64,000 nucleotides of DNA, taken from contig JAFVOS010000006.1 in the NCBI GenBank assembly GCA_017505705.1, positions 1 through 64,000 of the forward strand, read 5' to 3'. Each line of letters begins with the position of its first letter. The stretch's first letter is position 1. Made by a program: the position numbers and the translations under genes. This document shows, one piece after another, positions 1 to 64,000 of the stretch. The DNA comes from Alphaproteobacteria bacterium (GTDB lineage Bacteria > Pseudomonadota > Alphaproteobacteria > Rs-D84). Under the pieces are notes generated by a model, which searched no databases, was not told the DNA's origin, and saw only the letters and a list, made by a program, of their open reading frames with translations.

Positions 1-2273
1 GGTCTCGTTCGATGTTGTTCCCGACGTCGTTCCATTATAGTACTTTTTATACGTTCCGCCGGCGCACGAGCACGCATTCCACGCCGTCACAGATGCACAG
101 CCCGACGGTGTTGACCCATTGTTCTGCGTACACCCACGTGTTACGTTGGTATAGCATGAGTTAATCGAAGATGAACCAGCATCAGAATATGGGTATGCTG
201 TTGGACATGCTTGTTTCACGCCACCAGAACAGTAATATCCCGCTTCACATTGAGAACATGTGCCACTGCTGTTTTTATAGTATCCAGCGGTGGTGCAAGA
301 ATATGTCCAGCTGCCATATGACCAAGAACCACAGTTGCCAGAACCGGTACATGCCGATGATGATGTAGAACCAGCCGCACTGGTTGTACGATAACATGTG
401 CGTGATTTACTGCGTGTGCGTGTTCCACCAGTGACATTTTCTGTATCTGAACCTGTTTCTGTGAATGAAACACCAGAACATGCGGCGCACGATGAGCCTG
501 ATTTATAATAATTTGCGTTACATGCCCATGGACAGTTGCTTTCCACCGCATACATGGTTGATGGTGTTGAATAACTGGTATAATAAGAGTTTGTTGGTTT
601 ATTCGTACATGCGGTACAACTGGTATACCAATCGCCCCAATTCAATGGATCAGACGCATAATGCCCTGTTTTACATTGTGAATATTTACGGTATTTGTTG
701 CTGACAGGGCCTAATTCACAGGCATTCTGCTGTAAATATGATGTTGTTGTGTCATCACTAAAATTCCAGTTACACATACAATCTGAAGATTTAACAGCGT
801 GAGTGTAATCTGACCAGCTGCCGTTCGATAAACTGGTAATTGAAGATGGTGTTGGTGCACCAGATTTTACAGTTGTTGAGCATGATGCACGATGTGTACC
901 ACCGGTACAGAAATAACCCGAACCACACGCAGAACACGATGTTTGTCCTGTTGATGAATTATATGTTCCTGGTGAGCAGTATGTGCGTCCCTGAACCCCA
1001 CCGTTATATGTCCATGTGCCACCGGGACACGCATAGCCAGCTTCACATGTTGCACATGTTGTTCCATTTAAATACTTACCCGCAGAACAAGAATAGGTTG
1101 CCGCATAACAATCACTTGACGCGTCCGACCCCGCCGCAGAAGTATAACCTGTGCCACACGATGTACGTTTACCTGTTGACCCATAATAAACCGTTGCTGA
1201 TGGACAATAATAACCCGCAGTACATGTTGATTGGGTACTGCTATTTTCCGTTGCGATATATTTACCCGCAGTGGTTGTCAGATAACAGTCAGTCGCAGTG
1301 TCCGAACCTGCTACAGACGAACCGTACCCCGTTGGACATGCTGTGCGTCCTTGAACGCCGCCGTTATAGGTCCATGAACCACCGGGACAGAAATATCCGG
1401 CAGTACACGTTGTACACGACGTACCATTCAAATACTGTCCCGCAGAACAAGAATAGGTTGCCGCATAACAATCACTTGACGCATCCGACCCCGCCGCAGA
1501 AGTATAACCTGTGCTACACGATGTGCGTGTTCCTGTTGAACCATAATAAACCGTTGCTGATGGACAATAATAACCCGCAGTACATGTTGATTGGGTGCCG
1601 CTATTTGCAGTTGCGATATATTTACCCGCAGTGGTTGTCAGATAACAGTCAGTCGCAGCGTCCGAACCAGATGCCGATGAACCGTACCCCGTTGGACATG
1701 CTGTTGCACTGCCTGAACCTTCTGGACAGTATGAACCTGCTGGACAGGTTGTACGTTTACCTGTTGACCCATAGGAAATATTAGTTGCGGGACAATAATA
1801 ACCCGCAGTACATGTTGATTGTGTACTGCTATTTGCAGTTGCGATATATTTACCCGCAGTTGTTGTACCATTACAGTCCGCCGCTTCGTCCGATCCCGCT
1901 GCAGATGTTGTATAGAACGACCCCAGTGATGTACACGCTGTTACCCCAGTAGAACCAGCAGGACAATAGCCGTTTTTTGTACACGTAGTACAACTGGAAG
2001 AGCTTGTCCCACCAGTAGAAGAACGATATGTCCCCGCGGGACAATTTTGTGCATTGGCTGTGCCACCGGTGCAATATTTTCCCTTGGGGCATATTGTACA
2101 CGCATTACCAGCCTGGGCGGTGCCGTTATATGACCCATTGTATGTCATATAATATCCCTTTGCACATGATGTATATCGCTTGGTAGCGCAAGTATACCCC
2201 GCCGCATCCGCAACAGTGGTGCCCAGTAACAGAAATACAATAGAGAAAAGAAAGTGGTCGTTTAAATTCGACA
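1..2273 (-). CDS. Giant Cys-rich exported repeat protein, partial, currently without a start codon
   Basis: A single minus-strand frame runs unbroken from 2313 to base 1, so the C-terminus lies outside the window. It encodes a hydrophobic signal-peptide core (FLFSIVFLLLG, then VADA/AG cleavage) followed by more than 700 residues rich in Cys, Thr, Ser, Gly and Tyr, with recurring CTAGYYCP- and GSTGxRTSC-like motifs. A 360-bp (120-residue) unit is repeated: 1081-1350 matches 1441-1710 closely and a further partial copy lies near 1801. In the present DNA arrangement an in-frame TAA lies at 2314-2316 and there is no ATG or ribosome site before the signal peptide; both are supplied if segment 2274-2327 is inverted. 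Function is unknown; a surface adhesin or coat-like protein is inference. The short methionine-started frames overlapping it are shadows. Confidence 0.8.
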
Positions 2274-2360
2274 GCAATAAGGGGGAGCTTATGTCGCAGA
2301 AATCTGGGTTTTTTTATGTCAAACGATTGCCGAAAAAAATCCACCAATTGGATTAGGCAG
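2254..2360. repeat. Invertible start-codon switch (locus A): inverted repeats around a 54-bp segment
   Basis: The right repeat (2328-2360) belongs to the 33-base family also found at 11050, 26639 and 29693. The left partner (2254-2273) matches its reverse complement at 13 of 20 positions. The 54 bp between them carry GGGGGAG followed by ATG (2291-2293) on the plus strand, pointing away from the minus-strand gene and now making only a 21-codon peptide. If the segment is inverted, this ATG reads 12 codons and continues in frame into the repeat-protein gene, completing its signal peptide. As drawn the gene is OFF. Confidence 0.75.
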
Positions 2361-2385
2361 GGTATAATTGCCCTACACACCAGGG

Positions 2386-2414
2386 ATTATAGGCATTATA
2401 TCTGTTTTACACAA
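2386..2414 (-). promoter_or_regulatory. Sigma70-like promoter outside the locus A switch
   Basis: On the minus strand TTGTGT (2409-2414) is followed after 17 bp by a perfect TATAAT (2386-2391). It lies just outside the right repeat and reads through the invertible segment toward the Cys-rich gene. The promoter would therefore be fixed while the switch controls translation. Confidence 0.55.
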
Positions 2415-2481
2415 GTGAAAAATAGACGTTTTTTTGGGGATGGGCAAAAAAATTAAATTCTTAAAAAAAAGGATAAAAAAT

Positions 2482-2709
2482 ATGAATAAAATCTATGCTT
2501 TTTTGTTTCTTGGGCTTGTTATATGGGCGGCATATTGTGCCGGGGGCCGATGGGCGTATCAAAAATGCCAGGCAGAATATTCACGCAATGTGTCCGAAAT
2601 GCAATCCGATACTGTATATATAAAGGAGAAAGTAAATGAAGAAAGTTTTAATACTGGGGCTGATGATATTCGTCACGTCTTGCGCAAAAAATACACAATC
2701 GCCGAATAA
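2482..2709 (+). CDS. Small membrane-anchored protein, i-spanin (Rz)-like
   Basis: A 75-residue protein. One N-terminal hydrophobic segment (about residues 5-20, FLFLGLVIWAAYCAGG) is followed by a charged periplasmic part, the architecture of an inner-membrane spanin subunit. The start at 2482 is preferred over upstream TTG/ATG codons because AAGGAT sits about 9 bases upstream. The last 74 bases overlap the next gene in another frame, the arrangement typical of Rz/Rz1 lysis gene pairs. No holin, endolysin or other phage gene is nearby, so this is a lone pair: prophage remnant or domesticated. The assignment is by architecture, not by strong sequence motif. Confidence 0.55.
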   Translation: MNKIYAFLFLGLVIWAAYCAGGRWAYQKCQAEYSRNVSEMQSDTVYIKEKVNEESFNTGADDIRHVLRKKYTIAE

Positions 2710-2842
2710 TGTGTGTGTGCCACTGGTGTGCCAGCCAATTTTTGGGCGGGCAGGGGACTGGGATTTAATCAGTGATGATTTGGCACGTAATATTTATCGG
2801 CACAATCGTATGTGCGAAGAATTAATCAATCGTGCGCAATGA
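2636..2842 (+). CDS. Small lipoprotein, o-spanin (Rz1)-like
   Basis: A 68-residue protein. A short signal peptide ends in a lipobox (LMIFVTSC; the Cys is at residue 16), so it is probably an outer-membrane lipoprotein. The mature part has two more Cys (CVPLVC) and a C-terminal SDDLARNIYRHNRMCEEL helix that resembles the tail of outer-membrane spanins. It begins inside the preceding gene in a different frame, preceded by AAAGGAGAAAG. The 3' end overlaps the convergent ureohydrolase gene by 17 bases. With its partner it could bridge inner and outer membranes; function is inferred from gene architecture. Confidence 0.55.
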   Translation: MKKVLILGLMIFVTSCAKNTQSPNNVCVPLVCQPIFGRAGDWDLISDDLARNIYRHNRMCEELINRAQ

Positions 2843-3662
2843 TGTTTATTAAGTCATAGGCAACCTTGGCCGATTCGGTGTTGCCAGATGGTGCGTATTC
2901 GACGAATTCAAAGCTGTCTGCGTCGCTGAATTTATGCAAAAAATAACGTACGGCGTCCAGGCTTAGACCGTTGGGTTCTGGAACCCATACATCTGGAAAA
3001 AGATGCGGATCAATCGCATCAAAGTCAAATGATACAACGTACGGACGAGAACCGATTCGTTTCTTTATTTCATCAACCGCCGTTGCCCAGGTGTCTGGTG
3101 TCTGTAATTCTGGGGCGGTGCGAATGTATATGTTTTGGGATTTTGCATATGATATCTCGGATTCTTCGTATGAACGGGTGCCCAAATAAAATAAATTTTT
3201 TGATTGTAATGCAGGGCATTTTGTCTGTAATCCCAACCAGCGTTTGTCGCCATCGCCCAGCAAAGCACGTACATTCGTGCCATGTGGTGCGCCAGATGCC
3301 TGGGCGATAGATGTTTCAGGTGTATGAATGTCCAGGTGGGCATCAATATATACCAAACATAAATCCTTGCTTGGGTTGCGATCCGCCAGTGCCGCAAAAT
3401 GACCGAAATTTACAGAATGGTCCCCACCAATCAATATATGACGTGTTTCTGGGGTTGCCTTGTATATCTTTTGCTGAACCTGAAATGCGTCGCCAAAACG
3501 ATCCTGGGCGCAGGTTTCAGGGGTGATATTGTCGGCGGCAATTATTGTCCAGTCTGCGTCTGGAAACATTTTGCGAATCGCCCCAGGGGCCAGCGCAGGA
3601 CCACCATTGCGTATCATAGCAGTTGCACCACGTGAATATTCTACACCCATAAAATCAATCAT
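2826..3662 (-). CDS. Ureohydrolase (arginase/agmatinase/formimidoylglutamase family)
   Basis: A 278-residue protein of the binuclear-manganese ureohydrolase family. The metal-binding motifs are visible in order: GGDHSVNFG, DAHLDIHTP and SFDFDAIDP. These enzymes hydrolyse guanidino groups (arginine, agmatine or formimidoylglutamate) and release urea or a related product. The substrate cannot be fixed from the sequence. The start is the ATG at 3660-3662, giving MIDFMGVEYS; an upstream in-frame extension would lie inside the previous gene. It overlaps the upstream exported-protein gene by 8 bases, so the two are probably co-transcribed and translationally coupled, although their functions have no obvious link. 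Confidence 0.85.
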   Translation of the reverse strand: MIDFMGVEYSRGATAMIRNGGPALAPGAIRKMFPDADWTIIAADNITPETCAQDRFGDAFQVQQKIYKATPETRHILIGGDHSVNFGHFAALADRNPSKDLCLVYIDAHLDIHTPETSIAQASGAPHGTNVRALLGDGDKRWLGLQTKCPALQSKNLFYLGTRSYEESEISYAKSQNIYIRTAPELQTPDTWATAVDEIKKRIGSRPYVVSFDFDAIDPHLFPDVWVPEPNGLSLDAVRYFLHKFSDADSFEFVEYAPSGNTESAKVAYDLINIIAHD

Positions 3663-4635
3663 TGTAATACCCCACAATACTTTCGGCGGCGTTCTTGATG
3701 CGCTGCAATGATTGTTCGTATATTGCGCAGTCACGTGCAATCTCGGACCGATATGCGTCACGCAAATTAGACGCCATGTAATTACAGTTGTTTAAATGCT
3801 GAACACAATACTGGTGCCCCATTGCAAATGCATTTTGACCACGTGCCGTACTTTCCATGCCAGCCCAGTCAATGTCAAGGGCAGATTCCAAATTTGTCCA
3901 TGAGTTTTCGCCAGTTGTATAATTGCCAACCGTTTCCATCCAGTATTCATTCATTTCTGCGTCAGACCACTGTGGTGTGGATTTGATGGTGGCAATTTGC
4001 ATAATCAACTTTTCAATTGCAGGTTGATATTGGGCGTCGATTTGTGACAGTTTTGCACTGCAATAGCAGCGATTGTACGCCGTATCTTCACGCAGGCAAT
4101 ACATGTTCATGCATTCTGTGTAATCGGCCATGCAGCGTGATGATGATACAGGTGTTGATACATTTGTTGATGCAGCAGCCCGATTGACGTATTCGCTGTT
4201 CAGGCGACTGTTGTTGCGGGCGGGCTGAATATTTGTGCGGGTGTTCGTCGCACGACGTGCGATAACACGACGCTGTGGTTGGGTTTGATTTTGTGTCATT
4301 TGTGGTCGTGGACCATATTGTGTCGGTGCAGTGGTGGTTGCAGTGGCACCAGCACGTGCAGTATTTGCGCCACGACGGGGAACAACACGACGATTCGATG
4401 TCGACGAAGACAGTTGTTTAGTCTTTACAACAACGTCCATTGGGTTAGTTGATTGAGATATCGTGACACCGGGATTCAGGTCTGTGCGCATCTGGTTGTT
4501 CATATATGGATACATATAATTGTATGTGTCACGCTTGATATATTGTGATGATGCGTGCGGCATGGTTGATGGGGCCGCCATCGCCGAAGATACGATTATG
4601 CTGAATGAAATAAAAAGATATTTATATGTACTCAT
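3655..4635 (-). CDS. Exported protein with Cx6Cx4Cx9CxC module
   Basis: A 326-residue protein, function not recognised. An N-terminal signal peptide (hydrophobic FISFSIIVSSAMA) is followed by a long low-complexity Thr/Arg/Gln/Asn region to about residue 165. Then comes a five-Cys motif (RCMADYTECMNMYC...NRCYCS) and a helical C-terminal part with further Cys (YCVQHLNNCNY, RDCAIYEQ). The same Cys spacing occurs in the 893-residue protein at 46145-48826. The last 8 bases overlap the ureohydrolase gene. Probably periplasmic or surface located. Confidence 0.8.
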   Translation of the reverse strand: MSTYKYLFISFSIIVSSAMAAPSTMPHASSQYIKRDTYNYMYPYMNNQMRTDLNPGVTISQSTNPMDVVVKTKQLSSSTSNRRVVPRRGANTARAGATATTTAPTQYGPRPQMTQNQTQPQRRVIARRATNTRTNIQPARNNSRLNSEYVNRAAASTNVSTPVSSSRCMADYTECMNMYCLREDTAYNRCYCSAKLSQIDAQYQPAIEKLIMQIATIKSTPQWSDAEMNEYWMETVGNYTTGENSWTNLESALDIDWAGMESTARGQNAFAMGHQYCVQHLNNCNYMASNLRDAYRSEIARDCAIYEQSLQRIKNAAESIVGYYND

Positions 4636-4732
4636 TTATACATATATTAGGAAGTTTCACAAAACCAAACAAGTATATTTTTTATATAAAAATTTGCATT
4701 TTAAAAAAATGTTGTTATAATGGGCTTCGTTT

Positions 4733-4809
4733 CGGGGCGTAGCTCAGTCTGGTAGAGTGCTTGCTTTGGGAGCAAGATGTCGCACGTTCGAATCGTGTCG
4801 CCCCGACCA
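4733..4809 (+). tRNA. tRNA-Pro (anticodon TGG)
   Basis: A 77-base cloverleaf with acceptor CGGGGCG/CGCCCCG, anticodon arm CTTGC-TTTGGGA-GCAAG, T-loop TTCGAAT and encoded CCA. Confidence 0.95.
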
Positions 4810-4820
4810 GAATAAATAAA

Positions 4821-4846
4821 AACACCGTCATGCGACGGTGTTTTTT
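4821..4846 (+). terminator. Terminator after tRNA-Pro
   Basis: AACACCGTC-ATGC-GACGGTGTT followed by T's. It sits between the tRNA and the convergent HTH gene. Confidence 0.75.
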
Positions 4847-4858
4847 GTTGTTATTATA

Positions 4859-5110
4859 CTAATGCAGGCCGGGTTGTTTTGCGTTTGGTGCAAAGTACTT
4901 TATGAAATCGTTCAAAGAACAACCTGTTGCATTCAATATTTTAGCAATGCTGTTTGTTGATGGCCAGCGTGGTTGGCCATATTTTGACCAGCGCTTGCTT
5001 TTGTTAAATGTCGTTGGATCCAGACCGCTGTATTTTGCCAGACCAGAACACGACATGTTATGTAAGCTTGCAAAGTTATCAATTGCATACCAAACATCAC
5101 TGTGTGTCAT
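4859..5110 (-). CDS. Small HTH protein resembling the N-terminal domain of CI/LexA-like (S24) regulators
   Basis: An 83-residue protein made almost entirely of one helix-turn-helix domain: SGLAKYSGLDPTTFNKSKRW, then WPSTNSIAKILNATG. This is the DNA-binding half of the alphaproteobacterial CI-like repressors, which normally carry a C-terminal S24 autopeptidase domain. Here the protein stops shortly after the HTH (NDFIKYFAPN), so it has no cleavage domain. Either it is a naturally short Cro-like regulator or a truncated one. Divergent from the LysR-type gene at 5360, with about 250 bp between them. Confidence 0.7.
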   Translation of the reverse strand: MTHSDVWYAIDNFASLHNMSCSGLAKYSGLDPTTFNKSKRWSKYGQPRWPSTNSIAKILNATGCSLNDFIKYFAPNAKQPGLH

Positions 5111-5359
5111 TTTAAATCTCCTTGGTTTTGTTGTTTAGGTACGCATTCATTATATAATAGGTTTTTTTACTATCTTTTATCCTGTTTTTATGTAAAATTA
5201 TGTATAAAAATGGGATATCTTCTAAAGAACTGGCGATTTTCTAAGACTTTTTTTCTAGTGTAATAGAAAAACAAAGTTTTTTTTCCTGGTTCAGATAAGA
5301 ATATTTTCCTTAACAAAAGACGCATCTGATTTACCTGATATAAGAATAAAGGGGGTGTT

Positions 5360-6265
5360 ATGGCGACAATAAAGGCAAAAACGGCGTTTTTAAGAGAATT
5401 ATTAGCATTGAAAGAGGTTATTGATATTGGCCAAATTCATGCAGCAGCAGAAAGAAATGGAATAAAACATTCTAATTTTTCTAAGATGATTACAGATTTG
5501 GAAACAAAATTTAAAACCAGATTACTGATTCGTAGTTCTTCGGGAAGCGTTCCAACAAATACCACACGACAATTATACGCAGATATTGAAAGTATTTCAA
5601 ATGCACTGGATAATATTATTACTAACCTGACGGGGCCCGAAGAACTGACAGGATACATTTCGATATGGACAGAAGAAGGGTTCGCAGGCAGCTTGTTGTT
5701 TTCAGAATTAACTAAATTGTACGCAAAGCACCCCAAAATACGATTGGACATTTTAACGAATCGGCACATGAATATGTCGAATCCAGATATAACAATTATG
5801 GATATACGGTCTTTGAACAAGATTCCAGGAACAAAGCCGTTGTTTAAATTCAAGACCAAGGTGAAATTTTATGCCAGTCCGGACTATTTGCAAAAGCGTG
5901 GCGTGCCACGTGATATTGAAGATATGCTGGAAAATTATGATTTGTGTATGCGACAGAAATTCTTGGAACTGCCAGAATGTAATTTTGTTTTAAAAAGGGC
6001 AAAAAAATTAAATACAACAGCAGATTCTGCGTCTATTATTTATCAGCTGGTGTGTGATGGGGCCGGGATAGCGTTGATGCCGGAATGGTGTACGATGAAA
6101 AATGCCAAATTGGTTGAGGTGCCAAATATCGATTTCGATTATGAATATGTTTTGTCCGGAATTAGTAATCCGTTAACTGCAAAAAGCCCCAAGGTTCAGG
6201 CGTTTTTAGAGTTCTTTTATGAATTTTGCCAGCAATATGATATTCCGCTGGAAATGTTTGAATAA
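5360..6265 (+). CDS. LysR-family transcriptional regulator
   Basis: A 301-residue protein, typical LysR length. An N-terminal winged HTH (about residues 1-65; AAAERNGIKHSNFSKMITDLE) is followed by a substrate-binding domain with the LysR pattern (ISIWTEEGFAGSLLF; CDGAGIALMPEW). The ligand is unknown. The ATG at 5360 is preceded by AAAGGGGG. It stands upstream of argS without an obvious shared promoter (70-base gap). The intergenic region at 5111-5359 is very AT-rich and probably holds divergent promoters for this gene and the HTH gene at 4859. Confidence 0.8.
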   Translation: MATIKAKTAFLRELLALKEVIDIGQIHAAAERNGIKHSNFSKMITDLETKFKTRLLIRSSSGSVPTNTTRQLYADIESISNALDNIITNLTGPEELTGYISIWTEEGFAGSLLFSELTKLYAKHPKIRLDILTNRHMNMSNPDITIMDIRSLNKIPGTKPLFKFKTKVKFYASPDYLQKRGVPRDIEDMLENYDLCMRQKFLELPECNFVLKRAKKLNTTADSASIIYQLVCDGAGIALMPEWCTMKNAKLVEVPNIDFDYEYVLSGISNPLTAKSPKVQAFLEFFYEFCQQYDIPLEMFE

Positions 6266-6335
6266 AAAATTTAAAACGTTGAATGTTGGGATTTTGTAGG
6301 CTATTATTGTCGGGTCAAAATAATAGGATAGTGTC

Positions 6336-8024
6336 ATGAATGTATATAAATTTTTGTCTAATAGTATTAAGAAAAAATTGGCAGAGGTATCTGAATTGCG
6401 GGATTCTTTGCCAGAAGATATCGCAATAGAAACACCAAAAATTCGAGATTTTGGTGATTTTTCGACAAATATTGCAATGATGTTGGCACGTCCTTTGAAA
6501 AAATCGCCACGTGATATTGCGGATATGATTGTGCCGCATCTGCAGGCGTTGGATTTTGTTGAAAATGTGTCTGTGGCAGGGCCGGGATTTATTAATATTA
6601 AATTAAAAAATGATATTCTGTTGAATCCAGAAAAATATGATGTGGCAAGTGATGCCAAGGATAGCTTGACCATTGATATGGATTACGGCAGCTATAATAT
6701 CGGCAAGGCGTTGCATATTGGACATTTGCGCACCACCGTTGTTGGTGATACCTTTAATCGTATTGCACGTTTTTTGGGGCATAAGACCAAGTCTTATAAT
6801 CATATGGGAGATTGGGGGCGTCCAATGGGACTGATTATTGCGTGGATATTGGAATATGGAATGCCAAAAAATGCAGATGATATTAACGCAATGTACCCTG
6901 CGTCGTCTGCACGTGCCAAAGAAGACAAAGAATGGTTGGAACGTGCACAGCGTGTGACGGTTGATTTGCAAAATGGAAACCAGGAGTACCTGGATATTTA
7001 TAATGAATTTGCACCAATGTCACTGGGGCAGATTTCTGAAATTTTGGTGCGTTTAAATATCTTGCCGTTTGATGAAAACAAAGGCGAACGATTGGTTGCG
7101 GAATATGTGCCGAATGTGCAAAAGATTTTAGAAGAAAGAAATTTGATTGTGCACGATGATGGTGCTGATATTATTCCTGTGAAACTGGAATCAGATACGG
7201 CTCCAATGCCGCCGGTTTTATGGCGATCCAGTACAGGGGCACAAACATACGCAGCAGCGGATTTAGCGGCAATTTATTATCGTACAACAACAGATAATCC
7301 GAATGATATTGTGTATTTTACAGACAGTCGTCAAAATCTGCACTTTACGCAAGTATTTCGTGCGGCAAAGATGGCCGGCATGGATTCGGCAAATTTGCAA
7401 CACATTGGTTTTGGTACAATTACAGGGGCGGACGGAAAGCCGTTTAAGACACGTGATGGTGATGTGCCCAGTTTGCATAATATGATGGATATGGTGGCAG
7501 AATCTGTTCGTGTACGTGCCCAGGAAGCTGGTAAAGAATTATCTGATGAAACAGTTGAAATGATTGCGCTGGCTGCGCTGAAGTTTAATGATTTGATGCA
7601 TGACGTTAAATCAGACTATGTTTTTGATGTTGATTCAGTGACGCAGTTCGAAGGACGTACAGGGCCATACATTTTGTATACAGCGGTTCGTTTGAATTCA
7701 GTTGTAAAAAAAGCGAGTGCTATGAATGTTGCGGCGGTGTGTGGTGATGATTTAATGGGTGAAGAACGCAATTTGTTGTTGCGACTGATGGACTTTGAAC
7801 GTGTGCTGGAAAATGCATTTGCACGTCGTGCAACAGATTTGTTGGCAAACTATACATATGATCTGGCCCAGGATATTAATACATTCTATCATCATTGCCC
7901 GATTTTACGTGATGATGTGCCAAATAATGTAAAACAATCCAGATTACATATTGTAAATATGGCACGTGAAACATTGTTGCAGGCAATTGATTTAATGGGA
8001 CTGCGTGTGCCAGAATCAATGTAA
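6336..8024 (+). CDS. argS: Arginyl-tRNA synthetase
   Basis: A 562-residue class I aminoacyl-tRNA synthetase that charges tRNA-Arg with arginine in the cytoplasm. The N-terminal additional domain (FGDFSTNIAMMLA) is followed by the ATP-binding HIGH signature (ALHIGHLRTT), the GDWGRPMG motif, a long catalytic region and the C-terminal anticodon-binding DALR-type domain (GPYILYTAVRLNS). Length is close to the family's usual 550-590 residues. A strong hairpin follows the stop codon, so it is probably transcribed alone. Confidence 0.95.
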   Translation: MNVYKFLSNSIKKKLAEVSELRDSLPEDIAIETPKIRDFGDFSTNIAMMLARPLKKSPRDIADMIVPHLQALDFVENVSVAGPGFINIKLKNDILLNPEKYDVASDAKDSLTIDMDYGSYNIGKALHIGHLRTTVVGDTFNRIARFLGHKTKSYNHMGDWGRPMGLIIAWILEYGMPKNADDINAMYPASSARAKEDKEWLERAQRVTVDLQNGNQEYLDIYNEFAPMSLGQISEILVRLNILPFDENKGERLVAEYVPNVQKILEERNLIVHDDGADIIPVKLESDTAPMPPVLWRSSTGAQTYAAADLAAIYYRTTTDNPNDIVYFTDSRQNLHFTQVFRAAKMAGMDSANLQHIGFGTITGADGKPFKTRDGDVPSLHNMMDMVAESVRVRAQEAGKELSDETVEMIALAALKFNDLMHDVKSDYVFDVDSVTQFEGRTGPYILYTAVRLNSVVKKASAMNVAAVCGDDLMGEERNLLLRLMDFERVLENAFARRATDLLANYTYDLAQDINTFYHHCPILRDDVPNNVKQSRLHIVNMARETLLQAIDLMGLRVPESM

Positions 8025-8043
8025 TTTTATCTGAATTTATATT

Positions 8044-8078
8044 GAAATTTCGGGCGGATTTATTCCGCCTGAAAATTT
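8044..8078 (+). terminator. Terminator of argS
   Basis: TTTCGGGCGGA-TTTAT-TCCGCCTGAAA, an 11-bp stem with one G-U pair, 20 bases after the argS stop. Confidence 0.65.
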
Positions 8079-8254
8079 GTACTTTTTTCACATTGCATTT
8101 TTTATTTGTATCTGTAACAATAGGATAAGAATACAAAGGGATTTGTGTTCGGGGCCATCAAAAAGCTCATAAAGACCGGTGCGATATTGCATCGTAATCC
8201 GCATTCGCGGTGCCATATTGCGCCGTTATGATTTGCCACCTGACAATATTTTCT

Positions 8255-8388
8255 GTCGGGGAACTGTTGATGTATGCAATACGCGGCGTACAAGCGAAAG
8301 ATCAACAGGGTCATCGTCTTTATGATTTTTTGAATTCCCCGACCGCCTGAATTCCTGGCGGTTTTATTGATTCAAAGGTGGGGGAATT
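8255..8388 (+). promoter_or_regulatory. Structured leader, candidate cis-regulatory RNA before the repeat-protein gene
   Basis: Nested pairings are perfect: GTCGGGGAA (8255-8263) with TTCCCCGAC (8335-8343), and inside it CTGTTGAT (8264-8271) with ATCAACAG (8301-8308). An intrinsic-terminator-like hairpin CCGCC...GGCGG plus TTTT follows (8344-8365). AATTCCCC (8333-8340) can instead pair with GGGGAATT (8381-8388), which covers the ribosome-binding region right before the ATG at 8389. These pairings are mutually exclusive, as in riboswitches or attenuators. No known class was recognised. The rest of 8079-8254 has further GC-rich short pairings and no convincing gene. Confidence 0.45.
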
Positions 8389-9717
8389 ATGTTTCGTTTT
8401 GTGGTTTTGTGTATGTTTGTGTGCATGCCGGGTGTTTTATGGGCGGCATGTCCAGACGGTTTTACAGAATACCTGGGGCCAGCGGGCGGATTGGTTCGTG
8501 ATGCCAATGGGAATTGCAGCGAATTGTGCGCCACCGGTATCAGCAGTTTGAACACATCCAACGGTTACAAGTTTGATTTATTTGCAACCAAGAATACAAC
8601 CCCCGCAATACATATTAAATCGGGTGATGTTGTATGTTATGCAGATTTGATTGCGGGTGCATCATCAGATACATTGAACATAGGTATTGGTGATACGACA
8701 TATCATGCGAATCCTGATTCTGGGAATTTGTGTCCTGTGACATATACACTGTCATATTCGTGTGGTGATGGCGCGACGGGAACACCACCAGAATCACGTG
8801 AAGTGAGTTGGGGGGATTTGTATACTGCGCCATATGATGCCGGCACCTGTATAAAGCCTGGCTATTATCTAAGTGGTTGGAAAATTGATTCATCGTCAAA
8901 GACATCTGGTGCATATTCTGCATACACATATACAACGGATAAAACTATGGTGGCGCAATGGTCTGTGAATTCTTATGGCGCGCCGATTGTGTGTAATTAT
9001 TGTAATAAAAACACAACTGCTACCAGTACCCAGTATGTTAATGCCAGTTATAATTCAACATTTACACCAACGGCCAGTCCGATATGTACAAATCCATTTA
9101 ACAAGACATTGGATGGGTATCGCGTTTATGATGCGTTGGGCAATGAAACGGGTGATATGTTGACAGCCGGCGTGTCTACAAAATGGACATGGCCGTCTAA
9201 TGTTTTGTTGCGTGCCCAATGGTCGGGCGGCGATGTTGAACCTGTGTATTATAATCTGTCATATTCATGTGGCGATGGTGCGACGGGGACACCGCCAGAT
9301 ACGCACAAGGTTGCGTATAATCAGTTATATACTGCGCCATATGATGCCGGCACATGTGTAAGACCGGGATATTATCTAAGTGGTTGGAAAATTGATTCAA
9401 CTTCATTGACCAAGGGTTCGTATACGACTTATTCATACAAGGCAGACAAGGTTATGGTTGCGCAATGGTCTGTGAATTCTTATGGTGCGGCATACATATG
9501 CGACAATGGCACAACAATCAGTGCATCTTTATCTGGAAAATATGGCAGTTCTTATACCCCATCAACCACGGCATGCACGGCGGCGGATGGTGCGACATTT
9601 GCGGGTTGGCGCATAGCGGATGCATACGGAAATGACACGGGTGATACGGTTGCATCGGGTGCATCGTTCACATGGAATTATCCACATAACATACGCCTTG
9701 TTGCGATATGGGAATAA
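8389..9717 (+). CDS. Exported InlB B-repeat-like surface protein with an internal duplication
   Basis: A 442-residue protein. The signal peptide (VVLCMFVCMPGVLWA, cleavage before ACPDG) is followed by an N-terminal domain and then repeated units of the Listeria-Bacteroides (InlB B-repeat) type. The unit YSCGDGATGTPP...TAPYDAGTC...GYYLSGWKIDS...VAQWSVNSYG occurs twice (about residues 123-205 and 285-370), nearly identical at the DNA level. Each is followed by a diverged third/fourth unit ending in A-I-W-E or A-Q-W. Such repeats are usually in extracellular adhesin-like proteins. It has no sorting motif or transmembrane tail. Flanked upstream by a structured leader and downstream by a very stable hairpin. 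Confidence 0.8.
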   Translation: MFRFVVLCMFVCMPGVLWAACPDGFTEYLGPAGGLVRDANGNCSELCATGISSLNTSNGYKFDLFATKNTTPAIHIKSGDVVCYADLIAGASSDTLNIGIGDTTYHANPDSGNLCPVTYTLSYSCGDGATGTPPESREVSWGDLYTAPYDAGTCIKPGYYLSGWKIDSSSKTSGAYSAYTYTTDKTMVAQWSVNSYGAPIVCNYCNKNTTATSTQYVNASYNSTFTPTASPICTNPFNKTLDGYRVYDALGNETGDMLTAGVSTKWTWPSNVLLRAQWSGGDVEPVYYNLSYSCGDGATGTPPDTHKVAYNQLYTAPYDAGTCVRPGYYLSGWKIDSTSLTKGSYTTYSYKADKVMVAQWSVNSYGAAYICDNGTTISASLSGKYGSSYTPSTTACTAADGATFAGWRIADAYGNDTGDTVASGASFTWNYPHNIRLVAIWE

Positions 9718-9737
9718 ATAAGGGGGGGGATAAGTAT

Positions 9738-9846
9738 AAAAATATCAACTGGGTGGCCGCGTTAATTGTGTACGCACAGAATTCGTTCCACTTTCTTTTA
9801 CATGTTGTGCGGTATGCGGCGTGGCCCCCCAGTTGATATTTTTTTT
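9738..9846 (+). terminator. Long stem-loop ending in a T-run; terminator or small structured RNA
   Basis: AAAATATCAACTGGG (from 9738) pairs with CCCAGTTGATATTTT (to about 9843), extended by GGCC pairing, with about 60 bases inside that include a TGTG-TACG-CACA mini-hairpin. T's follow the stem. The loop is far larger than a plain terminator needs, so a small RNA is possible. Confidence 0.5.
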
Positions 9847-9903
9847 AGTGGCAAGTGGTTAGTGTAAGTGGCTGGTGTTGGCATACACTAACACCGTATC
9901 ATT

Positions 9904-10004
9904 GTCATCACGAGGGTGTGAAACACCCGTGGCGATCCAGTAAATAGCAGCGACATAAAACTGGATTGCCACGCCTGCGCTTTGCGTGGCTTGCAATGAC
10001 AAAG
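9904..10004. repeat. MITE/REP-like palindromic element
   Basis: Two arms of about 40 bases in inverted orientation: one starts TTGTCATCACGAGG and ends GATCCAGT, the other starts ACTGGATTGCC and ends GCAATGACAA. Each arm is itself a hairpin. It resembles the GTCATTGCGAG...GCAATCC palindromes scattered through many alphaproteobacterial genomes. The remainder of 9847-10117 is A-rich leader of the next gene. Confidence 0.6.
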
Positions 10005-10117
10005 GGGCAAGTGAGATACAAAATAAGAAAAACAAAGAGCATAGAACAATAAGAGCCAAACCAAAACAAGAAATACAAAAAACGGAAATCAATAAGTTAA
10101 AACAAAAGGGAAAAGTA

Positions 10118-10852
10118 ATGAAAGGAAAACAGGGGATTATATATTGCGTGTTTGCGTTGATGATAACGCATGTTGCAAATGCAGAAACATGCATACCAAC
10201 AACGTTTAATGTTACATATAGTTGTAATGGTGGAACACTGGCGGGGACATTGCCGACGGCCAAGACGGTTGAATATGGAACATACCTGTCATCAACCGCA
10301 ATTACAGAATCCATGTGTACCCCCCCATCAGGCTATGTATATGGTGGCCAGGCCGTACTTGTAGACGGCGAAGAGGTCGCATATTATAGCAGTACCGGTT
10401 TCAGTGGTTTCACTTTTTATTATACGACGGACATAGAAATTGGGCCACATTGGGTGCCTGTTGCGACACCAGCGGCACTGACGGCAAATCTGGGTCAAGG
10501 TGGCCGTTCGTATGTGTACGATAAAACGGCCATGACATGGACGGCAAAATTTTGGTATGGTGCGGTATCTGGCGTTGCAAAATGTTCAACGATAAAGCCT
10601 GAAAACACTGAATATGGTTTTTATACCGGCCTGATTGCCAGTGACCAAGATGCCATTGAAAGTGATGCGAACAGTGGTCAATATTGTTATTGCAAAATGA
10701 CCGAACCATTGGTTTCCGGGTCGCCGTGGGTGTCCTACGGCGACGAGTCGACTCCATCTTCTTGCACGTCCTATTGCGCCTACGACTGTGGCTCCAACGT
10801 TCGGAACTACGTCGTTTTCCGTGCGTCCGTCTTTGCGGCTGCGGGCAATTGA
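10118..10852 (+). CDS. Exported Cys-rich protein with a B-repeat-like N-terminal unit
   Basis: A 244-residue protein. The start at 10118 is chosen because it gives a clean signal peptide (GIIYCVFALMITHVANA, cleavage before ETC) after AAGGGAAAAG; the in-frame upstream extension from 9986 is purine-rich leader. After cleavage comes one InlB-type unit (FNVTYSCNGGTL...KTVEYGTYL). Then a Cys-rich C-terminal region with YCYCKM and CTSYCAYDCG motifs ends in FRASVFAAAGN. Function is unknown. The final third has higher GC than its neighbours. Confidence 0.7.
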   Translation: MKGKQGIIYCVFALMITHVANAETCIPTTFNVTYSCNGGTLAGTLPTAKTVEYGTYLSSTAITESMCTPPSGYVYGGQAVLVDGEEVAYYSSTGFSGFTFYYTTDIEIGPHWVPVATPAALTANLGQGGRSYVYDKTAMTWTAKFWYGAVSGVAKCSTIKPENTEYGFYTGLIASDQDAIESDANSGQYCYCKMTEPLVSGSPWVSYGDESTPSSCTSYCAYDCGSNVRNYVVFRASVFAAAGN

Positions 10853-10855
10853 TAA

Positions 10856-11011
10856 GCGTGGGTCGGAAATGCCCATGTGGCCTTGGTGACAGTGCTTTGT
10901 TTCGTCAAATGTTACTCTGCATAGAGTTCCGGCTGCGTTAGCCTGGCTGGACAATATATAGTTACTGGTTAACAGTGCGATAAGTAAATAAAACCGATTT
11001 TGTTTGGCCAT
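10856..11011 (-). pseudogene. Remnant of a signal-peptide gene (N-terminus only)
   Basis: From the ATG at 11009-11011 the minus strand encodes a good signal peptide (FYLLIALLTSNYILSSQANA) and a few further residues (AGTLCRVTFDETKHC). Its Shine-Dalgarno (CCGGGAG) and promoter are intact. The frame then runs antisense into the oppositely oriented gene at 10118-10852, where it no longer looks like a protein of this class. The body of the gene therefore seems to have been lost, leaving its switch region and 5' end. Confidence 0.5.
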
Positions 11012-11082
11012 AGTGTGTAATTCTCCCGGATTTTATGGTTTGTAACATTTGTCGAAACAAAACCTCCCATTGGATTAGGCAG
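10978..11082. repeat. Degenerate invertible switch (locus B)
   Basis: The right repeat (11050-11082) matches the 33-base family (CGAAACAAAACCTCC core). The left partner (about 10978-11010) is weaker: roughly 12 of the first 18 positions match in inverse orientation. The 39 bp between them hold the ribosome-binding site and the first base of the ATG of the remnant gene. In the present orientation the start is intact (ON); inverted, the ribosome site is lost. Confidence 0.5.
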
Positions 11083-11083
11083 T

Positions 11084-11112
11084 TTTTTATGTGAAAAATA
11101 TCATTGTTTCAA
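11084..11112 (-). promoter_or_regulatory. Sigma70-like promoter outside the locus B switch
   Basis: Minus strand TTGAAA (11107-11112), 17 bp, TAAAAA (11084-11089), directed through the switch into the remnant gene. The layout parallels locus A. Confidence 0.45.
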
Positions 11113-11203
11113 TAGCTTGTACGGGTTTTTAGATGGTAAAAATATTATCGACTTGATTTAGTTAATGTGTATGAATTATTATAGTTAACATGGGTTAATT
11201 ATT

Positions 11204-11608
11204 ATGAGTGATGTTTTGCATAAGTTTTGTCGTGAATATATGCGTGTACAGCCGACTGTGCCGATTCGATTCAGTCAATTAAGCGTGTTGAATATTTTGT
11301 GCTCAACGCCGGGGCCACATACACCAATGATGTTGGCGAAAGTTTTAGGTGTGTCACGTCCAATGATTGCATCGCATTTGTCCGCATTACAGGTGGCGGG
11401 GTTGGTTGTGCGCATGACGTCCCCCGACGATGGGCGCAGTATGTATATTTTGCCGACTAAAAAAGGTAAGACATTATTTGAAAAAACGAATCGGGATTTA
11501 GAAAAAATTAATTCGAATTTAGCGAAAAAAATGGGACAGAAAAATTTTCAAACATTATTAAAATTAGTATCCCAGGCCAGTGATGCGTTGTCTGATACCC
11601 AGGCATAG
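11204..11608 (+). CDS. MarR-family transcriptional regulator
   Basis: A 134-residue winged-helix protein, usual length for MarR. The recognition region (PMMLAKVLGVSRPMIASHLS) and the beta-wing (VVRMTSPDDGRSMYILPT) are clear, followed by a C-terminal dimerisation helix. The ligand and target are unknown. The stop is 70 bases before the HdeD-like gene, which may be regulated with it. Confidence 0.85.
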   Translation: MSDVLHKFCREYMRVQPTVPIRFSQLSVLNILCSTPGPHTPMMLAKVLGVSRPMIASHLSALQVAGLVVRMTSPDDGRSMYILPTKKGKTLFEKTNRDLEKINSNLAKKMGQKNFQTLLKLVSQASDALSDTQA

Positions 11609-11678
11609 GAATACTTGCAATATTGTATTATTATTTTTTTCTGGTATCATATGTATATGTTAAATAATGGGGGGATAA

Positions 11679-12302
11679 ATGGCGAAAGATAAGGTAAAAA
11701 AGGTATCCAAAAAACAATCATGCAGCATATGTGATGCAATTGCGGCGTCTACGGAAAAATTGTACAGCAAAAGTGCGCCACTGTTAATTGGCGAAGCCCT
11801 GTTATTAGGGGTGATTGCATTGTTTATGGCATTCAAGCCATTGGTTGTTTTGGGGACACTGATATTTGTATTGGGATGCGGATTGATATTGTTTGGTTTG
11901 TATCGCACAATTGCAGGATTTGTTGTTGCCCGTCCATATGGTGGTGGTTGGGTTGATGTTATGTTTGGATTGGTTAACGTTGTGCTGGGGATTTTGTTCT
12001 TGGTTTATCCATCGGGGTCTATAATGGCATTGTTGTATATATTTTTGGTGCTGTTTTTGTTCAAGTCGTTGCAAGCATTGGTGTTTGCAATAAATATGAT
12101 GCGTGCCCGGGTTGGACATTGGGGGCTGGATTTGATTGTGGCATTGGGATTGTGTGTTCTGGCGGTTGCGCTGTTGTTTTGGCCAATGGCAGGGGCAGTT
12201 GCGATTGTGTACTGGTTGGCGATAACAATGCTGTGTTATGCGGCGGCTGATATTTATATGTTCATAGAACTGCGTCATTTAAAAAAGTTGGTTGAAGATT
12301 AA
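11679..12302 (+). CDS. HdeD-like (DUF308) integral membrane protein
   Basis: A 207-residue protein. A short charged N-terminus with a CxxC pair (SCSIC) is followed by about six hydrophobic segments, two of which repeat the pattern of the DUF308/HdeD family (VDVMFGLVNVVLGILFLVYP; WGLDLIVALGLCVLAVALL). HdeD is linked to acid resistance in enterics, but the wider family has no fixed role. An in-frame ATG at 11679 follows GGGGGGATAA. It ends at a clear terminator. Confidence 0.75.
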   Translation: MAKDKVKKVSKKQSCSICDAIAASTEKLYSKSAPLLIGEALLLGVIALFMAFKPLVVLGTLIFVLGCGLILFGLYRTIAGFVVARPYGGGWVDVMFGLVNVVLGILFLVYPSGSIMALLYIFLVLFLFKSLQALVFAINMMRARVGHWGLDLIVALGLCVLAVALLFWPMAGAVAIVYWLAITMLCYAAADIYMFIELRHLKKLVED

Positions 12303-12304
12303 CG

Positions 12305-12328
12305 AATGCCCATTCGGGCATTTTTTAT
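12305..12328 (+). terminator. Terminator of the HdeD-like gene
   Basis: AATGCCC-ATTC-GGGCATT followed by TTTT. Confidence 0.75.
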
Positions 12329-12376
12329 TTGTGGGTGCTTGAAATCTTAATAATTTTAATATAGAATATGCGTCGT

Positions 12377-12453
12377 GCGCCCGTAGCTCAGCTGGATAGA
12401 GCATCGGATTTCTAATCCGCAGGTCGCAGGTTCGAATCCTGCCGGGCGCGCCA
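12377..12453 (+). tRNA. tRNA-Arg (anticodon TCT)
   Basis: A 77-base cloverleaf with acceptor GCGCCCG/CGGGCGC, anticodon arm CGGAT-TTCTAAT-CCG, T-arm GCAGG-TTCGAAT-CCTGC and encoded CCA. Its last 33 bases are repeated exactly at 13084-13116. Confidence 0.95.
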
Positions 12454-12519
12454 AAATAAAAATTAAAACATCGTTTTGTGCGGTGTTTTTATTTTCGTAC
12501 AGCAAAAATACAGTATGTT

Positions 12520-12843
12520 TTATCTTTGGTTTTGCAGTATTTTCAACGCATACTTGTATTCTGGTGTTTCGCCATAGAATACATCTGTGTCATAGCCGTC
12601 TGGCCCAGGTTTGCCGATGTTATGTACTAAATGACGAACTAAATCCATATTCAAACCAGCGATAGGTTCTATATTGTTCAGGCGCTTGTACTGTTTTGCA
12701 ATTTCTTTGTCATGTTGCTTGGCTATTATTTCCTTGGCTTTCTTGTATTCTGGTGTGTTGCCAAAGAATACATCTATATCATAGCCGTCTGGCCCAGGTT
12801 TGCCGATGTTTTGTACTAAATAAGAAACTAGGTCTTTATCCAT
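12520..12843 (-). CDS. Hypothetical protein with two copies of a DLVxxLVxNIGKPGPDGYD unit
   Basis: A 107-residue cytoplasmic protein, family not recognised. It consists of an internal duplication: residues about 3-35 and 67-99 share D-L-V-x2-L-V-x-N-I-G-K-P-G-P-D-G-Y-D and D-V-F-x-G-x-T-P-E-Y-K, joined by a charged linker. The DNA of the two units is also nearly identical, so the duplication is recent. It lies inside the segment bracketed by tRNA-Arg and its displaced 3' copy, which suggests acquired accessory DNA. Confidence 0.65.
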   Translation of the reverse strand: MDKDLVSYLVQNIGKPGPDGYDIDVFFGNTPEYKKAKEIIAKQHDKEIAKQYKRLNNIEPIAGLNMDLVRHLVHNIGKPGPDGYDTDVFYGETPEYKYALKILQNQR

Positions 12844-13069
12844 AGTTTTATTCCTTTGATATTTTGGTCAAATCCTATTATTAAAAGTAGAAAATGTCAA
12901 TAATTGAATGTGTTGAAACGGGTGTCACTTTTTGGATCTGGAAAACGAAAGATAACTATTTGTATTTACAAAAAATGTTACATATTTGCTACATAGAATG
13001 GAGTTTAGTATAAGGTTAAAATGGTGGAAAGGGGCGGAAATTGGGCGAATAAACGGTTTGGGTTCAGAC

Positions 13070-13116
13070 GATTTCTAAGCAATAGGTCGCAGGTTCGAAT
13101 CCTGCCGGGCGCGCCA
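13070..13116 (+). repeat. Displaced 3' end of tRNA-Arg (attachment-site-like)
   Basis: GATTTCTAA matches the anticodon loop region, then 13084-13116 is identical to tRNA-Arg bases 12421-12453. No 5' half precedes it. This is the footprint left by integration at a tRNA 3' end. The bracketed segment is only about 630 bp and has no integrase. The rest of 12844-13069 is AT-rich with no other feature seen beyond the upstream region of the 12520-12843 gene. Confidence 0.7.
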
Positions 13117-13155
13117 TACTTCGCAAAATGCTTCGTATGGTAAACCAGAAATTTT

Positions 13156-13181
13156 AACCGCCCCAATTCGGGGCGGTGATT
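13156..13181 (-). terminator. Hairpin after the 13182-13616 gene
   Basis: ACCGCCCC-AATT-CGGGGCGGT, a strong stem directly downstream of the minus-strand gene. Confidence 0.55.
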
Positions 13182-13616
13182 TTATAATGTGTGTTGTGTG
13201 GTGCGTTGCGCCGCATCTATAAGTTTTTGTTTCTGATGATGATACGACGTATTGCGCATTTGAACCAATGATGGAAATGTTAACAATGTTTCGCCGTTTG
13301 CCATTGGTACATATTCGTTCTTTAATGGTTCACGATTTGGCCACAGGGCACGTGCTAAATCTGGTTCTACAAACAGGTAAACGTGGATTCCGTCTGCCCA
13401 ACAATAGATACCATTGTCGTATGTCAGTGTTGGTGCCTTGGTGCGTATGTTTGCCTCCATCGCGCGTTTTTTGTCATCAATGGTTACGTGTTTCGCAGTG
13501 CGGCGACCGCTGGCATCAAATGCGCTGATGTATGGGGTGCCAGGTGTCAGTTCTATATATTGATAAATACTTGGGTTTTGGTTAACGATTTTTAAAAAAA
13601 TATCTTCGTTTTTCAT
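13182..13616 (-). CDS. Hypothetical protein
   Basis: A 144-residue soluble protein with no signal peptide or transmembrane segment, family not recognised. It has a moderately conserved-looking core (ELTPGTPYISAFDASG; NGIYCWADGIHVYLFVEPD) and a His/Gln-rich C-terminus. The start at 13616 is preceded by AAGGAGTAAAAGT on the minus strand, a good ribosome site. It lies just outside the tRNA-Arg-bracketed segment and is divergent from tspO with about 130 bp between. Confidence 0.6.
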   Translation of the reverse strand: MKNEDIFLKIVNQNPSIYQYIELTPGTPYISAFDASGRRTAKHVTIDDKKRAMEANIRTKAPTLTYDNGIYCWADGIHVYLFVEPDLARALWPNREPLKNEYVPMANGETLLTFPSLVQMRNTSYHHQKQKLIDAAQRTTQHTL

Positions 13617-13749
13617 TACTTTTACTCCTTGAACCTATGCATGGATAGCAAATATCGGGGGCTTTTGTCAAGATGTCTGCGAAATCGTTCCTGTGTTGTT
13701 GGTGGGGTGGGTGTGATACAATTGGCATAGAATACAAAAGGAGATAGAC

Positions 13750-14223
13750 ATGAAAAAGTTTTTTCAATTTGTAATCGCAATGATTATATCATTTATTCCG
13801 GGCTTTTTTGGTGTGATTTTTACACCGCATGGCGGGTCTGATGTTTGGTATAATGCATTGAATAAATCTGTATTGACCCCAGATGCATGGGTGTTTAGCG
13901 TTGCGTGGACAATATTGTATGCACTGTTGGGTTGGGCGTTGTATCTGATTATCAGCAATGATAAAACACGCTTTAGCAAGGGACGGGCATATGTTTTGTT
14001 CGCAATGCAGATGGTGCTGAACTTTGCGTGGACATACCTGTATTTTGGGTTGCATATGGTTGGTGCGGCGCTGTTTGTACTGATTGGGTTAATCGCTATT
14101 TCAATTTGGATGGCAATGGCATTCAAACCAATCAGCAAGTTGGCGTCTTATCTGGTATGGCCATATATACTGTGGATGTTGTTTGCGGCATATCTGAATG
14201 CGTCGATATTGTTCTTGAATTAA
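13750..14223 (+). CDS. tspO: TspO/MBR family membrane protein
   Basis: A 157-residue protein with five hydrophobic helices, the normal TspO size and topology. Family features visible are the Trp-rich segments (LTPDAWVFSVAWTILYALLGWALY), the NFAWTYLYFG loop and the C-terminal WPYILWMLFAAYLN. TspO proteins bind tetrapyrroles and cholesterol-like ligands; in alphaproteobacteria they modulate porphyrin-linked regulation. AAAAGGAGA lies before the ATG. It ends at a bidirectional terminator shared with ftsB. Confidence 0.85.
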   Translation: MKKFFQFVIAMIISFIPGFFGVIFTPHGGSDVWYNALNKSVLTPDAWVFSVAWTILYALLGWALYLIISNDKTRFSKGRAYVLFAMQMVLNFAWTYLYFGLHMVGAALFVLIGLIAISIWMAMAFKPISKLASYLVWPYILWMLFAAYLNASILFLN

Positions 14224-14226
14224 TAA

Positions 14227-14248
14227 AAATCCCGCATGTGCGGGATTT
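14227..14248. terminator. Bidirectional terminator between tspO and ftsB
   Basis: AAAATCCCGCA-TG-TGCGGGATTT with A/T-rich flanks on both sides. It touches the ftsB stop codon. Confidence 0.7.
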
Positions 14249-14582
14249 AAATTTTTAGTATCTTGTATTTTTCATCGCCAATGTTCAGGTATTTTAAACC
14301 CATTTCAGATACGTAATCGGGACTGTATGATTTTAATAAATCAATATGGCGGTTCAGTGCATCCAGTTTTGCACGTTCTGTGGCCAGTGTTTCTTGTTCG
14401 CCGTTTAGACGCCAGATGTTTATTACAAAGTTCTGAACGTTTACATCGCCCCAGAACATGCGTAAAAACATAAACAAGGCAAAAATTAATGCCATAACAC
14501 CAAATTTGCCACGAATCCCACCAGACCAGGCACGCCCAATAAAGCTAAATAAATTTTTGATTTTTCCTTTCATCGGTGGCAT
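14247..14582 (-). CDS. ftsB: Septum formation initiator, FtsB/DivIC-like
   Basis: A 111-residue bitopic protein: a basic N-terminus, one membrane helix (about residues 28-45, FGVMALIFALFMFLRMFWG), a coiled-coil segment rich in Leu/Glu/Ala (LNGEQETLATERAKLDALN) and a short C-terminal part. This is the FtsB/DivIC layout; these proteins link FtsQ and FtsL in the divisome. A second ATG three codons in is an alternative start. Divergent from dusB with only 10 bases between the starts. Confidence 0.7.
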   Translation of the reverse strand: MPPMKGKIKNLFSFIGRAWSGGIRGKFGVMALIFALFMFLRMFWGDVNVQNFVINIWRLNGEQETLATERAKLDALNRHIDLLKSYSPDYVSEMGLKYLNIGDEKYKILKI

Positions 14583-14592
14583 TATATCACAA

Positions 14593-15504
14593 ATGTTATA
14601 CGAGAATCAAATTTTTGCTGCACCATTGGCAGGGATTACAGATCGGCCATTTCGTCGCATTGTGCGTGAATTTTCACCATGTGCACCAATGGTGACAGAA
14701 ATGATATCGTGTCATTCGTTGGTCGGGGCACACAAAAATTGTTTGCGAAATTTCGATGATTATTCTGACGAGGGGGCCGTTGGTGCGCAAATTTTTGGCG
14801 CAGATGCAGATTTGATGGCGGATGCTGCGCGTATATTGCAAGATTCTGGGGCCCGCTGGATAGATATTAATATGGGCTGTCCTGTGCCAAAGGTTGCAAC
14901 ACGTGCAAATGCAGGGGCGCATTTGATGCGTGATCATAAATTGGCTGGGCGTATTATGAAATCTGTGGTCGGGGCGGTGCAAATTCCTGTTTCAATAAAA
15001 ACAAGGTTGGGATGGGATGATGCGCATCGTGACTGGCGTGATTTGATAGATATTGCAGCAGACAGTGGTGTAAAGTTTGCAACACTGCATGGGCGTACAC
15101 GTGCGCAATTGTATTTGGGACCGGCTGTGTTACCGGATGTATCTGATGCGCCAATCCCAATTGTCGCAAATGGTGATATAAAGACAGCAGAAGATGTAAA
15201 GCGTGTCGAAGAATTAGGGTACAGTGGCGCAATGGTTGGACGTGGAATGCTGGGGGCACCATGGATTTTAAGTCAGATTTGTGGCGGAATGCGACCAGAA
15301 AATGTTGGCGAGATTGTACTGAGACACCTGGAGTATGCAATTGAGTATTATGGCGAAAAGACAGCTGTGCCCATGTTTCGAAAACATGCAGCGTGGTACA
15401 GTGCCGGAATGCCAAATTCTTCTGAGTTTAGAATTAAGGTAAATCAAATTGCGGATGCGGATGTCTTAAAGGTTGCAATTCGTGATTTTTGGGGTATGAT
15501 TTAG
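14593..15504 (+). CDS. dusB: tRNA-dihydrouridine synthase
   Basis: A 303-residue flavoenzyme that reduces uridines in tRNA D-loops. The TIM-barrel signatures are present: FAAPLAGITDRPFRR, the catalytic Cys in NMGCPVPKV, KTRLGWDD, LHGRTRAQLY and the FMN phosphate-binding MVGRGMLGAPW. The start at 14593 places the barrel signature at residue 8, as in the family; longer upstream frames run into ftsB. The HTH gene follows after 30 bases, so the two may be co-transcribed. Confidence 0.9.
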   Translation: MLYENQIFAAPLAGITDRPFRRIVREFSPCAPMVTEMISCHSLVGAHKNCLRNFDDYSDEGAVGAQIFGADADLMADAARILQDSGARWIDINMGCPVPKVATRANAGAHLMRDHKLAGRIMKSVVGAVQIPVSIKTRLGWDDAHRDWRDLIDIAADSGVKFATLHGRTRAQLYLGPAVLPDVSDAPIPIVANGDIKTAEDVKRVEELGYSGAMVGRGMLGAPWILSQICGGMRPENVGEIVLRHLEYAIEYYGEKTAVPMFRKHAAWYSAGMPNSSEFRIKVNQIADADVLKVAIRDFWGMI

Positions 15505-15534
15505 GCGAAACAATTTATTAATGGGATAAGAATC

Positions 15535-16398
15535 ATGAATGAAAATATTGAAAATAACGAAGAAGTTCAGGTTCCTGTAGAATTGACAGCAGGTGAAATA
15601 TTGCGTAATGCACGTACAACAGGACGCAGAAAACGCGAGATTTCTACGGTTGCAAAGCAACTGTGTATTCGTGAGGAATTTTTAAATGCCCTGGAAGAAG
15701 GGAATTATACTTTTATCCCGGAAACGGTCTATATTTTGGGCTTTGCACGCAATTATGCGATGGAATTGGGGTTAAATCCGGACGAAATCGTTGAAAAAAT
15801 AAAGAAAGAAATGGGGTTGATTCCAGGGGCGTGTTCGGCATCGGGCGATGGCGCAGATGACGAAGGACCAACATGTGCACGACCAAGCCTTAAAGAAGAA
15901 AATCCAGCAAAAGCATTTTTTGTGCGTGTTTATCAGTTTATTTATCAAAACTGGATTTGGTTTGCGGGTGCGCTGGCGTTGATTGTGTTGGCGATTGTGT
16001 TGGTGTTTGCGCTGGGGGGCGATGACAAGGCGGATGTTGAAAATACTGTGCCGGTGGTTGAAGTTGTTGCAAAGGTTAATGAGCCAGAATTTAAAACAGT
16101 GGTTCGTGAACGATTCGGTACGGAAAATCGTGAAAAGGCAAATGTGATACTGCAAGCAGCCCAGGAATCTTGGGTTAAGGTTGAAGACGGACGTGGAAAC
16201 ACTGTATTCAGTCGGGTTTTGGTTGCAGGTGATGTCTACTATGTGCCAGTTGGTGAAAAGTACAAGGCTACATTTGGTAATGCAGGTGGTGTTGATGTTT
16301 GGGTGAATGGAAAATTGATACCAGATATTGGTAAAGATGGTGAACGAAAATCAGGGATATTATTGAGCCCAGACAGTTTGATAAGTAGCAAAAAATAA
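15535..16398 (+). CDS. rodZ: RodZ-like HTH membrane protein
   Basis: A 287-residue protein. An N-terminal HTH_25 domain (about residues 19-85; LTAGEILRNARTTGRRK...YILGFARNYAMELGL) is followed by a charged linker and one membrane helix (about 140-160, WIWFAGALALIVLAIVLVFALG). The C-terminal periplasmic domain is of the DUF4115 type (AQESWVKVEDGRGNTVFSRVL...WVNGKLIPDIG). RodZ couples MreB to the elongasome. It sits between dusB and uvrA. Confidence 0.85.
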   Translation: MNENIENNEEVQVPVELTAGEILRNARTTGRRKREISTVAKQLCIREEFLNALEEGNYTFIPETVYILGFARNYAMELGLNPDEIVEKIKKEMGLIPGACSASGDGADDEGPTCARPSLKEENPAKAFFVRVYQFIYQNWIWFAGALALIVLAIVLVFALGGDDKADVENTVPVVEVVAKVNEPEFKTVVRERFGTENREKANVILQAAQESWVKVEDGRGNTVFSRVLVAGDVYYVPVGEKYKATFGNAGGVDVWVNGKLIPDIGKDGERKSGILLSPDSLISSKK

Positions 16399-16403
16399 AT
16401 TAC

Positions 16404-16431
16404 AGGGGCGAAAGGAATTTTCGCCCCTTTG
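16404..16431 (+). terminator. Terminator of rodZ
   Basis: GGGGCGAAA-GGAAT-TTTCGCCCC followed by TTTG. Confidence 0.7.
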
Positions 16432-16471
16432 TATTGAAAAAATATATATTTAAACTATATTTGAAAATACT

Positions 16472-19321
16472 ATGGCAAATGTAATAAAAATTCGCGGTGC
16501 ACGTGAAAATAATCTTAAAAATATTGATTTAGACATACCAAAAAATAAATTGGTTGTGCTGACTGGCGTGTCTGGTTCTGGAAAATCGTCGTTGGCGTTT
16601 AATACAATATATGCCGAAGGACAACGAAGATATGTTGAATCTTTGTCTTCGTATGCACGTCAATTTTTGGATATGCAAAAAAAACCAGACGTTGATTTAA
16701 TCGAAGGGTTGTCGCCAGCAATTTCAATTGAACAAAAGACCACGTCCAAGAATCCACGTTCAACCGTTGGTACGGTTACAGAGGTTTATGATTATCTGCG
16801 ATTACTGTGGGCAAGAATTGGTGTTCCGCATTCGCCCGTCACCGGTAAGCCAATTAAGTCACAGTCTGTTGCGGAAATGGTTGATTGGACAATGAAAATT
16901 CCATCTGGAACCAAGATTTTTATTATGGCGCCACTGGTTCGTGAGCGCAAAGGGGAATATCGTAAAGAACTGGCTTTTTTGGTAAAACAGGGATATCAGC
17001 GTGCGATTATTGATGATGAATTGGTGGATTTGTCGTCTGTTGGGGTGCTGGATAAAAATAAGAAGCATAATATTTTTGTTATTGTTGATCGTTTGCAGAT
17101 GCCGGCGGATGATACTGATTTAGAAGAATTTCGTTCACGTATGTATGCGTCCTTTGAGGGGGCGTTGCGTTTGGTGCCAGGATCTGTACTGGTGCGACGT
17201 CTGGATACAAATGAAGATATCTTGTATTCGCAAAATTATGCATGTCCTGTCAGTGGTTTTACGGTTCCTAAGATAGAGCCAAGATTGTTTTCGTTTAATG
17301 CGCCGATGGGGGCGTGTCAGAATTGTGATGGATTGGGTGTACAATTGAAGATGTCGTCAGATTTGGTTGTGCCAGACCCGTCTAAATCAATCCTGGGTGG
17401 GGCGATTGCGCCATGGTCACGTGGTGGTATGCTAAGCCAGTATGATCATTTATTTGAAGCGTTGCATAAGACATTTAAAATTCCATTGGGAAAGCCATGG
17501 CATACACTGACGACGGAACAGAAAGATTTGATTTTGTATGGCAGTGGTGATGTGCCAATTAAAATTAACTGGAATGGCTTTGTTTATGAAAAACCATTTG
17601 AAGGTGTTATTCCAAATCTTGAACGCAGATGGCGTGAATCTGAATCAGAGGCAGTGCGATCCGAGTTGTCCAAATATCAGTCCGAAAAACCATGTCCAAT
17701 ATGTCATGGAAAACGTTTAAATATCCATGCGTTGTGCGTGAAAATCAATAATGCTGATATTATGGATGTGTGTGATTTGTGTGTTGATGATTGTCTGGCA
17801 TGGTTTATTGATTTGCCAAATCATTTGTCGCAAAAAGATAATGAAATTGCACGTATTGTTCTGCGTGAAATTACGGACAGGTTATATTTCTTGAAAAATG
17901 TTGGTTTGGGGTATTTGACGTTGTCACGTATGGCGGGAACATTGTCGGGTGGCGAAGCGCAAAGAATTCGCTTGGCATCACAGATTGGCAGTGGGCTGTC
18001 TGGGGTGTTATATGTGCTGGATGAACCGTCGATAGGATTGCATCAGGCAGATAATGATAAATTGCTGGAAACGTTAAAAATGCTGCGAGATAAAGATAAT
18101 ACAGTTATTGTTGTAGAGCATGATGAAGATGCAATGCGTGCGGCGGATTATCTGATTGATATTGGACGTGGGGCGGGTATTAATGGTGGTAATGTCGTTG
18201 CCCATGGTACGCCAGCGCAGGTTATAAAAAACAAAGATTCTTTGACTGGGCAATATTTGGCGGGCAAGCGTAAAATACCTGTGCCAACCAAGCGACGCAA
18301 GGGGAATGGCAAATCAATTGTTGTGTCTGGTGCACGTGGTAATAATTTAAAGAATATAGATGTTGAATTTCCACTGGGTAAATTTGTTGCACTGACAGGT
18401 GTGTCGGGATCTGGTAAATCGACCTTGTTGTTAAATACGTTGTATCCTGCGTTAATGCGTGCGCTTTATAATTCAAAACTGGAAACAGGTGAACACGATA
18501 TTATTCGTGGGTTGGAAAATGTTGATAAGGTTGTAGATATTGACCAATCGCCAATTGGACGCAGTCCACGCAGTAATCCTGCAACGTATACTGGGGTGTT
18601 CAGTGATATTCGTGATTTCTTTGCGGGATTGCCAGAAGCAAAAGCCAGAGGATATACGTCGGGACGCTTTTCTTTTAATGTAAAGGGCGGGCGTTGCGAA
18701 GCGTGTCAGGGTGATGGACAGATTAAGATAGAAATGAATTTCTTGGCTGATGTTTATGTAGAGTGTGATTGTTGTCATGGAACACGTTATAATGAAGAAA
18801 CGCTGGCTGTAAAGTACAAGGGCAAGTCTATTGCAGATGTCTTGAATATGACGGTGGAAGAAGCGTATCGTTTCTTTGTAAATGTACCAAAGATTGCACG
18901 TAAATTAGAACTGTTGAAGCGGGTTGGCTTGGATTATATCAAACTGGGGCAAAGTTCGTTGGATTTATCAGGTGGCGAAGCGCAGCGTATAAAGCTGTCC
19001 AAGGAATTGGCTGCACGCAGTACTGGACAGACGATTTATATTTTGGATGAGCCAACAACCGGACTGCATTTTGAAGATATAAAAATGCTGTTGTCGGTAT
19101 TGCATGAGTTGGTAGAGCAGGGAAATACTGTTATCGTTATTGAACATAATTTGGAAGTGATTAAAACAGCAGATTGGGTTGTTGATCTGGGGCCAACAGG
19201 TGGTGCCGGTGGTGGTCGGGTTGTTGCAACAGGAACCCCAGAAGACGTTGCAAGTGTTCCAGAATCACAAACAGGAAAATATTTGCATAAGTATCTGGAC
19301 AAATCGATAAAAAGACAATAA
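16472..19321 (+). CDS. uvrA: Excinuclease ABC subunit A
   Basis: A 949-residue ATPase for damage recognition in nucleotide excision repair. Two ABC modules are complete: Walker [13 protein letters not shown] and [12 protein letters not shown], signatures [11 protein letters not shown] and [11 protein letters not shown], and Walker [11 protein letters not shown] and [10 protein letters not shown]. Zinc-binding Cys sets are seen at [18 protein letters not shown] and CEACQGDG...[10 protein letters not shown]. Length is standard. The next gene follows after 22 bases, within the same run of plus-strand genes. Confidence 0.97.
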
Positions 19322-19343
19322 AATTACAAGAAAAGGAGTAGAA

Positions 19344-19847
19344 ATGTTTGGTTTTGGTAAAAAGAAAAAACAAGAAAATGATGTTTTAAATGAAACAGAG
19401 GCGACTGTTGAAAAGATGCCTGCTGGTATGAAAGAAACGGCCCAGCGTATGATGGCTGGTCAATTTGATATGAATGATATGTTGGCGCAATTAAAGCAGA
19501 TTAAAAAGATGAGTAATTTTAGCGGCCTGTTGAAAATGGTGCCAGGTATGAAAGATGCAGTTGGTGCAATGAAAGAAAAAATTAAGGATGGCAGTGTCGA
19601 TGCACAAATTCGTATCTTGGAAGCGATGACGGCTGAAGAACGTGCAAATCCAGAAAAAATCTTTGCAAATGCTAAGACACGTATCGCAGAGACGGCTAAA
19701 TGCACTGTGCGTGATGTAGAACATATGATAAAACAATATCTGAAGATGAAACAGCAGATGGCTATGATTCAGCGTATGGGTGGAATGGAAGCGATTATGG
19801 CACGTATGCAGCAGCAGCCAGGTCCAAAACCACAGGGGGTAAATTAA
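19344..19847 (+). CDS. Free-standing SRP54/Ffh M-domain-like protein
   Basis: A 167-residue protein that aligns by eye with the methionine-rich signal-binding domain of Ffh: QRMMAGQFDMNDMLAQLKQIKKM, LLKMVPGM, EAMTAEERANPE and MIKQYLKMKQQM. The N and G (GTPase) domains are absent; instead there is a short basic N-terminus (FGFGKKKKQEN). The helix that binds SRP RNA in Ffh (SRRRIAxGSG type) reads NAKTRIAETAKC, so most of its Arg and both Gly are missing. It has a strong ribosome site (AAAAGGAG). Probably a paralogue of Ffh with a chaperone-like or unknown role; not the cell's only SRP protein as far as can be told. Confidence 0.75.
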   Translation: MFGFGKKKKQENDVLNETEATVEKMPAGMKETAQRMMAGQFDMNDMLAQLKQIKKMSNFSGLLKMVPGMKDAVGAMKEKIKDGSVDAQIRILEAMTAEERANPEKIFANAKTRIAETAKCTVRDVEHMIKQYLKMKQQMAMIQRMGGMEAIMARMQQQPGPKPQGVN

Positions 19848-19848
19848 T

Positions 19849-20121
19849 ATGATTTTTCAGGCTGTTGTTGACAAAGTAAAAAATTACTTTGATTGGACAC
19901 CGGTCGCAGTGTCGGAACCTGTTGAGATTTATTGTGATTATCGCGATAAAGGACATGTCTTGCTGGGGTATGAAGTGACAGTGACGTATAAGCATCATGG
20001 TACACAAAAACATCTGTTCGTAGATGATGAAGAGAGGTTTTGTTTGGTGTCCAGGGCACAGGCACGAAAAAATGCGCTGGATTTTTATCATGAAAAGCAG
20101 CGACAAATAAAACAGCGTTAA
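19849..20121 (+). CDS. Small hypothetical protein, DWxxVxV-domain
   Basis: A 90-residue soluble protein, family not recognised. Its core (DWTPVAVSEPVEIYCD...LLGYEVTVTYKHHG) matches both halves of the next protein (NWDVVSVKAPE...LVGYRVIVAYKYHG), so this is one copy of a roughly 80-residue domain. It starts one base after the stop of the M-domain gene, which implies translational coupling. The C-terminus is a basic helix. Confidence 0.65.
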   Translation: MIFQAVVDKVKNYFDWTPVAVSEPVEIYCDYRDKGHVLLGYEVTVTYKHHGTQKHLFVDDEERFCLVSRAQARKNALDFYHEKQRQIKQR

Positions 20122-20133
20122 AAGGTGTGCGGT

Positions 20134-20649
20134 ATGAAAATAGACTGGAAACATATTTTTAATTGGGATGTTGTATCTGTAAAGGCGCCTGAGGCTGTTG
20201 TGCGTGGTGGTAAGTTGGTTGGGTATCGTGTTATTGTAGCGTATAAATATCATGGCGCAGACGAAGAATTGTATAGTATAGAAGAACCACGTTTTTATAA
20301 ATTGTGGACAGGACCAAAAGAAGCAGCGCAGGCATCATACAGAGAGCATCTGCGCAATATGGCAAAGAAAACCGAGGTAAATGATATGAAAATAGACTGG
20401 AAACACATTTTTAATTGGGATGTTATATCTGTAAAGGCACCTGAGACTGTTATGCGCAATGGTCGTATTGTTGGGTATAATGTTGTCGTTGATTATAAGT
20501 ATCATGGTAAGGATACAGAATTTTACAGTGCAGATGATGATCGTATGTATACAACGTATGCGGGGCCACAGGCTGCTGCCCAGGAGGCATATAATGGGCA
20601 TTTGCGTCGTATAAAAAAACAAAACGAACGTCAGATTCGTACACGATAA
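20134..20649 (+). CDS. Hypothetical protein with two tandem DWxxVxV domains
   Basis: A 171-residue protein made of an internal duplication. MKIDWKHIFNWDV opens both halves (residue 1 and about residue 85), followed in each by SVKAPE, VxGYxVxVxYKYHG and an EAYxxHLRxxxKK tail. The DNA of the two halves is also close, including a second ATG with the same context, so the copy is recent. With the preceding gene there are three copies of one domain in a row. Start at 20134 chosen from GTGTGCGGT spacing and from the repeated MKIDW start. Function unknown. Confidence 0.65.
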   Translation: MKIDWKHIFNWDVVSVKAPEAVVRGGKLVGYRVIVAYKYHGADEELYSIEEPRFYKLWTGPKEAAQASYREHLRNMAKKTEVNDMKIDWKHIFNWDVISVKAPETVMRNGRIVGYNVVVDYKYHGKDTEFYSADDDRMYTTYAGPQAAAQEAYNGHLRRIKKQNERQIRTR

Positions 20650-20752
20650 TGAAAATAACAAATAAAAAATCCCGTACTCGCCCTTATGACTGCGCTGGGG
20701 CGCACAAACGGGCTCTGCGGGATGACAAATAATGAAAATAACAAATAAAAAA
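20646..20752. repeat. REP-like palindrome flanked by a 24-bp direct repeat at the rlmE start
   Basis: The sequence ATAATGAAAATAACAAATAA... occurs at 20646-20669 and again at 20729-20752. Between the copies lies a palindromic element (ATCCCGTACTCGCCC...GGGCTCTGCGGGAT). The second copy contains the rlmE start codon; the first copy carries a decoy ATG at 20649. This looks like an insertion that duplicated its target, or a local duplication around a mobile palindrome. Confidence 0.6.
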
Positions 20753-21391
20753 ATTGCTGCAAAAAAATCATCTGTCGCATGGCTGCAACGCCAGGCGGCG
20801 GATCCGTATGTTGCACGTGCACAAAAAGATGGGTATCGGGCACGTGCGGCATATAAACTGATTGAAATGAATGAAAAGTTCAAGTTTTTGCGCAATGGTC
20901 AGGTTGTTGTTGATTTGGGGGCTGCCCCGGGGTCATGGTCGCAATATATTGCACGAACATATCCAAAATCACGTGTTTTTGCGATGGATTTGCTGGAAAT
21001 ATCGCCAATTGTTGGGGTGGAAACGTATCAGGGGGATTTTACCAGTGATGAAGCTTTGCGCTGGCTGGAAGAAAAGCTAGGTTTGAAGTCTGATGAAGTG
21101 GGGGTGGGGACTGCAGATGTTATTGTGTCTGATATGGCACCAAACACAGTTGGACACAAAAAAACAGATCATATTCGTCAGATGGTGCTGTTAGAATATG
21201 CGTTTGATTTTGCGTTGCGTGCACTGAAACCAGGTGGTACGTTTGTGTGCAAGTCTTTTACAGGTGGAACAACCAATGATTTGTTAAAGCAGATAAAGGC
21301 AAATTTTGATTCTGTACACCATATAAAACCACCGTCGTCCCGGAAAGACAGTGTGGAAATGTTTATTGTCGCCATGGGATTTCATGGGTGA
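20732..21391 (+). CDS. rlmE: 23S rRNA 2'-O-methyltransferase (RrmJ/FtsJ family)
   Basis: A 219-residue SAM-dependent methyltransferase for U2552 of 23S rRNA. The N-terminal YVARAQKDGYRARAAYKL, the SAM motif VVDLGAAPGSWSQY, VIVSDMAPNTVGHK and the catalytic-Lys region FVCKSFTGG are all present. Length is normal. The start codon region has been duplicated upstream by the palindromic insertion at 20646-20752. It ends at a terminator that also serves the convergent rnhA. Confidence 0.93.
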   Translation: MKITNKKIAAKKSSVAWLQRQAADPYVARAQKDGYRARAAYKLIEMNEKFKFLRNGQVVVDLGAAPGSWSQYIARTYPKSRVFAMDLLEISPIVGVETYQGDFTSDEALRWLEEKLGLKSDEVGVGTADVIVSDMAPNTVGHKKTDHIRQMVLLEYAFDFALRALKPGGTFVCKSFTGGTTNDLLKQIKANFDSVHHIKPPSSRKDSVEMFIVAMGFHG

Positions 21392-21393
21392 TA

Positions 21394-21425
21394 AAAAAAG
21401 ACCGCCGTTTGGCGGATCTTTTATT
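21394..21425. terminator. Terminator between rlmE and rnhA
   Basis: AAGACCGCC-GTTT-GGCGGATCTT with A- and T-rich flanks; usable in both directions. Confidence 0.65.
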
Positions 21426-21849
21426 TTAAGTTTTCGGCGGCTGTGCGGGCCAATTCATCAACCCGTTCATTCATTTCGTCGCCATTGTGGCCACGAACCC
21501 AAAACCAATGAATTTTTTTCGTTGATGCGATTTCGTCAAGCTGTTGCCACAGATCCTGATTCTTTACAGGTTTTTTATTCGATGTGCGCCAATTATTTTT
21601 CTTCCAGTTTTTGACCCAGGATAACATTCCGTTCTTGACATATTGGCTGTCGGTATGGATTTCCAGTTCGTTATGATTCTTGGCGGCGGTCAGTGCACGT
21701 ATAACCGCCATCAGTTCCATCCGATTGTTTGTAGTGTTTTTTTCGCCGCCACTGCGTTCGGCAATGTTCGTGCCATCGGTTGCAACAAAACTCCATCCGC
21801 CTGGGCCTGGGTTGCCCAAACAGCTGCCATCAGTCCAAATTTTTAGCAT
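21421..21849 (-). CDS. rnhA: Ribonuclease HI
   Basis: A 142-residue enzyme that cleaves the RNA strand of RNA-DNA hybrids. The four acidic active-site residues are visible in IWTDGSCLGNPGPGGW, NNRMELMAV, HTDSQYVKNG and NERVDELA. The start is the ATG at 21847-21849 (MLKIWTDG); a longer in-frame extension would run into transketolase. Divergent from the transketolase gene, with 35 bases between. Confidence 0.95.
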   Translation of the reverse strand: MLKIWTDGSCLGNPGPGGWSFVATDGTNIAERSGGEKNTTNNRMELMAVIRALTAAKNHNELEIHTDSQYVKNGMLSWVKNWKKNNWRTSNKKPVKNQDLWQQLDEIASTKKIHWFWVRGHNGDEMNERVDELARTAAENLK

Positions 21850-21884
21850 TTTATATGTGTCCTTTTTATGATATAATATCACAC

Positions 21885-23666
21885 ATGAGTTATAATTCCA
21901 AAGATTTAAAAGAAATGGCATCTGTCGTGCGGGCATGGGCGTTGCATGCGCTAAAGTGTGCAAAAAATGGCCATGTTGGTATTGTGCTGGGGGCGGCAGA
22001 TGTCATAACGGCTGTTTATGCGAATTATCTGCGGTTTGGACGTGACCGGTTTATATTGTCTGCTGGGCATGGTTCTGCATTGTTGTATTCTGTTTTAAAT
22101 CTGTGTGGGTACGATATCAGGTCGTTAAACTCTTTTCGAAAGATTAATGGATTGCCGGGGCATCCAGAATTTGGAATTGATGGGGTGGATGCAACAACAG
22201 GCCCACTGGGGCAGGGTGTTGGTAATGCAGTTGGTGTTGCGATGGCTGAAAAAATTCGCCATTCGGATGGACGGGTATATTGTTTGTGCTCTGATGGCGA
22301 CTTGATGGAAGGGGTTGCAAACGAAGCGATTGCTTTTGCCGGACGATATAAACTAAATAATTTGATTTTATTGTGGGACGATAACGGAATATCAATTGAT
22401 GGGGTTGCACAGACCGATGTGGATATCCCGATGCGTATGAAGGCTGCTGGGTGGGATGTTATAACAGTGCCTGGTAATGATTTTCCAAAAATAAATCGGG
22501 CGTTGTCTGGGGCACAAAAATCAGATAAGCCTGTGTTTGTTCAGTGTAAGACTAAGATTGGGGCGGGATCTTCGCTGTGTGGATCAAATCGTGCACATGG
22601 ATATGCATTGGATGATGCAGAAATAACACAGTTGATAGAAGAAAATATTTCAGTAAATGGTGAAATGTTGTGGGCGGATGTGGCGCGTCGTCGTGTTGAT
22701 ATGTTGATGATAAATCCGTCAATGAATGTGTCTAATGTTAAAATGCCAAAAGTGCCAGATGTAATTTCAACACGTGAATTATCTGGGATATATTTAAACG
22801 AGATTTTGCGTGCAGGATATCCGCTGATTGGGGGCAGTGCTGACCTGGGGGGCAGCACGAATGCATATGTTGGGGCATCACGTGATATTGTGCCAGGGGT
22901 GTTTGATGGTAATTATATAAATTATGGTGTGCGTGAACATGCAATGGCAGCGATTATGAATGGTATTGTATCGGTCGGATTGCGGGCGTATGGGTCGACT
23001 TTTTTAGCCTTCAGTGACTATATGCGACCAGCCATGCGATTGGCGGCGTTGTCAAAATTGCCGGTGATTTATGTTTTAACGCATGACAGTGTCGCTGTTG
23101 GAGAAGATGGACCGACGCATCAACCGGTCGAGCAATTGGCATCCCTGCGATTGGTGCCAAACATGAATGTGTTTCGCCCATGCAATGGGGATGAGGTTGC
23201 AGTATGCTGGCAGATGGCGCTGCGTGATAATAACAGTCCGTCGTCTATTGTTTTGTCACGTCAAAAGTTTCAACAGGTTTCAACGCCAGCAGATGCTCAA
23301 ATTTGTCGTGGGGCATATGTTATATGGCCGGCGGGTACGCCACGTGTGCGTGGAACAATTATTGCAACCGGGTCAGAGGTACCATTGGCGGTGTCTGTGG
23401 CTAAGAAATTGGGGAATGGGGTTCAGGTTGTTTCTATGCCATCGGTTGAATATTTTAAACGGCAAAGCAACGAATATAAAAGCGAGATTTTGCGTGGATT
23501 TGTTGTTGCTATAGAAGCGTCTGCGTCTGTGCCATGGTTTGAATTTGCAGATGCGGTTGTTGGTGTTGATGAATTTGGTATGTCGGGGCCGGGGGGCGAT
23601 ATTATGCATCATTTTGGTTTTGATGCAGATAAAATCGCAAACGATTTAAAAAAGAAATTTAAATAA
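21885..23666 (+). CDS. tkt: Transketolase
   Basis: A 593-residue thiamine-diphosphate enzyme of the non-oxidative pentose phosphate pathway. The N-terminal half has SAGHGSALLY, GPLGQGVGNAVGVA and the ThDP-binding SDGDLMEGV; the pyrimidine half has GVREHAMAAI and DSVAVGEDGPTHQPVE. It is about 60 residues shorter than the usual enzyme, mostly by short loops. The start at 21885 follows TCCTTTTTATG-type leader; the longer upstream frame overlaps rnhA. The next gene starts 3 bases after the stop. Confidence 0.92.
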   Translation: MSYNSKDLKEMASVVRAWALHALKCAKNGHVGIVLGAADVITAVYANYLRFGRDRFILSAGHGSALLYSVLNLCGYDIRSLNSFRKINGLPGHPEFGIDGVDATTGPLGQGVGNAVGVAMAEKIRHSDGRVYCLCSDGDLMEGVANEAIAFAGRYKLNNLILLWDDNGISIDGVAQTDVDIPMRMKAAGWDVITVPGNDFPKINRALSGAQKSDKPVFVQCKTKIGAGSSLCGSNRAHGYALDDAEITQLIEENISVNGEMLWADVARRRVDMLMINPSMNVSNVKMPKVPDVISTRELSGIYLNEILRAGYPLIGGSADLGGSTNAYVGASRDIVPGVFDGNYINYGVREHAMAAIMNGIVSVGLRAYGSTFLAFSDYMRPAMRLAALSKLPVIYVLTHDSVAVGEDGPTHQPVEQLASLRLVPNMNVFRPCNGDEVAVCWQMALRDNNSPSSIVLSRQKFQQVSTPADAQICRGAYVIWPAGTPRVRGTIIATGSEVPLAVSVAKKLGNGVQVVSMPSVEYFKRQSNEYKSEILRGFVVAIEASASVPWFEFADAVVGVDEFGMSGPGGDIMHHFGFDADKIANDLKKKFK

Positions 23667-23669
23667 TTA

Positions 23670-24377
23670 ATGGCTGATTTTGATTTTGTTTTGTCTGATG
23701 GGGAACGTATTCCGGTTATAATTCAGGTGCGACGTGGCATTCGCAATATTACATTGCGCCCTAAGGTGCGTCCCAATCGCCAGATTCATATGTCACGTCC
23801 ATGGACTGTGTCGAATGCAACAGCGCTAAAATTTTTAGAATCAAAACGTAAATGGGTTGAAAATATTTATGCAAAATGTCCGCATAAGTGCCAATTGCGC
23901 CCCGGTGACGAAATTGTGGTGTTTGATTTGCGTGTTGTGTTGATGCATAACCCAGCGCAACGTGCGAATCGGCTTGTTCAGAATGATAACGGCACATATA
24001 CATTGGTTGTTGGGGGGGGAGCGGATATGTTTGAGCGTCGGGTGCGTGATTTTGTTAAGGCAGAATTTCTGCGGCGTATAAAAGATATTATTCGTACCAC
24101 GCCACGTGAATTCTGGCCGGTGCGAATTGCGATTCGTGATACAACCACCCGCTGGGGCAGTTGCTCAACATCGGGCACAATGTCTTTTTCGTGGCGGTTG
24201 GCATTTGCGCCATATGATGTTATGCGATATGTCGTTATGCATGAATTGGCGCACGTAAAGCATATGGATCATTCGCCGGCGTTTTGGGCAAAGGTGCGTG
24301 AATTATATGGATTTGGTGTTGAACGTGCAAAACGATGGTTGGCGCAAAACGGTGCTGAATTACATCAATGGTTTTAA
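23670..24377 (+). CDS. YgjP/SprT-like zinc metallopeptidase (DUF45)
   Basis: A 235-residue protein of the WSS1/SprT-like group. The C-terminal HELAHVKHMDHSPAFW is the zinc-binding HExxH-x(n)-H pattern, with TRWGSCSTSGTMSFSWRL just before it as in YgjP. The N-terminal part (VQVRRGIRNITLRPKV) is also typical. The precise substrate is unknown. It is coupled to transketolase (3-base gap) and ends at a strong terminator. Confidence 0.85.
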   Translation: MADFDFVLSDGERIPVIIQVRRGIRNITLRPKVRPNRQIHMSRPWTVSNATALKFLESKRKWVENIYAKCPHKCQLRPGDEIVVFDLRVVLMHNPAQRANRLVQNDNGTYTLVVGGGADMFERRVRDFVKAEFLRRIKDIIRTTPREFWPVRIAIRDTTTRWGSCSTSGTMSFSWRLAFAPYDVMRYVVMHELAHVKHMDHSPAFWAKVRELYGFGVERAKRWLAQNGAELHQWF

Positions 24378-24380
24378 AAA

Positions 24381-24403
24381 ATAATCCCCAGTATGGGGAT
24401 TAT
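24381..24403. terminator. Terminator between the SprT-like gene and the Cys-rich operon
   Basis: ATAATCCCC-AGTA-TGGGGATTAT, convergent position, flanked by A's and T's. Confidence 0.7.
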
Positions 24404-25278
24404 CTTTTATATGAACAGTTGGATGGGGCTTTAAATTTTCCCGTTGTGTCATAATAGCCCACAGATGTTGCGCCGATATAACAACTGGTGACCCCGGCGG
24501 CGCCATACCCACTTGTTGTTCCGGTGACGGGGGTGGTCATGGCTTGGTCTCTGAATATGTCAGAAGCGCTTGGGCATGCGTTGCACCCAATTTTTGAAAT
24601 ATTGTAGCATGGGTTGGCTTCGTTGCCGGTTCCTGTAATGATGTATTTGCCGCTGCTTGCAGCGGCGGCAGCGGCATAGTATCCAGTTTTGCAGGTAAGG
24701 TATTGCCCCGTTGTTGAGGTGGTTGAGGCTCCGCTGGCTGTACAGCTGTTGGATTTGAACCATGCGATTTTATTGGCACTGTCGGAACAGGAAGGTGGTA
24801 ATGATACTTCTGTATATCCACTGGTTTGGTAACAGCATTTAAATTGTTCGATGTTTTCGATGTTTGCGGTTATATAATATCCGGTGCTGGGGTTGCTGAC
24901 GCCACCCCATCCTAATGCAGCGATTGTGGCTTCTGACAATTCTGGTTGTTGGCCATGATAGTCAGAGTCACATGCACGTACGCCATAACATTGATTTTGG
25001 TCTTTGAAGCACAGAAGTACCTTGGATGTATCGCCATCCATTGTAAGGGTTTTAACGGTACAGTACTGAAAAACCTTGTACTGACTATTGTTGCTGTAAT
25101 GTGGCAGATCGGTGGCGCTGCTGGTGTTGCAATATGTTGTGCCGTTGCAGTAACTGGCTAGGACGCCAGATTGTGATACGTCGCAATCTGCGGCAATGTA
25201 TGTGTTGTCGCTGATTAATCCGGCATTTGCAAAAGATGGTATAAGTGTTAATACAGCAATTAATAATATTTTTTTCAT
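24400..25278 (-). CDS. Exported Cys-rich protein, paralogue of the upstream gene
   Basis: A 292-residue protein. The signal peptide (ILLIAVLTLIPSFANA) and the first 200 residues are nearly the same as in the gene at 25305-26525, including TYIAADCDVSQSGVL, CDSDYHGQQPELSE, an Ala-rich YYAAAAAASSGKY stretch and many Cys. It then shortens to one CxxC unit and ends in VTSCYIG...DTTGKF...NCSYK, a tail shared with the exported proteins at 29754 and 30291. The start at 25278 follows GGAAGC and gives a clean signal peptide. Second gene of the operon read from the invertible promoter at 26598-26627. Function unknown, probably surface. Confidence 0.75.
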   Translation of the reverse strand: MKKILLIAVLTLIPSFANAGLISDNTYIAADCDVSQSGVLASYCNGTTYCNTSSATDLPHYSNNSQYKVFQYCTVKTLTMDGDTSKVLLCFKDQNQCYGVRACDSDYHGQQPELSEATIAALGWGGVSNPSTGYYITANIENIEQFKCCYQTSGYTEVSLPPSCSDSANKIAWFKSNSCTASGASTTSTTGQYLTCKTGYYAAAAAASSGKYIITGTGNEANPCYNISKIGCNACPSASDIFRDQAMTTPVTGTTSGYGAAGVTSCYIGATSVGYYDTTGKFKAPSNCSYKR

Positions 25279-25304
25279 TGTTTGCTTCCTTGGTGTGTGC
25301 GTTA

Positions 25305-26525
25305 TTAATTTGTGTATGATGCATTTACCGTTGGGCAATCATATTCCCCGGTTGTGTCTGACCATGTGGCACCACTGTTTGTCGTTAGATAACATTGGGT
25401 AACGGCTGTAGAAGCTGTGGATGATGTTGTGCCGCTGACGGTGGTACCGCTGTTGGATGTATGTTTGGGGCATGTGGTGCATGTTGTGTTTGTGTGGGCG
25501 CTGCTGGCCATGTATGTGCCGGCTGCACATGGGATACAACCTGGGGACGAATTACTTTCTATCATTCGTGATCCTGCCTTGCAATTTTTTAAGCTACACT
25601 TACTGCTAACAGTATTGCCAGAATTCCATGTTGCGGTATTCCATGCGTTGGCATACGTGATATGTGATGAGCAATTTGCATTACAACTGGTTTGACCAGT
25701 GGCGGATGTCGTTTTACCATTTTGGCATGCGATACATGTGGTCTGTGCAGTGGTGTTGGTGTATGAACCAATGGCGCATTTGCCCGAACATGTGCTGGTG
25801 CTTAATCCGGATGTTGCGCCAAATGTTCCTGCTGGGCATGCGGTGCACCCAATACTTGATACAGCGCTGCATGGGTTGGTGGTTGCTGGAAATGTGTATT
25901 TACCACTGCTTGCAGCGGCGGCAGCGGCATAGTATCCAGCCTTGCAGGTAAGGTATTGCCCCGTTGATGTGGTGGTTTTAGTCCCGCTGGATGTACAGCT
26001 GTTGGGTAGGAACCATGCGACTTTGTTGGCACTGCTGGAACAAGTGCTGGGCAATGATTTTTCTGTATATCCACTGGTGCTATAGCAGCATGAAAATTGT
26101 GCGATGTTTTCGATGTTTGCGGTTATATAATATCCGGTTCTGGGGTTGCTGATGCCACCCCATCCTAATGCAGCGATTGCGGCTTCTGACAATTCTGGTT
26201 GTTGGCCATGATAGTCAGAGTCACATGCACGTACACCCAAGCATTGATATTGATCCTTGAAGCACAGAAGTACCTTGGATGTATCGCCATCCATTGTAAG
26301 GGTTTTAACGGTACAGTACGCAAAAACCCCATATGAAGTATCGTAATGTGGCAGATCGGTGGCGCTGCTGGTGTTGCAGTATGTTGTGCCGTTGCAGTAA
26401 CTGACTAGGACGCCAGATTGTGATACGTCGCAATCTGCGGCAATGTATGTGTTGTCGCCGAGTGATCCGGCATTTGCAAAAGATGGCATAAATGTCAATA
26501 CAGCAATTAATAATATTTTTTTCAT
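25305..26525 (-). CDS. Exported Cys-rich protein, first gene of a switch-controlled operon
   Basis: A 406-residue protein. The signal peptide (ILLIAVLTFMPSFANA) is followed by the domain shared with the downstream paralogue. Then come several CxxC units of TNF-receptor/EGF-like appearance (GCTACPAGTFG, TCIACQNGKT, GCIPCAAGTY, TCTTCPKHT) and the tail VTQCYL...DTTGEY. Start at 26525 follows AAGGAAAA on the minus strand. The next gene begins 26 bases after this stop. Transcription comes from the promoter in the invertible segment 26585-26638, now facing the gene. Function unknown; the structure suggests a disulfide-rich surface protein. Confidence 0.78.
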   Translation of the reverse strand: MKKILLIAVLTFMPSFANAGSLGDNTYIAADCDVSQSGVLVSYCNGTTYCNTSSATDLPHYDTSYGVFAYCTVKTLTMDGDTSKVLLCFKDQYQCLGVRACDSDYHGQQPELSEAAIAALGWGGISNPRTGYYITANIENIAQFSCCYSTSGYTEKSLPSTCSSSANKVAWFLPNSCTSSGTKTTTSTGQYLTCKAGYYAAAAAASSGKYTFPATTNPCSAVSSIGCTACPAGTFGATSGLSTSTCSGKCAIGSYTNTTAQTTCIACQNGKTTSATGQTSCNANCSSHITYANAWNTATWNSGNTVSSKCSLKNCKAGSRMIESNSSPGCIPCAAGTYMASSAHTNTTCTTCPKHTSNSGTTVSGTTSSTASTAVTQCYLTTNSGATWSDTTGEYDCPTVNASYTN

Positions 26526-26551
26526 TGTGTGTTTTCCTTGGCTTTCGGTGG

Positions 26552-26671
26552 TTGTCCAATATAAATGGAGGTTTTGATTCAACACCCCTACGATTTCATT
26601 TTAGCCCTGTTTTCCCGCACATGTCAAGCATCAAAAATTGTCGAATCAAAACCTCCCTTTTTTTTAGGCAA
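26552..26671. repeat. Invertible promoter switch (locus C), ON orientation
   Basis: Right repeat 26639-26671 and left repeat 26552-26584 are inverted copies, 27 of 33 positions matching and 17 of 18 in the inner part (GAATCAAAACCTCC core). The 54 bp between them contain a complete promoter on the minus strand directed at the two-gene operon. The inner arm length and segment length are the same as at locus A. Confidence 0.85.
26598..26627 (-). promoter_or_regulatory. Sigma70-like promoter inside the locus C segment
   Basis: TTGACA (26622-26627), 18 bp, TAAAAT (26598-26603) on the minus strand. Hexamers and spacing equal those at locus D. Inversion of the segment would turn it away from the Cys-rich operon and toward hisS. 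Confidence 0.75.
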
Positions 26672-26796
26672 TATGTTGTGTGGCTTTTTTGCAGTGATTT
26701 CAATTTCTTGTTGGTGTTAAAAATATGTTTTTGCCATGTGATGACTTTAAGAAATCATACCTGTGGTTTTGTGAGGTGGGCTGTGTCATAATATGC

Positions 26797-26911
26797 GTGT
26801 CGATGGGACACATTAGCCTATCTGTGACAGGACATTCGGATGTTTAAGGCAAGGAATTCTTTTCTTTTGTCATTTGGATGTTGGTTACGGGGGGCGTGTG
26901 TCCCGCTTTTT
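26797..26911 (+). promoter_or_regulatory. Possible attenuator-like leader upstream of hisS
   Basis: GTGTC-GATGG-GACAC (26797-26811) forms a local hairpin. GGGACACA (26805-26812) can instead pair with TGTGTCCC (26897-26904), which itself lies in a weak hairpin before TTTTTT. The mutually exclusive pairings could regulate readthrough, but no recognised class fits. The remaining part of 26672-27097 shows only the hisS promoter. Confidence 0.25.
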
Positions 26912-27016
26912 TGTGGTTTTTACTTGAAAAAAATAAAATTTGTCCTAAGATTAATGTGAAATGACAGAAAAAACATTATTCTTTACAGTTTTTCATCATG
27001 CCCATGCGGGCGAGTA

Positions 27017-27046
27017 TTAGCATATTGTCTTTTTATATGATATAAT
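27017..27046 (+). promoter_or_regulatory. Promoter of hisS
   Basis: TTAGCA (27017-27022), 18 bp, perfect TATAAT (27041-27046), about 50 bases before the hisS start. Confidence 0.5.
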
Positions 27047-27097
27047 GTGTGCGCAAATGCGCATAGAGTTTTCCATTAAAAACAATAGGAAATAAAA

Positions 27098-28399
27098 ATG
27101 GATCTTAAACCAACAAAACCATTGTCAGGTTTTATAGAATTATTGCCAGCACAGCAGCGTTGCTTTGATTTTTGTGCGGCACGTATGTTAAATGTATTGA
27201 AAACATCTGGGTTTAATATGCTGGATTTGCCAGCCATCGAACGGGCCGAGGTTTTGACCGACAAAGATAATTGGGATGAAATTGAAACCCAAATGTTCTT
27301 GTTTCAAAAGGGTGATACCAAAATGGGGTTGCGGTATGATGGAACGGTCGGCTTGTCCCGATATGTTGCAGGGCACCTGAATGATTTAACATTCCCGTTT
27401 CGGGCCAGTCAATTTTCAAAACGATATCGTGGTGAACGTGCGCAACGTGGGCGCTATCGTGAATTTTATCAGATGGATATGGATATAATGGGGGTGAATT
27501 CCCTGACGACTAATTATGATGCAGAAATTATTTCTGTGATTCAGCGCACATTAAATTCTGTATCTGAATTTATTGGTGAAAATGCGGTGCGTGTCGGTTC
27601 ACGTCCATTCTGGGATGCGTTATTTGATTATCTGGAAATGACGGATGGACAGAAAAAAGACGTATTCGTTTTAATCGATAAAAAAGATAAAATGGGTGAT
27701 GAAGACTTTGCCGAAGGGTTAAGTGATACATTGGGTGATGTCGAAAAAGAAAATCAAGTAAAATCAGTATTTACAAACGGGTATTCCGGATTCTTAAACA
27801 AGTCTGACAAGTTGGATGCAGCGATTTCAGAGCTGAATGAATTTATGAAAACACTGGATTTGTTCGGTGTCAAAAATGCAGAAATTGATTTGTCTATTAC
27901 ACGTGGGCTGGCATATTATACCGGATTGGTGTTTGAATTTAAGTTGTTAAATCATCCAGAACTGGGGACGGCGGCCGGTGGTGGTCGATATGCTGATTTG
28001 GCGGGAAAATTTAGTAAAACCAAGATTATTGGTGTTGGTGCAGCAATTGGATTTTCTAGAATTTTTGTTGCATTAATGGAATCTGGTCAGATTGATTTGA
28101 CTGCGTTTGAATCCCCTGTTGATGTGGCGGTGTTGTGTATGGGGAATGATAATTTGGATTTTGCTGTATCTGTTTTGAATGCCTTAAGGGATGCAAATAT
28201 TGCATCTGTGGCGTATTTGGATGCAGATAAAAAGTTCAAAAATCAAATTGAATACTCGGACAAAATAAAATCTAGATTCAGTATGATAATTGGTGAATCT
28301 GAGAAAGAAAATCAAGTTGTGGCACTTAAAAATATGTCGTCTGGCGAACAGCAGACACTGTCTGTTTCTGATGCGGTGAAATTCTTACAAGGGGTATAA
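27098..28399 (+). CDS. hisS: Histidyl-tRNA synthetase
   Basis: A 433-residue class II synthetase that charges tRNA-His. Visible motifs are motif 2 (RYDGTVGLSRYVA; FSKRYRGERAQRGRYREFYQMD), the histidine-specific RGLAYYTGLVFEF and the motif-3-like GIGFSRIFVAL region (GVGAAIGFSRIF). The C-terminal anticodon domain (VDVAVLCMG...ASVAYLD) is present. Preceded by AATAGGAAA. prfA starts 6 bases after the stop, so the two form an operon. Confidence 0.93.
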   Translation: MDLKPTKPLSGFIELLPAQQRCFDFCAARMLNVLKTSGFNMLDLPAIERAEVLTDKDNWDEIETQMFLFQKGDTKMGLRYDGTVGLSRYVAGHLNDLTFPFRASQFSKRYRGERAQRGRYREFYQMDMDIMGVNSLTTNYDAEIISVIQRTLNSVSEFIGENAVRVGSRPFWDALFDYLEMTDGQKKDVFVLIDKKDKMGDEDFAEGLSDTLGDVEKENQVKSVFTNGYSGFLNKSDKLDAAISELNEFMKTLDLFGVKNAEIDLSITRGLAYYTGLVFEFKLLNHPELGTAAGGGRYADLAGKFSKTKIIGVGAAIGFSRIFVALMESGQIDLTAFESPVDVAVLCMGNDNLDFAVSVLNALRDANIASVAYLDADKKFKNQIEYSDKIKSRFSMIIGESEKENQVVALKNMSSGEQQTLSVSDAVKFLQGV

Positions 28400-28405
28400 T
28401 AAAAA

Positions 28406-29470
28406 ATGATTATTGAGGCTAAATTAAAAGATATTCAAAATCGTGCCGCAGATGTAGAAGCCCAGATGAATTCTGGAAATGTTTCTGGGGATGAATTAAC
28501 ACGTCTGTCCAAGGAATATTCCAGGTTGTCTGAAATTTTGCCGCTGATTTCTGAATACTTTCAAATTGTCGCAGGTATTAAAGATGCCCAAGAAATGCTG
28601 AATGATGCAGAATTGCGTGAAATTGCCAATGATCAATTGCATGAATTGAATCATAAATTACCAGATATTGAAAAGAAATTACAAATTGCATTGCTGCCAC
28701 GTGATGCGGCCGATGATAACAGTGTTATTATGGAAATTAGAGCAGGGGTCGGTGGTGAAGAATCGGCCTTGTTCGCAGGTGATTTGTATAATCAATACAA
28801 GTCTTATGCGTTGCGTCAAGGTTGGAAGGTAGAAGTTATCGAAGAAAATGCAACGTCGTTGCATGGCTATAAAGAAATTGTATTTAAAATTGATGGTGCT
28901 GGGGCGTATGGTCGCATGAAGTTTGAATCTGGAATTCATCGTGTACAACGTGTCCCAGAAACCGAAGCCGGTGGTCGTATTCATACCAGTGCTGCATCGG
29001 TTGCTGTTATGGCCGAAGCCAAAGAAATTGACGTGGTTATCGAAGATAAAGATATTCGTATTGATATTTTCCGTGCATCGGGTGCCGGTGGTCAGCACGT
29101 TAATAAAACAGACAGTGCAATTCGTATTACCCACTTTCCGTCTGGTATTGTCGTGACGTGTCAGAACGAACGCAGTCAATTGCAAAATAAAATTGCGGCA
29201 ATGTCTGTGTTGCGTTCAAAGTTGTACGAAAAGCAGCGTATGGAACAAGAATCCGCCAGTAATGCATCACGCAAGACAATGGTTGGATCGGGTGATCGCA
29301 GTGAAAAAATTCGTACATATAATTTCCCAGAACAACGTGTGACAGATCATCGTATTAAACTGACTTTGTATAAGTTAGATGATATTTTGGCGGGTGGTGT
29401 CGGTCTGGATGAAATGATTGATGCGTTGATTGCTGCAGACCAATTGGAGCAATTGGCGCATATGGAATAG
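28406..29470 (+). CDS. prfA: Peptide chain release factor 1
   Basis: A 354-residue release factor that reads UAA and UAG. The catalytic GGQ motif lies in SGAGGQHVNKTDSAIR, preceded by RVPETEAGGRIHTSAASVAV; the C-terminal SEKIRTYNFPEQRVTDHRI is typical. Full length. The usual partner prmC does not follow; a strong terminator does. Confidence 0.95.
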   Translation: MIIEAKLKDIQNRAADVEAQMNSGNVSGDELTRLSKEYSRLSEILPLISEYFQIVAGIKDAQEMLNDAELREIANDQLHELNHKLPDIEKKLQIALLPRDAADDNSVIMEIRAGVGGEESALFAGDLYNQYKSYALRQGWKVEVIEENATSLHGYKEIVFKIDGAGAYGRMKFESGIHRVQRVPETEAGGRIHTSAASVAVMAEAKEIDVVIEDKDIRIDIFRASGAGGQHVNKTDSAIRITHFPSGIVVTCQNERSQLQNKIAAMSVLRSKLYEKQRMEQESASNASRKTMVGSGDRSEKIRTYNFPEQRVTDHRIKLTLYKLDDILAGGVGLDEMIDALIAADQLEQLAHME

Positions 29471-29487
29471 TTTTGTGTCAAAGTAAT

Positions 29488-29516
29488 AAAAAATCCCGCG
29501 TTTGCGGGATTTTTTA
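29488..29516. terminator. Terminator of prfA
   Basis: AAAAAATCCCGC-GTTT-GCGGGATTTTTT. Bidirectional; it would also stop transcription from the reversed locus D promoter. Confidence 0.85.
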
Positions 29517-29606
29517 TAGATGTGTTTAAAAAAATAAAAAATTAGAAATGCGTGTGTTTTTTTGTTGATAATGTATTGAAAATAGTCGTGTTTTTATAAA
29601 AAATAA

Positions 29607-29725
29607 CTGCCTAAAAAAAACGGTCAGTTTTTTTAGGCATCTTTTGGTGAAATTTTATCACAGAAAATCGGAGGCTGTCAACATCAAAATAGTGCCGAAT
29701 CAAAACCACCGTTTGGGTTAGGCTG
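29607..29725. repeat. Invertible promoter switch (locus D), OFF orientation
   Basis: Left repeat 29607-29639 and right repeat 29693-29725 are inverted copies matching at 23 of 33 positions, both with the AGGCA-type outer end. The 53 bp between them hold a promoter on the minus strand, facing away from the gene at 29754. The left repeat is also self-complementary (GCCTAAAAAAA...TTTTTTTAGGC) and could terminate the reversed transcript. Confidence 0.75.
29652..29681 (-). promoter_or_regulatory. Sigma70-like promoter inside the locus D segment
   Basis: TTGACA (29676-29681), 18 bp, TAAAAT (29652-29657), minus strand. It is the same promoter design, spacing and distance to the right repeat (11 bp) as at locus C. 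Inversion would direct it to the genes at 29754 and 30291. Confidence 0.75.
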
Positions 29726-29753
29726 TTGTTGTGGGCGGTGGGGGCCGAAAAGC

Positions 29754-30272
29754 GTGAAAACAATTTATAAAATACTTTTTTCTATGTGCAGCACCTTGGT
29801 GTGTGCAATTTATTCGGTGCGTTCATTTGCAGCAAGTTTTGTGCATCCGTCGTGTAGTTGGGTGGACTGCGATGATTATAATCCTATCTCGTGGATTGGA
29901 AATGGTGAATATGGAGTGTGTCCAGATGGTGTCACAGTAGAGAGTTGTATAAGGCTTGATGCTGCGGGACATGTGCTAAAAGTGGTAGTGTGTAATACTG
30001 ATTACTGTCTGGATGATGGCGGGCTAGTAAATGGTAAAGGCTATTATCCTGACACTGTAAGAACGGTAATTGCTAATGCTTATCCAAATAGTTGTGTTAT
30101 TACGTATAAGGATTGTGTGCCCTGTCCAGTGGGATTTAATAATATGATTGGGCAAGGCGGAAATTTTGGTATTACATATTGTTATATGCCGAAAGATAAG
30201 ATTTTTAATGATAATGATGGGAATGGTAAGTTTAAATTTACGGATAGTTGTTATTACAGTGTAGGTAGTTAA
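29754..30272 (+). CDS. Small exported Cys-rich protein
   Basis: A 172-residue protein starting at GTG (29754) after GGTGGGGGCC. The signal peptide (IYKILFSMCSTLVCAIYSVRSFA) and the general plan are shared with the next gene. The mature part has a CxxCP unit (DCVPCPVGF) and the tail ITYCYM...NGKFKF...SCYYS, the same type of C-terminus as in the 24400 and 25305 proteins. No promoter faces it in the present orientation of the switch upstream. It may use readthrough otherwise. Function unknown. Confidence 0.72.
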   Translation: MKTIYKILFSMCSTLVCAIYSVRSFAASFVHPSCSWVDCDDYNPISWIGNGEYGVCPDGVTVESCIRLDAAGHVLKVVVCNTDYCLDDGGLVNGKGYYPDTVRTVIANAYPNSCVITYKDCVPCPVGFNNMIGQGGNFGITYCYMPKDKIFNDNDGNGKFKFTDSCYYSVGS

Positions 30273-30290
30273 AAATGGGGGTGGGTTGAT

Positions 30291-30749
30291 ATGAAAACAA
30301 TTTATAAAATACTTTTTTCTGTGTGTAGTACGTTGGTGTGTACAATTTATTCGGTGCGATCTTTTGCGGCTGCGTGTACAGCTGTGGCCAGTACAGCAGG
30401 TTCGATTCAATCGTATGTTGGGGGAATAGATAATTGTATTACTGGTAGAACGACTACGTCTTATTATAAGGATGAACAAAGGATTGTAGTAGTTTATGGT
30501 TGTCAGGGGGGGTGTAAAGATAAATATTATCGATTGGCTTCGACAGTGACCTTTTGGCCTGGTACGACGTCGTGCACATTAACGTATTATACGTGTCAGT
30601 CTTGCCCAAAGCTTTATAACGTTGCGGGCAGTGGTGCTGGGTTGGTCAGTGGTATAACGGCGTGTTTTATTCCAAAAAATGTGACGGTTACAGAGACAGG
30701 TGGTTCAACGTTCGTTTTTGATGCTGATTGTAAATATACTAATTCATAA
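30291..30749 (+). CDS. Small exported Cys-rich protein, paralogue of the preceding gene
   Basis: A 152-residue protein. The first 26 residues match the preceding protein almost exactly (signal peptide through RSFAA), as does the DNA, so the pair arose by duplication. The mature portion diverges but keeps the CxxCP unit (YTCQSCPKLY) and the tail ITACFIP...STFVF...DCKYT. An 18-base gap follows the previous gene, and the glycosyltransferase gene begins 9 bases after its stop, so an operon of four is likely. Confidence 0.72.
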   Translation: MKTIYKILFSVCSTLVCTIYSVRSFAAACTAVASTAGSIQSYVGGIDNCITGRTTTSYYKDEQRIVVVYGCQGGCKDKYYRLASTVTFWPGTTSCTLTYYTCQSCPKLYNVAGSGAGLVSGITACFIPKNVTVTETGGSTFVFDADCKYTNS

Positions 30750-30758
30750 TGTATTCAA

Positions 30759-31700
30759 ATGAAGATGGTGACTGTATCTATTATTATGCCAAACCATAAT
30801 TATGGTAAATATATTGCAGATGCAATTAGATCTGTGATGGCGCAAACAATATCAGACTGGGAATGTATTATTATTGATGATGCCAGTACGGACAATTCTG
30901 TTGCGGTTATTAATAAATTAATAAAAAATGATAAACGGTTCAGGTTGATAAAATTTAAAGAGCCAATGGGGGTGTCGCGTGCGCGAAACGCAGGGCTGGA
31001 TGTGGCGCGTGGAAAATATATTGCGTTCCTGGATTCTGATGATTGTTATACAGAATTTGCATTGGAAATGCTGGTAAATATGGCTGAAACAATGGGGGCG
31101 CAGGTTGCGGGTGCCCAAGCGTTGATTGTGCCAGATGATTTTAAGTACCGTCCCAGTGGAAATAGTTCTTGGACGGTGGGACGAACATGGATAGAGACGA
31201 ATCCAAACAGATTTTTGACAGCGCCAAAAAATTATAATTGGTGCTGGGTATGGCGACGTATTTATCATCGTGATTTGTTTAAAAAATTACGATTTTTTCC
31301 GGAATTTGTCGGGGCTGGCGAAGATTTGGCGTTTATGTTGGATTTGTCATATCGAACAAAACGTATTGTGGAAACAGAATCTATATCTGTCTATCATCGT
31401 GCGCATAAAGAATCACTGATGCAAAGACCGTTTTATAAGGGGGCGTTTGATTGGTTTCCGGTGTTCTTTAAATACGTGCGTGACAATATTTGTGATAAAT
31501 ATGATCATAAATTCCTGCGTGAATTTTATAGTAATATGTTTGCTTATCTGATTAATGCGACAATTATTATGCCAAAGATAAATGGAAAATACTATGAAGA
31601 AGCCAAACAGACGGTTGTGGCGGCCTGTCGGTTTATTCCAATGCGGTATTTGCATCCCAGACAACGTATTTTGTGCGGGTTTTTGCGATGGATAAAATAA
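30759..31700 (+). CDS. Family 2 glycosyltransferase
   Basis: A 313-residue inverting GT-A enzyme. SIIMPNHNYGKYI, the nucleotide-binding IIDDASTDNS and the metal-binding FLDSDDCY (DxD) motif are clear. Acceptor and donor are unknown; co-transcription with exported Cys-rich proteins raises the possibility that it glycosylates them or surface polysaccharide. The next glycosyltransferase overlaps its 3' end by 13 bases. Confidence 0.85.
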   Translation: MKMVTVSIIMPNHNYGKYIADAIRSVMAQTISDWECIIIDDASTDNSVAVINKLIKNDKRFRLIKFKEPMGVSRARNAGLDVARGKYIAFLDSDDCYTEFALEMLVNMAETMGAQVAGAQALIVPDDFKYRPSGNSSWTVGRTWIETNPNRFLTAPKNYNWCWVWRRIYHRDLFKKLRFFPEFVGAGEDLAFMLDLSYRTKRIVETESISVYHRAHKESLMQRPFYKGAFDWFPVFFKYVRDNICDKYDHKFLREFYSNMFAYLINATIIMPKINGKYYEEAKQTVVAACRFIPMRYLHPRQRILCGFLRWIK

Positions 31701-32632
31701 ACATTTTATATTCTTTTGATAATAATTTCTGGCGTATGGCAGCGATATCAATTAAATCGTTGGTTGATGCCCAAAAATATCCGGAACGTGTTGTTGTGCA
31801 TTGTATGGTTGCCAGGCGTACACATGGTAAACGTGTAATTAAACAAATTGTAAATGGGGCAGGGGCTAAATTAGTATGGTGTACTGTTTCAAAGCGTCAA
31901 AACCCTTTTTATAATCACTATCATGCAAGATGGTCGCCAGTGATTTTTTATAGGCTGTTTTCATATCGGTTCTTTCCGTCGGTTGAAAAAATGTTATATC
32001 TGGATTCTGATACGTTGATATTGGATGATTTGACTGAACTGTATAATACAGATGTATCGCAGCATGTTTTGGGGGCTGTTAGAGATATGGCGCCAACAGA
32101 AAAAGAAGATGTGCCCGGCTCAAAAGAAGTTAAAGCTTTTGAAGATAATATTTTGAAACATGGGGTGTATGTAAATTCCGGGGTATTGTTGATGAATCAG
32201 GCCAAAATGCGTGAGAATAAGGATTTGTTGTTGAATATACAGGTGCCTTTGCGCTTTCCAGATCAAGATATTATCAATGCGGCGTTTGATGGACGTATAA
32301 AAATATTGCCTTTGCGCTATAATTTTGTTCCGCAAATTTATATATCTAAGAAGTTTAGCAAGGCAGAGGCGTTGTTGGCAAAGAAAAATCCTGTTATTTA
32401 TCATTTTTATTCGTATAAGCCATATTATTATGATGGTGCCCCAACAAAAATTTATTCGATGTTTTATCGGGCGTGTACTGCATTGGGATTTTATCCCGAA
32501 GATTTTGCACGCAAGGATTTAAAGTGGCGTATGAAAAAAGAATGGGCCAGGTTTGGTAAACAAACCAATATTCCGCATTTGTATTTAACAAAACGTGGTC
32601 GGTTAAGATTGTTTGGAATATTGCGTGTATAA
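31688..32632 (+). CDS. Family 8 glycosyltransferase
   Basis: A 314-residue retaining GT of the LPS galactosyl/glucosyltransferase type. INILYSFDNNFW begins the fold; MLYLDSDTLILDDLTELY holds the DxD metal site, and YVNSGVLLMN and FPDQDIINAAF follow as in the family. The start at 31688 (MDKINILY) is chosen over 31673. Probably acts on lipopolysaccharide or another surface glycan. The operon ends at a strong terminator directly after it. Confidence 0.85.
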   Translation: MDKINILYSFDNNFWRMAAISIKSLVDAQKYPERVVVHCMVARRTHGKRVIKQIVNGAGAKLVWCTVSKRQNPFYNHYHARWSPVIFYRLFSYRFFPSVEKMLYLDSDTLILDDLTELYNTDVSQHVLGAVRDMAPTEKEDVPGSKEVKAFEDNILKHGVYVNSGVLLMNQAKMRENKDLLLNIQVPLRFPDQDIINAAFDGRIKILPLRYNFVPQIYISKKFSKAEALLAKKNPVIYHFYSYKPYYYDGAPTKIYSMFYRACTALGFYPEDFARKDLKWRMKKEWARFGKQTNIPHLYLTKRGRLRLFGILRV

Positions 32633-32660
32633 AAAATCCCGCATTTGCGGGATTTTTTAT
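32631..32660. terminator. Terminator after the glycosyltransferase operon
   Basis: AAAAAATCCCGC-ATTT-GCGGGATTTTTT; convergent position with the barrel protein gene. Confidence 0.85.
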
Positions 32661-33758
32661 TTAGAATATGTATTTTACGTTTACACTGCCGCCCCAGCCG
32701 TCTTGACCGATGTCACGACGTAAAATTGTGCCAGACAGCGAAAAGCGTTCAATCGATTTTTCCAGCGACAGACCGTATTCAATAAAGTCTTCAAATTCCA
32801 GGGTGCTGGATTTTATATCGCCAGCTGTAATTTCAGCGCCACTGATGCTGTGTTTTACGTATCTGATATGGGCGGTGCCGTACCAGCCATCGTCAATCTG
32901 TTTGATTGCGTGCAGACTGGGTGATACCTGGAATATATTGGCGTCGGTATTATTTATCTGGATTCTGGATTTGGACAGATAGTCGCCCGATTTTACCCAT
33001 GTGTATCCCAGGTATATCCCAGGTTGCAATACAAACGTGTTGTCCAAATTTATATTATATGTTGCGTTGATGCCGGCGCCGAACCACATGTTGGTGTAAC
33101 TGTCTGTGCCAAATTCATGCTTTGCGTCATTGTCGATGGCACCACCATTAAATGTTGCGGCCAGTCCCAGGTTGTTAATATCAAAACGTCCATATAGGCC
33201 AGCATAGCCGCCAAATTCATCAAGGGATAACGCAGAGTTGGACGTAGAGCCGTTTATTGCGCCGGCAAAAATTGCCCAACCGGCAGTTGTGTCCATGAAC
33301 TGGGTGTAGCCGTCTGTTATTCCGAACATTGCCAGGTCGTAATCTGAGTTGGTGCGTTCGAAGTTGTCGAGTGCAACCTTGGTATCATAATGCGAATAAC
33401 CTAGCTGCAGGTTTTTGATATCGATTATTTCAGAATCCCCACCGCTGCGACCGGCAAATTCGTATGCTTCGAATTCGCCATACATTGGTGCGCTGCCGTA
33501 CATTGGTGCGGCTCCATACATGTCTGGTGTGTTTTCGGCGTCTTGGGTTGGTGACATGATTTGTTGTTGGCGGTTCATGACGGCCGTTGGTGTACGGCCA
33601 AATGTGTGCATCGCCGTGCGACTGATAGAGTCCTGGATGTTGGCGATTTTGTTTACAGAAAAGCTGTTGGCATAAATATACGTTGCCATGGCGTCAAATG
33701 ACGTAAGGCAAAGAGATGCGAATATTGTGCTGGTTAATAATAAGTTTTGTGTTTTCAT
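32661..33758 (-). CDS. Outer-membrane beta-barrel (autotransporter-domain-like) protein
   Basis: A 365-residue protein. The signal peptide (LLLTSTIFASLCLTSFDAMA) is followed by a region with YGAAPMYGSAPMYG repeats and then alternating amphipathic strands ending in VNVKYIF. The terminal Phe and strand pattern fit the autotransporter barrel domain recognised by the BAM machinery. The passenger is very short, so this is a barrel with a small extension rather than a classical autotransporter. Monocistronic; the ATG follows GAGAGAATATAT on the minus strand. Confidence 0.7.
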   Translation of the reverse strand: MKTQNLLLTSTIFASLCLTSFDAMATYIYANSFSVNKIANIQDSISRTAMHTFGRTPTAVMNRQQQIMSPTQDAENTPDMYGAAPMYGSAPMYGEFEAYEFAGRSGGDSEIIDIKNLQLGYSHYDTKVALDNFERTNSDYDLAMFGITDGYTQFMDTTAGWAIFAGAINGSTSNSALSLDEFGGYAGLYGRFDINNLGLAATFNGGAIDNDAKHEFGTDSYTNMWFGAGINATYNINLDNTFVLQPGIYLGYTWVKSGDYLSKSRIQINNTDANIFQVSPSLHAIKQIDDGWYGTAHIRYVKHSISGAEITAGDIKSSTLEFEDFIEYGLSLEKSIERFSLSGTILRRDIGQDGWGGSVNVKYIF

Positions 33759-33864
33759 AATATATTCTCTCGGTTGTTTTATGTGGGAATTATACCATAA
33801 TTTTAAATACTAAAAAACATTTTTTATTGTTTGTTCGGCTTTTTTTGATAAAATAGTGCCTGTT

Positions 33865-34443
33865 ATGGATAAAGATATTGCAAAGACATTAGATCGACCA
33901 ATTGTGATGGTTGGATTGATGGGGGCGGGAAAAACCAGTGTAGGGCGTGCGTTGGCGCGTCGCTTGGGTGTGGCGTTTGTTGACTCTGATAAAGAAATAG
34001 AAACTGCAGCGGGGTGCAGTGTGGTTGATATTTTTTCACTGTATGGTGAGGCAGAATTTCGACGTGTAGAACAAAAGGTTATAGAGCGTATTCTGGATAC
34101 TGCGCCAGCTGTTAAGGTGTTGTCGACCGGCGAGGGGGCTTTTATAACACCAGCTGTGCGAGATGTTTTGTTGAAAAATGCGTTGACAATTTGGTTGAAG
34201 GCTGACTTGGAACTGCTTGTAAAAAGAACAAAATCACGTGATACACGCCCACAGTTATTACATGCAGACAGTCGTAAGATTTTGGGACAATTAATTGATG
34301 AACGGTATCAGACGTATGCAATGGCTGATATAACAGTTAAGACCCGAGATGAAAGTTTGCGTAAAACACTGGATAAGGTGGTTGACGCAATAAGAAAACA
34401 TATAAATAAAGGAAAAGAAAATGGCAGTCAAAAAACTTGTTAA
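33865..34443 (+). CDS. aroK: Shikimate kinase
   Basis: A 192-residue P-loop kinase of the chorismate pathway. Walker A (VGLMGAGKTSVGRALA), DSDKEIE and the Arg-containing FRRVEQKVIE are present. The glycine triplet that normally binds shikimate (GGG) reads STGEGAF, with Glu in the middle position. ATG 33865 is chosen over the GTG at 33856. The usual partner aroB is not next to it; the 3' end overlaps mscL by 23 bases. Confidence 0.85.
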   Translation: MDKDIAKTLDRPIVMVGLMGAGKTSVGRALARRLGVAFVDSDKEIETAAGCSVVDIFSLYGEAEFRRVEQKVIERILDTAPAVKVLSTGEGAFITPAVRDVLLKNALTIWLKADLELLVKRTKSRDTRPQLLHADSRKILGQLIDERYQTYAMADITVKTRDESLRKTLDKVVDAIRKHINKGKENGSQKTC

Positions 34444-34984
34444 AGAATTTGGTTCTTTTATTCATCGTGGCAATGCAATCGATATGGCGGTTGGTATCAT
34501 TGTTGGTAGTGTTATGACCAGTGTGGTAAATTCGCTGGTAAAAGACGTTTTGATGCCGCCAATTGGGTTGTTGATTGGTGGGGTTGATTTTTCACAGTGG
34601 TTCTTTGTGTTGGGGGGCGGCGAAGCAGGGGCTACGTATGAAACGATTGCCCAGGCCCAGGCGGCAGGTGCAACGACATTGAATTTGGGATTGTTCTTGA
34701 ATTCTATTGTTAGCTTCTTGATTACTATGTTTGCAATATTCTTGTTTGTGCGTACAGTAAATAAAGCGAGAGCTAAGGCGCCTGTGACCACGCATGCGTG
34801 TCCATATTGCAAATCGACAATCGATAATGCGGCAACAAAATGCCCGTTCTGTTGTTCTGATGTAGAGCCGGTTGAAACGGCGGCACCTGAGGATAGTGAG
34901 CTGGAAAAAAGCCTGAAAAATGTAAAGAACTTGGCAGTTGGGCAAATTAAAAAAATCAAAAAAATTACAAAGAGTAAGAAGTAG
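34421..34984 (+). CDS. mscL: Large-conductance mechanosensitive channel with C-terminal zinc ribbon
   Basis: A 187-residue inner-membrane channel that releases solutes on hypo-osmotic shock. The TM1 signature GNAIDMAVGIIVGSVMTSVV and DVLMPPIGLLIGG are conserved; TM2 is IVSFLITMFAIFLFV. After TM2 comes a two-CxxC ribbon (CPYCKSTIDNAATKCPFC) and a basic C-terminal helix, longer than E. coli MscL (136 residues). Such zinc-ribbon tails occur in other MscL homologues. Translationally coupled to aroK by overlap. Confidence 0.92.
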   Translation: MAVKKLVKEFGSFIHRGNAIDMAVGIIVGSVMTSVVNSLVKDVLMPPIGLLIGGVDFSQWFFVLGGGEAGATYETIAQAQAAGATTLNLGLFLNSIVSFLITMFAIFLFVRTVNKARAKAPVTTHACPYCKSTIDNAATKCPFCCSDVEPVETAAPEDSELEKSLKNVKNLAVGQIKKIKKITKSKK

Positions 34985-35273
34985 TTTGTGACAAATTAGT
35001 TTAATGTTTGTAAGGGTGGGCAATGGCCCGCCTTTTTTATGTTTTATGTGGTTGTGACGGATTATGTATAGTTTTGTTGTGTAAGATGCGTGTTTTTGTT
35101 GAAAAAATGGCGGTTTTCTGCGGTTTTTTTGATAAAAAGGGCGTGTTTTGTGGAAAAAAGATGTGTTGTGGGTGTTGGTGTATTTTTCTGGCGGTGGTAT
35201 GTTCGTAAAAGTGTCGGGGTGGGTGGTTGTGCGTAATTGTGGTGTTGTGTTGATGTTTTGGGAATTAGTGGGC

Positions 35274-35318
35274 GACCGTATGATGTTTGTAAGAGATGAG
35301 TTTTTTTATCATACGGTC
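35274..35318. repeat. Perfect 11-bp inverted repeat
   Basis: GACCGTATGAT (35274-35284) and ATCATACGGTC (35308-35318) with 23 bases between, including TTTTTTT. Could form a stem-loop; function unknown. Confidence 0.5.
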
Positions 35319-35412
35319 ATATGGTTTATAAGGTGGTGTTTGATAATTTTTTTGTCGTCCTTTATTTGGTGGGGTAAAGTGCTGAATTTGCGTGGGGCGT
35401 GGCCATTTTCCA

Positions 35413-35440
35413 AAGGCGCATAATGTATATTATGTATAGT
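35413..35440 (+). other. dif: dif-like chromosome dimer resolution site
   Basis: GCGCATAATGTATATTATGT (35416-35435) is identical to the centre of E. coli dif (GCGCATAA-TGTATA-TTATGT). The XerC half, 6-bp centre and most of the XerD half are present. It marks the probable replication terminus where XerC/XerD act under FtsK. Confidence 0.8.
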
Positions 35441-36104
35441 TTACTGTAAATAATTATGGTAAATATGCGAAAAATGCGTCTGATTGTATTCGATTTGTGG
35501 ATAATTATGGCGCATGCGCAATATTAAGTTGATTGGGTGTGGTTGTGGGGCTTGTAATCGTGGTGGTGGATTTTGTGGCTAATCGATTTTCAGCCCGATG
35601 AACGTATAATTGTGTGGTTGGCGGAAATCTGCGCCCTGTGATGCGATTTGGTGTGTTGTTTATGTTTTAGTTATGCTTGTTTGATTCTGGTGAAGCTGGT
35701 GATTTTGTGTCGTGTAATTGTGTGGTCGATGCGATGAAAATCGAACAGTTTTTGTTTGTGTTATGTCGCATGTTTTGTTGTGGTGAAAAAATTAAATTTA
35801 TTTATTAAACAATAAAAATATCATTTTGATTATAGGTTTATAAATAAATTTAAGTGTTTTTTTATAAAAAGCGCATTTTTAGTGTTGTTTTGGTGTTAAT
35901 TTGTCATTTTTTAATCCTTGGGGGTTGTGGGATGTTGTGTGTCTGTATGGTTAAAAAGCCAAAAAATGGCCGAAAATTGGGGTTTTGTGCCCTATTCTGA
36001 GTCAAAAAAGCAAAAAAATGGCGGATTTCTGCGGGTTTGCGGACGAAAAATGGTCGGTGGGGCGGTAAAAAAGCCAAAAAATCCCCCGGGGTGGGTTATT
36101 ATAA

Positions 36105-36149
36105 TTGATATTATTTTAAAATATGCTAAATTGCAACTGGTAGTTGCAA
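36105..36149 (+). promoter_or_regulatory. Promoter with overlapping palindromic operator
   Basis: TTGATA (36105-36110), 16 bp, TAAATT (36127-36132), then the perfect inverted repeat TTGCAACT-GGT-AGTTGCAA (36131-36149) over the likely transcription start. The ribosome site of the gene at 36161 follows directly. Confidence 0.5.
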
Positions 36150-36160
36150 AGGATGAAAAT

Positions 36161-36676
36161 ATGTTTTCGCAAGATTATAAGTTAAATATTCGTACCTGTG
36201 ATGGGTGTGCGTGTCGTTGTTCATTGGGGGCAGTGGAAAAAGATAAAGGTTCTGGTGTGTTTTATCCGGTAATAAATGGGCGTATGATATCAATTTGGAC
36301 AGATGCGGACGGAAAACTGCAAAACTGGGGCGATTACGTTCATCAAAACAAGTCGCCAGCTGCTGCGTTGGCAAGAGCACGCCAAATTGCGAAAGTTTGC
36401 GATTATTATGAAACAGGACTTGTGCCTGTGTATGGTTCTGTGAAATGTACGTTGTGTGATTTGCCGAATTCAAAAAAGTGTGTTTTAAATTGGGTGCGTG
36501 CAAACGACAATTCTTTTTATGCATCTATTGGTGGTGAATGTTGCAGGTTTGGCGCTGTTCCGGTGGATGCTATGTATGTGGACAGTAAAGGCGTTTCAGC
36601 AGAAACCGCAGGTGATGCGTTAAACAAACTTAGGATACATATCATCCAGCATTGTGGTAAGATTAATTCGCATTAA
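36161..36676 (+). CDS. Hypothetical Cys-rich cytoplasmic protein
   Basis: A 171-residue protein, family not recognised. No signal peptide. Cys pairs at CDGCACRC, CTLCDLPNSKKC and GGECC suggest metal binding or structural zinc. The start at 36161 is chosen because AAAGGATG precedes it and the palindromic operator lies just upstream; a longer in-frame extension to 35918 is low complexity. Monocistronic, ending at a strong terminator. Close to the presumed terminus. Confidence 0.65.
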   Translation: MFSQDYKLNIRTCDGCACRCSLGAVEKDKGSGVFYPVINGRMISIWTDADGKLQNWGDYVHQNKSPAAALARARQIAKVCDYYETGLVPVYGSVKCTLCDLPNSKKCVLNWVRANDNSFYASIGGECCRFGAVPVDAMYVDSKGVSAETAGDALNKLRIHIIQHCGKINSH

Positions 36677-36711
36677 AAAAACACCGCCCAGATATTGGGC
36701 GGTGTTTTTTA
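36676..36711. terminator. Bidirectional terminator
   Basis: AAAAAACACCGCCCA-GATAT-TGGGCGGTGTTTTTT between two convergent genes. Confidence 0.85.
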
Positions 36712-37008
36712 TCGTTGTTTTTGAATCTTGTGGATTTGTTTTTGGTGGTTTTTGGCTGATTTAAGTGCATCTGCCGACATGCGCAAAAACATAATGCCCA
36801 TTAAAATACCGCCTGCGCCAATGGTGTAGAATGTGCTGTCGTTTATCCCCCAGTCAGTGCCGTCATTAAACGTGCATATGCATGCCAATATTGTGCTGGC
36901 AACACCGATACAAGATGATAACACACCAATTCGTTTGTTGGTTTTGGCAAACTTTATGCAGTTTTGTTTTTGTTGTGAATGGTATTTTATTTCGTCGTAG
37001 CGTGACAT
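36709..37008 (-). CDS. Small membrane protein, two helices
   Basis: A 99-residue protein, family not recognised. Two hydrophobic segments (about residues 28-47, VLSSCIGVASTILACICTF, and 60-80, FYTIGAGGILMGIMFLRM) lie between charged ends. The C-terminus is basic and helical. Single gene, divergent from tlyA. Confidence 0.6.
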   Translation of the reverse strand: MSRYDEIKYHSQQKQNCIKFAKTNKRIGVLSSCIGVASTILACICTFNDGTDWGINDSTFYTIGAGGILMGIMFLRMSADALKSAKNHQKQIHKIQKQR

Positions 37009-37087
37009 TTATTGTCCTGTTTTTTATCGTATTATAGATGAAATATTAATGTTGGCAAGTAGATTTTGCTGTGATACCATGTGTGGT

Positions 37088-37801
37088 ATGAGATTAGATT
37101 TAGAACTGGTTCAGCGTGGTTTATACCCAACGCGTGCGCGCGCGGTGGCGGCAATTCGTGCAGGATTGGTGTCGGTTAATGGGGTGAGTGCGAAAAAGCC
37201 CAGCCAGATCGTTGCCGATGCGGATGTGGTTGTTGGGGGTGATTTGCCCTATTCCATTGGTCGTGGCAGTTTGAAGTTAGAGCATGCGTTGAAATATTTT
37301 AATATTAATCCAGATGGGTTTGTGTGTTTGGATATTGGGGCCAGTACCGGCGGTTTTACAGATGTTTTGTTGCGGTGCGGTGCAAAACGTGTTTATGCGG
37401 TTGATGTGGGCACAAATCAGTTGGCGGATGAATTACGAACGGATACACGTGTGGTTTCAATGGAACAGACCGATATTCGTGATGTTGTGCCACCAGAATC
37501 AGTGGAACTGATTGTGATTGATGTGTCGTTTATTTCGCTGACGAATATTGTGGAGACCCTGCCCCGTTGGATGCCAAAATATGTTATTGCACTGATTAAA
37601 CCCCAGTTTGAAGTGCCGCGTGAAATCGCTGCCAAATCTAATGGTGTGATACGGTCACAACAATGGCATGAATACGCCAAAGAAAAAGTAGTGAAAAGTT
37701 TTGCAGATTGCGGTTTCCGATTGTGTGGTATTACGGATTCGCCAATTTGTGGTGGCAGTGGTAATATCGAATTCTTGGCGTGTTTTGAAAAAAATGATTA
37801 A
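37088..37801 (+). CDS. tlyA: TlyA-family rRNA 2'-O-methyltransferase
   Basis: A 237-residue protein: an N-terminal S4 RNA-binding domain (MRLDLELVQRGLYPTRARA...VNGVSAKKP) then a FtsJ-type methyltransferase domain with LDIGASTGGFTDVLLRCGA, VDVGTNQLADELR and IVIDVSFISL. The family methylates 16S and/or 23S rRNA and was first described as hemolysin A. Start at 37088 fits the S4 domain. leuS follows after 67 bases. Confidence 0.88.
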   Translation: MRLDLELVQRGLYPTRARAVAAIRAGLVSVNGVSAKKPSQIVADADVVVGGDLPYSIGRGSLKLEHALKYFNINPDGFVCLDIGASTGGFTDVLLRCGAKRVYAVDVGTNQLADELRTDTRVVSMEQTDIRDVVPPESVELIVIDVSFISLTNIVETLPRWMPKYVIALIKPQFEVPREIAAKSNGVIRSQQWHEYAKEKVVKSFADCGFRLCGITDSPICGGSGNIEFLACFEKND

Positions 37802-37868
37802 AGCCCTTGAATTTATTAGGGGTTGCGTATAAAATTTACCAGAGTTATAAGAAAAATAGGACGAAGTT

Positions 37869-40265
37869 ATGGCAGAAGATATCAAGAAAATTCACGAACG
37901 TGAGGCAAAATGGCAAAAACGCTGGGCGGATGCACGTGCATTCGTGCCGAAAGATGATGGAAAAAAGCCAAAATATTATAATTTGATTGAATTTCCATTT
38001 CCAAGTGGTTCGGGATTACATGTTGGTCATATGTTGCCATATACAGGTATGGATGTTATGGCACGTTTTCGTAGAAATCGTGGTTTTGATGTTCTGTTTC
38101 CGATTGGATATGATTCAATGGGTATTTCGTCTGAAAACTATGCAACCAAGATTGGCAAGCACCCCAGTGAATCTGTAGCGGAATTAATTAAGATTTTTGA
38201 ACGTGATATTTCAATAATGGGATTATCTTTTGACCCAGAATCCAAGGTTTCTACGTCTGATCCAGAATTCATCAAATGGACCCAATGGATGTTTATTCAG
38301 TTTTTCAAGGCTGGATTGGCATATAAGTCTGAATTGCCGATGAATTGGTGTCCGGCGTGCAAAACAAACCTGACCAATGAAGAGCTGGAAGACGGTTGTT
38401 GTGAACGCTGTCATGGACCAGTTGAAAAGAAAATGAAACTGCAATGGAATTTAGCGATTACAAAATATGCGGATCGCTTGATTGATGATTTGGTGCATGT
38501 TGACTATCCAGAACGTGTAAAAACGGAACAAATTAACTGGATTGGTCGTTCATATGGGGCAGATGTTGACTTTATGGTCGGTGATGACAAGATGACTGTT
38601 TACACAACGCGTATTGATACGATATTTGGTGTGACATTTTGTGTAATTGCACCGGAACATGCACTGGTAAAAAAATGGATTGATGACGGAAAAATCAAAA
38701 ACGTGGATGCGGTAAATGAATATATTGCCGCCGCACGTGCAAAATCTGAGTTTGAACGCACCGATGTTACCAAAGAAAAGACAGGTGTTCGCTTGGATGG
38801 TGTTATGGCAAAAAATCCATTTAATGGTCGTGAAATACCAATCTTTATTTCAGACTATGTTTTGGCGGACTATGGATTTGGTGCGATTATGGCAGTGCCG
38901 GCGCACGATGGTCGTGACTGGGATTTTGCCAAAAAATTTGGTCTGGAAATTATCCCTGTTTTGGCGGGGGGCGAACCCGATAAAGTTTGGGAAGGCGACG
39001 GTGCGCATATAAATTCATCCTTCCTGGATGGTATGGGCAAAGAAGATGCCATTGCCGCCGCAATTAAATATGGTGCGGAACATGGCTTTGCACGTGGTAC
39101 AAAAAAGTATAAATTAAAAGACTGGGGGTTTTCACGCCAGATGTACTGGGGCGAACCGATTCCATTAGTGTATTGTGAAAAGTGTGGCTGGGTACCGGTG
39201 CCTGAATCTGAATTGCCGTTGATGCAGCCATATATGGCGGACTATAAACCAACCGATGAAGGCGAAGGTCCCCTGGCCCGTGCAACGGATTGGGTAAACA
39301 CAACATGTCCGCATTGTGGTGCACCAGCCAAACGTGAAACAGATACTATGCCACAGTGGGCGGGGTCATCATGGTACTTTATGCGCTATTTAGATTCCAA
39401 AAATAATGACGAATTCTGTTCCAGGGGCCAGCTAGACAAATGGATGCCGGTTGATCACTATAATGGTGGTATGGAACATACGACGCGTCATTTGCTGTAT
39501 TCAAGATTCTGGTATAAGGCGTTGGCAGATTTGGGATTTGTATCCGGGGTTGAGCCATACAAGAAACGTACCAGCAATGGTCTGATTATGGCGGCAGATG
39601 GTTCAAAAATGTCAAAGTCGCGCGGTAATACAGTGCCCAGTTCGGATGTTGTTGCGCGCAGTGGCGCAGATGCATGTCGTTTGGCTATTTTGTATCTGGG
39701 ACCATGGGAACAAAGTGCAAATTGGTCCGAGGATACATTGCGTGGGGTTGAACGTTTCTTGAAACGTGTGGAAAATTTGTCGGATAATTTGACAGATGCG
39801 CCAATGAATGCAGAACAAGAACGCCTGATGCACAAATTAATCGCAGATGTAACAGAACGTGTTGAAAATATGAAATTTAATACGGCTATTTCTGCAATGA
39901 TGGAATATATCAATGCGTTCAGTGGTGGTATGCCGCGGGCTGCGTATGAAACGTTGGTTCGTGTGTTAAACCCATTTGCACCACATTTGACCGAAGAAAT
40001 GTGGGAAAAACTGGGACATGATGAAATGCTGGCGCTGTCGGATTGGCCAACGTTTGATGCGTCCAAGTTGGTTGAAACCGAAATGACAATTGTTGCGTCC
40101 ATCAACGGCAAACGTGGTGCGGAATTTGTTGTGCCGGCGGATATAGCCGAAGATGCATTGATTGAAATGGCTAAAAGCACATTGGGTGCCAAATTAGATG
40201 GTGCAACGATTGTAAAAACGATTGTAGTGCCGAAAAAGTTAGTAAACTTTGTAGTAAAGAAGTAA
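37869..40265 (+). CDS. leuS: Leucyl-tRNA synthetase
   Basis: A 798-residue class I synthetase. HIGH motif in GSGLHVGHMLPY, a CP1 editing domain (YTTRIDTIFGVTF; AHDGRDWDFAKKFG), zinc-type Cys pairs (CPACKTNLTNEE...CCERC; CPHCGAPAKRETDTMPQW) and KMSKS in DGSKMSKSRGN are all seen. The C-terminal tRNA-binding domain is slightly shortened compared with the 860-residue E. coli enzyme. It is preceded by AAGAAAAATAGGACG. Confidence 0.96.
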   Translation: MAEDIKKIHEREAKWQKRWADARAFVPKDDGKKPKYYNLIEFPFPSGSGLHVGHMLPYTGMDVMARFRRNRGFDVLFPIGYDSMGISSENYATKIGKHPSESVAELIKIFERDISIMGLSFDPESKVSTSDPEFIKWTQWMFIQFFKAGLAYKSELPMNWCPACKTNLTNEELEDGCCERCHGPVEKKMKLQWNLAITKYADRLIDDLVHVDYPERVKTEQINWIGRSYGADVDFMVGDDKMTVYTTRIDTIFGVTFCVIAPEHALVKKWIDDGKIKNVDAVNEYIAAARAKSEFERTDVTKEKTGVRLDGVMAKNPFNGREIPIFISDYVLADYGFGAIMAVPAHDGRDWDFAKKFGLEIIPVLAGGEPDKVWEGDGAHINSSFLDGMGKEDAIAAAIKYGAEHGFARGTKKYKLKDWGFSRQMYWGEPIPLVYCEKCGWVPVPESELPLMQPYMADYKPTDEGEGPLARATDWVNTTCPHCGAPAKRETDTMPQWAGSSWYFMRYLDSKNNDEFCSRGQLDKWMPVDHYNGGMEHTTRHLLYSRFWYKALADLGFVSGVEPYKKRTSNGLIMAADGSKMSKSRGNTVPSSDVVARSGADACRLAILYLGPWEQSANWSEDTLRGVERFLKRVENLSDNLTDAPMNAEQERLMHKLIADVTERVENMKFNTAISAMMEYINAFSGGMPRAAYETLVRVLNPFAPHLTEEMWEKLGHDEMLALSDWPTFDASKLVETEMTIVASINGKRGAEFVVPADIAEDALIEMAKSTLGAKLDGATIVKTIVVPKKLVNFVVKK

Positions 40266-40291
40266 AAAACGCCCAGCTGGGCGTTTTTTTA
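40265..40291. terminator. Bidirectional terminator leuS/rpiB
   Basis: AAAAACGCCCAGCTGGGCGTTTTTTT, a near-perfect palindrome. Confidence 0.85.
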
Positions 40292-40735
40292 CGAAATCTT
40301 TTCAATTCGGCGGATGCGGCGTTCAATTGCGTCAAATGGACTTTCCAAAAATGCCTGGACGCATAAAAATGCCATTTCAATGTCGATATCATCTGCTGCC
40401 AAGGCTAAAACATTTATGTCGTCGTGAAAACGGTCATCACGTGCCTGGTCTGGGCGATCACAGCGTGATGCACGAATGTGACGATAGCGGTTTGCAGCAA
40501 TCATAACCCCTGCCCCGGTGCCACATACAATAATGCCACGTGATTTTTCATCGTCCAGCATGGCGTCGGCCAGTGTGGCGGCAACATCTGGATAATCAGC
40601 AGATGTGTTTGGATCGTCAACGCCCAAATTCACAACGTTATAACCAGCCGCAGCCAGCATTTCAATTAAGTATAATTTTAATCCGACACCACGATGATCG
40701 GCGGCAATAAATACCTTGGATACGTTTTTGTTCAT
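40289..40735 (-). CDS. rpiB: Ribose-5-phosphate isomerase B
   Basis: A 148-residue RpiB/LacAB enzyme interconverting ribose 5-phosphate and ribulose 5-phosphate. IAADHRGVGLKLYL at the N-terminus, the catalytic Cys in GIIVCGTGAGVMIAANR and RASRCDRPDQA are conserved; length is normal. The start overlaps the stop of the bactofilin gene (TAATG), so they are co-translated. It supplies the pentose pathway along with the transketolase at 21885. Confidence 0.93.
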   Translation of the reverse strand: MNKNVSKVFIAADHRGVGLKLYLIEMLAAAGYNVVNLGVDDPNTSADYPDVAATLADAMLDDEKSRGIIVCGTGAGVMIAANRYRHIRASRCDRPDQARDDRFHDDINVLALAADDIDIEMAFLCVQAFLESPFDAIERRIRRIEKIS

Positions 40736-41085
40736 TATGCTTCCTTGTCTTTGCGTTTGGATAATTTACATTCCAGGCCTGTGTTTCCTGTTATGTTTAA
40801 TGTGTTGTATGACAGCAGTCCAGTCATTTGTGCTGCGCTGAATATGTTGGCGGTGTTTACCGTCGCAGGACCGTCCAGTGCGCCATGTAAAAACAAGTGG
40901 GTGGCGGTCACCTTGCCTTCGACGTGGCCACCACGACCAATAACAACAACATCTGCTGTGACGTCACCAATTATATGGCCATGTATTTGGACAGAATGAT
41001 CTGTTAAAATATTGCCTGTGACGGTGCAGCCCGCACCGATAATTGTCGGAGACTGTTTTTCTTTTGCGTTTGTAAATGCCAACAT
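40735..41085 (-). CDS. Bactofilin
   Basis: A 116-residue bactofilin (polymer-forming cytoskeletal protein, DUF583). A short disordered N-terminus is followed by the repetitive beta-helix core: TIIGAGCTVTGNILTD, VQIHGHIIGDVTAD, GHVEGKVTATHLFLHGAL. Bactofilins make nucleotide-free filaments that place cell-wall enzymes, for example in Caulobacter stalks. The M23 peptidase gene lies immediately upstream (4-base gap), a conserved pairing in other proteobacteria. Confidence 0.9.
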   Translation of the reverse strand: MLAFTNAKEKQSPTIIGAGCTVTGNILTDHSVQIHGHIIGDVTADVVVIGRGGHVEGKVTATHLFLHGALDGPATVNTANIFSAAQMTGLLSYNTLNITGNTGLECKLSKRKDKEA

Positions 41086-41089
41086 GTCT

Positions 41090-42367
41090 TTATTCCTTTA
41101 CAAATTTTGTTGGGTCAAAGGGGGCCCCCTTGTACCGAATTTCATAATGCAGGTGTGGGCCAGTCGAACGACCAGATGAACCACCAAGTCCGATGACGGT
41201 GCCGGGACGCACCCAATCACCACGTGATACCATAATTTGGGACAGGTGTGCGTACAGTGTTGTAAAGCCCAGACCATGGTCTATTTCAACGGTTGTACCG
41301 TACCCTATTCTGTCACCTGCAGAAACCACACGACCTGGTGCAACTGCAAATAATTCAGTGCCAATTTTGCCAGCAAAGTCAATGCCCTTGTGTTTTTTGT
41401 TTTCACCTGTAAATGGATCTTTGCGTGTGCCATAGTTTGACGTTATGCGCATTTTTTTAACAGGTGCACCAATTGGCAAAACTTCGTTCAGGCGTTGTAA
41501 TCCATGCCACAGTTCCAGATTGTCTGCCAGTTTTTGGTATTTGCCATCTAATTCTTTGTCGAAATCAAGTGGGCTGAATGCGCTGCCAACGATTGGATTT
41601 GAAAATTTGTTCGCACGTGTGATTAATGCACGTTCGCTTAGTCCCAGTGCATTTACGGTGCTTTTAATCTTTTTTATGTTTTTGCGTAATTCTTCGGTGT
41701 TTTCATCGGTCATTGATGTGACTAAATCGACAATCTGGGTGTCAGCAGATGCAATTTGCGCCATAGATTCCATAACCTGACTGTTGCGTTTTTTTAACTC
41801 TTCGTTTTCTGCACGTGTCAGTTCGTATTCAATGGACAATTCTGACAGTTTGGTATATTCAGGCGCAAAATCGTCGTCTTTGAACATTTCTGTAATACGA
41901 GTGCGCAAAAAGTCCAGTTCGCCCCATGTTTTTATGCGGCTGTTCATTAATTTGTCTTTTTCTTCTGGCTTAAGGGATTTTTCATTCAGAATTTTGTCGT
42001 CAATTACATTTAAATTGCGAGCCAATTCATTAAATTTTGCTAAATAGGTCTGTATGTCTGTCATATGACGGTCATGGGTGGCATGCGCTTCTTCCAGTTG
42101 CTGGGTACGCTTTTGCAATAATGGGCGGTGATAGATAAATACATACGTTGACCAAGATGCCCACAAAGCCAAGCCAACCTTGCCACAAAAGCGTGTAAAG
42201 CGCCAAAAACTGCTTTGTTTGAATGTGTAAACATTGCCACGTGGGGTGTCCATAACAGTGAATTCACGTGGTGGAAATATGCGAACAATACCGCGCCAGA
42301 TGGCACGAAATGGCGATGTTATAAACGCCCATAATGATGTAAAATGTCTGGTTATAAAATTAATCAT
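41090..42367 (-). CDS. M23 (LytM-type) peptidoglycan endopeptidase
   Basis: A 425-residue inner-membrane-anchored protein. A basic N-terminal amphipathic region and one membrane helix (about residues 62-78, VGLALWASWSTYVFIY) are followed by a long coiled coil (about 85-250) and a C-terminal LytM domain with the zinc residues in NKKHKGIDFAG, and TGPHLHYEIR. These enzymes cut peptide cross-links. The bactofilin downstream is the likely localisation partner. It overlaps the methyltransferase gene by 4 bases. Confidence 0.88.
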   Translation of the reverse strand: MINFITRHFTSLWAFITSPFRAIWRGIVRIFPPREFTVMDTPRGNVYTFKQSSFWRFTRFCGKVGLALWASWSTYVFIYHRPLLQKRTQQLEEAHATHDRHMTDIQTYLAKFNELARNLNVIDDKILNEKSLKPEEKDKLMNSRIKTWGELDFLRTRITEMFKDDDFAPEYTKLSELSIEYELTRAENEELKKRNSQVMESMAQIASADTQIVDLVTSMTDENTEELRKNIKKIKSTVNALGLSERALITRANKFSNPIVGSAFSPLDFDKELDGKYQKLADNLELWHGLQRLNEVLPIGAPVKKMRITSNYGTRKDPFTGENKKHKGIDFAGKIGTELFAVAPGRVVSAGDRIGYGTTVEIDHGLGFTTLYAHLSQIMVSRGDWVRPGTVIGLGGSSGRSTGPHLHYEIRYKGAPFDPTKFVKE

Positions 42368-43050
42368 TTCTTGGATACTTTAGACAAAGCTTGGGCAATA
42401 GTCAAGCCGTCCCGCAATATAGGCTCAAAATTCATGGGTAATCCCCGATGTAATGTTGTGCCAGTCTTGGCCCCAACACGACCACGTATAAGTACCCGTT
42501 CGGCAGTGTCTTGACCACCAAATAGAGGCAAGATATTTATGTCACCACAGCTGGCAGACATGACGGAAATTATGTCGGCAACCGTTAGTGCGTCTGTAAT
42601 GATACAGCAATATCCATTGGGTTTTGTGCGGGCGACACATCGTTTTACCCACTGGGGCAGATTTGCATTGTGGTGGGCGTTGTGCTTGGCTGGTGTTCCA
42701 CGAAAGTATGGTGGGTTTGACACAACCAAGTCAAATGTGCGGTTTGTGCGCCATGTGGATATGTCTGCCTGGATTAATTCCAGCTGATGGTTGTTTAGTT
42801 TGGCGTTGTCAGCGGCACTTGCCAGCATTTGTTCAGATGTATCCAGTCCTGTGATGGTGGCAGATGGATTGTTGGCCAGTATGCATAAGGATACACCGCC
42901 ACTGCCAATGCCAACGTCCAGGACAGAGTGTATGTTTTTTGTTGGGGCAAACGCTGCCAGCCATACTGCGTCGGATGTCGGATTGTAAGTTCCACGACGC
43001 ATACGAACCCGTCCGCCCATTAAGGTAAAAATTTCTTGTTTTTCAGACAT
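42364..43050 (-). CDS. tRNA1(Val) (A37) N6-methyltransferase-like protein
   Basis: A 228-residue SAM-dependent methyltransferase of the TrmN6/YfiC type. It has the SAM motif VLDVGIGSGGVSLC and the amino-methyltransferase signature VVSNPPYFRG (NPPY). TNPTSDAVWLAAF-type N-terminus (GTYNPTSDAVWLAAFAP) is also that of the family. The start at 43050 (MSEKQEIF) is chosen after TATAGGT. Its exact RNA substrate is inference. Confidence 0.8.
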   Translation of the reverse strand: MSEKQEIFTLMGGRVRMRRGTYNPTSDAVWLAAFAPTKNIHSVLDVGIGSGGVSLCILANNPSATITGLDTSEQMLASAADNAKLNNHQLELIQADISTWRTNRTFDLVVSNPPYFRGTPAKHNAHHNANLPQWVKRCVARTKPNGYCCIITDALTVADIISVMSASCGDINILPLFGGQDTAERVLIRGRVGAKTGTTLHRGLPMNFEPILRDGLTIAQALSKVSKK

Positions 43051-43088
43051 ACCTATATAATAATTCATCAAAATCAAAAGGCAAGTCT

Positions 43089-44078
43089 ATGTTTAATGAT
43101 GTTATTGTTGTACAAAGTGCGGTAAGTGCGTTTAATAATGCGGCCTTGTTTGCCCCAGCTTTTTTTTGGTGGGCTATATTGGCTGTGCCTTTGATGATTG
43201 TGGTATGGTGGTGTGCGCCGACAATTTTGGATAAGTTGCAATGGGGTTCGAATAATTTTATGGCACGCTGTGGTGTATGGTTGTCTGTTTTTACATTTTT
43301 GTGGTTGGTTTTGTTCGGTGGAAATTATCAGGTTTTGCGTGATGGGGCGACTGTTTTGCCGTTTATGATTGCGGTGGTTGTGTTTTTGACGTCTTTGTTC
43401 GTTGGATCACATATTAGAGATTTTGACGCTTATAAACCAAGCGTTTATGTGCGTGTTGCATGTACAACGGTTTTAATAATTGCGCTGGGACTGTCAGATA
43501 TGCATGCGTGGTGGGGGCCTGTGTTGCAAATCGGTGCATGTGTTGCGGGGTGGTGCTTTGGGCGTTTGGCGAATGGCGCAATGCGACCCGCAGCAGGGAT
43601 GGTTTTGATTATGTTGATGGTTGTTGCGTCAATGCTGATGCAACCAGAATTTTTTAGATTTGGTCAATTGGGAAATTTGACCCCAATTCATTTGTTGTTC
43701 ATTATGTTGATGGCTGTTTGTGGTATGGCGGTGGTTGCGATAAATAACGTTAAACCTTTGGCGCGGATTGGTAATGGTGTATATGTTAAGTTAAAATGGT
43801 TAATGCGTGTTATTGTTTTGTTAACAATGGCGTTGTTTTTATTGACTGAATCAGTTCCGTTGTTCTTTGGTGTTTGTGTGTCAACGTTGGTTATGTTTGC
43901 AATGTCTGTATGGCATTGTAATAGAGTCACAGGAGCATTGTCAGATCAGCTGTTGGCAATAATGTTGGTGCTGTTTGGGGCGATGACATGTATGCCTGTC
44001 GTCAGTGCAATGGGGGTGTTGTGGTGGACAATTTTGCCACGACAGGGATTTTGGACTGAAATTAAACGGTTGTTATAG
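43089..44078 (+). CDS. Polytopic membrane protein, unknown family
   Basis: A 329-residue protein with about nine hydrophobic helices and many Trp residues. No motif recognised. The largest soluble part is a short loop (SHIRDFDAYKPS). It precedes lpxA by 84 bases and divides its promoter region with the methyltransferase gene on the other strand, so a role in envelope biogenesis is possible but not shown. Confidence 0.65.
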   Translation: MFNDVIVVQSAVSAFNNAALFAPAFFWWAILAVPLMIVVWWCAPTILDKLQWGSNNFMARCGVWLSVFTFLWLVLFGGNYQVLRDGATVLPFMIAVVVFLTSLFVGSHIRDFDAYKPSVYVRVACTTVLIIALGLSDMHAWWGPVLQIGACVAGWCFGRLANGAMRPAAGMVLIMLMVVASMLMQPEFFRFGQLGNLTPIHLLFIMLMAVCGMAVVAINNVKPLARIGNGVYVKLKWLMRVIVLLTMALFLLTESVPLFFGVCVSTLVMFAMSVWHCNRVTGALSDQLLAIMLVLFGAMTCMPVVSAMGVLWWTILPRQGFWTEIKRLL

Positions 44079-44162
44079 TTTGTTATATTTCTTTAATACC
44101 AATTTTTGTCATAATAATGTATGATTTCTGCAGTGTTAATGTAAAAACAAAGAAGTTATATT

Positions 44163-44960
44163 ATGGCGATACATCCAACTGCTATTATTCATGAAGGTGC
44201 AAAATTGGGCGCAGATTGTAAAATTGGCCCATATTGTATTATTGGTTCAAATGTTGTCCTGGGGGATCGTGTGGAATTGGTTTCACATGTTGTTATAGAT
44301 GGAAAAACATCAATTGGTGATGATTCTATTGTATATCCGTTCGCTGTGCTGGGCGTGATGAGCCAAGATTTAAAGTGGCAGGATGAAGCAACAATGACCG
44401 GGTTGCGCATCGGTAAAAGGTGTAAAATTCGTGAATATGCAACAATTCATTCTGGAACACCTGCGTCTGATGGTACAGTTATTGGTGATGACTGTCAGAT
44501 TATGGTTAATGCGCACGTTGGTCATGACTGCAAGGTCGGAAACAGTGTTGTTATGTCAAATTTGGTTCAGGTCGCAGGACATGTTGAAATTGAAGATTTT
44601 GCAATATTGTCTGGCGGCGTGATGGTGTTGCAGTTTGCACGTATTGGGCGTAATGCATTTATTGGTGGTATGTCGGGGGTTGGTAATGACGTGTTGCCAT
44701 ATGCAATATATGATGGTAATCGTGCTGTTTATCGTACAATTAATCGTGTTGGGTTGATGCGTCATGGCTTTACAAATGACGATATGCATGCAATTCATTC
44801 TGTATACTCGGCTGTATTTCGTGACGCCGAAGGAACGGTTGCGGAACGCCTGGCCAAAGTGCGCAAGGAAGTAAAAAATAACAAATATGCCATGGATGCC
44901 ATTGACTTTATTGAAAATCGTTCAAAACGTGGTATTGGAACATCTAAAAATGCAGAATAA
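44163..44960 (+). CDS. lpxA: UDP-N-acetylglucosamine acyltransferase
   Basis: A 265-residue first enzyme of lipid A synthesis, transferring a hydroxyacyl chain to UDP-GlcNAc. The left-handed beta-helix hexapeptide repeats start at IHPTAIIHEGAKLGADCKIG; the catalytic His lies in NAHVGHDCKVG; the C-terminal helical part (GFTNDDMHAIHSVY) is present. lpxB overlaps its last 11 bases. The usual intervening alphaproteobacterial lpxI is absent here. Confidence 0.95.
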   Translation: MAIHPTAIIHEGAKLGADCKIGPYCIIGSNVVLGDRVELVSHVVIDGKTSIGDDSIVYPFAVLGVMSQDLKWQDEATMTGLRIGKRCKIREYATIHSGTPASDGTVIGDDCQIMVNAHVGHDCKVGNSVVMSNLVQVAGHVEIEDFAILSGGVMVLQFARIGRNAFIGGMSGVGNDVLPYAIYDGNRAVYRTINRVGLMRHGFTNDDMHAIHSVYSAVFRDAEGTVAERLAKVRKEVKNNKYAMDAIDFIENRSKRGIGTSKNAE

Positions 44961-46089
44961 AAAGAAAACAGTATTTGTAATTGCCGGCGAAGTTTCTGGC
45001 GATGTATTGGGGGCGCGTATCATGCAGCAAATGCCAGATGCGCGCTTTGTTGGTATTGGTGGTGAAAACATGGTTGCGGCTGGATTAAAACCATTGTTTC
45101 CAATGGGTGATTTGGCTGTTATGGGTATTGTAGAGGTTGTCGCACATGCCCGTACGTTAACACGCAGAATTCGTGAAACAGTTAATGCTGTACTGGATAT
45201 TAAACCAGATGTTGTGTTAAGTATTGATGCCCCGGGATTTGTTAAAAGTGTAATTAAGCAAATTAAGAAAACTGATGCTGGTCAGGAATTGATAAAAAAT
45301 GGTTTGCGTTTTCAGCATGTGGTTGCCCCCCAGGTTTGGGCATGGCGTTCGGGACGTGCAAAAAAATATGCGAAAACATTTGATAAATTATATGCTTTCT
45401 TTGATTTTGAGGTGCCCTATTTTACCAAACATGGTTTGGATACGGTTGCGGTTGGTCATCCGATTGCAGATGGTATAATTGGTAAGTTTGATGCACTGAA
45501 AAGTAATACAAAAGAAAAAATTATAACCCTGGTTCCAGGCAGCCGTATGTCAGAAGTAAGGCGTCTGATGCCAATAATGCGTGATGTGGTTGATATGTTG
45601 TCACGCAATGGGTTCTTGGGGTACAAGTTTGTTATTCCGACAGTAGAAACAACAGCTGACTATATTAAGGATGAGATTGCAAAATGGAATGTTAAACCGA
45701 TCTTAGTGCCGTCCAACGAAAGATATGCTGTTTATTCTAAGACTTATATTGCAATTGTTGCAAGTGGTACTGTTTCTGCAGAATTGGCAATGATGCATGT
45801 GCCGACAATTGTGGTGTATAAGATGAATCCGGTGACAATGTGGTTTGCCCGCAGAATGATTCATGTCAAATGGGTGTCTTTGGTTAATATTTTGCTTAAT
45901 CGAATGGTGTATCCAGAACTGTTGGGTGGGGATGCAAATCCGGAAAAAATAATCGAAGCTTTTGGGCAATTAACAATACCATCGGTTCGAGAAAAAATGA
46001 TTGCAGAATTAAAATCTGCTGATAAATTATGGCATCGTGGTGGTGGGGCCAGCAAGGTTATAGCCGACCAGGTAATGGAATCAATTTAG
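44950..46089 (+). CDS. lpxB: Lipid-A-disaccharide synthase
   Basis: A 379-residue GT19 enzyme joining 2,3-diacyl-GlcN-1-P and its UDP form. VIAGEVSGDVLGARIM, PDVVLSIDAPGF, VVAPQVWAWRSGRAKKY and VASGTVSAELAMMHVPTIVVYK are family motifs. The start at 44950 (MQNKKKTVFVIAG) overlaps lpxA. The genes together supply lipid A and so indicate a true outer membrane with LPS. Terminated by a strong hairpin. Confidence 0.95.
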   Translation: MQNKKKTVFVIAGEVSGDVLGARIMQQMPDARFVGIGGENMVAAGLKPLFPMGDLAVMGIVEVVAHARTLTRRIRETVNAVLDIKPDVVLSIDAPGFVKSVIKQIKKTDAGQELIKNGLRFQHVVAPQVWAWRSGRAKKYAKTFDKLYAFFDFEVPYFTKHGLDTVAVGHPIADGIIGKFDALKSNTKEKIITLVPGSRMSEVRRLMPIMRDVVDMLSRNGFLGYKFVIPTVETTADYIKDEIAKWNVKPILVPSNERYAVYSKTYIAIVASGTVSAELAMMHVPTIVVYKMNPVTMWFARRMIHVKWVSLVNILLNRMVYPELLGGDANPEKIIEAFGQLTIPSVREKMIAELKSADKLWHRGGGASKVIADQVMESI

Positions 46090-46091
46090 TT

Positions 46092-46124
46092 TTAAAAAAA
46101 AGCCCCTTGTTGGGGGCTTTTTTA
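46092..46124. terminator. Terminator of lpxB
   Basis: AAAAAAAGCCCC-TTGT-TGGGGGCTTTTTT. Confidence 0.85.
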
Positions 46125-46144
46125 ATCCTGTATTAAATGCATTT

Positions 46145-48826
46145 TTACATTGCCAATCCTTCGGGAACTTCCGTATCGTTGATGATAACAGAATCACATA
46201 ATTCTTGACTGTTAATTATGTTATAGCCTTCTTCGTCATCACGTTTACGGACCATTGGACATACCTGGTTGTCGCTTGAGAACAGAGCACGTGTACACCA
46301 TGCTGTTTCGTCGTCTACAGCTTCGGTGTTTGTGGTTGTATAGCGGCAAGACGAGTCGTTCATGCCATGTGCCTGTGGTAAAATAGGCATGCATTTTGCT
46401 GTTTTACCATTTTTGCTGCGTCGGGCACCATTTTCCCAACATGAACATGTGCCCCAAGATTGTGTGTCAACGGATAATGTATAGTTGCGTGGACACATGT
46501 CTTCATGTGCCATAACGCCAAAGTATTCTTCAATTTTACTGCCTTCGCCATATTCAAAATTTGCCTTGCACAGGTTGTTTGGATCATAGTTTTTGCTGAT
46601 ATATTGTCTTTCTACAAAGCGTCCCTGGATGTTAGAGCACTGGGTTGTTAATATGTCGACCACCTGGTTATATATTTCGGTGGCAACCCCCGTTGAGCGC
46701 AGACGACGATTAGAAAATTCGGAATCACTTGTGGAATATAAACCATATAATTTTGAATAATCTGTAATACCTGAATTTTCTGGTGGTTTTTGACCAATGA
46801 CAGTTATCTTTTTGTTGTTGGCATTGGTGTCTTCGTATACAAACATTTTATCCAATCCGCCAAATGCGGCTTCTATGATTTTTGTGTCGTTGCAGGATTC
46901 GATATTTTGCAGCTGTTTGGCGCATGTGGAAACATATCTGACCCATCCGCCCTTGTATATGGATTCGTTCTTAAAGAATTCTTTCTTGTAGCTGGCATCG
47001 TATTCTGGGTTATCTTTACCATCCTCGGTTTTTTCGCGTGTTTTTATATCATACCAATCCTCACTGATTACTTCGTATAGTGTAAACCAATCTGGCGCAG
47101 TTCCCGTATTTGGGGTGAAAATACCACTGTATGGATAATAGAAGTTTTCATAGCCTGTTCCACCGAAACTGTCAAAGCATTGCTTTGCTACGGCACGACA
47201 AGCTGCCAAAATATCTGTGTCTTGGCGACGATCAATGTATTGAGATATTATGTCGCCGTCAAACATGTTATTGCATGATTGAACATAGTCTGTACACATT
47301 GCACTGTTCAGCGCAACACGATCTGGTTGAATTGACAGACCGCTGTCACCCAATAATTCTTTCATGGCATCGGTCATTGACTGGTCCCCGTTCATATAGC
47401 ATGCGGATACAAAATCAAAGCATCCTTGACGGATTTCGGATACTTTGGACTTTTGGGCATAGTAGATGGCCAACATTGCTTTGTCCAGGTATTCGGCCCA
47501 TACGTCGTCGGCAATTTCTGTACATTTGTCCAAGGCATCAGATGCAAATTTTTTCGTTTTATTTTCAAAGTTTTGTACAAATTTTCGGTTGTTTGTGATT
47601 TTTGATAGTTTTTGATTCGCTGCATCGACCCCAGATGAAAATGTTAACAGTTCTTCCAGTTTATAAAAATTTGCTACACCTGCAATTGGTTTGCCTGTTT
47701 CTAAATTGATGTATTCACCATTGTCCAGGCATCTGTGATATCCAGCCCCACAAACCTGTTCGCTAAGTATTGCAGTTTCAACCTGGTTCAGACATGTCGT
47801 AAAGTCAGATGAATTATGTTTTTGGCGGTTTTCAACACGTGCCAGGTCAAGCATTGCACTGCCTTCACGTATGGAAGATTTCATTTGCTTTTGTGTGTTG
47901 GTTATTGCTGTTTGTACAGTGTTACAGTCTTGTTCAACCGCCATCAGGTATGCAGTAATTGCACGCTGTAATGATGCGTCATTGCAATCTTCACGTACGG
48001 CATTACGGCATTGTGGATATACGGCATTATACAGGTTTTGACCGTTGTATTTGGCAATTGCTTGGCCGGCATCCATGGTGCCAAATGCATTTGCGGTGTC
48101 AAAAGACAGGTTAATAGAATTTAAGTCTGTATATTTGCCACCAACATTTGTATCTTTGCCACGGATAGAATTCATAATTGCTTGTAATAATGCCTTGGAT
48201 GCAGATGTGTCGTCTGTTAGGGCTTTTTCACCTTCGGATGCGGTTTTCATCGCAGATGCCTGGGCAGCTGTCATCCCAACGACAGTCAGGTTTTCATTAA
48301 ATGCTGTTAATTGTTCGCCGGCGTCATTTAATACCTTGCGTGCTTCGGTTAAATCAAAAACACGATTGCTGCAAGAGCATCTGCGATAATCGTCATTTTT
48401 CAGACTGCAGAACTGGTCCATGCAAGTAAAATAAGAGTTTTTGCAGCGCTCATATTCTGCACCAGTGCGTGTTTGCGTTAAGTCAACAGAATTTGTTTGT
48501 GTGTTTGTGGCACGTGCAGTCACCTTTTGTACAGGGGCAGATGTGCTTTTCGATGTTTTTTCTGTTCTGGGTGACATGTCAGCGGTGGTGGCTGTGCGTG
48601 CGGTTGTAGAACGTGAATATACAGGTACACGAACAGCCGGTTTAGAATTTCGTGATGAAACGGATTGGTTGGTGTGATTGCTTCGCACACTGGTTGTGGA
48701 TACACGTTGGGTGTTTGCTGTATTGCCATTTTTTGTGCGTACAGCCACATTGCCGTCACGTGTGACGGCACCTGCCCCGCTTAAAAATATCAGGCACGAT
48801 ACGGTAAAAATCAGAATCTTTCTCAT
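46145..48826 (-). CDS. Large exported Cys-rich protein with Cx6Cx4Cx9CxC module
   Basis: An 893-residue protein, family not recognised. A signal peptide (ILIFTVSCLIFLSGAGA) is followed by a Thr/Ser/Arg-rich disordered region to about residue 125. Then comes a five-Cys module (RCKNSYFTCMDQFC...RRCSCS), with the same spacing as in the 3655-4635 protein, then long helical segments with scattered Cys (VCGAGYHRCLDN; CFDFVSACYM; DYVQSCNNMF). It has a C-terminal Cys cluster (WGTCSCWENG). Probably periplasmic or cell-surface scaffold, disulfide bonded. Monocistronic. Confidence 0.8.
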   Translation of the reverse strand: MRKILIFTVSCLIFLSGAGAVTRDGNVAVRTKNGNTANTQRVSTTSVRSNHTNQSVSSRNSKPAVRVPVYSRSTTARTATTADMSPRTEKTSKSTSAPVQKVTARATNTQTNSVDLTQTRTGAEYERCKNSYFTCMDQFCSLKNDDYRRCSCSNRVFDLTEARKVLNDAGEQLTAFNENLTVVGMTAAQASAMKTASEGEKALTDDTSASKALLQAIMNSIRGKDTNVGGKYTDLNSINLSFDTANAFGTMDAGQAIAKYNGQNLYNAVYPQCRNAVREDCNDASLQRAITAYLMAVEQDCNTVQTAITNTQKQMKSSIREGSAMLDLARVENRQKHNSSDFTTCLNQVETAILSEQVCGAGYHRCLDNGEYINLETGKPIAGVANFYKLEELLTFSSGVDAANQKLSKITNNRKFVQNFENKTKKFASDALDKCTEIADDVWAEYLDKAMLAIYYAQKSKVSEIRQGCFDFVSACYMNGDQSMTDAMKELLGDSGLSIQPDRVALNSAMCTDYVQSCNNMFDGDIISQYIDRRQDTDILAACRAVAKQCFDSFGGTGYENFYYPYSGIFTPNTGTAPDWFTLYEVISEDWYDIKTREKTEDGKDNPEYDASYKKEFFKNESIYKGGWVRYVSTCAKQLQNIESCNDTKIIEAAFGGLDKMFVYEDTNANNKKITVIGQKPPENSGITDYSKLYGLYSTSDSEFSNRRLRSTGVATEIYNQVVDILTTQCSNIQGRFVERQYISKNYDPNNLCKANFEYGEGSKIEEYFGVMAHEDMCPRNYTLSVDTQSWGTCSCWENGARRSKNGKTAKCMPILPQAHGMNDSSCRYTTTNTEAVDDETAWCTRALFSSDNQVCPMVRKRDDEEGYNIINSQELCDSVIINDTEVPEGLAM

Positions 48827-48971
48827 CTTCTTTGAAATGTTAGCAAATTTATAAAAATCAGGGCAAGTGAAAAGATGATTTTGAATATATGATTTTAATG
48901 ATATTTTTTAGATTGTTGGTTATTTTTCTTGTTGCATTTGGGGGATTTTTAATATAATATATCAGACGCCT

Positions 48972-49058
48972 GCGGATATGGCGGAATTGGTAGACGCGCT
49001 AGTTTCAGGTACTAGTGGTGGCGACACCTTGGAAGTTCGAGTCTTCTTATCCGCACCA
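48972..49058 (+). tRNA. tRNA-Leu (anticodon CAG)
   Basis: An 87-base class II tRNA: acceptor GCGGATA/TATCCGC, anticodon arm CTAGT-TTCAGGT-ACTAG, long variable arm, encoded CCA. Confidence 0.93.
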
Positions 49059-49063
49059 ATTTT

Positions 49064-49139
49064 GGGGTTGTAGCTCAGCTGATAGAGCGCTACGTTCGCA
49101 TCGTAGAGGTCGTGGGTTTGAGTCCCATCAGCTCCACCA
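49064..49139 (+). tRNA. tRNA-Ala (anticodon CGC)
   Basis: A 76-base cloverleaf, anticodon arm CTACG-TTCGCAT-CGTAG, T-loop TTTGAGT, encoded CCA. The acceptor has two G-U pairs. Confidence 0.9.
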
Positions 49140-49160
49140 GATTGTGTGTTATGAGTCTTC

Positions 49161-49247
49161 GGGGATATGGCGGAATGGTAGACGCTGAGGACTTAAAATC
49201 CTTTGGTCATTGCGACCGTGTGGGTTCAAGTCCCACTATCCCCACCA
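49161..49247 (+). tRNA. tRNA-Leu (anticodon TAA)
   Basis: An 87-base class II tRNA: acceptor GGGGATA/TATCCCC, anticodon loop CTTAAAA, long variable arm, encoded CCA. Confidence 0.93.
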
Positions 49248-49294
49248 CCGTTTTAGAATACACATGTTCGCCGTATGGCGATTTTTTTTTAAAA

Positions 49295-49371
49295 GGATGA
49301 ATAGCTCAGTTGGTTAGAGCATCACGTTCACATCGTGGGGGTCGCTGGTTCGAGTCCAGTTTCATCCACCA
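49295..49371 (+). tRNA. tRNA-Val (anticodon CAC)
   Basis: A 77-base cloverleaf: acceptor GGATGAA/TTCATCC, anticodon arm CACG-TTCACAT-CGTG, T-arm CTGG-TTCGAGT-CCAG, encoded CCA. Confidence 0.93.
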
Positions 49372-49376
49372 AAATT

Positions 49377-49404
49377 AAAAATCCCCCATGTCGGGGGATT
49401 TTCT
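49377..49404. terminator. Terminator of the tRNA cluster
   Basis: AAAATCCCCC-ATGT-CGGGGGATTTT, convergent with the next gene. Confidence 0.75.
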
Positions 49405-49720
49405 ATCTTAAGCCCTTGGCACGACAGCATGCCGATGCGGCTGCCTTCCAATCTGAATATTGTTTTGATGGATTGCGCAGGTCTTTCCATGGTTGCCAAC
49501 CGCCACAGTTCTTGTTCGCACCGGTGCCAGAACATTTTACATAACGGCGCAAAGAACAAGTTTGGTTTGAAACCTTGCCAGATGGGGTTGTGCATTTTAC
49601 AACGATATTTTGATTCTTGGCATCGTTTTTACCCAATTCACGTGAAGATAAAACCTGGTACGCAGATGCAGATGTAATGCCCAGACTAATAATCATAAGT
49701 GCAGATATTATCTTTTTCAT
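49403..49720 (-). CDS. Small exported Cys-containing protein
   Basis: A 105-residue protein, family not recognised. Start at 49720 follows GGGGGAAAA on the minus strand and gives a clean signal peptide (IISALMIISLGITSASA). The mature part is basic with six Cys (VKCTTPSG, QTCSLRRYVKC, NKNCGGW, ASACCRAKG), as expected of a disulfide-stabilised periplasmic protein. Its Trp-rich GGWQPWKDL segment is distinctive. Confidence 0.7.
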   Translation of the reverse strand: MKKIISALMIISLGITSASAYQVLSSRELGKNDAKNQNIVVKCTTPSGKVSNQTCSLRRYVKCSGTGANKNCGGWQPWKDLRNPSKQYSDWKAAASACCRAKGLR

Positions 49721-49784
49721 TTTTTCCCCCATGTGTTCACTTATATTATATGTAAATGTATACAAAAATACAACAGGAATAAAT

Positions 49785-51497
49785 CTATTCTGCGGTTGTC
49801 CATGGCGTGTCGTTCATAATAAGGTAGTATAACCCCGCCCCGTCTGTGCCAGGATTGCGAATGATTGGGCGCACAACAAATATGTCAATGTTGCAATATG
49901 ATTTATTATATTCGATTAAATCTTGGTGCAGTTTGGTTGCAAAATCCATTGCCTGCAGGTATGCCGCATCATCATCGGTGGGGGAAATTGAACTGCCCGC
50001 CCACATCAGCCACATGCCATGATTGACAATGTTCTCTTGCCCCTGAAGGTCGTCAGCAGACAGCAACAATAATGGCGCAAATTCAAGATTGTTTGTGAAA
50101 TCGCCAGTGCTGGTTTCTGTCAAATCGTACATGCCACCGATGAATTTTATTGTCCCATACAGAATGCCAGTGGCGGCCCCTGCCCGGCCCAATGCGCCGA
50201 TGTTTTTCATTGTTGATTGAAACAGCCAGTCTTTTACACGCCCTGATTTCATGCCACTGCGTGCAATACGTGCAGCCTTGTCCAGTTGTTTTGTGCCGGT
50301 GTTTACAGATTTAAATGCTTTGAACCCACGTGCAAGAATGTTGCCGGTTTGCTTTGCACCACGCAGACCACGAATGTTGCGAAATGTGTTTCGGTATTCA
50401 TTTATCTTGGAAAATGTGTTCGACATTTGTTTGAATTGTTTAACATTGTCGTCCGCTTTTTCTAAATCTGACATTCGCTTGGTCAGGTCTTTGATTTCGT
50501 CTGTGCGACGGGCGTATTCGGCGGCATATTCGGTGGCATCATGGACCTTGTCCAAATTTTTTAATGCGTCGTTGGCGTTGTCCAGTTGGTTCGCAAGACG
50601 TACATAGTCCTGGACGGCTGGAACCTGGCGCAGGGATTTTAATGCAGGACGCATGTTGTTTAAAATTCGGGCAGCACGTGCAGATTTTGTCGCACCTGTT
50701 ATAACCTGGGAACCGCCAAATGTGGCAACGGTTAGTGCAACATCCAATGCAATTTCAGCGTATGATATCCACTGTAAATTTACGTCGCCAGCCACATAAT
50801 AATCATTGGTATCGTTTTCTATATCAACGGTCATTTCACGCATGACATGGTTGATTTCTGTGCTGTCACGTGTCAGTGCACTTTTGCCAGTGCATGTGCC
50901 ACCATGATTTTTTGGAAATAAATTATCGATGTTGTCGTTAATATAGTCCAATGAAATAGTATTGTTTTTATCTGGGCCAACAAAGTTATCCAGTGCGCCA
51001 TGTTCAACAACCATTATCGCATACCAGGCCGGATCAACGTTCGTCCATATTGCGTCATCTGCGCCCACACGTGGATTCGGTTCGGCCAGTGGCAGATCAC
51101 GTTTACCCCTAATGGTCAGGCGCTGTTTTAATATTTGGGGTTGTGTTTCATAGTTTACAACAATTTCACGCCCCCCAGGGAATGTGTACTGAATGGGGGT
51201 GAATTTAATTGTTTCATTGTCGGCAATCTCGGCAATCTCAGGACATTTTAAAACATCGGCCAATACATTCTGGTCTGAAAAAACACGATATATCCATTGC
51301 TGGATGATTTCTTCGCTGTCGGATTCAGAAATGGCGCTTGCAGTTTCAGCCAGCCCCCTTGCAAATACCTTTGATGCACATTCAGTGTCGTCAGGTGTGG
51401 GGGTAACAATTTCTTTTTGTGTGACAATATCGACAGTGGCCATTGATGTAAATGGAATGGTCAGATAGATGAATAAATAAAAAAATTTTTTATTCAA
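49785..51497 (-). CDS. Large exported helical protein
   Basis: A 570-residue protein, family not recognised. An N-terminal signal (FFYLFIYLTIPFTSMA) precedes an N-terminal domain with Pro/Asp-rich loops. A long helical, coiled-coil-like region (about residues 270-400; ARRTDEIKDLTKRMSDLEK) follows, with a short hydrophobic segment near 430 (GAATGILYGTIKFIGG). Overlaps the upstream exported-protein gene by 8 bases, so the two are co-translated; with the prepilin peptidase upstream they may form an envelope-assembly operon. Confidence 0.7.
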   Translation of the reverse strand: MNKKFFYLFIYLTIPFTSMATVDIVTQKEIVTPTPDDTECASKVFARGLAETASAISESDSEEIIQQWIYRVFSDQNVLADVLKCPEIAEIADNETIKFTPIQYTFPGGREIVVNYETQPQILKQRLTIRGKRDLPLAEPNPRVGADDAIWTNVDPAWYAIMVVEHGALDNFVGPDKNNTISLDYINDNIDNLFPKNHGGTCTGKSALTRDSTEINHVMREMTVDIENDTNDYYVAGDVNLQWISYAEIALDVALTVATFGGSQVITGATKSARAARILNNMRPALKSLRQVPAVQDYVRLANQLDNANDALKNLDKVHDATEYAAEYARRTDEIKDLTKRMSDLEKADDNVKQFKQMSNTFSKINEYRNTFRNIRGLRGAKQTGNILARGFKAFKSVNTGTKQLDKAARIARSGMKSGRVKDWLFQSTMKNIGALGRAGAATGILYGTIKFIGGMYDLTETSTGDFTNNLEFAPLLLLSADDLQGQENIVNHGMWLMWAGSSISPTDDDAAYLQAMDFATKLHQDLIEYNKSYCNIDIFVVRPIIRNPGTDGAGLYYLIMNDTPWTTAE

Positions 51498-52896
51498 CGA
51501 TGAATGGTCCTGCTACAATTTCTAGTTTTCTTATGTCTGATATTTTTTGCAGTCCAAAAGCAGTTTTGATTGCTGCCCAGTTTGTAACCAATGCATGCCA
51601 CCACGTTCCTGGCTTAATTTCTTCGGATCTTTTTTTTGTGTCTACAACATAAATGGACAGGTTATCATTTGCGCATGCGGTATTTTTTAGTTCGTTAGCA
51701 AACTCTTCTGCATATTGAGCAATAGTTGCTTTATCATATGATGAAACTACTAATTCTGCAGGCGACAGACCGCCTCCTCCCAATTCGGTTAAAACAAGAC
51801 CTGGGAATGCTCGTCGATTGTTGCCTTCTTCAAAATCCAGAAAATATTCGAAGTTTTTTACTTTAGAGAAAAATTTGTCCATGCCTGCATCTAAATAATA
51901 TTTGTTAAATACTTGGCGGCCTGCAACGTTAATGGCAGCATCGTCGTCCAGGTTTTCCCAGATGGTATGATCTGAACATTTATCGGACCAATATAGTTTG
52001 GGTATGTCTGATAGTTTTATCTCGTCGCCTGGTTTTTTGTCATTTTTATTATAAACAAATATGGCCAGAGCGGTTTGTTGGTCATTGGGTGTTGGTGGAG
52101 TAATGGTACCGTCGGTATTCTTTTTTTCCTTTTGGGTGGGCGTTGGGGATGTGTTGGCGACAGTGCTGGCAATGGGTTGGGCATCTGGGACTTTTATTGA
52201 ATTATATGCTTTCTTATCTTTGTATGGGGCGTATCCAGCAGACTTGATGTCCAGGCGCTCAGAAAAACTTAAATCCGCAAAGGTGGTTGGAAAATCGTTT
52301 TTTTCCAGTGTTCCGGAATTGCCACCGTTTTGTGCCTGTAATTCTTCCAGTTCCTGGGTGCGTTCGATAATGTCAGATTTCCAATCAGGGGTTGGCTGTT
52401 CAAATGGATTTTTTATTTCTGGTTCAATAACGCCTGGGTTTTGTGTTGTCGCCCCCGGAAATGATACCGTCCCATTTGTGACCCCGGCGTGACCGTACTG
52501 TTTTACGTAGTTTTCAAATTCAGAATCAATATAGCCCGCACAGCTGGTCGCATAATTGTGCCCTGGTAAACGTGACAGTTGCAACATTACGGTTGGGCGA
52601 ATGTCTGACAGCTGTGCCCCAACGCAGTTGTTCATGTTTGCACACACGTTTGCAATCAATGCAGAAACCGTTCGTTGACAATCACCGGCATTCATGTCGG
52701 CACCGTTTACGTATATAACCTGGGGCATACGCTGGTTGTATGGGCCATTCGGATTCCAAAATGGATTAGAAGAATATGTTTGTACATTCTGGATTTGGCC
52801 ATGTTGCGATAGTGGCGCAGATGTTGGCTGGTACGCATGTGCAACGCCAACAATTGATAACAGAATTATATACAAAGACTTAAAATACATTCTCAT
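51490..52896 (-). CDS. Exported protein of unknown function
   Basis: A 468-residue protein. Signal peptide (LYIILLSIVGVAHA) then a Gln/Asn/Pro-rich N-terminal region, a Cys-containing domain (DCQRTVSALIANVCANMNNC) and a C-terminal globular part (NLSIYVVDTKKR...ALVTNWAAIKTAFG). The first or third codon (both ATG) may be the start. The downstream gene overlaps it; the prepilin peptidase gene ends 22 bases before its start on the same strand. Function unknown. Confidence 0.7.
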   Translation of the reverse strand: MRMYFKSLYIILLSIVGVAHAYQPTSAPLSQHGQIQNVQTYSSNPFWNPNGPYNQRMPQVIYVNGADMNAGDCQRTVSALIANVCANMNNCVGAQLSDIRPTVMLQLSRLPGHNYATSCAGYIDSEFENYVKQYGHAGVTNGTVSFPGATTQNPGVIEPEIKNPFEQPTPDWKSDIIERTQELEELQAQNGGNSGTLEKNDFPTTFADLSFSERLDIKSAGYAPYKDKKAYNSIKVPDAQPIASTVANTSPTPTQKEKKNTDGTITPPTPNDQQTALAIFVYNKNDKKPGDEIKLSDIPKLYWSDKCSDHTIWENLDDDAAINVAGRQVFNKYYLDAGMDKFFSKVKNFEYFLDFEEGNNRRAFPGLVLTELGGGGLSPAELVVSSYDKATIAQYAEEFANELKNTACANDNLSIYVVDTKKRSEEIKPGTWWHALVTNWAAIKTAFGLQKISDIRKLEIVAGPFIVE

Positions 52897-52917
52897 TCCT
52901 GAATCCCTATGCGGATA

Positions 52918-53385
52918 TTATAACAAAATCGTCATTGCAATCAAAGTCAAAATTGCCCCGATTAAAAAGAACGGCGCAAATGGGATAAAACGCTGGTGGT
53001 GTCTGCGACCCCATATCGTGCCCAGAATGCATGCAATAATCAATGTTGTTGCCAAACCACTGGTCCCCAGCCAGATACCCCCAGCTGTAATCAGTTTTAT
53101 GTCGCCCATGCCGATTGGTGCAATGTTTTTTGAGTTTTTTTGAGTGCGCCAGTCAAATATTAGACCGATGACGGTTGATATTGTATAACCAAAAACACCG
53201 CCAATTATGGCGTCTGATATTGAAATTGGCCATTGGTAAAATGTGGTCAGAACCAATCCAGTCAGCAACAAAGGAAATAAATACACGTCTGGGATGATGC
53301 GGCGGCGAAAATCGGCAATGTAGATTTTTGTGCCACAGTATGCCGTCAGCAACAGTAAAAACACAAAAAAGATGTAAAAAAACAT
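52918..53385 (-). CDS. A24 prepilin peptidase, CpaA/TadV-like
   Basis: A 155-residue inner-membrane aspartyl protease with about five helices, the short form used by Flp/Tad pilus systems. Catalytic Asp candidates are in ADFRRRIIPD and GMGDIKLI, the latter being the GxGD signature of the family. It processes and may methylate type IV pilin-like leader peptides. No pilin or Tad motor gene is in the window; the two exported proteins downstream are possible substrates or partners (inference). Confidence 0.8.
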   Translation of the reverse strand: MFFYIFFVFLLLLTAYCGTKIYIADFRRRIIPDVYLFPLLLTGLVLTTFYQWPISISDAIIGGVFGYTISTVIGLIFDWRTQKNSKNIAPIGMGDIKLITAGGIWLGTSGLATTLIIACILGTIWGRRHHQRFIPFAPFFLIGAILTLIAMTILL

Positions 53386-53456
53386 ATTTTTCCCCCTTGC
53401 CTTTCGATTCGGAACAATGCTATAATCATGATATAATATAATAAGGATTTTGTAAA

Positions 53457-54071
53457 ATGAGTAAAGGCTGGGATAATACGATGCTTAAAAAATTAAAGGC
53501 ATTGACAGGTAAAGGATTATCTACATCTGAAATCGGTAAGCGTTTGGGAATGTCTAAGAACGCAATTGTTGGTAAACTGAATCGATTGGGGTGGAATGCC
53601 AAGGCTGGTGGTGCGGCAAATGCAAAAATAGAAGAAAAGAAAGAGCCGGCAAAAAAATCAACATCGGTCAAGGCGGATGCTAAGAAGGTAGCCACTGCAA
53701 CCAAGACCGCAACCAAAAAAGCACCTGCGGCCAAGGCAACTGCAAAAAAAGTCGCAGAAAAAAAGGTGGCGACTAAGCCTGTGGCGGAAAAGAAATCAGA
53801 AAAAAAACAAACGGTGGTTAAAGAAGCCCTGGAAACAAAAGCATCCAAGAAGTCTAGTGTGTCGGACGCTAAAAGTTTGGCAATGCACCAGCGTATTGTT
53901 CAACATTCATTGGAAATGGCGAATTTGAAACCGAATCAGTGTCGGTGGCCGATTGGTGATCCGGATTCAGAACATTTTCATTTCTGTGGGGAAACGGTGT
54001 TTGTTGGTAAACCGTATTGCTATGAACACTGTAAACAGGCATATCAGTTTACACCGCCCAAGAAAAAATAG
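53457..54071 (+). CDS. gcrA: GcrA cell-cycle regulator
   Basis: A 204-residue alphaproteobacterial regulator that works with sigma70 at promoters carrying CcrM-methylated GANTC sites. The N-terminal HTH (KGWDNTMLKKLKALTGKGLSTSEIGKRLGMSKNAIVGK) and the C-terminal motif QCRWPIGDP...FCGE...YCYEHC are typical. Between them lies a very long Lys/Ala-rich linker (about residues 60-135), resembling the N-terminal extension of the S9 protein in this window. GcrA restricts the organism to Alphaproteobacteria. Preceded by AATAAGGATTTTGTAAA. Confidence 0.93.
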   Translation: MSKGWDNTMLKKLKALTGKGLSTSEIGKRLGMSKNAIVGKLNRLGWNAKAGGAANAKIEEKKEPAKKSTSVKADAKKVATATKTATKKAPAAKATAKKVAEKKVATKPVAEKKSEKKQTVVKEALETKASKKSSVSDAKSLAMHQRIVQHSLEMANLKPNQCRWPIGDPDSEHFHFCGETVFVGKPYCYEHCKQAYQFTPPKKK

Positions 54072-54112
54072 TAAGGTTTATGGGACTGTAAAAATCAACA
54101 GAGAGAGAAGAA

Positions 54113-56221
54113 TTGTTAAATATTCGTGAATATAATATTGCAGGAAACCAGTTGCGTGCATTTTATGATGAAAATGGCGGGCTGGTTTTTGTCATTGATT
54201 CAGAAATAAATGAAAAAAAGCCAAATGTTTTGTTGGTTGTTAATTCTGATGGCGACAGAAAGTGGGACGACATTCTGGAAAATGACTATGATGTTGATTT
54301 AGAAGATGTGCGACCAAAAAAGGATAATAAGTATCAAAAGCTGGATATTGAATACAGTGGGTTGGATTTGTATGCGGATTTGTTTCAGGCATTTGATTCC
54401 GGACGATCAACAGATGATGAGCTGGCACAAGTGAATCTGTTTCGTGATATTGCGGTGCGTCGGGCGGCGGCAGAAAGATTGGTCACAGCAGAGACCCAGG
54501 CTGAAAATGCATACGAAACCATTGAACGTGCGAATTTAACCATAGAAGAACTGGAAGGTAAAATTCGTGAATTGCGGGTCAAGGTATCTGAAACCAGAAA
54601 AAAAATTGGAAAAGAACCGACCAAGCAATCGGCTGCTAAGATTTTAAAACTGGAATCCCAGATAGATGCCGCAAATGAAAAGATTAAGCGTACTAAAAAA
54701 AGGTTGGCCAGTGCACAAAAAAGACTTAGCGTTGCAACCGATGATGCAGATGCAGCACGTCAATTGTTAGAGCGTGTCGGTTTTAATGCGGATACAGGGC
54801 TGGATAATGATGTTCCGGCTGTGTATCAAGAAAAGCCGCTGGCAGAGATTGAAAGTGGTGATTTAATGACAGTTGTACAGCCACCTGTACCAGCAGAGAT
54901 TGAAAAACATGAATTAACAACAGTACAAACAAAGGCAGAAAAAATGGCCGATGAAGAAGTAAAACCTTTATTTGATACAGATCCAGAAATTCTGGACGAA
55001 GAAATCGCATTTAAGCCAATTGATTTCAGTGTCTCAAATTCTGAACCTGGGATTGTTTCACAGCCACAGTCGGCACAGGGCAACACTGCAGAATACAGTG
55101 ATGCGTCTGCGATTGAGCCATTGGCGTTTGTGCCACCTGTGCCACCTGTAGAAAACAATTATGTTGAAGAAAAGCAGGCGAATTCTGTTTTGGATTCGAT
55201 GGTTGCGGTGGACACCCCAAGGGAAGACGTTGTGTTGGAAAGTCAGACAGAGTTTATGCCAACACCAGTGACGCCATCGTATACAACCCAGCCAGAGACT
55301 GCCCCGGTGGCAATGCCGGTCGAAGATGTCGTCCCTGCCCCGATTGATTCTGGGTTTAGACCAGTGTCACCGATTACTGGCGAGGCACCAGCGGTTGCCG
55401 CCGAAGAAGCGGTGGTTGTTCGCAGCAAGCCAACGATTGTTTATTATGTAATGTTGATACTGTTAATTGTATTATCGATATTTACACTGTGGTTTTATCA
55501 AAAATCTGTTGGTAATAATGCGTTGCCCAGCTTAGGTGGGGCTGTGATGCCAGAAGTTGTTGAAGAAAAACCAGATGTTAAAGCAGATGTAGAAGAACCG
55601 CAAGCGCCGATTGCAGAAGAAACAGTTCAGGTGGCGATAGAGTCTGAAAAAACAGAAGTTGAGCCAGAACCTGAACCACAGCCAGAACCCGTAGCTGTAC
55701 AGCCAGAGCCACAGCCGGAACCTGAACCTGAGCCACAACCAGAACCAGTGGTTATAGATGCGCCTGTGGTTGCGGTTGAACCAACCGAAGTTCCTGTGCC
55801 GGTGACAACGTTGCCAATCAGAACTGTGCCAGATGCGCCAGAACCAGAGCCCGTTAAGGTAGAGACAGACGAAGAAATATTGGCCAAAAAGCCTGCGTAT
55901 GGTGTTTCACAAAATGAAGCAATGTTTGTAGCTGCCGATGAATTTGAAACCGACAGACAGCCCATGGATGAGGTAATAGAAGAAGAATATGAAGCGGTGG
56001 ACATGGTGGAAGCACCTGTTGTGACAGTGACTGAACCAGCGGTGGAATATGAATACGAATATACTGATGAATATTCTGAAAACGAAGTGCCTATGTGCGA
56101 AGGTGGCGCATCGCCAGATAGATTTGGGTGTTGTCCGGGAGAAACATATACCCAGATTGATAATGGCGGCTTTGTGTGCTGTCCAGATGCGGGTGGCGAT
56201 TGTTTCCCGCCATTGAAATAA
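54113..56221 (+). CDS. Bitopic membrane protein with coiled coil and PEPQPE-rich region
   Basis: A 702-residue protein starting at TTG after GAGAGAGAAG. The N-terminal domain (about 1-115) is followed by a coiled coil (about 145-235), an acidic linker, one membrane helix (about 440-460, YYVMLILLIVLSIFTLWFY) and a long Pro/Glu/Val repeat region (EPEPQPEP) resembling TonB-like periplasm-spanning stretches. The C-terminus has a Cys cluster (RFGCCPG, FVCCPDAGGDC). Likely in the inner membrane with a periplasm-reaching tail. It follows gcrA by 41 bases. No TonB-family C-terminal domain is seen. Confidence 0.7.
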   Translation: MLNIREYNIAGNQLRAFYDENGGLVFVIDSEINEKKPNVLLVVNSDGDRKWDDILENDYDVDLEDVRPKKDNKYQKLDIEYSGLDLYADLFQAFDSGRSTDDELAQVNLFRDIAVRRAAAERLVTAETQAENAYETIERANLTIEELEGKIRELRVKVSETRKKIGKEPTKQSAAKILKLESQIDAANEKIKRTKKRLASAQKRLSVATDDADAARQLLERVGFNADTGLDNDVPAVYQEKPLAEIESGDLMTVVQPPVPAEIEKHELTTVQTKAEKMADEEVKPLFDTDPEILDEEIAFKPIDFSVSNSEPGIVSQPQSAQGNTAEYSDASAIEPLAFVPPVPPVENNYVEEKQANSVLDSMVAVDTPREDVVLESQTEFMPTPVTPSYTTQPETAPVAMPVEDVVPAPIDSGFRPVSPITGEAPAVAAEEAVVVRSKPTIVYYVMLILLIVLSIFTLWFYQKSVGNNALPSLGGAVMPEVVEEKPDVKADVEEPQAPIAEETVQVAIESEKTEVEPEPEPQPEPVAVQPEPQPEPEPEPQPEPVVIDAPVVAVEPTEVPVPVTTLPIRTVPDAPEPEPVKVETDEEILAKKPAYGVSQNEAMFVAADEFETDRQPMDEVIEEEYEAVDMVEAPVVTVTEPAVEYEYEYTDEYSENEVPMCEGGASPDRFGCCPGETYTQIDNGGFVCCPDAGGDCFPPLK

Positions 56222-56229
56222 GTTGATAT

Positions 56230-56256
56230 AAAAACCCGCCTTGGCGGGTTTTTTGT
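56230..56256. terminator. Terminator
   Basis: AAAACCCGCC-TT-GGCGGGTTTTTT between two convergent genes. Confidence 0.8.
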
Positions 56257-56259
56257 GGC

Positions 56260-57144
56260 TTAAATTATTCGTTTGCGTACAGCATTAAATAATGCGAATC
56301 CGATTAACAGAACCATTATGCCAATAAATATTGTCGTCGCTGTGTGCGGATTGTCTGCAAATGGCAGATACATGTTCATACCATAATATCCAACGATAAC
56401 AGTTGGTATTACTAAAATGATGTTCCAAATTGTTAGGCGATTAATGTTGGTGTTCGAATCCATATTAATTACGCTTTCAAATGTTTCTTTGATGGCTTTT
56501 AGCATTTTGCCATATGTTGCAACCACTTCGGTTGCCTGGGCCAATTCGATGCGGGCATCTTCGGCCAGTTCTTTGGCTTCGTCGGTTTTAACAAAGCCAC
56601 GAACCTTTTCCAGTTTGTCCAACACAGCGACGTTGCCCTTGATGCCGGCCATGTACAGGGTGTAACTGTTTTCAACCTCAAGCAGGTCCATCAGTTCTTT
56701 TTTGCGTATGCGTTCTTGCAGCATACGTTTAGACGCCAGAACACGTTTGTTTAATTCTTTTAACATGCGCAGATATGATTCTGCAATATAGTACATTATG
56801 TTTAGTATAAATTCTTCACGTGATGTTTTTTCTGAGCGTTTTATCTTATCCAGCAAATCACAGCGTTTGCGGCATACGGTTATAACCCGATTAGATGTGT
56901 AGATAATAGATAATGGTTCTGTATGCCATAATGTGTCATTTTCGTGATTAATGATTGGAAAACGAACAATGATGACCTTATAGTCATCTTCGACTTCGAA
57001 ACGTGGCTGTTCATCAGGATCCAGAATGTCTGAAATAGTATCTTCGTCGATTTTATAATCGTGTTGTAATTTTTCGAAATCGTTGTGATCAGGATTACCA
57101 ACGTTTATCCATGAAAATGTTTTTAGCTTTTCTGTCACAAACAT
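56260..57144 (-). CDS. corA: CorA-type divalent cation (Mg2+) transporter
   Basis: A 294-residue protein. A large soluble N-terminal domain with long helices (ELAEDARIELAQATEVVATYGKMLKAI) is followed by two C-terminal membrane helices joined by the signature YYGMN loop. The usual family length is 300-320 residues. It imports magnesium and other divalent ions as a pentamer. Monocistronic. Confidence 0.92.
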   Translation of the reverse strand: MFVTEKLKTFSWINVGNPDHNDFEKLQHDYKIDEDTISDILDPDEQPRFEVEDDYKVIIVRFPIINHENDTLWHTEPLSIIYTSNRVITVCRKRCDLLDKIKRSEKTSREEFILNIMYYIAESYLRMLKELNKRVLASKRMLQERIRKKELMDLLEVENSYTLYMAGIKGNVAVLDKLEKVRGFVKTDEAKELAEDARIELAQATEVVATYGKMLKAIKETFESVINMDSNTNINRLTIWNIILVIPTVIVGYYGMNMYLPFADNPHTATTIFIGIMVLLIGFALFNAVRKRII

Positions 57145-57289
57145 TGGCGCCCCCTTTTTTGTGTTTTATAAGAAATCTTTCATATTTTACAGTCCTGTTG
57201 TAAAAAATCAAGATTTTAAGATGGAATATAAACCCGTATTTTTATTTCAGTGCCAGTGATATCATATAACTAAAAGGGGGATATTGTTT

Positions 57290-57742
57290 ATGGTAAAACA
57301 GACAGAATTTCAAACCAGTCCGTTTACAATTGCGCACTATATTTTATTGTTTATGGTGACGGTTGTGTGCATCAGTATTGTGACATGGCTGATAATAGAC
57401 AGATACAATAATAATGCAAAAACAGATGTTGCGGTGTCGTATATGTTAAGTGACGACCCATGTGTCGTGCGTACACGTGATGCAATAAAGAAAATGTGGT
57501 CATATAACCAAGAACTGATTCCTGTACGCTATACAACAATGGCAGAAACGTATGCGAATAATACGGTATTAAGTCGTGTAAATGGTTACTGTAACGATAC
57601 GGCGTTTACGTGTCGTGCAGGACAATTGCGCAGGACATGTGATCCATGTGCGGTTGAAGTTGGGCGTCGGCGTGCCATGGAATTGCATATTTTGGACAGT
57701 GTGCGTGCGAATTGTGATGTGATAACAGATGATAAAAAATAA
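57290..57742 (+). CDS. Signal-anchored periplasmic protein of unknown function
   Basis: A 150-residue protein. One N-terminal membrane segment (HYILLFMVTVVCISIVTWLII) is followed by a periplasmic domain with five or six Cys (DPCVVRTR, YCNDTAFTCRAG, RTCDPCAVE). ATG 57290 is preferred with GGGGGATA at proper distance. tRNA-Pro follows. Family not recognised. Confidence 0.7.
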   Translation: MVKQTEFQTSPFTIAHYILLFMVTVVCISIVTWLIIDRYNNNAKTDVAVSYMLSDDPCVVRTRDAIKKMWSYNQELIPVRYTTMAETYANNTVLSRVNGYCNDTAFTCRAGQLRRTCDPCAVEVGRRRAMELHILDSVRANCDVITDDKK

Positions 57743-57786
57743 ATTGAGTTTTAGATTGGACATATATATAATGTGCAGGTGTTTGT

Positions 57787-57863
57787 CGGGGTGTAGCTCA
57801 GCCTGGTAGAGTACTTGCATGGGGTGCAAGGGGTCGCAGGTTCGAATCCTGTCACCCCGACCA
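57787..57863 (+). tRNA. tRNA-Pro (anticodon GGG)
   Basis: A 77-base cloverleaf: acceptor CGGGGTG/CACCCCG, anticodon arm CTTGC-ATGGGGT-GCAAG, T-arm GCAGG-TTCGAAT-CCTGT, encoded CCA. Confidence 0.93.
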
Positions 57864-58094
57864 TATAAATTCAAACGGGGCGTGTCCCCGTTTTAATTTA
57901 TATAAGTGGGTATGTCGGTTTGATACATCGCATTGTTATCACAATGCCCAGGTTCGAGCCGTAGCGTCAGCGCAGGCGAAAGGGGCCCGCCACGAAGTGG
58001 TGGGAATTACAATCCTGTCTACGGCGACCATATAAATTCAAACGGGGCGTGTCCCCGTTTTAATTTATATAAGTGGGTATGTTGGTTTTATGTG
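57858..58094 (+). repeat. Direct duplication downstream of tRNA-Pro with a tRNA-like mosaic
   Basis: Bases 57858-57922, including the tRNA tail and the terminator AAACGGGG-CGTGT-CCCCGTTTT, recur at 58025-58089 with about one mismatch, 167 bases apart. The stretch between (57923-58030) contains a tRNA-like anticodon arm (GCATTG-TTATCA-CAATGC), half of a T-loop (CAGGTTCGA), a palindrome (CCCGCCAC-GAA-GTGGTGGG) and a second tRNA-like 3' end (AATCCTGTCTACGGCGACCA). It does not fold as a normal tRNA. The rest up to 58195 shows nothing else. Confidence 0.55.
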
Positions 58095-58195
58095 TTCTGT
58101 TGTTCGGAAATCATGCATATTGTGGTGGTAGATTTGTTTGGGTATTATTGTTTTGTCCGGACTTATAAAAAAATAACAACACAAAAGGATAAAAT

Positions 58196-58303
58196 ATGTC
58201 AAAAAATAATGATAAACAATGTAAGTGTAAAAACTGTCAAAATATAGACGCAGGCACATGTGACAAGAAGTCAGAATGTGACAAAAAGAAGTGTGATAAA
58301 TAA
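58196..58303 (+). CDS. 35-residue Cys/Lys-rich peptide, metallothionein-like
   Basis: A short frame from ATG 58196 to TAA 58303 with a good Shine-Dalgarno (AAAAGGATAA) and its own terminator. It has six Cys in 35 residues (CKCKNC, then CDKKSEC and C near the end), eleven Lys and no hydrophobic stretch. Cys spacing C-x-C-x2-C is metal-binding in style. It may bind zinc, copper or another soft metal, but no family was recognised. Short length leaves some chance that it is accidental, though context argues against it. Confidence 0.6.
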   Translation: MSKNNDKQCKCKNCQNIDAGTCDKKSECDKKKCDK

Positions 58304-58305
58304 GC

Positions 58306-58338
58306 AAGCGCACCGGCATTAAATGCCGGTGTGTTTTT
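58306..58338 (+). terminator. Terminator of the small Cys-rich peptide gene
   Basis: GCACCGGCAT-TAA-ATGCCGGTGT followed by TTTTT. Confidence 0.75.
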
Positions 58339-58420
58339 AATCATTTTATGCTTGCACGAATCGGATAAATATTACTAGTATGCGCATATCAGTTTAATTA
58401 ACGAAAGGGAGAAATCCATC

Positions 58421-58795
58421 ATGATAGTAGGTATCGGAATCGATTTGGTTGAATGTGGCCGTTTCTTGGATTGGTCTGCGTTTAAAAAACAACGTATATT
58501 CACAAAAAAAGAGCTGGAATATGCGGATAACGATAATGCGAATTCAGAAAAGCATTTGGCGAATTTCTGGGCGGCACGTGAAGCGTTTTTAAAAGCGTTG
58601 GGGACTGGGTTTGGTGACGATATTTCTTTTTCAGATGTGTCGGTTGTGCACAATGATTTGGGGCGTCCTGAATTATTAATCTCTGGTGGTGCCAAGGGGG
58701 CATTAAAAGAGGTTGCTGGTGCGGACGCTCGTGTTTTTTTATCAATTACCGACCAGGCAGATTATTGTGCCGCAATGGTTGTGATTGAAAAATAG
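58421..58795 (+). CDS. acpS: Holo-[acyl-carrier-protein] synthase
   Basis: A 124-residue phosphopantetheinyl transferase that activates acyl carrier protein using CoA. The metal-binding IVGIGIDLVECGRF and the WAAREAFLKALGTGF motif (family F/W-x-A-K/R-E-A) are present, with C-terminal VFLSITDQADYCAAMV. Length is normal. Preceded by GAAAGGGAGAAA. Confidence 0.93.
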   Translation: MIVGIGIDLVECGRFLDWSAFKKQRIFTKKELEYADNDNANSEKHLANFWAAREAFLKALGTGFGDDISFSDVSVVHNDLGRPELLISGGAKGALKEVAGADARVFLSITDQADYCAAMVVIEK

Positions 58796-58825
58796 TTTTT
58801 TGTTGTTGCTCGAAACGCTATTAAC

Positions 58826-58871
58826 ATTTGCTGATTCCGTTTCTGCGCCGATGGGCGCACCCGGAATGACA
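58826..58871. repeat. REP-like palindrome
   Basis: GATTCCGTTTCTGCGCC...GGCGCACCCGGAATGAC, of the GTCATTCCG...CGGAATC type scattered through this window (see 9904 and 20670). Confidence 0.5.
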
Positions 58872-58898
58872 AATTGCATCGCCCGATGTACGATGCAA

Positions 58899-58929
58899 TA
58901 AAAAAACCGTTCGTTTGAACGGTTTTTTT
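58899..58929. terminator. Terminator between acpS and rpsI
   Basis: AAAAAACCGTTC-GTTT-GAACGGTTTTTTT. Confidence 0.85.
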
Positions 58930-58939
58930 GTTCCACAAA

Positions 58940-59425
58940 CTAACGTTTGCTGAACTGGGTTGAACGACGTGCCTTGCGGAAACCGTAGTGTTTACGTTCA
59001 ACAACACGACTGTCACGTGTTAAGAATCCAGCCGCCTTTAATGCAGCACGTAATTCTGGTTCCTGTTTTTCCAATGCTTTGGAAATACCATGTTTTACAG
59101 CGCCAGCTTGGCCAGACAAACCGCCACCTTCTACAAAGGCGACGATGTCGTATGCTGTTTCACGATTTGTTACGCCAAATGGTTGGGCGATAATCATTTG
59201 CAATACTGCACGACGGAAATATTCAGCAGATGATTTGCCGTTTACAGTAATGTTGCCCTTGCCTGGCATCAAATATACACGTGCAACGGAATCTTTACGT
59301 TTGCCGGTTGCATATGTTGCGTCGTTTAATTTTGGTGTTGCAACTGGTGCCTTTTTGGCAGCAGTCTTGGTTGTTGCAGCCTTTTTAACGGTTGTTTTTG
59401 TGGCTGTCTTTTTTGCTTCTGCCAT
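58940..59425 (-). CDS. rpsI: 30S ribosomal protein S9
   Basis: A 161-residue S9. The core begins at [20 protein letters not shown] and ends in the invariant basic tail (RRSTQFSKR). An N-terminal Ala/Lys/Thr-rich extension of about 38 residues ([19 protein letters not shown]) precedes it; alphaproteobacterial S9 proteins often carry such extensions. It follows rplM on the same strand, sharing one base, the conserved L13-S9 operon. Confidence 0.96.
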
Positions 59426-59898
59426 TATTCACCCCTTTTATTTTTGCGATTCAATGATGCAAAATCAATTACAACTGGATTTTGCGCCGCATGTTTGTGT
59501 TCGCTGCCAGCATAAACGTGCAATTTGTTCAAACGTTTGTTTGCCAATGCAACCGTTGTGCGACGACCCATCATACGTTTTACGGCGTTTGTGACCAATT
59601 TTTCTGGCTTTTCAGAGCGCATTTGACCCAGGGTGCGTTCTTTGATGCCACCTGTCCACAAGCTGTGCCAGAAGAATTTTGTTTTGTCTGCTTTCTTGCC
59701 AGACAATGCAACCTTGTCTGCGTTGATAATGATTACATGATCACCACAATCCATGTTTGGTGTCCATGTGGCTTTGTTTTTGCCGCGCAAGATGTTGGCG
59801 GTGTATGCTGCCAAACGTCCCAGCGTGCAATCAGTGGCGTCAATCAGATACCATTTGGCTTCTAATTCGCACTTTTTTAACGATTTTGTCGCTGACAT
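59425..59898 (-). CDS. rplM: 50S ribosomal protein L13
   Basis: A 157-residue L13. [43 protein letters not shown] and [33 protein letters not shown] are family signatures. First gene of the L13-S9 operon; its ATG follows AAGGAAAAAT. Confidence 0.97.
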
Positions 59899-60008
59899 TT
59901 TTATTTTTCCTTAGGTTTATAAATTAGAGCGGTGCTATTATGCCCCAACCCACCAGAAATGTCAAGAAAAATCAATGCGGTATTATTATACCGGTATAAA
60001 AGTAAAAT

Positions 60009-60036
60009 AAAAACGCCCTGTTGGGCGTTGTTTTTA
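60009..60036. terminator. Terminator of the two-component operon
   Basis: AAAAACGCCC-TGTT-GGGCGTTGTTTTT. It touches the histidine kinase stop codon. Confidence 0.7.
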
Positions 60037-61314
60037 TATTGGTAATACCACACGTACACGCAGGCCACCCATATCGCTGTCTTCCAGGAATATTTGGCCA
60101 CCATGGTTTTCAATGGCTGTCTGGGCAATGGACAATCCCAACCCCGTTCCGCCAGTGTCGGAACCACGTGCTTCGTCCAGGCGGACAAATGGACGCATGG
60201 CGTCTTTCTTTTTATCGTCTGGAATCCCAGGGCCGTCGTCTTCGACCAGGACTTCGATATGGTCGTCAAAATCGTTTTCTGAGATTTTTATTGTTTTCTT
60301 GCTGTATCTGGCGGCGTTTTCAATAATATTCGCAAATGCACGTGCCAGTGCCATTGGTCGAGCATAAAACTGGGCCGGTGCGTCAGGAAAATCTGTGATG
60401 ATTTTCTTGTCTGGGGCGGCATCACGTACAGTGCGTATCAACATCGCAGGTAATTCGGTTGTTTGTTCGATTTCTGGCATTTCGCCACGTGCAAACGCCA
60501 GGTATCCGTTTACCATTTCTGTCATGCGATCAATGTCACGAATTAAATCTTTGTCTGTTGCCTCGCCTGTTTCAATCGCCAGACGCATTCTTGTCAGTGG
60601 AGCCTTTAGGTCATGGCTGACCGCATTCAACATGTCTGTACGTGTTCGATTGTATCTGTTCAGGCGTTCTTTCATCGTTATCATGGCGGTGGCGGCCTCA
60701 CGAATTTCTTTTGAGCCAGTCGGAACAAAACCAGGCGCATCCAGTCCACGTCCAAAACGACCGGCCGCACGTGCAATGCGCTTGATACTGCGGGTGTGCA
60801 TCATGATAAATGGGGCAACCAATATAGACACAATTAATATAGAGCCAATGAGCCATATAATGAACACTTCGGTACTTGTTGAATAAATGCGATACAGAGA
60901 TGTGCCAAATGTTGCAATTTCACCGTTTTTTGTTGGAACATCAATAAATACCAGTCGCTTGCCCTTGTCGATGTATATGTTCGCAGAACGCTGCATTCGT
61001 TTAGATAATTCTGATGCCAAACGCCCTGCTTCCATGGATTTGTTGTTGTTGTGTTTTGGACGGTTCAAGCTGGGGTTGATTGATACATTAATCCCAATGT
61101 CACGCGCCATTTCGTGCATGGCGGCGGTGTTGCCAGAATCTAGGAAGTTCATCATTGTTGTGACTTCGCCGGCCAAAGTGCGTGCCAGTGTGTCGTGCAC
61201 ACGTGACCAGTGATTGCCAAAGAATGCATTTGCGACAATAACCTGGGCAATAACCAGTGGAATTAAAATCATCAAAACCGTTCTTGTTAAAAAACTGCGT
61301 GGTAATAATCTCAT
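60034..61314 (-). CDS. EnvZ-like sensor histidine kinase
   Basis: A 426-residue inner-membrane kinase. Two membrane helices (about 10-30 and 150-170, IIWLIGSILIVSILVAPFIMM) bracket a periplasmic domain of about 115 residues. HAMP follows, then the H-box AVSHDLKAPLTRMRLAIE (phosphorylated His), N-box ANIIENAARYSKK and G boxes VEDDGPGIPDD and GGTGLGLSI. The signal is unknown. Response regulator encoded upstream with an 18-base gap. Confidence 0.88.
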   Translation of the reverse strand: MRLLPRSFLTRTVLMILIPLVIAQVIVANAFFGNHWSRVHDTLARTLAGEVTTMMNFLDSGNTAAMHEMARDIGINVSINPSLNRPKHNNNKSMEAGRLASELSKRMQRSANIYIDKGKRLVFIDVPTKNGEIATFGTSLYRIYSTSTEVFIIWLIGSILIVSILVAPFIMMHTRSIKRIARAAGRFGRGLDAPGFVPTGSKEIREAATAMITMKERLNRYNRTRTDMLNAVSHDLKAPLTRMRLAIETGEATDKDLIRDIDRMTEMVNGYLAFARGEMPEIEQTTELPAMLIRTVRDAAPDKKIITDFPDAPAQFYARPMALARAFANIIENAARYSKKTIKISENDFDDHIEVLVEDDGPGIPDDKKKDAMRPFVRLDEARGSDTGGTGLGLSIAQTAIENHGGQIFLEDSDMGGLRVRVVLPI

Positions 61315-61332
61315 ATTTATGTTTTCCTGTTG

Positions 61333-61965
61333 TTATGTAGTGGTGGTGTCTATTAATTTATAGCCATGACCACGAATGGTTATTATGTCTAGGTTTGATA
61401 ATACTATATTTAATTTCAAGCGCAAGCGTTTTGCAACCATTGGGGTGGCCGATACTGTAATGCCAATGGGGTCAATTAATTTTGCTAGTAATTTTTTTTC
61501 TTCACCAGACAAAGAAAGTGCCTGGGGGCCAGAATCAGATTGTACAAAAAACTCATTTTCAACAAATAATAAGCCAGATGGCATTTTTGATGCTGGACGC
61601 ATGTTCTTTTTTATTATGTTGTTTAAACGTAATATAAGTTCTTGTATTTGAAAGGGTTTGGCAAGATAATCGTCTGCCCCACCAGACAGACCGTCAATTG
61701 TATTGTCTGGCCCGGTCATTGCGGTCAGCATAATTGTTGGCGTGTTGTTTCCAGATTCACGTATTTGACGCAGAAAGCTTAAGCCATCCTGGCCGGTCAT
61801 CATTCTGTCCAGTATTATGGCATCAACAGATATTCTGGACAGTATTTCATGCGCACTTTCTGCAGAATTGGCGGTTATGGTGTTGAAATTAGAATTTTGT
61901 AAGCCACGTGCCAGCGTCCTGCGCAACATGTCATCATCATCGATAATAAGAACTGTTTTAATCAT
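61333..61965 (-). CDS. OmpR-family response regulator with a short output domain
   Basis: A 210-residue protein. Receiver domain: acidic pocket IIDDDD, phosphoacceptor Asp in IILDRMMTG, TAMTG and the conserved Lys in LAKPF. The C-terminal DNA-binding domain is recognisable (LSGEEKKLLAKLIDPIG...ITIRGHGYKL) but shortened and diverged compared with OmpR. The start at 61965 (MIKTVLII) is chosen; an upstream extension to 61995 has no ribosome site. Cognate kinase downstream. Confidence 0.85.
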   Translation of the reverse strand: MIKTVLIIDDDDMLRRTLARGLQNSNFNTITANSAESAHEILSRISVDAIILDRMMTGQDGLSFLRQIRESGNNTPTIMLTAMTGPDNTIDGLSGGADDYLAKPFQIQELILRLNNIIKKNMRPASKMPSGLLFVENEFFVQSDSGPQALSLSGEEKKLLAKLIDPIGITVSATPMVAKRLRLKLNIVLSNLDIITIRGHGYKLIDTTTT

Positions 61966-62019
61966 TTTGCGTGATTTGTGTAAGTTTAGTGGCAAGTGTA
62001 GTTCTTACACGTACCACGA

Positions 62020-62964
62020 TTATTTTTCCAGTGGTTCAACAGCATATTCGCCGGGTTGGATGGTCATGAATGCACTGTTGGCACCGTTTGAACCGTCTTC
62101 GCCCAAGAGTGACGCACGAAATTGCATGCCGCCCGTCGTAAATTCTGTTTTGAACAGTGCGTATCCTGTGCCACCACCAGTGGTTGGACCCTGCATCCCC
62201 AGTGAATAATAGCCGCCTAATATGCCATAGTCCAGGTCAATGTAATCCAGGCTAACAATTAACGAAACGCTGCTGATGCCGTCGCTGGTCATGTTGCATG
62301 CAAATTCACGATTAGATAATACCGCCTCTGAATTGGCAGGTATCATCAGGTCCATAACAGTTGGTTCGCATACACGATCAATGCCGTTTACCAGAAAATC
62401 ATAAGTCATGCCAACGGTGGCCTTGGACAGACCGGTTGAAACATTTACCTGTGAAATCGTGGCCTTTGGAATTTTAACCATTGCGTTGGCAATACCGCTG
62501 CGAACAGGGAATGATATGCCAGATTGCAAACAATCGCGCGAGAATGGGTCTGCCTCACATATATAAACACGAGAATGCGCATTCATCATGAACATGTTCG
62601 CCAAGCTGTTAAATAAAAATGTGCGTGTGATGCGGTCATTCAGGCGTGTGCAGCCAAAATTACGGCATATAACCATTGGACGGTTCGCAAACATTACACC
62701 AGGATGTGCAGATTCTTCGGCGGCACGTGCATCAAGAATATTCTGGTCGTAATCAATGCTGTCTGCCCGTTCCATAAATTCTGTTTCTGGGATAAAATTC
62801 GGATCATCAGGGTATGCATAATATGATTGAACCGGGGTTTCTGTGTAAATGGTCTGAAAATCTTGCATTACAACATCTGTGCCAGTGGCAGCGGGTGCCG
62901 CAGCAGAATAAGCCATTGTCGTGCCCAAAACCATTAACAAAACAGGTGTAAAGATTCTTTTCAT
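62020..62964 (-). CDS. Exported protein of unknown function
   Basis: A 314-residue protein. The signal peptide (PVLLMVLGTTMAYSAAA) is followed by a mature domain with few but conserved-looking Cys (VICRNFGCTRLND; YICEADPFSRDC; CEPTVMDL; FACNMTSD) and beta-rich C-terminal part. Family not recognised. It lies upstream of the response regulator on the same strand, 54 bases before its start, so it may be a target or part of the same unit. Confidence 0.7.
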   Translation of the reverse strand: MKRIFTPVLLMVLGTTMAYSAAAPAATGTDVVMQDFQTIYTETPVQSYYAYPDDPNFIPETEFMERADSIDYDQNILDARAAEESAHPGVMFANRPMVICRNFGCTRLNDRITRTFLFNSLANMFMMNAHSRVYICEADPFSRDCLQSGISFPVRSGIANAMVKIPKATISQVNVSTGLSKATVGMTYDFLVNGIDRVCEPTVMDLMIPANSEAVLSNREFACNMTSDGISSVSLIVSLDYIDLDYGILGGYYSLGMQGPTTGGGTGYALFKTEFTTGGMQFRASLLGEDGSNGANSAFMTIQPGEYAVEPLEK

Positions 62965-63102
62965 GTTATGTGCCCTTTTCTTCTTAGCTGAATTTTAGAA
63001 CATTTTATATAATTGTGTCAAAACAAAAATATTTTTATTGAAAATTGATTCTGGTTTGTTCTAAGTTTAATGCGAAACGATGTTTTTAGAAAGGTGGAAT
63101 CA

Positions 63103-63762
63103 ATGGTTGATATTATTATAGGTGGTGAGTCTGGAAAATTGCATGCTGTATATCACAAGTCTGCAACGCCGTCGGCGCCGTTGGCGGTGATTCTGTCTGG
63201 AAATCCACGACAGAAATATCATATGAATGATCGTGTGTCTTATGCGATGTTTCGGGCGTTTATGGATATCGGCTTTTCGGTGGTGCGATTTAACTATCGT
63301 GGGGTAAATGATTCTGAGGGGGCCATTGGTACAACTGCTGAAAATATGCTGGATATTGCAACTGTTATAGATTGGATTCAAAATCATAATGAAGACAGTG
63401 ATCAAATTTGGTTGGCTGGACATCAACTGGGGGCGTGGTATGTTTTGCAGGCGATGATGCGTCGCCCAGAAATATCGGGCTTTGCACTGGTGTCGCCAGA
63501 TTCTTCGGTGGCAGATTTTGCATTCTTGTCGCCACGTCCAAATCGTGGATTATTGTTGCAGGGTGCAAATGAGTCAGAAGATGCACGTGCGTTCGCAACA
63601 CATCTGACCCAGGTGTTGAAAAAGCAAGCACAGATAGATTTGGAAACAATTCGGGTTAAAAATGCAGATGCTGGGTACAGTCAACCGGCTGATTTGCGCC
63701 AGATGTACAATGACCTGAAGGCATATGTTGGACGTGAAAAAGAAGAAGATAAGTTGTTGTAA
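63103..63762 (+). CDS. Alpha/beta-hydrolase-fold protein (COG2945-like), nucleophile Ser missing
   Basis: A 219-residue cytoplasmic protein. The fold signature NPRQKYHMNDRV, VVRFNYRGVNDSEG and FALVSPDSS match the COG2945 group. At the nucleophile elbow, where the family has G-x-S-x-G-A, this protein reads LAGHQLGAWY, so Gln replaces Ser. It may be non-catalytic. Start at 63103 (MVDIIIGG) follows AAAGGTGG. ruvB begins 3 bases after the stop. Confidence 0.8.
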   Translation: MVDIIIGGESGKLHAVYHKSATPSAPLAVILSGNPRQKYHMNDRVSYAMFRAFMDIGFSVVRFNYRGVNDSEGAIGTTAENMLDIATVIDWIQNHNEDSDQIWLAGHQLGAWYVLQAMMRRPEISGFALVSPDSSVADFAFLSPRPNRGLLLQGANESEDARAFATHLTQVLKKQAQIDLETIRVKNADAGYSQPADLRQMYNDLKAYVGREKEEDKLL

Positions 63763-63765
63763 GTA

Positions 63766-64000
63766 ATGATGGAAAAAGAACGTTTTTTAGATGCAAATAT
63801 ACCAGATGATATGGCGGCGACTATTCGACCACGTACGTTGTCTGATTTTATTGGGCATGACAGTTTAAAGCAAAATTTGTCTGTTTTTGTGTCGGGGGCA
63901 CGCAGCCGGGGCGAAGCAATGGATCATGTATTGTTATACGGCCCCCCGGGATTGGGAAAAACAACGTTGGCGCATATTGTTGCAAATGAACTGGGGACAA
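63766..64000 (+). CDS. ruvB: Holliday junction helicase RuvB, 5' part only
   Basis: The first 78 codons of RuvB, running off the window. [18 protein letters not shown] and the Walker [19 protein letters not shown] are diagnostic. RuvB drives branch migration with RuvA and RuvC. An alternative ATG lies one codon later (63769). Confidence 0.92.

Follow-up and report, generated by a model that had tools for sequence, protein, structure and literature searches.

How can a large secreted protein be made from a gene that has no start? This question is raised by the left end of the window, i.e. the 64,000-nucleotide stretch analysed here, which corresponds to positions 1-64000 of contig C4 of a 0.96-Mb draft genome (G000). 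On the minus strand, a Cys-rich frame is open from 2277 down to base 1, which is also the first base of the contig, and the gene for a secreted or surface protein that it represents (1-2277) is incomplete at that end. In the present orientation, neither the window sequence nor the list of its open reading frames offers this gene a start codon accompanied by a ribosome site; all that is available is a bare TTG (2277), and an in-frame TAA (2314-2316, minus strand) lies upstream of the frame. A ribosome site and a start codon are found nearby on the plus strand (GGGGGAG, 2281-2287, and ATG, 2291-2293), where they face away from the gene. Our results indicate that the region 2242-2359 is, in all likelihood, an invertible phase-variation switch acting mainly on translation initiation.

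Anatomy of the start cassette and its promoter

The segment carrying the start codon lies between two inverted recombination sites. The promoter-side site (2328-2359) is a 13-6-13 dyad, TGCCGAAAAAAAT-CCACCA-ATTGGATTAGGCA, with its spacer at 2341-2346, and it is an exact match to the consensus. The gene-side site (2242-2273) has the spacer TGGTCG (2255-2260) and the inner half TTTAAATTCGACA (2261-2273), which alone is conserved, the outer half (2242-2254) being degenerate and encoding signal peptide. The two spacers share five of six bases, including the central GT, and mismatch at one base (TGGTCG versus TGGTGG). The definition of an inverton as a short segment between inverted recombination sites is therefore met by 2242-2273 and 2328-2359. 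That of an intragenic inverton, with both sites within the coding sequence, is not met, as the promoter-side site is upstream of the ON start codon.

The exchange point is inferred, from sequence alone, to be the shared central GT/AC (2257-2258 and 2343-2344). Exchange at this point would invert about 86 bp (2258-2343) rather than 54, and the assignment of this segment, which is now OFF, rests on relatives and paralogs with an inverted core and on inversion on paper. When 2258-2343 is so inverted, ATG TCG CAG AAA TCT GGG ... is obtained, that is, MSQKSGFFYVKRLPKKIHHFLFSIVFLLLGTTVADAAGYTCATKRYTSC, and the reading is MSQKSGFFYVKRLPKKIHHFLFSIVFLLLGTTVADA^AGYTC followed by an open frame. The resulting ON product extends over at least 770 codons to the contig edge and contains 63 Cys, and its frame remains unchanged wherever the spacer is cut. 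Its N-terminal codons (MSQKSGFFYVKRLPKKIH...), with a QKSG motif conserved in relatives, now occupy 2291-2356 on the plus strand, where they are read as a 21-codon stub whose TAG stop (2354-2356) falls within the promoter-side site. A GGGGGAG/ATG-type module is present in 73 of 98 cassettes of matching size.

Outside the segment, a fixed promoter motif is located at 2386-2414 on the minus strand, with a -35 TTGTGT (2414-2409), 17 nt and a -10 TATAAT (2391-2386), exactly 26 bp from the promoter-side site. A consensus promoter scanner called no promoter at the window locus, TTGTGT being a 3/6 match, and the motif is believed because equal spacing recurs across loci. Indeed, 38 of 51 related loci, ON and OFF alike, have a TATAAT-like hexamer that is separated by 25-26 bp from the promoter-side site, usually with TTGnnn 17 bp further up, and a strong TTG...TANAAT pair is present at 35 of 51 loci versus 1 of 51 in the gene-side control. 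As this promoter lies outside the segment, the switch would mainly control translation, and the definition of a promoter inverton, with the promoter within the segment, is not met at 2242-2359. It is met by two sister cassettes of the window, recognised by the common site pattern and both assigned to the minus strand. The first one (26553-26670; spacers TGGAGG/GGGAGG) is ON, its internal promoter (TTGACA-18-TAAAAT) facing a secreted Cys-rich gene (25305-26585, minus strand), and the second one (29608-29724) is OFF, its internal promoter being directed away from a secreted gene (29754-30272, plus strand).

The 32-bp site consensus, derived from relatives, is TGCC[TG]AAnnnAA[AGT]-N6-[AT]TTnnnTT[AC]GGCA. 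The full pattern occurs at five places in the window (10 matches on both strands, versus 0.16 matches expected) and is carried by 40 of 156 genomes of the genus, with at most 28 copies each, while a reversed-pattern control gave none. Taken together, these counts and the empty control argue that the window sites are not due to chance. The arms were missed by a generic repeat finder run around the locus, because they are imperfect. Among the collected loci, 112 site pairs were found, and their inner distance is 52-54 bp in 97 cases.

Three further observations concern the distribution of the sites. A solo site with one mismatch (11050-11081) immediately precedes a minus-strand gene for a small secreted protein (10586-11011); this site has no evident partner and could perhaps be a remnant or a fixed cassette. 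In six draft genomes (including G001, G012, G013, G014 and G015), nine sites lie less than 300 bp from contig starts versus 1.0 expected, an about ninefold enrichment that is consistent with mixed orientations and also with assembly breaks caused by repeats. The 32-bp dyad pattern also matches a few Bacteroidota and Clostridia records (L316, L322, L333, L336, L346 and others), which could be either invertase sites or chance hairpins.

A first-pass annotation, made without any comparison, had described the startless minus-strand gene, the TAA at 2314-2316 and the opposed GGGGGAG and ATG (2291), had placed a fixed TTGTGT-17-TATAAT promoter outside the segment, and had considered a chance agreement of ribosome site, frame and signal peptide unlikely. 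The first claim is upheld by the sequence and the second one by the conserved position of the motif in related loci, and the site counts and the empty control argue against chance. Its boundaries, i.e. repeats at 2254-2273 and 2328-2360 around an invertible segment of 2274-2327, do not hold and are replaced by the sites 2242-2273 and 2328-2359 and by a segment of about 86 bp.

Both orientations and a conserved frame among related loci

The relatives belong to 'Candidatus Enterousia', Alphaproteobacteria of uncertain placement with reduced genomes, found in animal guts (PMC12306168). When their upstream regions are aligned, promoter, leader and core are conserved, and one locus (L034, G147:C10) has the core alone reversed. 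This locus holds a Cys-rich gene of the same type as in the window, with its core ON, and the reading is MRQKSGILFGKNIANLIHHFFFSFTLLLVFVTTAADGAGYSC, continued over a complete protein of 788 aa, which contains Ephrin_rec_like domains and is 39% identical to the window product over the N-terminal 119 aa. Between L034 and its OFF ortholog in G118, identity amounts to 86% in the promoter flank and 83% in the gene flank, and the cores are 93% identical only after inversion. Two tandem paralogs of a single genome, G146, show the same relationship, the gene flanks of L024:2090 (OFF) and L024:3683 (ON) being 99% identical and their cores 93% identical, only when one of them is inverted. This genome contains five ON cassettes (L024:3683, L133, L135, L136 and L137) and four OFF cassettes (L024:2090, L025, L138 and L139). 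These results show that both orientations exist among related loci. The requirement that both orientations of an inverton occur is thus met among orthologs and paralogs, not within one strain. The window locus itself was seen OFF only, and the genomes compared are draft assemblies, mostly metagenome-assembled, without read-level or same-strain evidence of both orientations; ongoing flipping is therefore an inference.

A paralog of the Cys-rich gene is also present in the same genome as the window (L021, G000:C8:72451-72672; 97% identical to window 1981-2202). It has an ordinary fixed start, with a ribosome site, an ATG and MSRFLRIFAVFF..., which suggests that coding sequence is exchanged between switchable and fixed copies.

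The joining of the start codon to the gene was assessed in 63 cassettes having a ribosome site, a start, a known gene side and a gene-side ORF of at least 80 aa. The longest gene-side ORF is in the frame of the start codon in 54 of them, the remaining two frames accounting for 5 and 4 (p ~1e-17 against 1/3), and these 54 loci comprise 40 OFF and 14 ON ones. No comparable frame preference is observed on the promoter side of the cassettes. Furthermore, a hydrophobic core such as that of a signal peptide is present within the first 55 residues of 52 of 53 ON products. About three of the 14 ON loci (L329, L347 and L372) look promoter-type, and several of the nine exceptions either belong to the promoter type or result from a wrong start chosen by the script. 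As loci and genomes are related, the p-values overstate independence; the in-frame joining is nevertheless shown beyond doubt. Within one genome, near-copies of the start cassette precede unrelated secreted proteins (e.g. MQKSGIKFLNILPITIVGL in G028), indicating that the cassette behaves as a portable module.

The proposal, already made in the first-pass annotation, that inversion supplies a ribosome site, an ATG and an in-frame signal peptide is thus supported both on paper and by the 54 in-frame loci out of 63. The inverted form, which it had suggested looking for in related genomes, was found, e.g. at L034 in G147. Its conclusion that the gene is phase variable and currently OFF is supported by these inverted relatives, the coexistence of both orientations within one population being unproven.

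A candidate master invertase

The spacers hold information on the type of recombinase. Their positions 3-4 agree between both sites of a locus in 93 of 99 pairs, versus 28% when arms are shuffled between loci, and this central pair varies among loci (GA, AC, GT, AA...) yet matches within a locus, whereas agreement at the outer positions 1-2 is not above chance. This co-variation, which is itself shown, is inferred to be the trace that a serine invertase exchanging a 2-bp core would leave behind.

The genome has one small serine recombinase, encoded at C5:65135-65752 of G000. It passes the NCBIfam model NF009949, 'master DNA invertase Mpi family', with 307.4 bits versus a cut-off of 272, has a Resolvase domain (PF00239) and shows sequence relatedness to DNA invertases and resolvases of solved structure. 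Of the 40 site-bearing genomes, 38 contain its close subgroup, defined by at least 72% identity, versus 10 of the 116 site-less ones (Fisher p ~1e-24). The exceptions are G012 and G021, which have sites without the close subgroup, and the 10 genomes with the subgroup and without strict-pattern sites. Three features that can be required of an Mpi-family regulon, namely a family member above cut-off, its co-occurrence with the sites and a matching two-base exchange core, are thus present.

A tyrosine recombinase, first suggested by the 6-bp spacer, was given up as a candidate in favour of the serine invertase: G028, with 19 sites, has XerC/XerD only. Non-Xer tyrosine recombinases (L130 and L131) were likewise rejected, as they are present in site-less genomes and absent from site-rich ones.

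It is established that the invertase is present and that it co-occurs with the sites, and it is probably this Mpi-family enzyme that performs the inversion; its action on these sites is inferred, without any inversion assay.

Proposed mechanism, rival explanations and known systems

According to our model, a fixed sigma-70-type promoter would transcribe leftward over the 86-bp invertible segment. In the ON state, this segment would provide a ribosome site and a start codon together with some 18 N-terminal codons; these would lead in frame, via the gene-side site, to the signal peptide of the Cys-rich protein. In the OFF state, which is that of the assembly, the message would have neither ribosome site nor start and would meet an in-frame stop, the start codon being antisense; the absence of protein from OFF cells is inferred. 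The Mpi-family invertase encoded at C5:65135-65752 would flip many cassettes together, whether they carry a start or a promoter. A bolder reading, which we consider probable, is that of a genome-wide translational phase variation in reduced-genome gut Alphaproteobacteria, with one Mpi-like master invertase, a portable start cassette before many unrelated secreted proteins, promoter-flipping cassettes with identical sites alongside and, in some species, an OFF-side terminator.

A first alternative, which appears unlikely, is a termination switch similar to that of cwpV, in which an OFF terminator between the fixed promoter and the gene would be the main control and the start codon would be secondary. 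In its favour, 14 of 53 loci have, in the OFF orientation, a hairpin with a T-run behind it (-5 kcal/mol or lower), versus 2 of 53 in the ON one, and the window shows a weak one (-4.7 OFF versus none, 0, ON). However, an OFF-specific terminator is lacking at most loci, including those of the G146 and G028 families, a terminator scan found none at the window locus, the OFF leader of the window folds no better than shuffles, and all start-type loci have a start codon that moves. In roughly one cassette out of four, the promoter-side site itself forms a hairpin with a T-run behind it, in the OFF orientation only. The OFF-specific terminator is thus probably an accessory lock in some species and not the main mechanism.

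A second alternative keeps the switch and assigns it to another recombinase, of the tyrosine type, such as XerC/D or a phage integrase. The dyad with its 6-bp spacer does resemble tyrosine recombinase sites, and the two site-bearing genomes without the Mpi-like subgroup could also be invoked. Against this, only the two bases at the centre of the spacer and inner bases co-vary, none of the six tyrosine recombinases of the genome tracks the sites, enzymes of the L130/L131 type do not either, and XerC and XerD are alone in the site-rich G028. This possibility therefore appears unlikely.

It is still less plausible that the locus is a remnant, the Cys-rich gene having lost its start, with a coincidental ATG on the plus strand or a weak start at TTG 2277. 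Such a TTG does exist, and a single orientation is seen in this genome, but the TTG is not preceded by a ribosome site, the anatomy is repeated at dozens of loci, and frames stay open over 100-770 codons beyond a site for which a dead gene would have no use. Moreover, relatives L022, L027, L028 and L030 also have an in-frame TAA just before the signal peptide, and ON-oriented relatives were looked for and found.

Finally, the locus could be a dispersed repeat with a conserved antisense small ORF or small RNA (MSQKSG...LD*) and no switch. The plus-strand ORF is indeed preceded by a strong ribosome site and is found again across the genus. This reading is practically ruled out, since the codons of this ORF form the beginning of the large protein at all loci with an inverted core, its OFF reading ends within the recombination site, the conserved promoter faces the opposite way, an Rfam search gave no match, and ON loci in frame with the downstream gene were looked for and found.

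Invertible control of translation initiation thus remains the preferred reading, and it has several implications. Genomes of about 1 Mb in host-associated bacteria can still afford a large surface-variation system, in which the start cassette is a standard module before many secreted proteins, under apparently one master invertase. Gene callers miss or truncate such surface proteins when the assembly has caught the OFF state, and reads that already exist would allow each cassette's state to be determined directly. No mention of inversion was found in the Enterousia genome paper (PMC12306168), nor any description of start-codon cassettes in the literature searched, which did not cover Chanin et al. 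(2024).

Known DNA-inversion switches mostly flip promoters, whereas here the translation start and N-terminal codons are flipped. One of the closest known systems is that of Mpi in Bacteroides fragilis, which inverts 13 regions (PMC4747536); it is a serine invertase of the same NCBIfam family and controls numerous short inverted segments that are dispersed over the genome and precede surface genes. Its segments, however, carry the promoter, while 2242-2359 carries the ribosome site, start and N-terminal codons and leaves the promoter fixed, and B. fragilis belongs to Bacteroidota, while the organism of the window is an alphaproteobacterium with promoter-type cassettes beside start-type ones, with identical sites. 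Clostridioides difficile cwpV is similar in its layout: the upstream promoter is fixed, and a part of the 5' leader of this gene for a large cell-wall protein is invertible (PMC2784873). Control of cwpV relies on a leader terminator and a tyrosine recombinase. The window cassette differs in moving the start codon itself, most likely by means of a serine invertase. The window cassette resembles intragenic invertons (Chanin et al., 2024, Nature) in having one site within coding sequence and in altering the 5' end of the reading frame. Those invertons, however, are reported to lie wholly within genes and to re-code or truncate the protein, whereas the other site of the window cassette is outside the gene, and its two states are start present and start absent. 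In the Mycoplasma Vsa and Vpma systems (Vpma: PMC2268961), site-specific inversion likewise joins expression signals to surface-protein genes, but long segments are rearranged and the choice is made among the genes of a locus, instead of one short ON/OFF cassette per gene. The enzyme family and the many-loci logic were thus already known from Mpi, and what is probably new is a mobile start codon with its N-terminus as the switched element, repeated across the genome.
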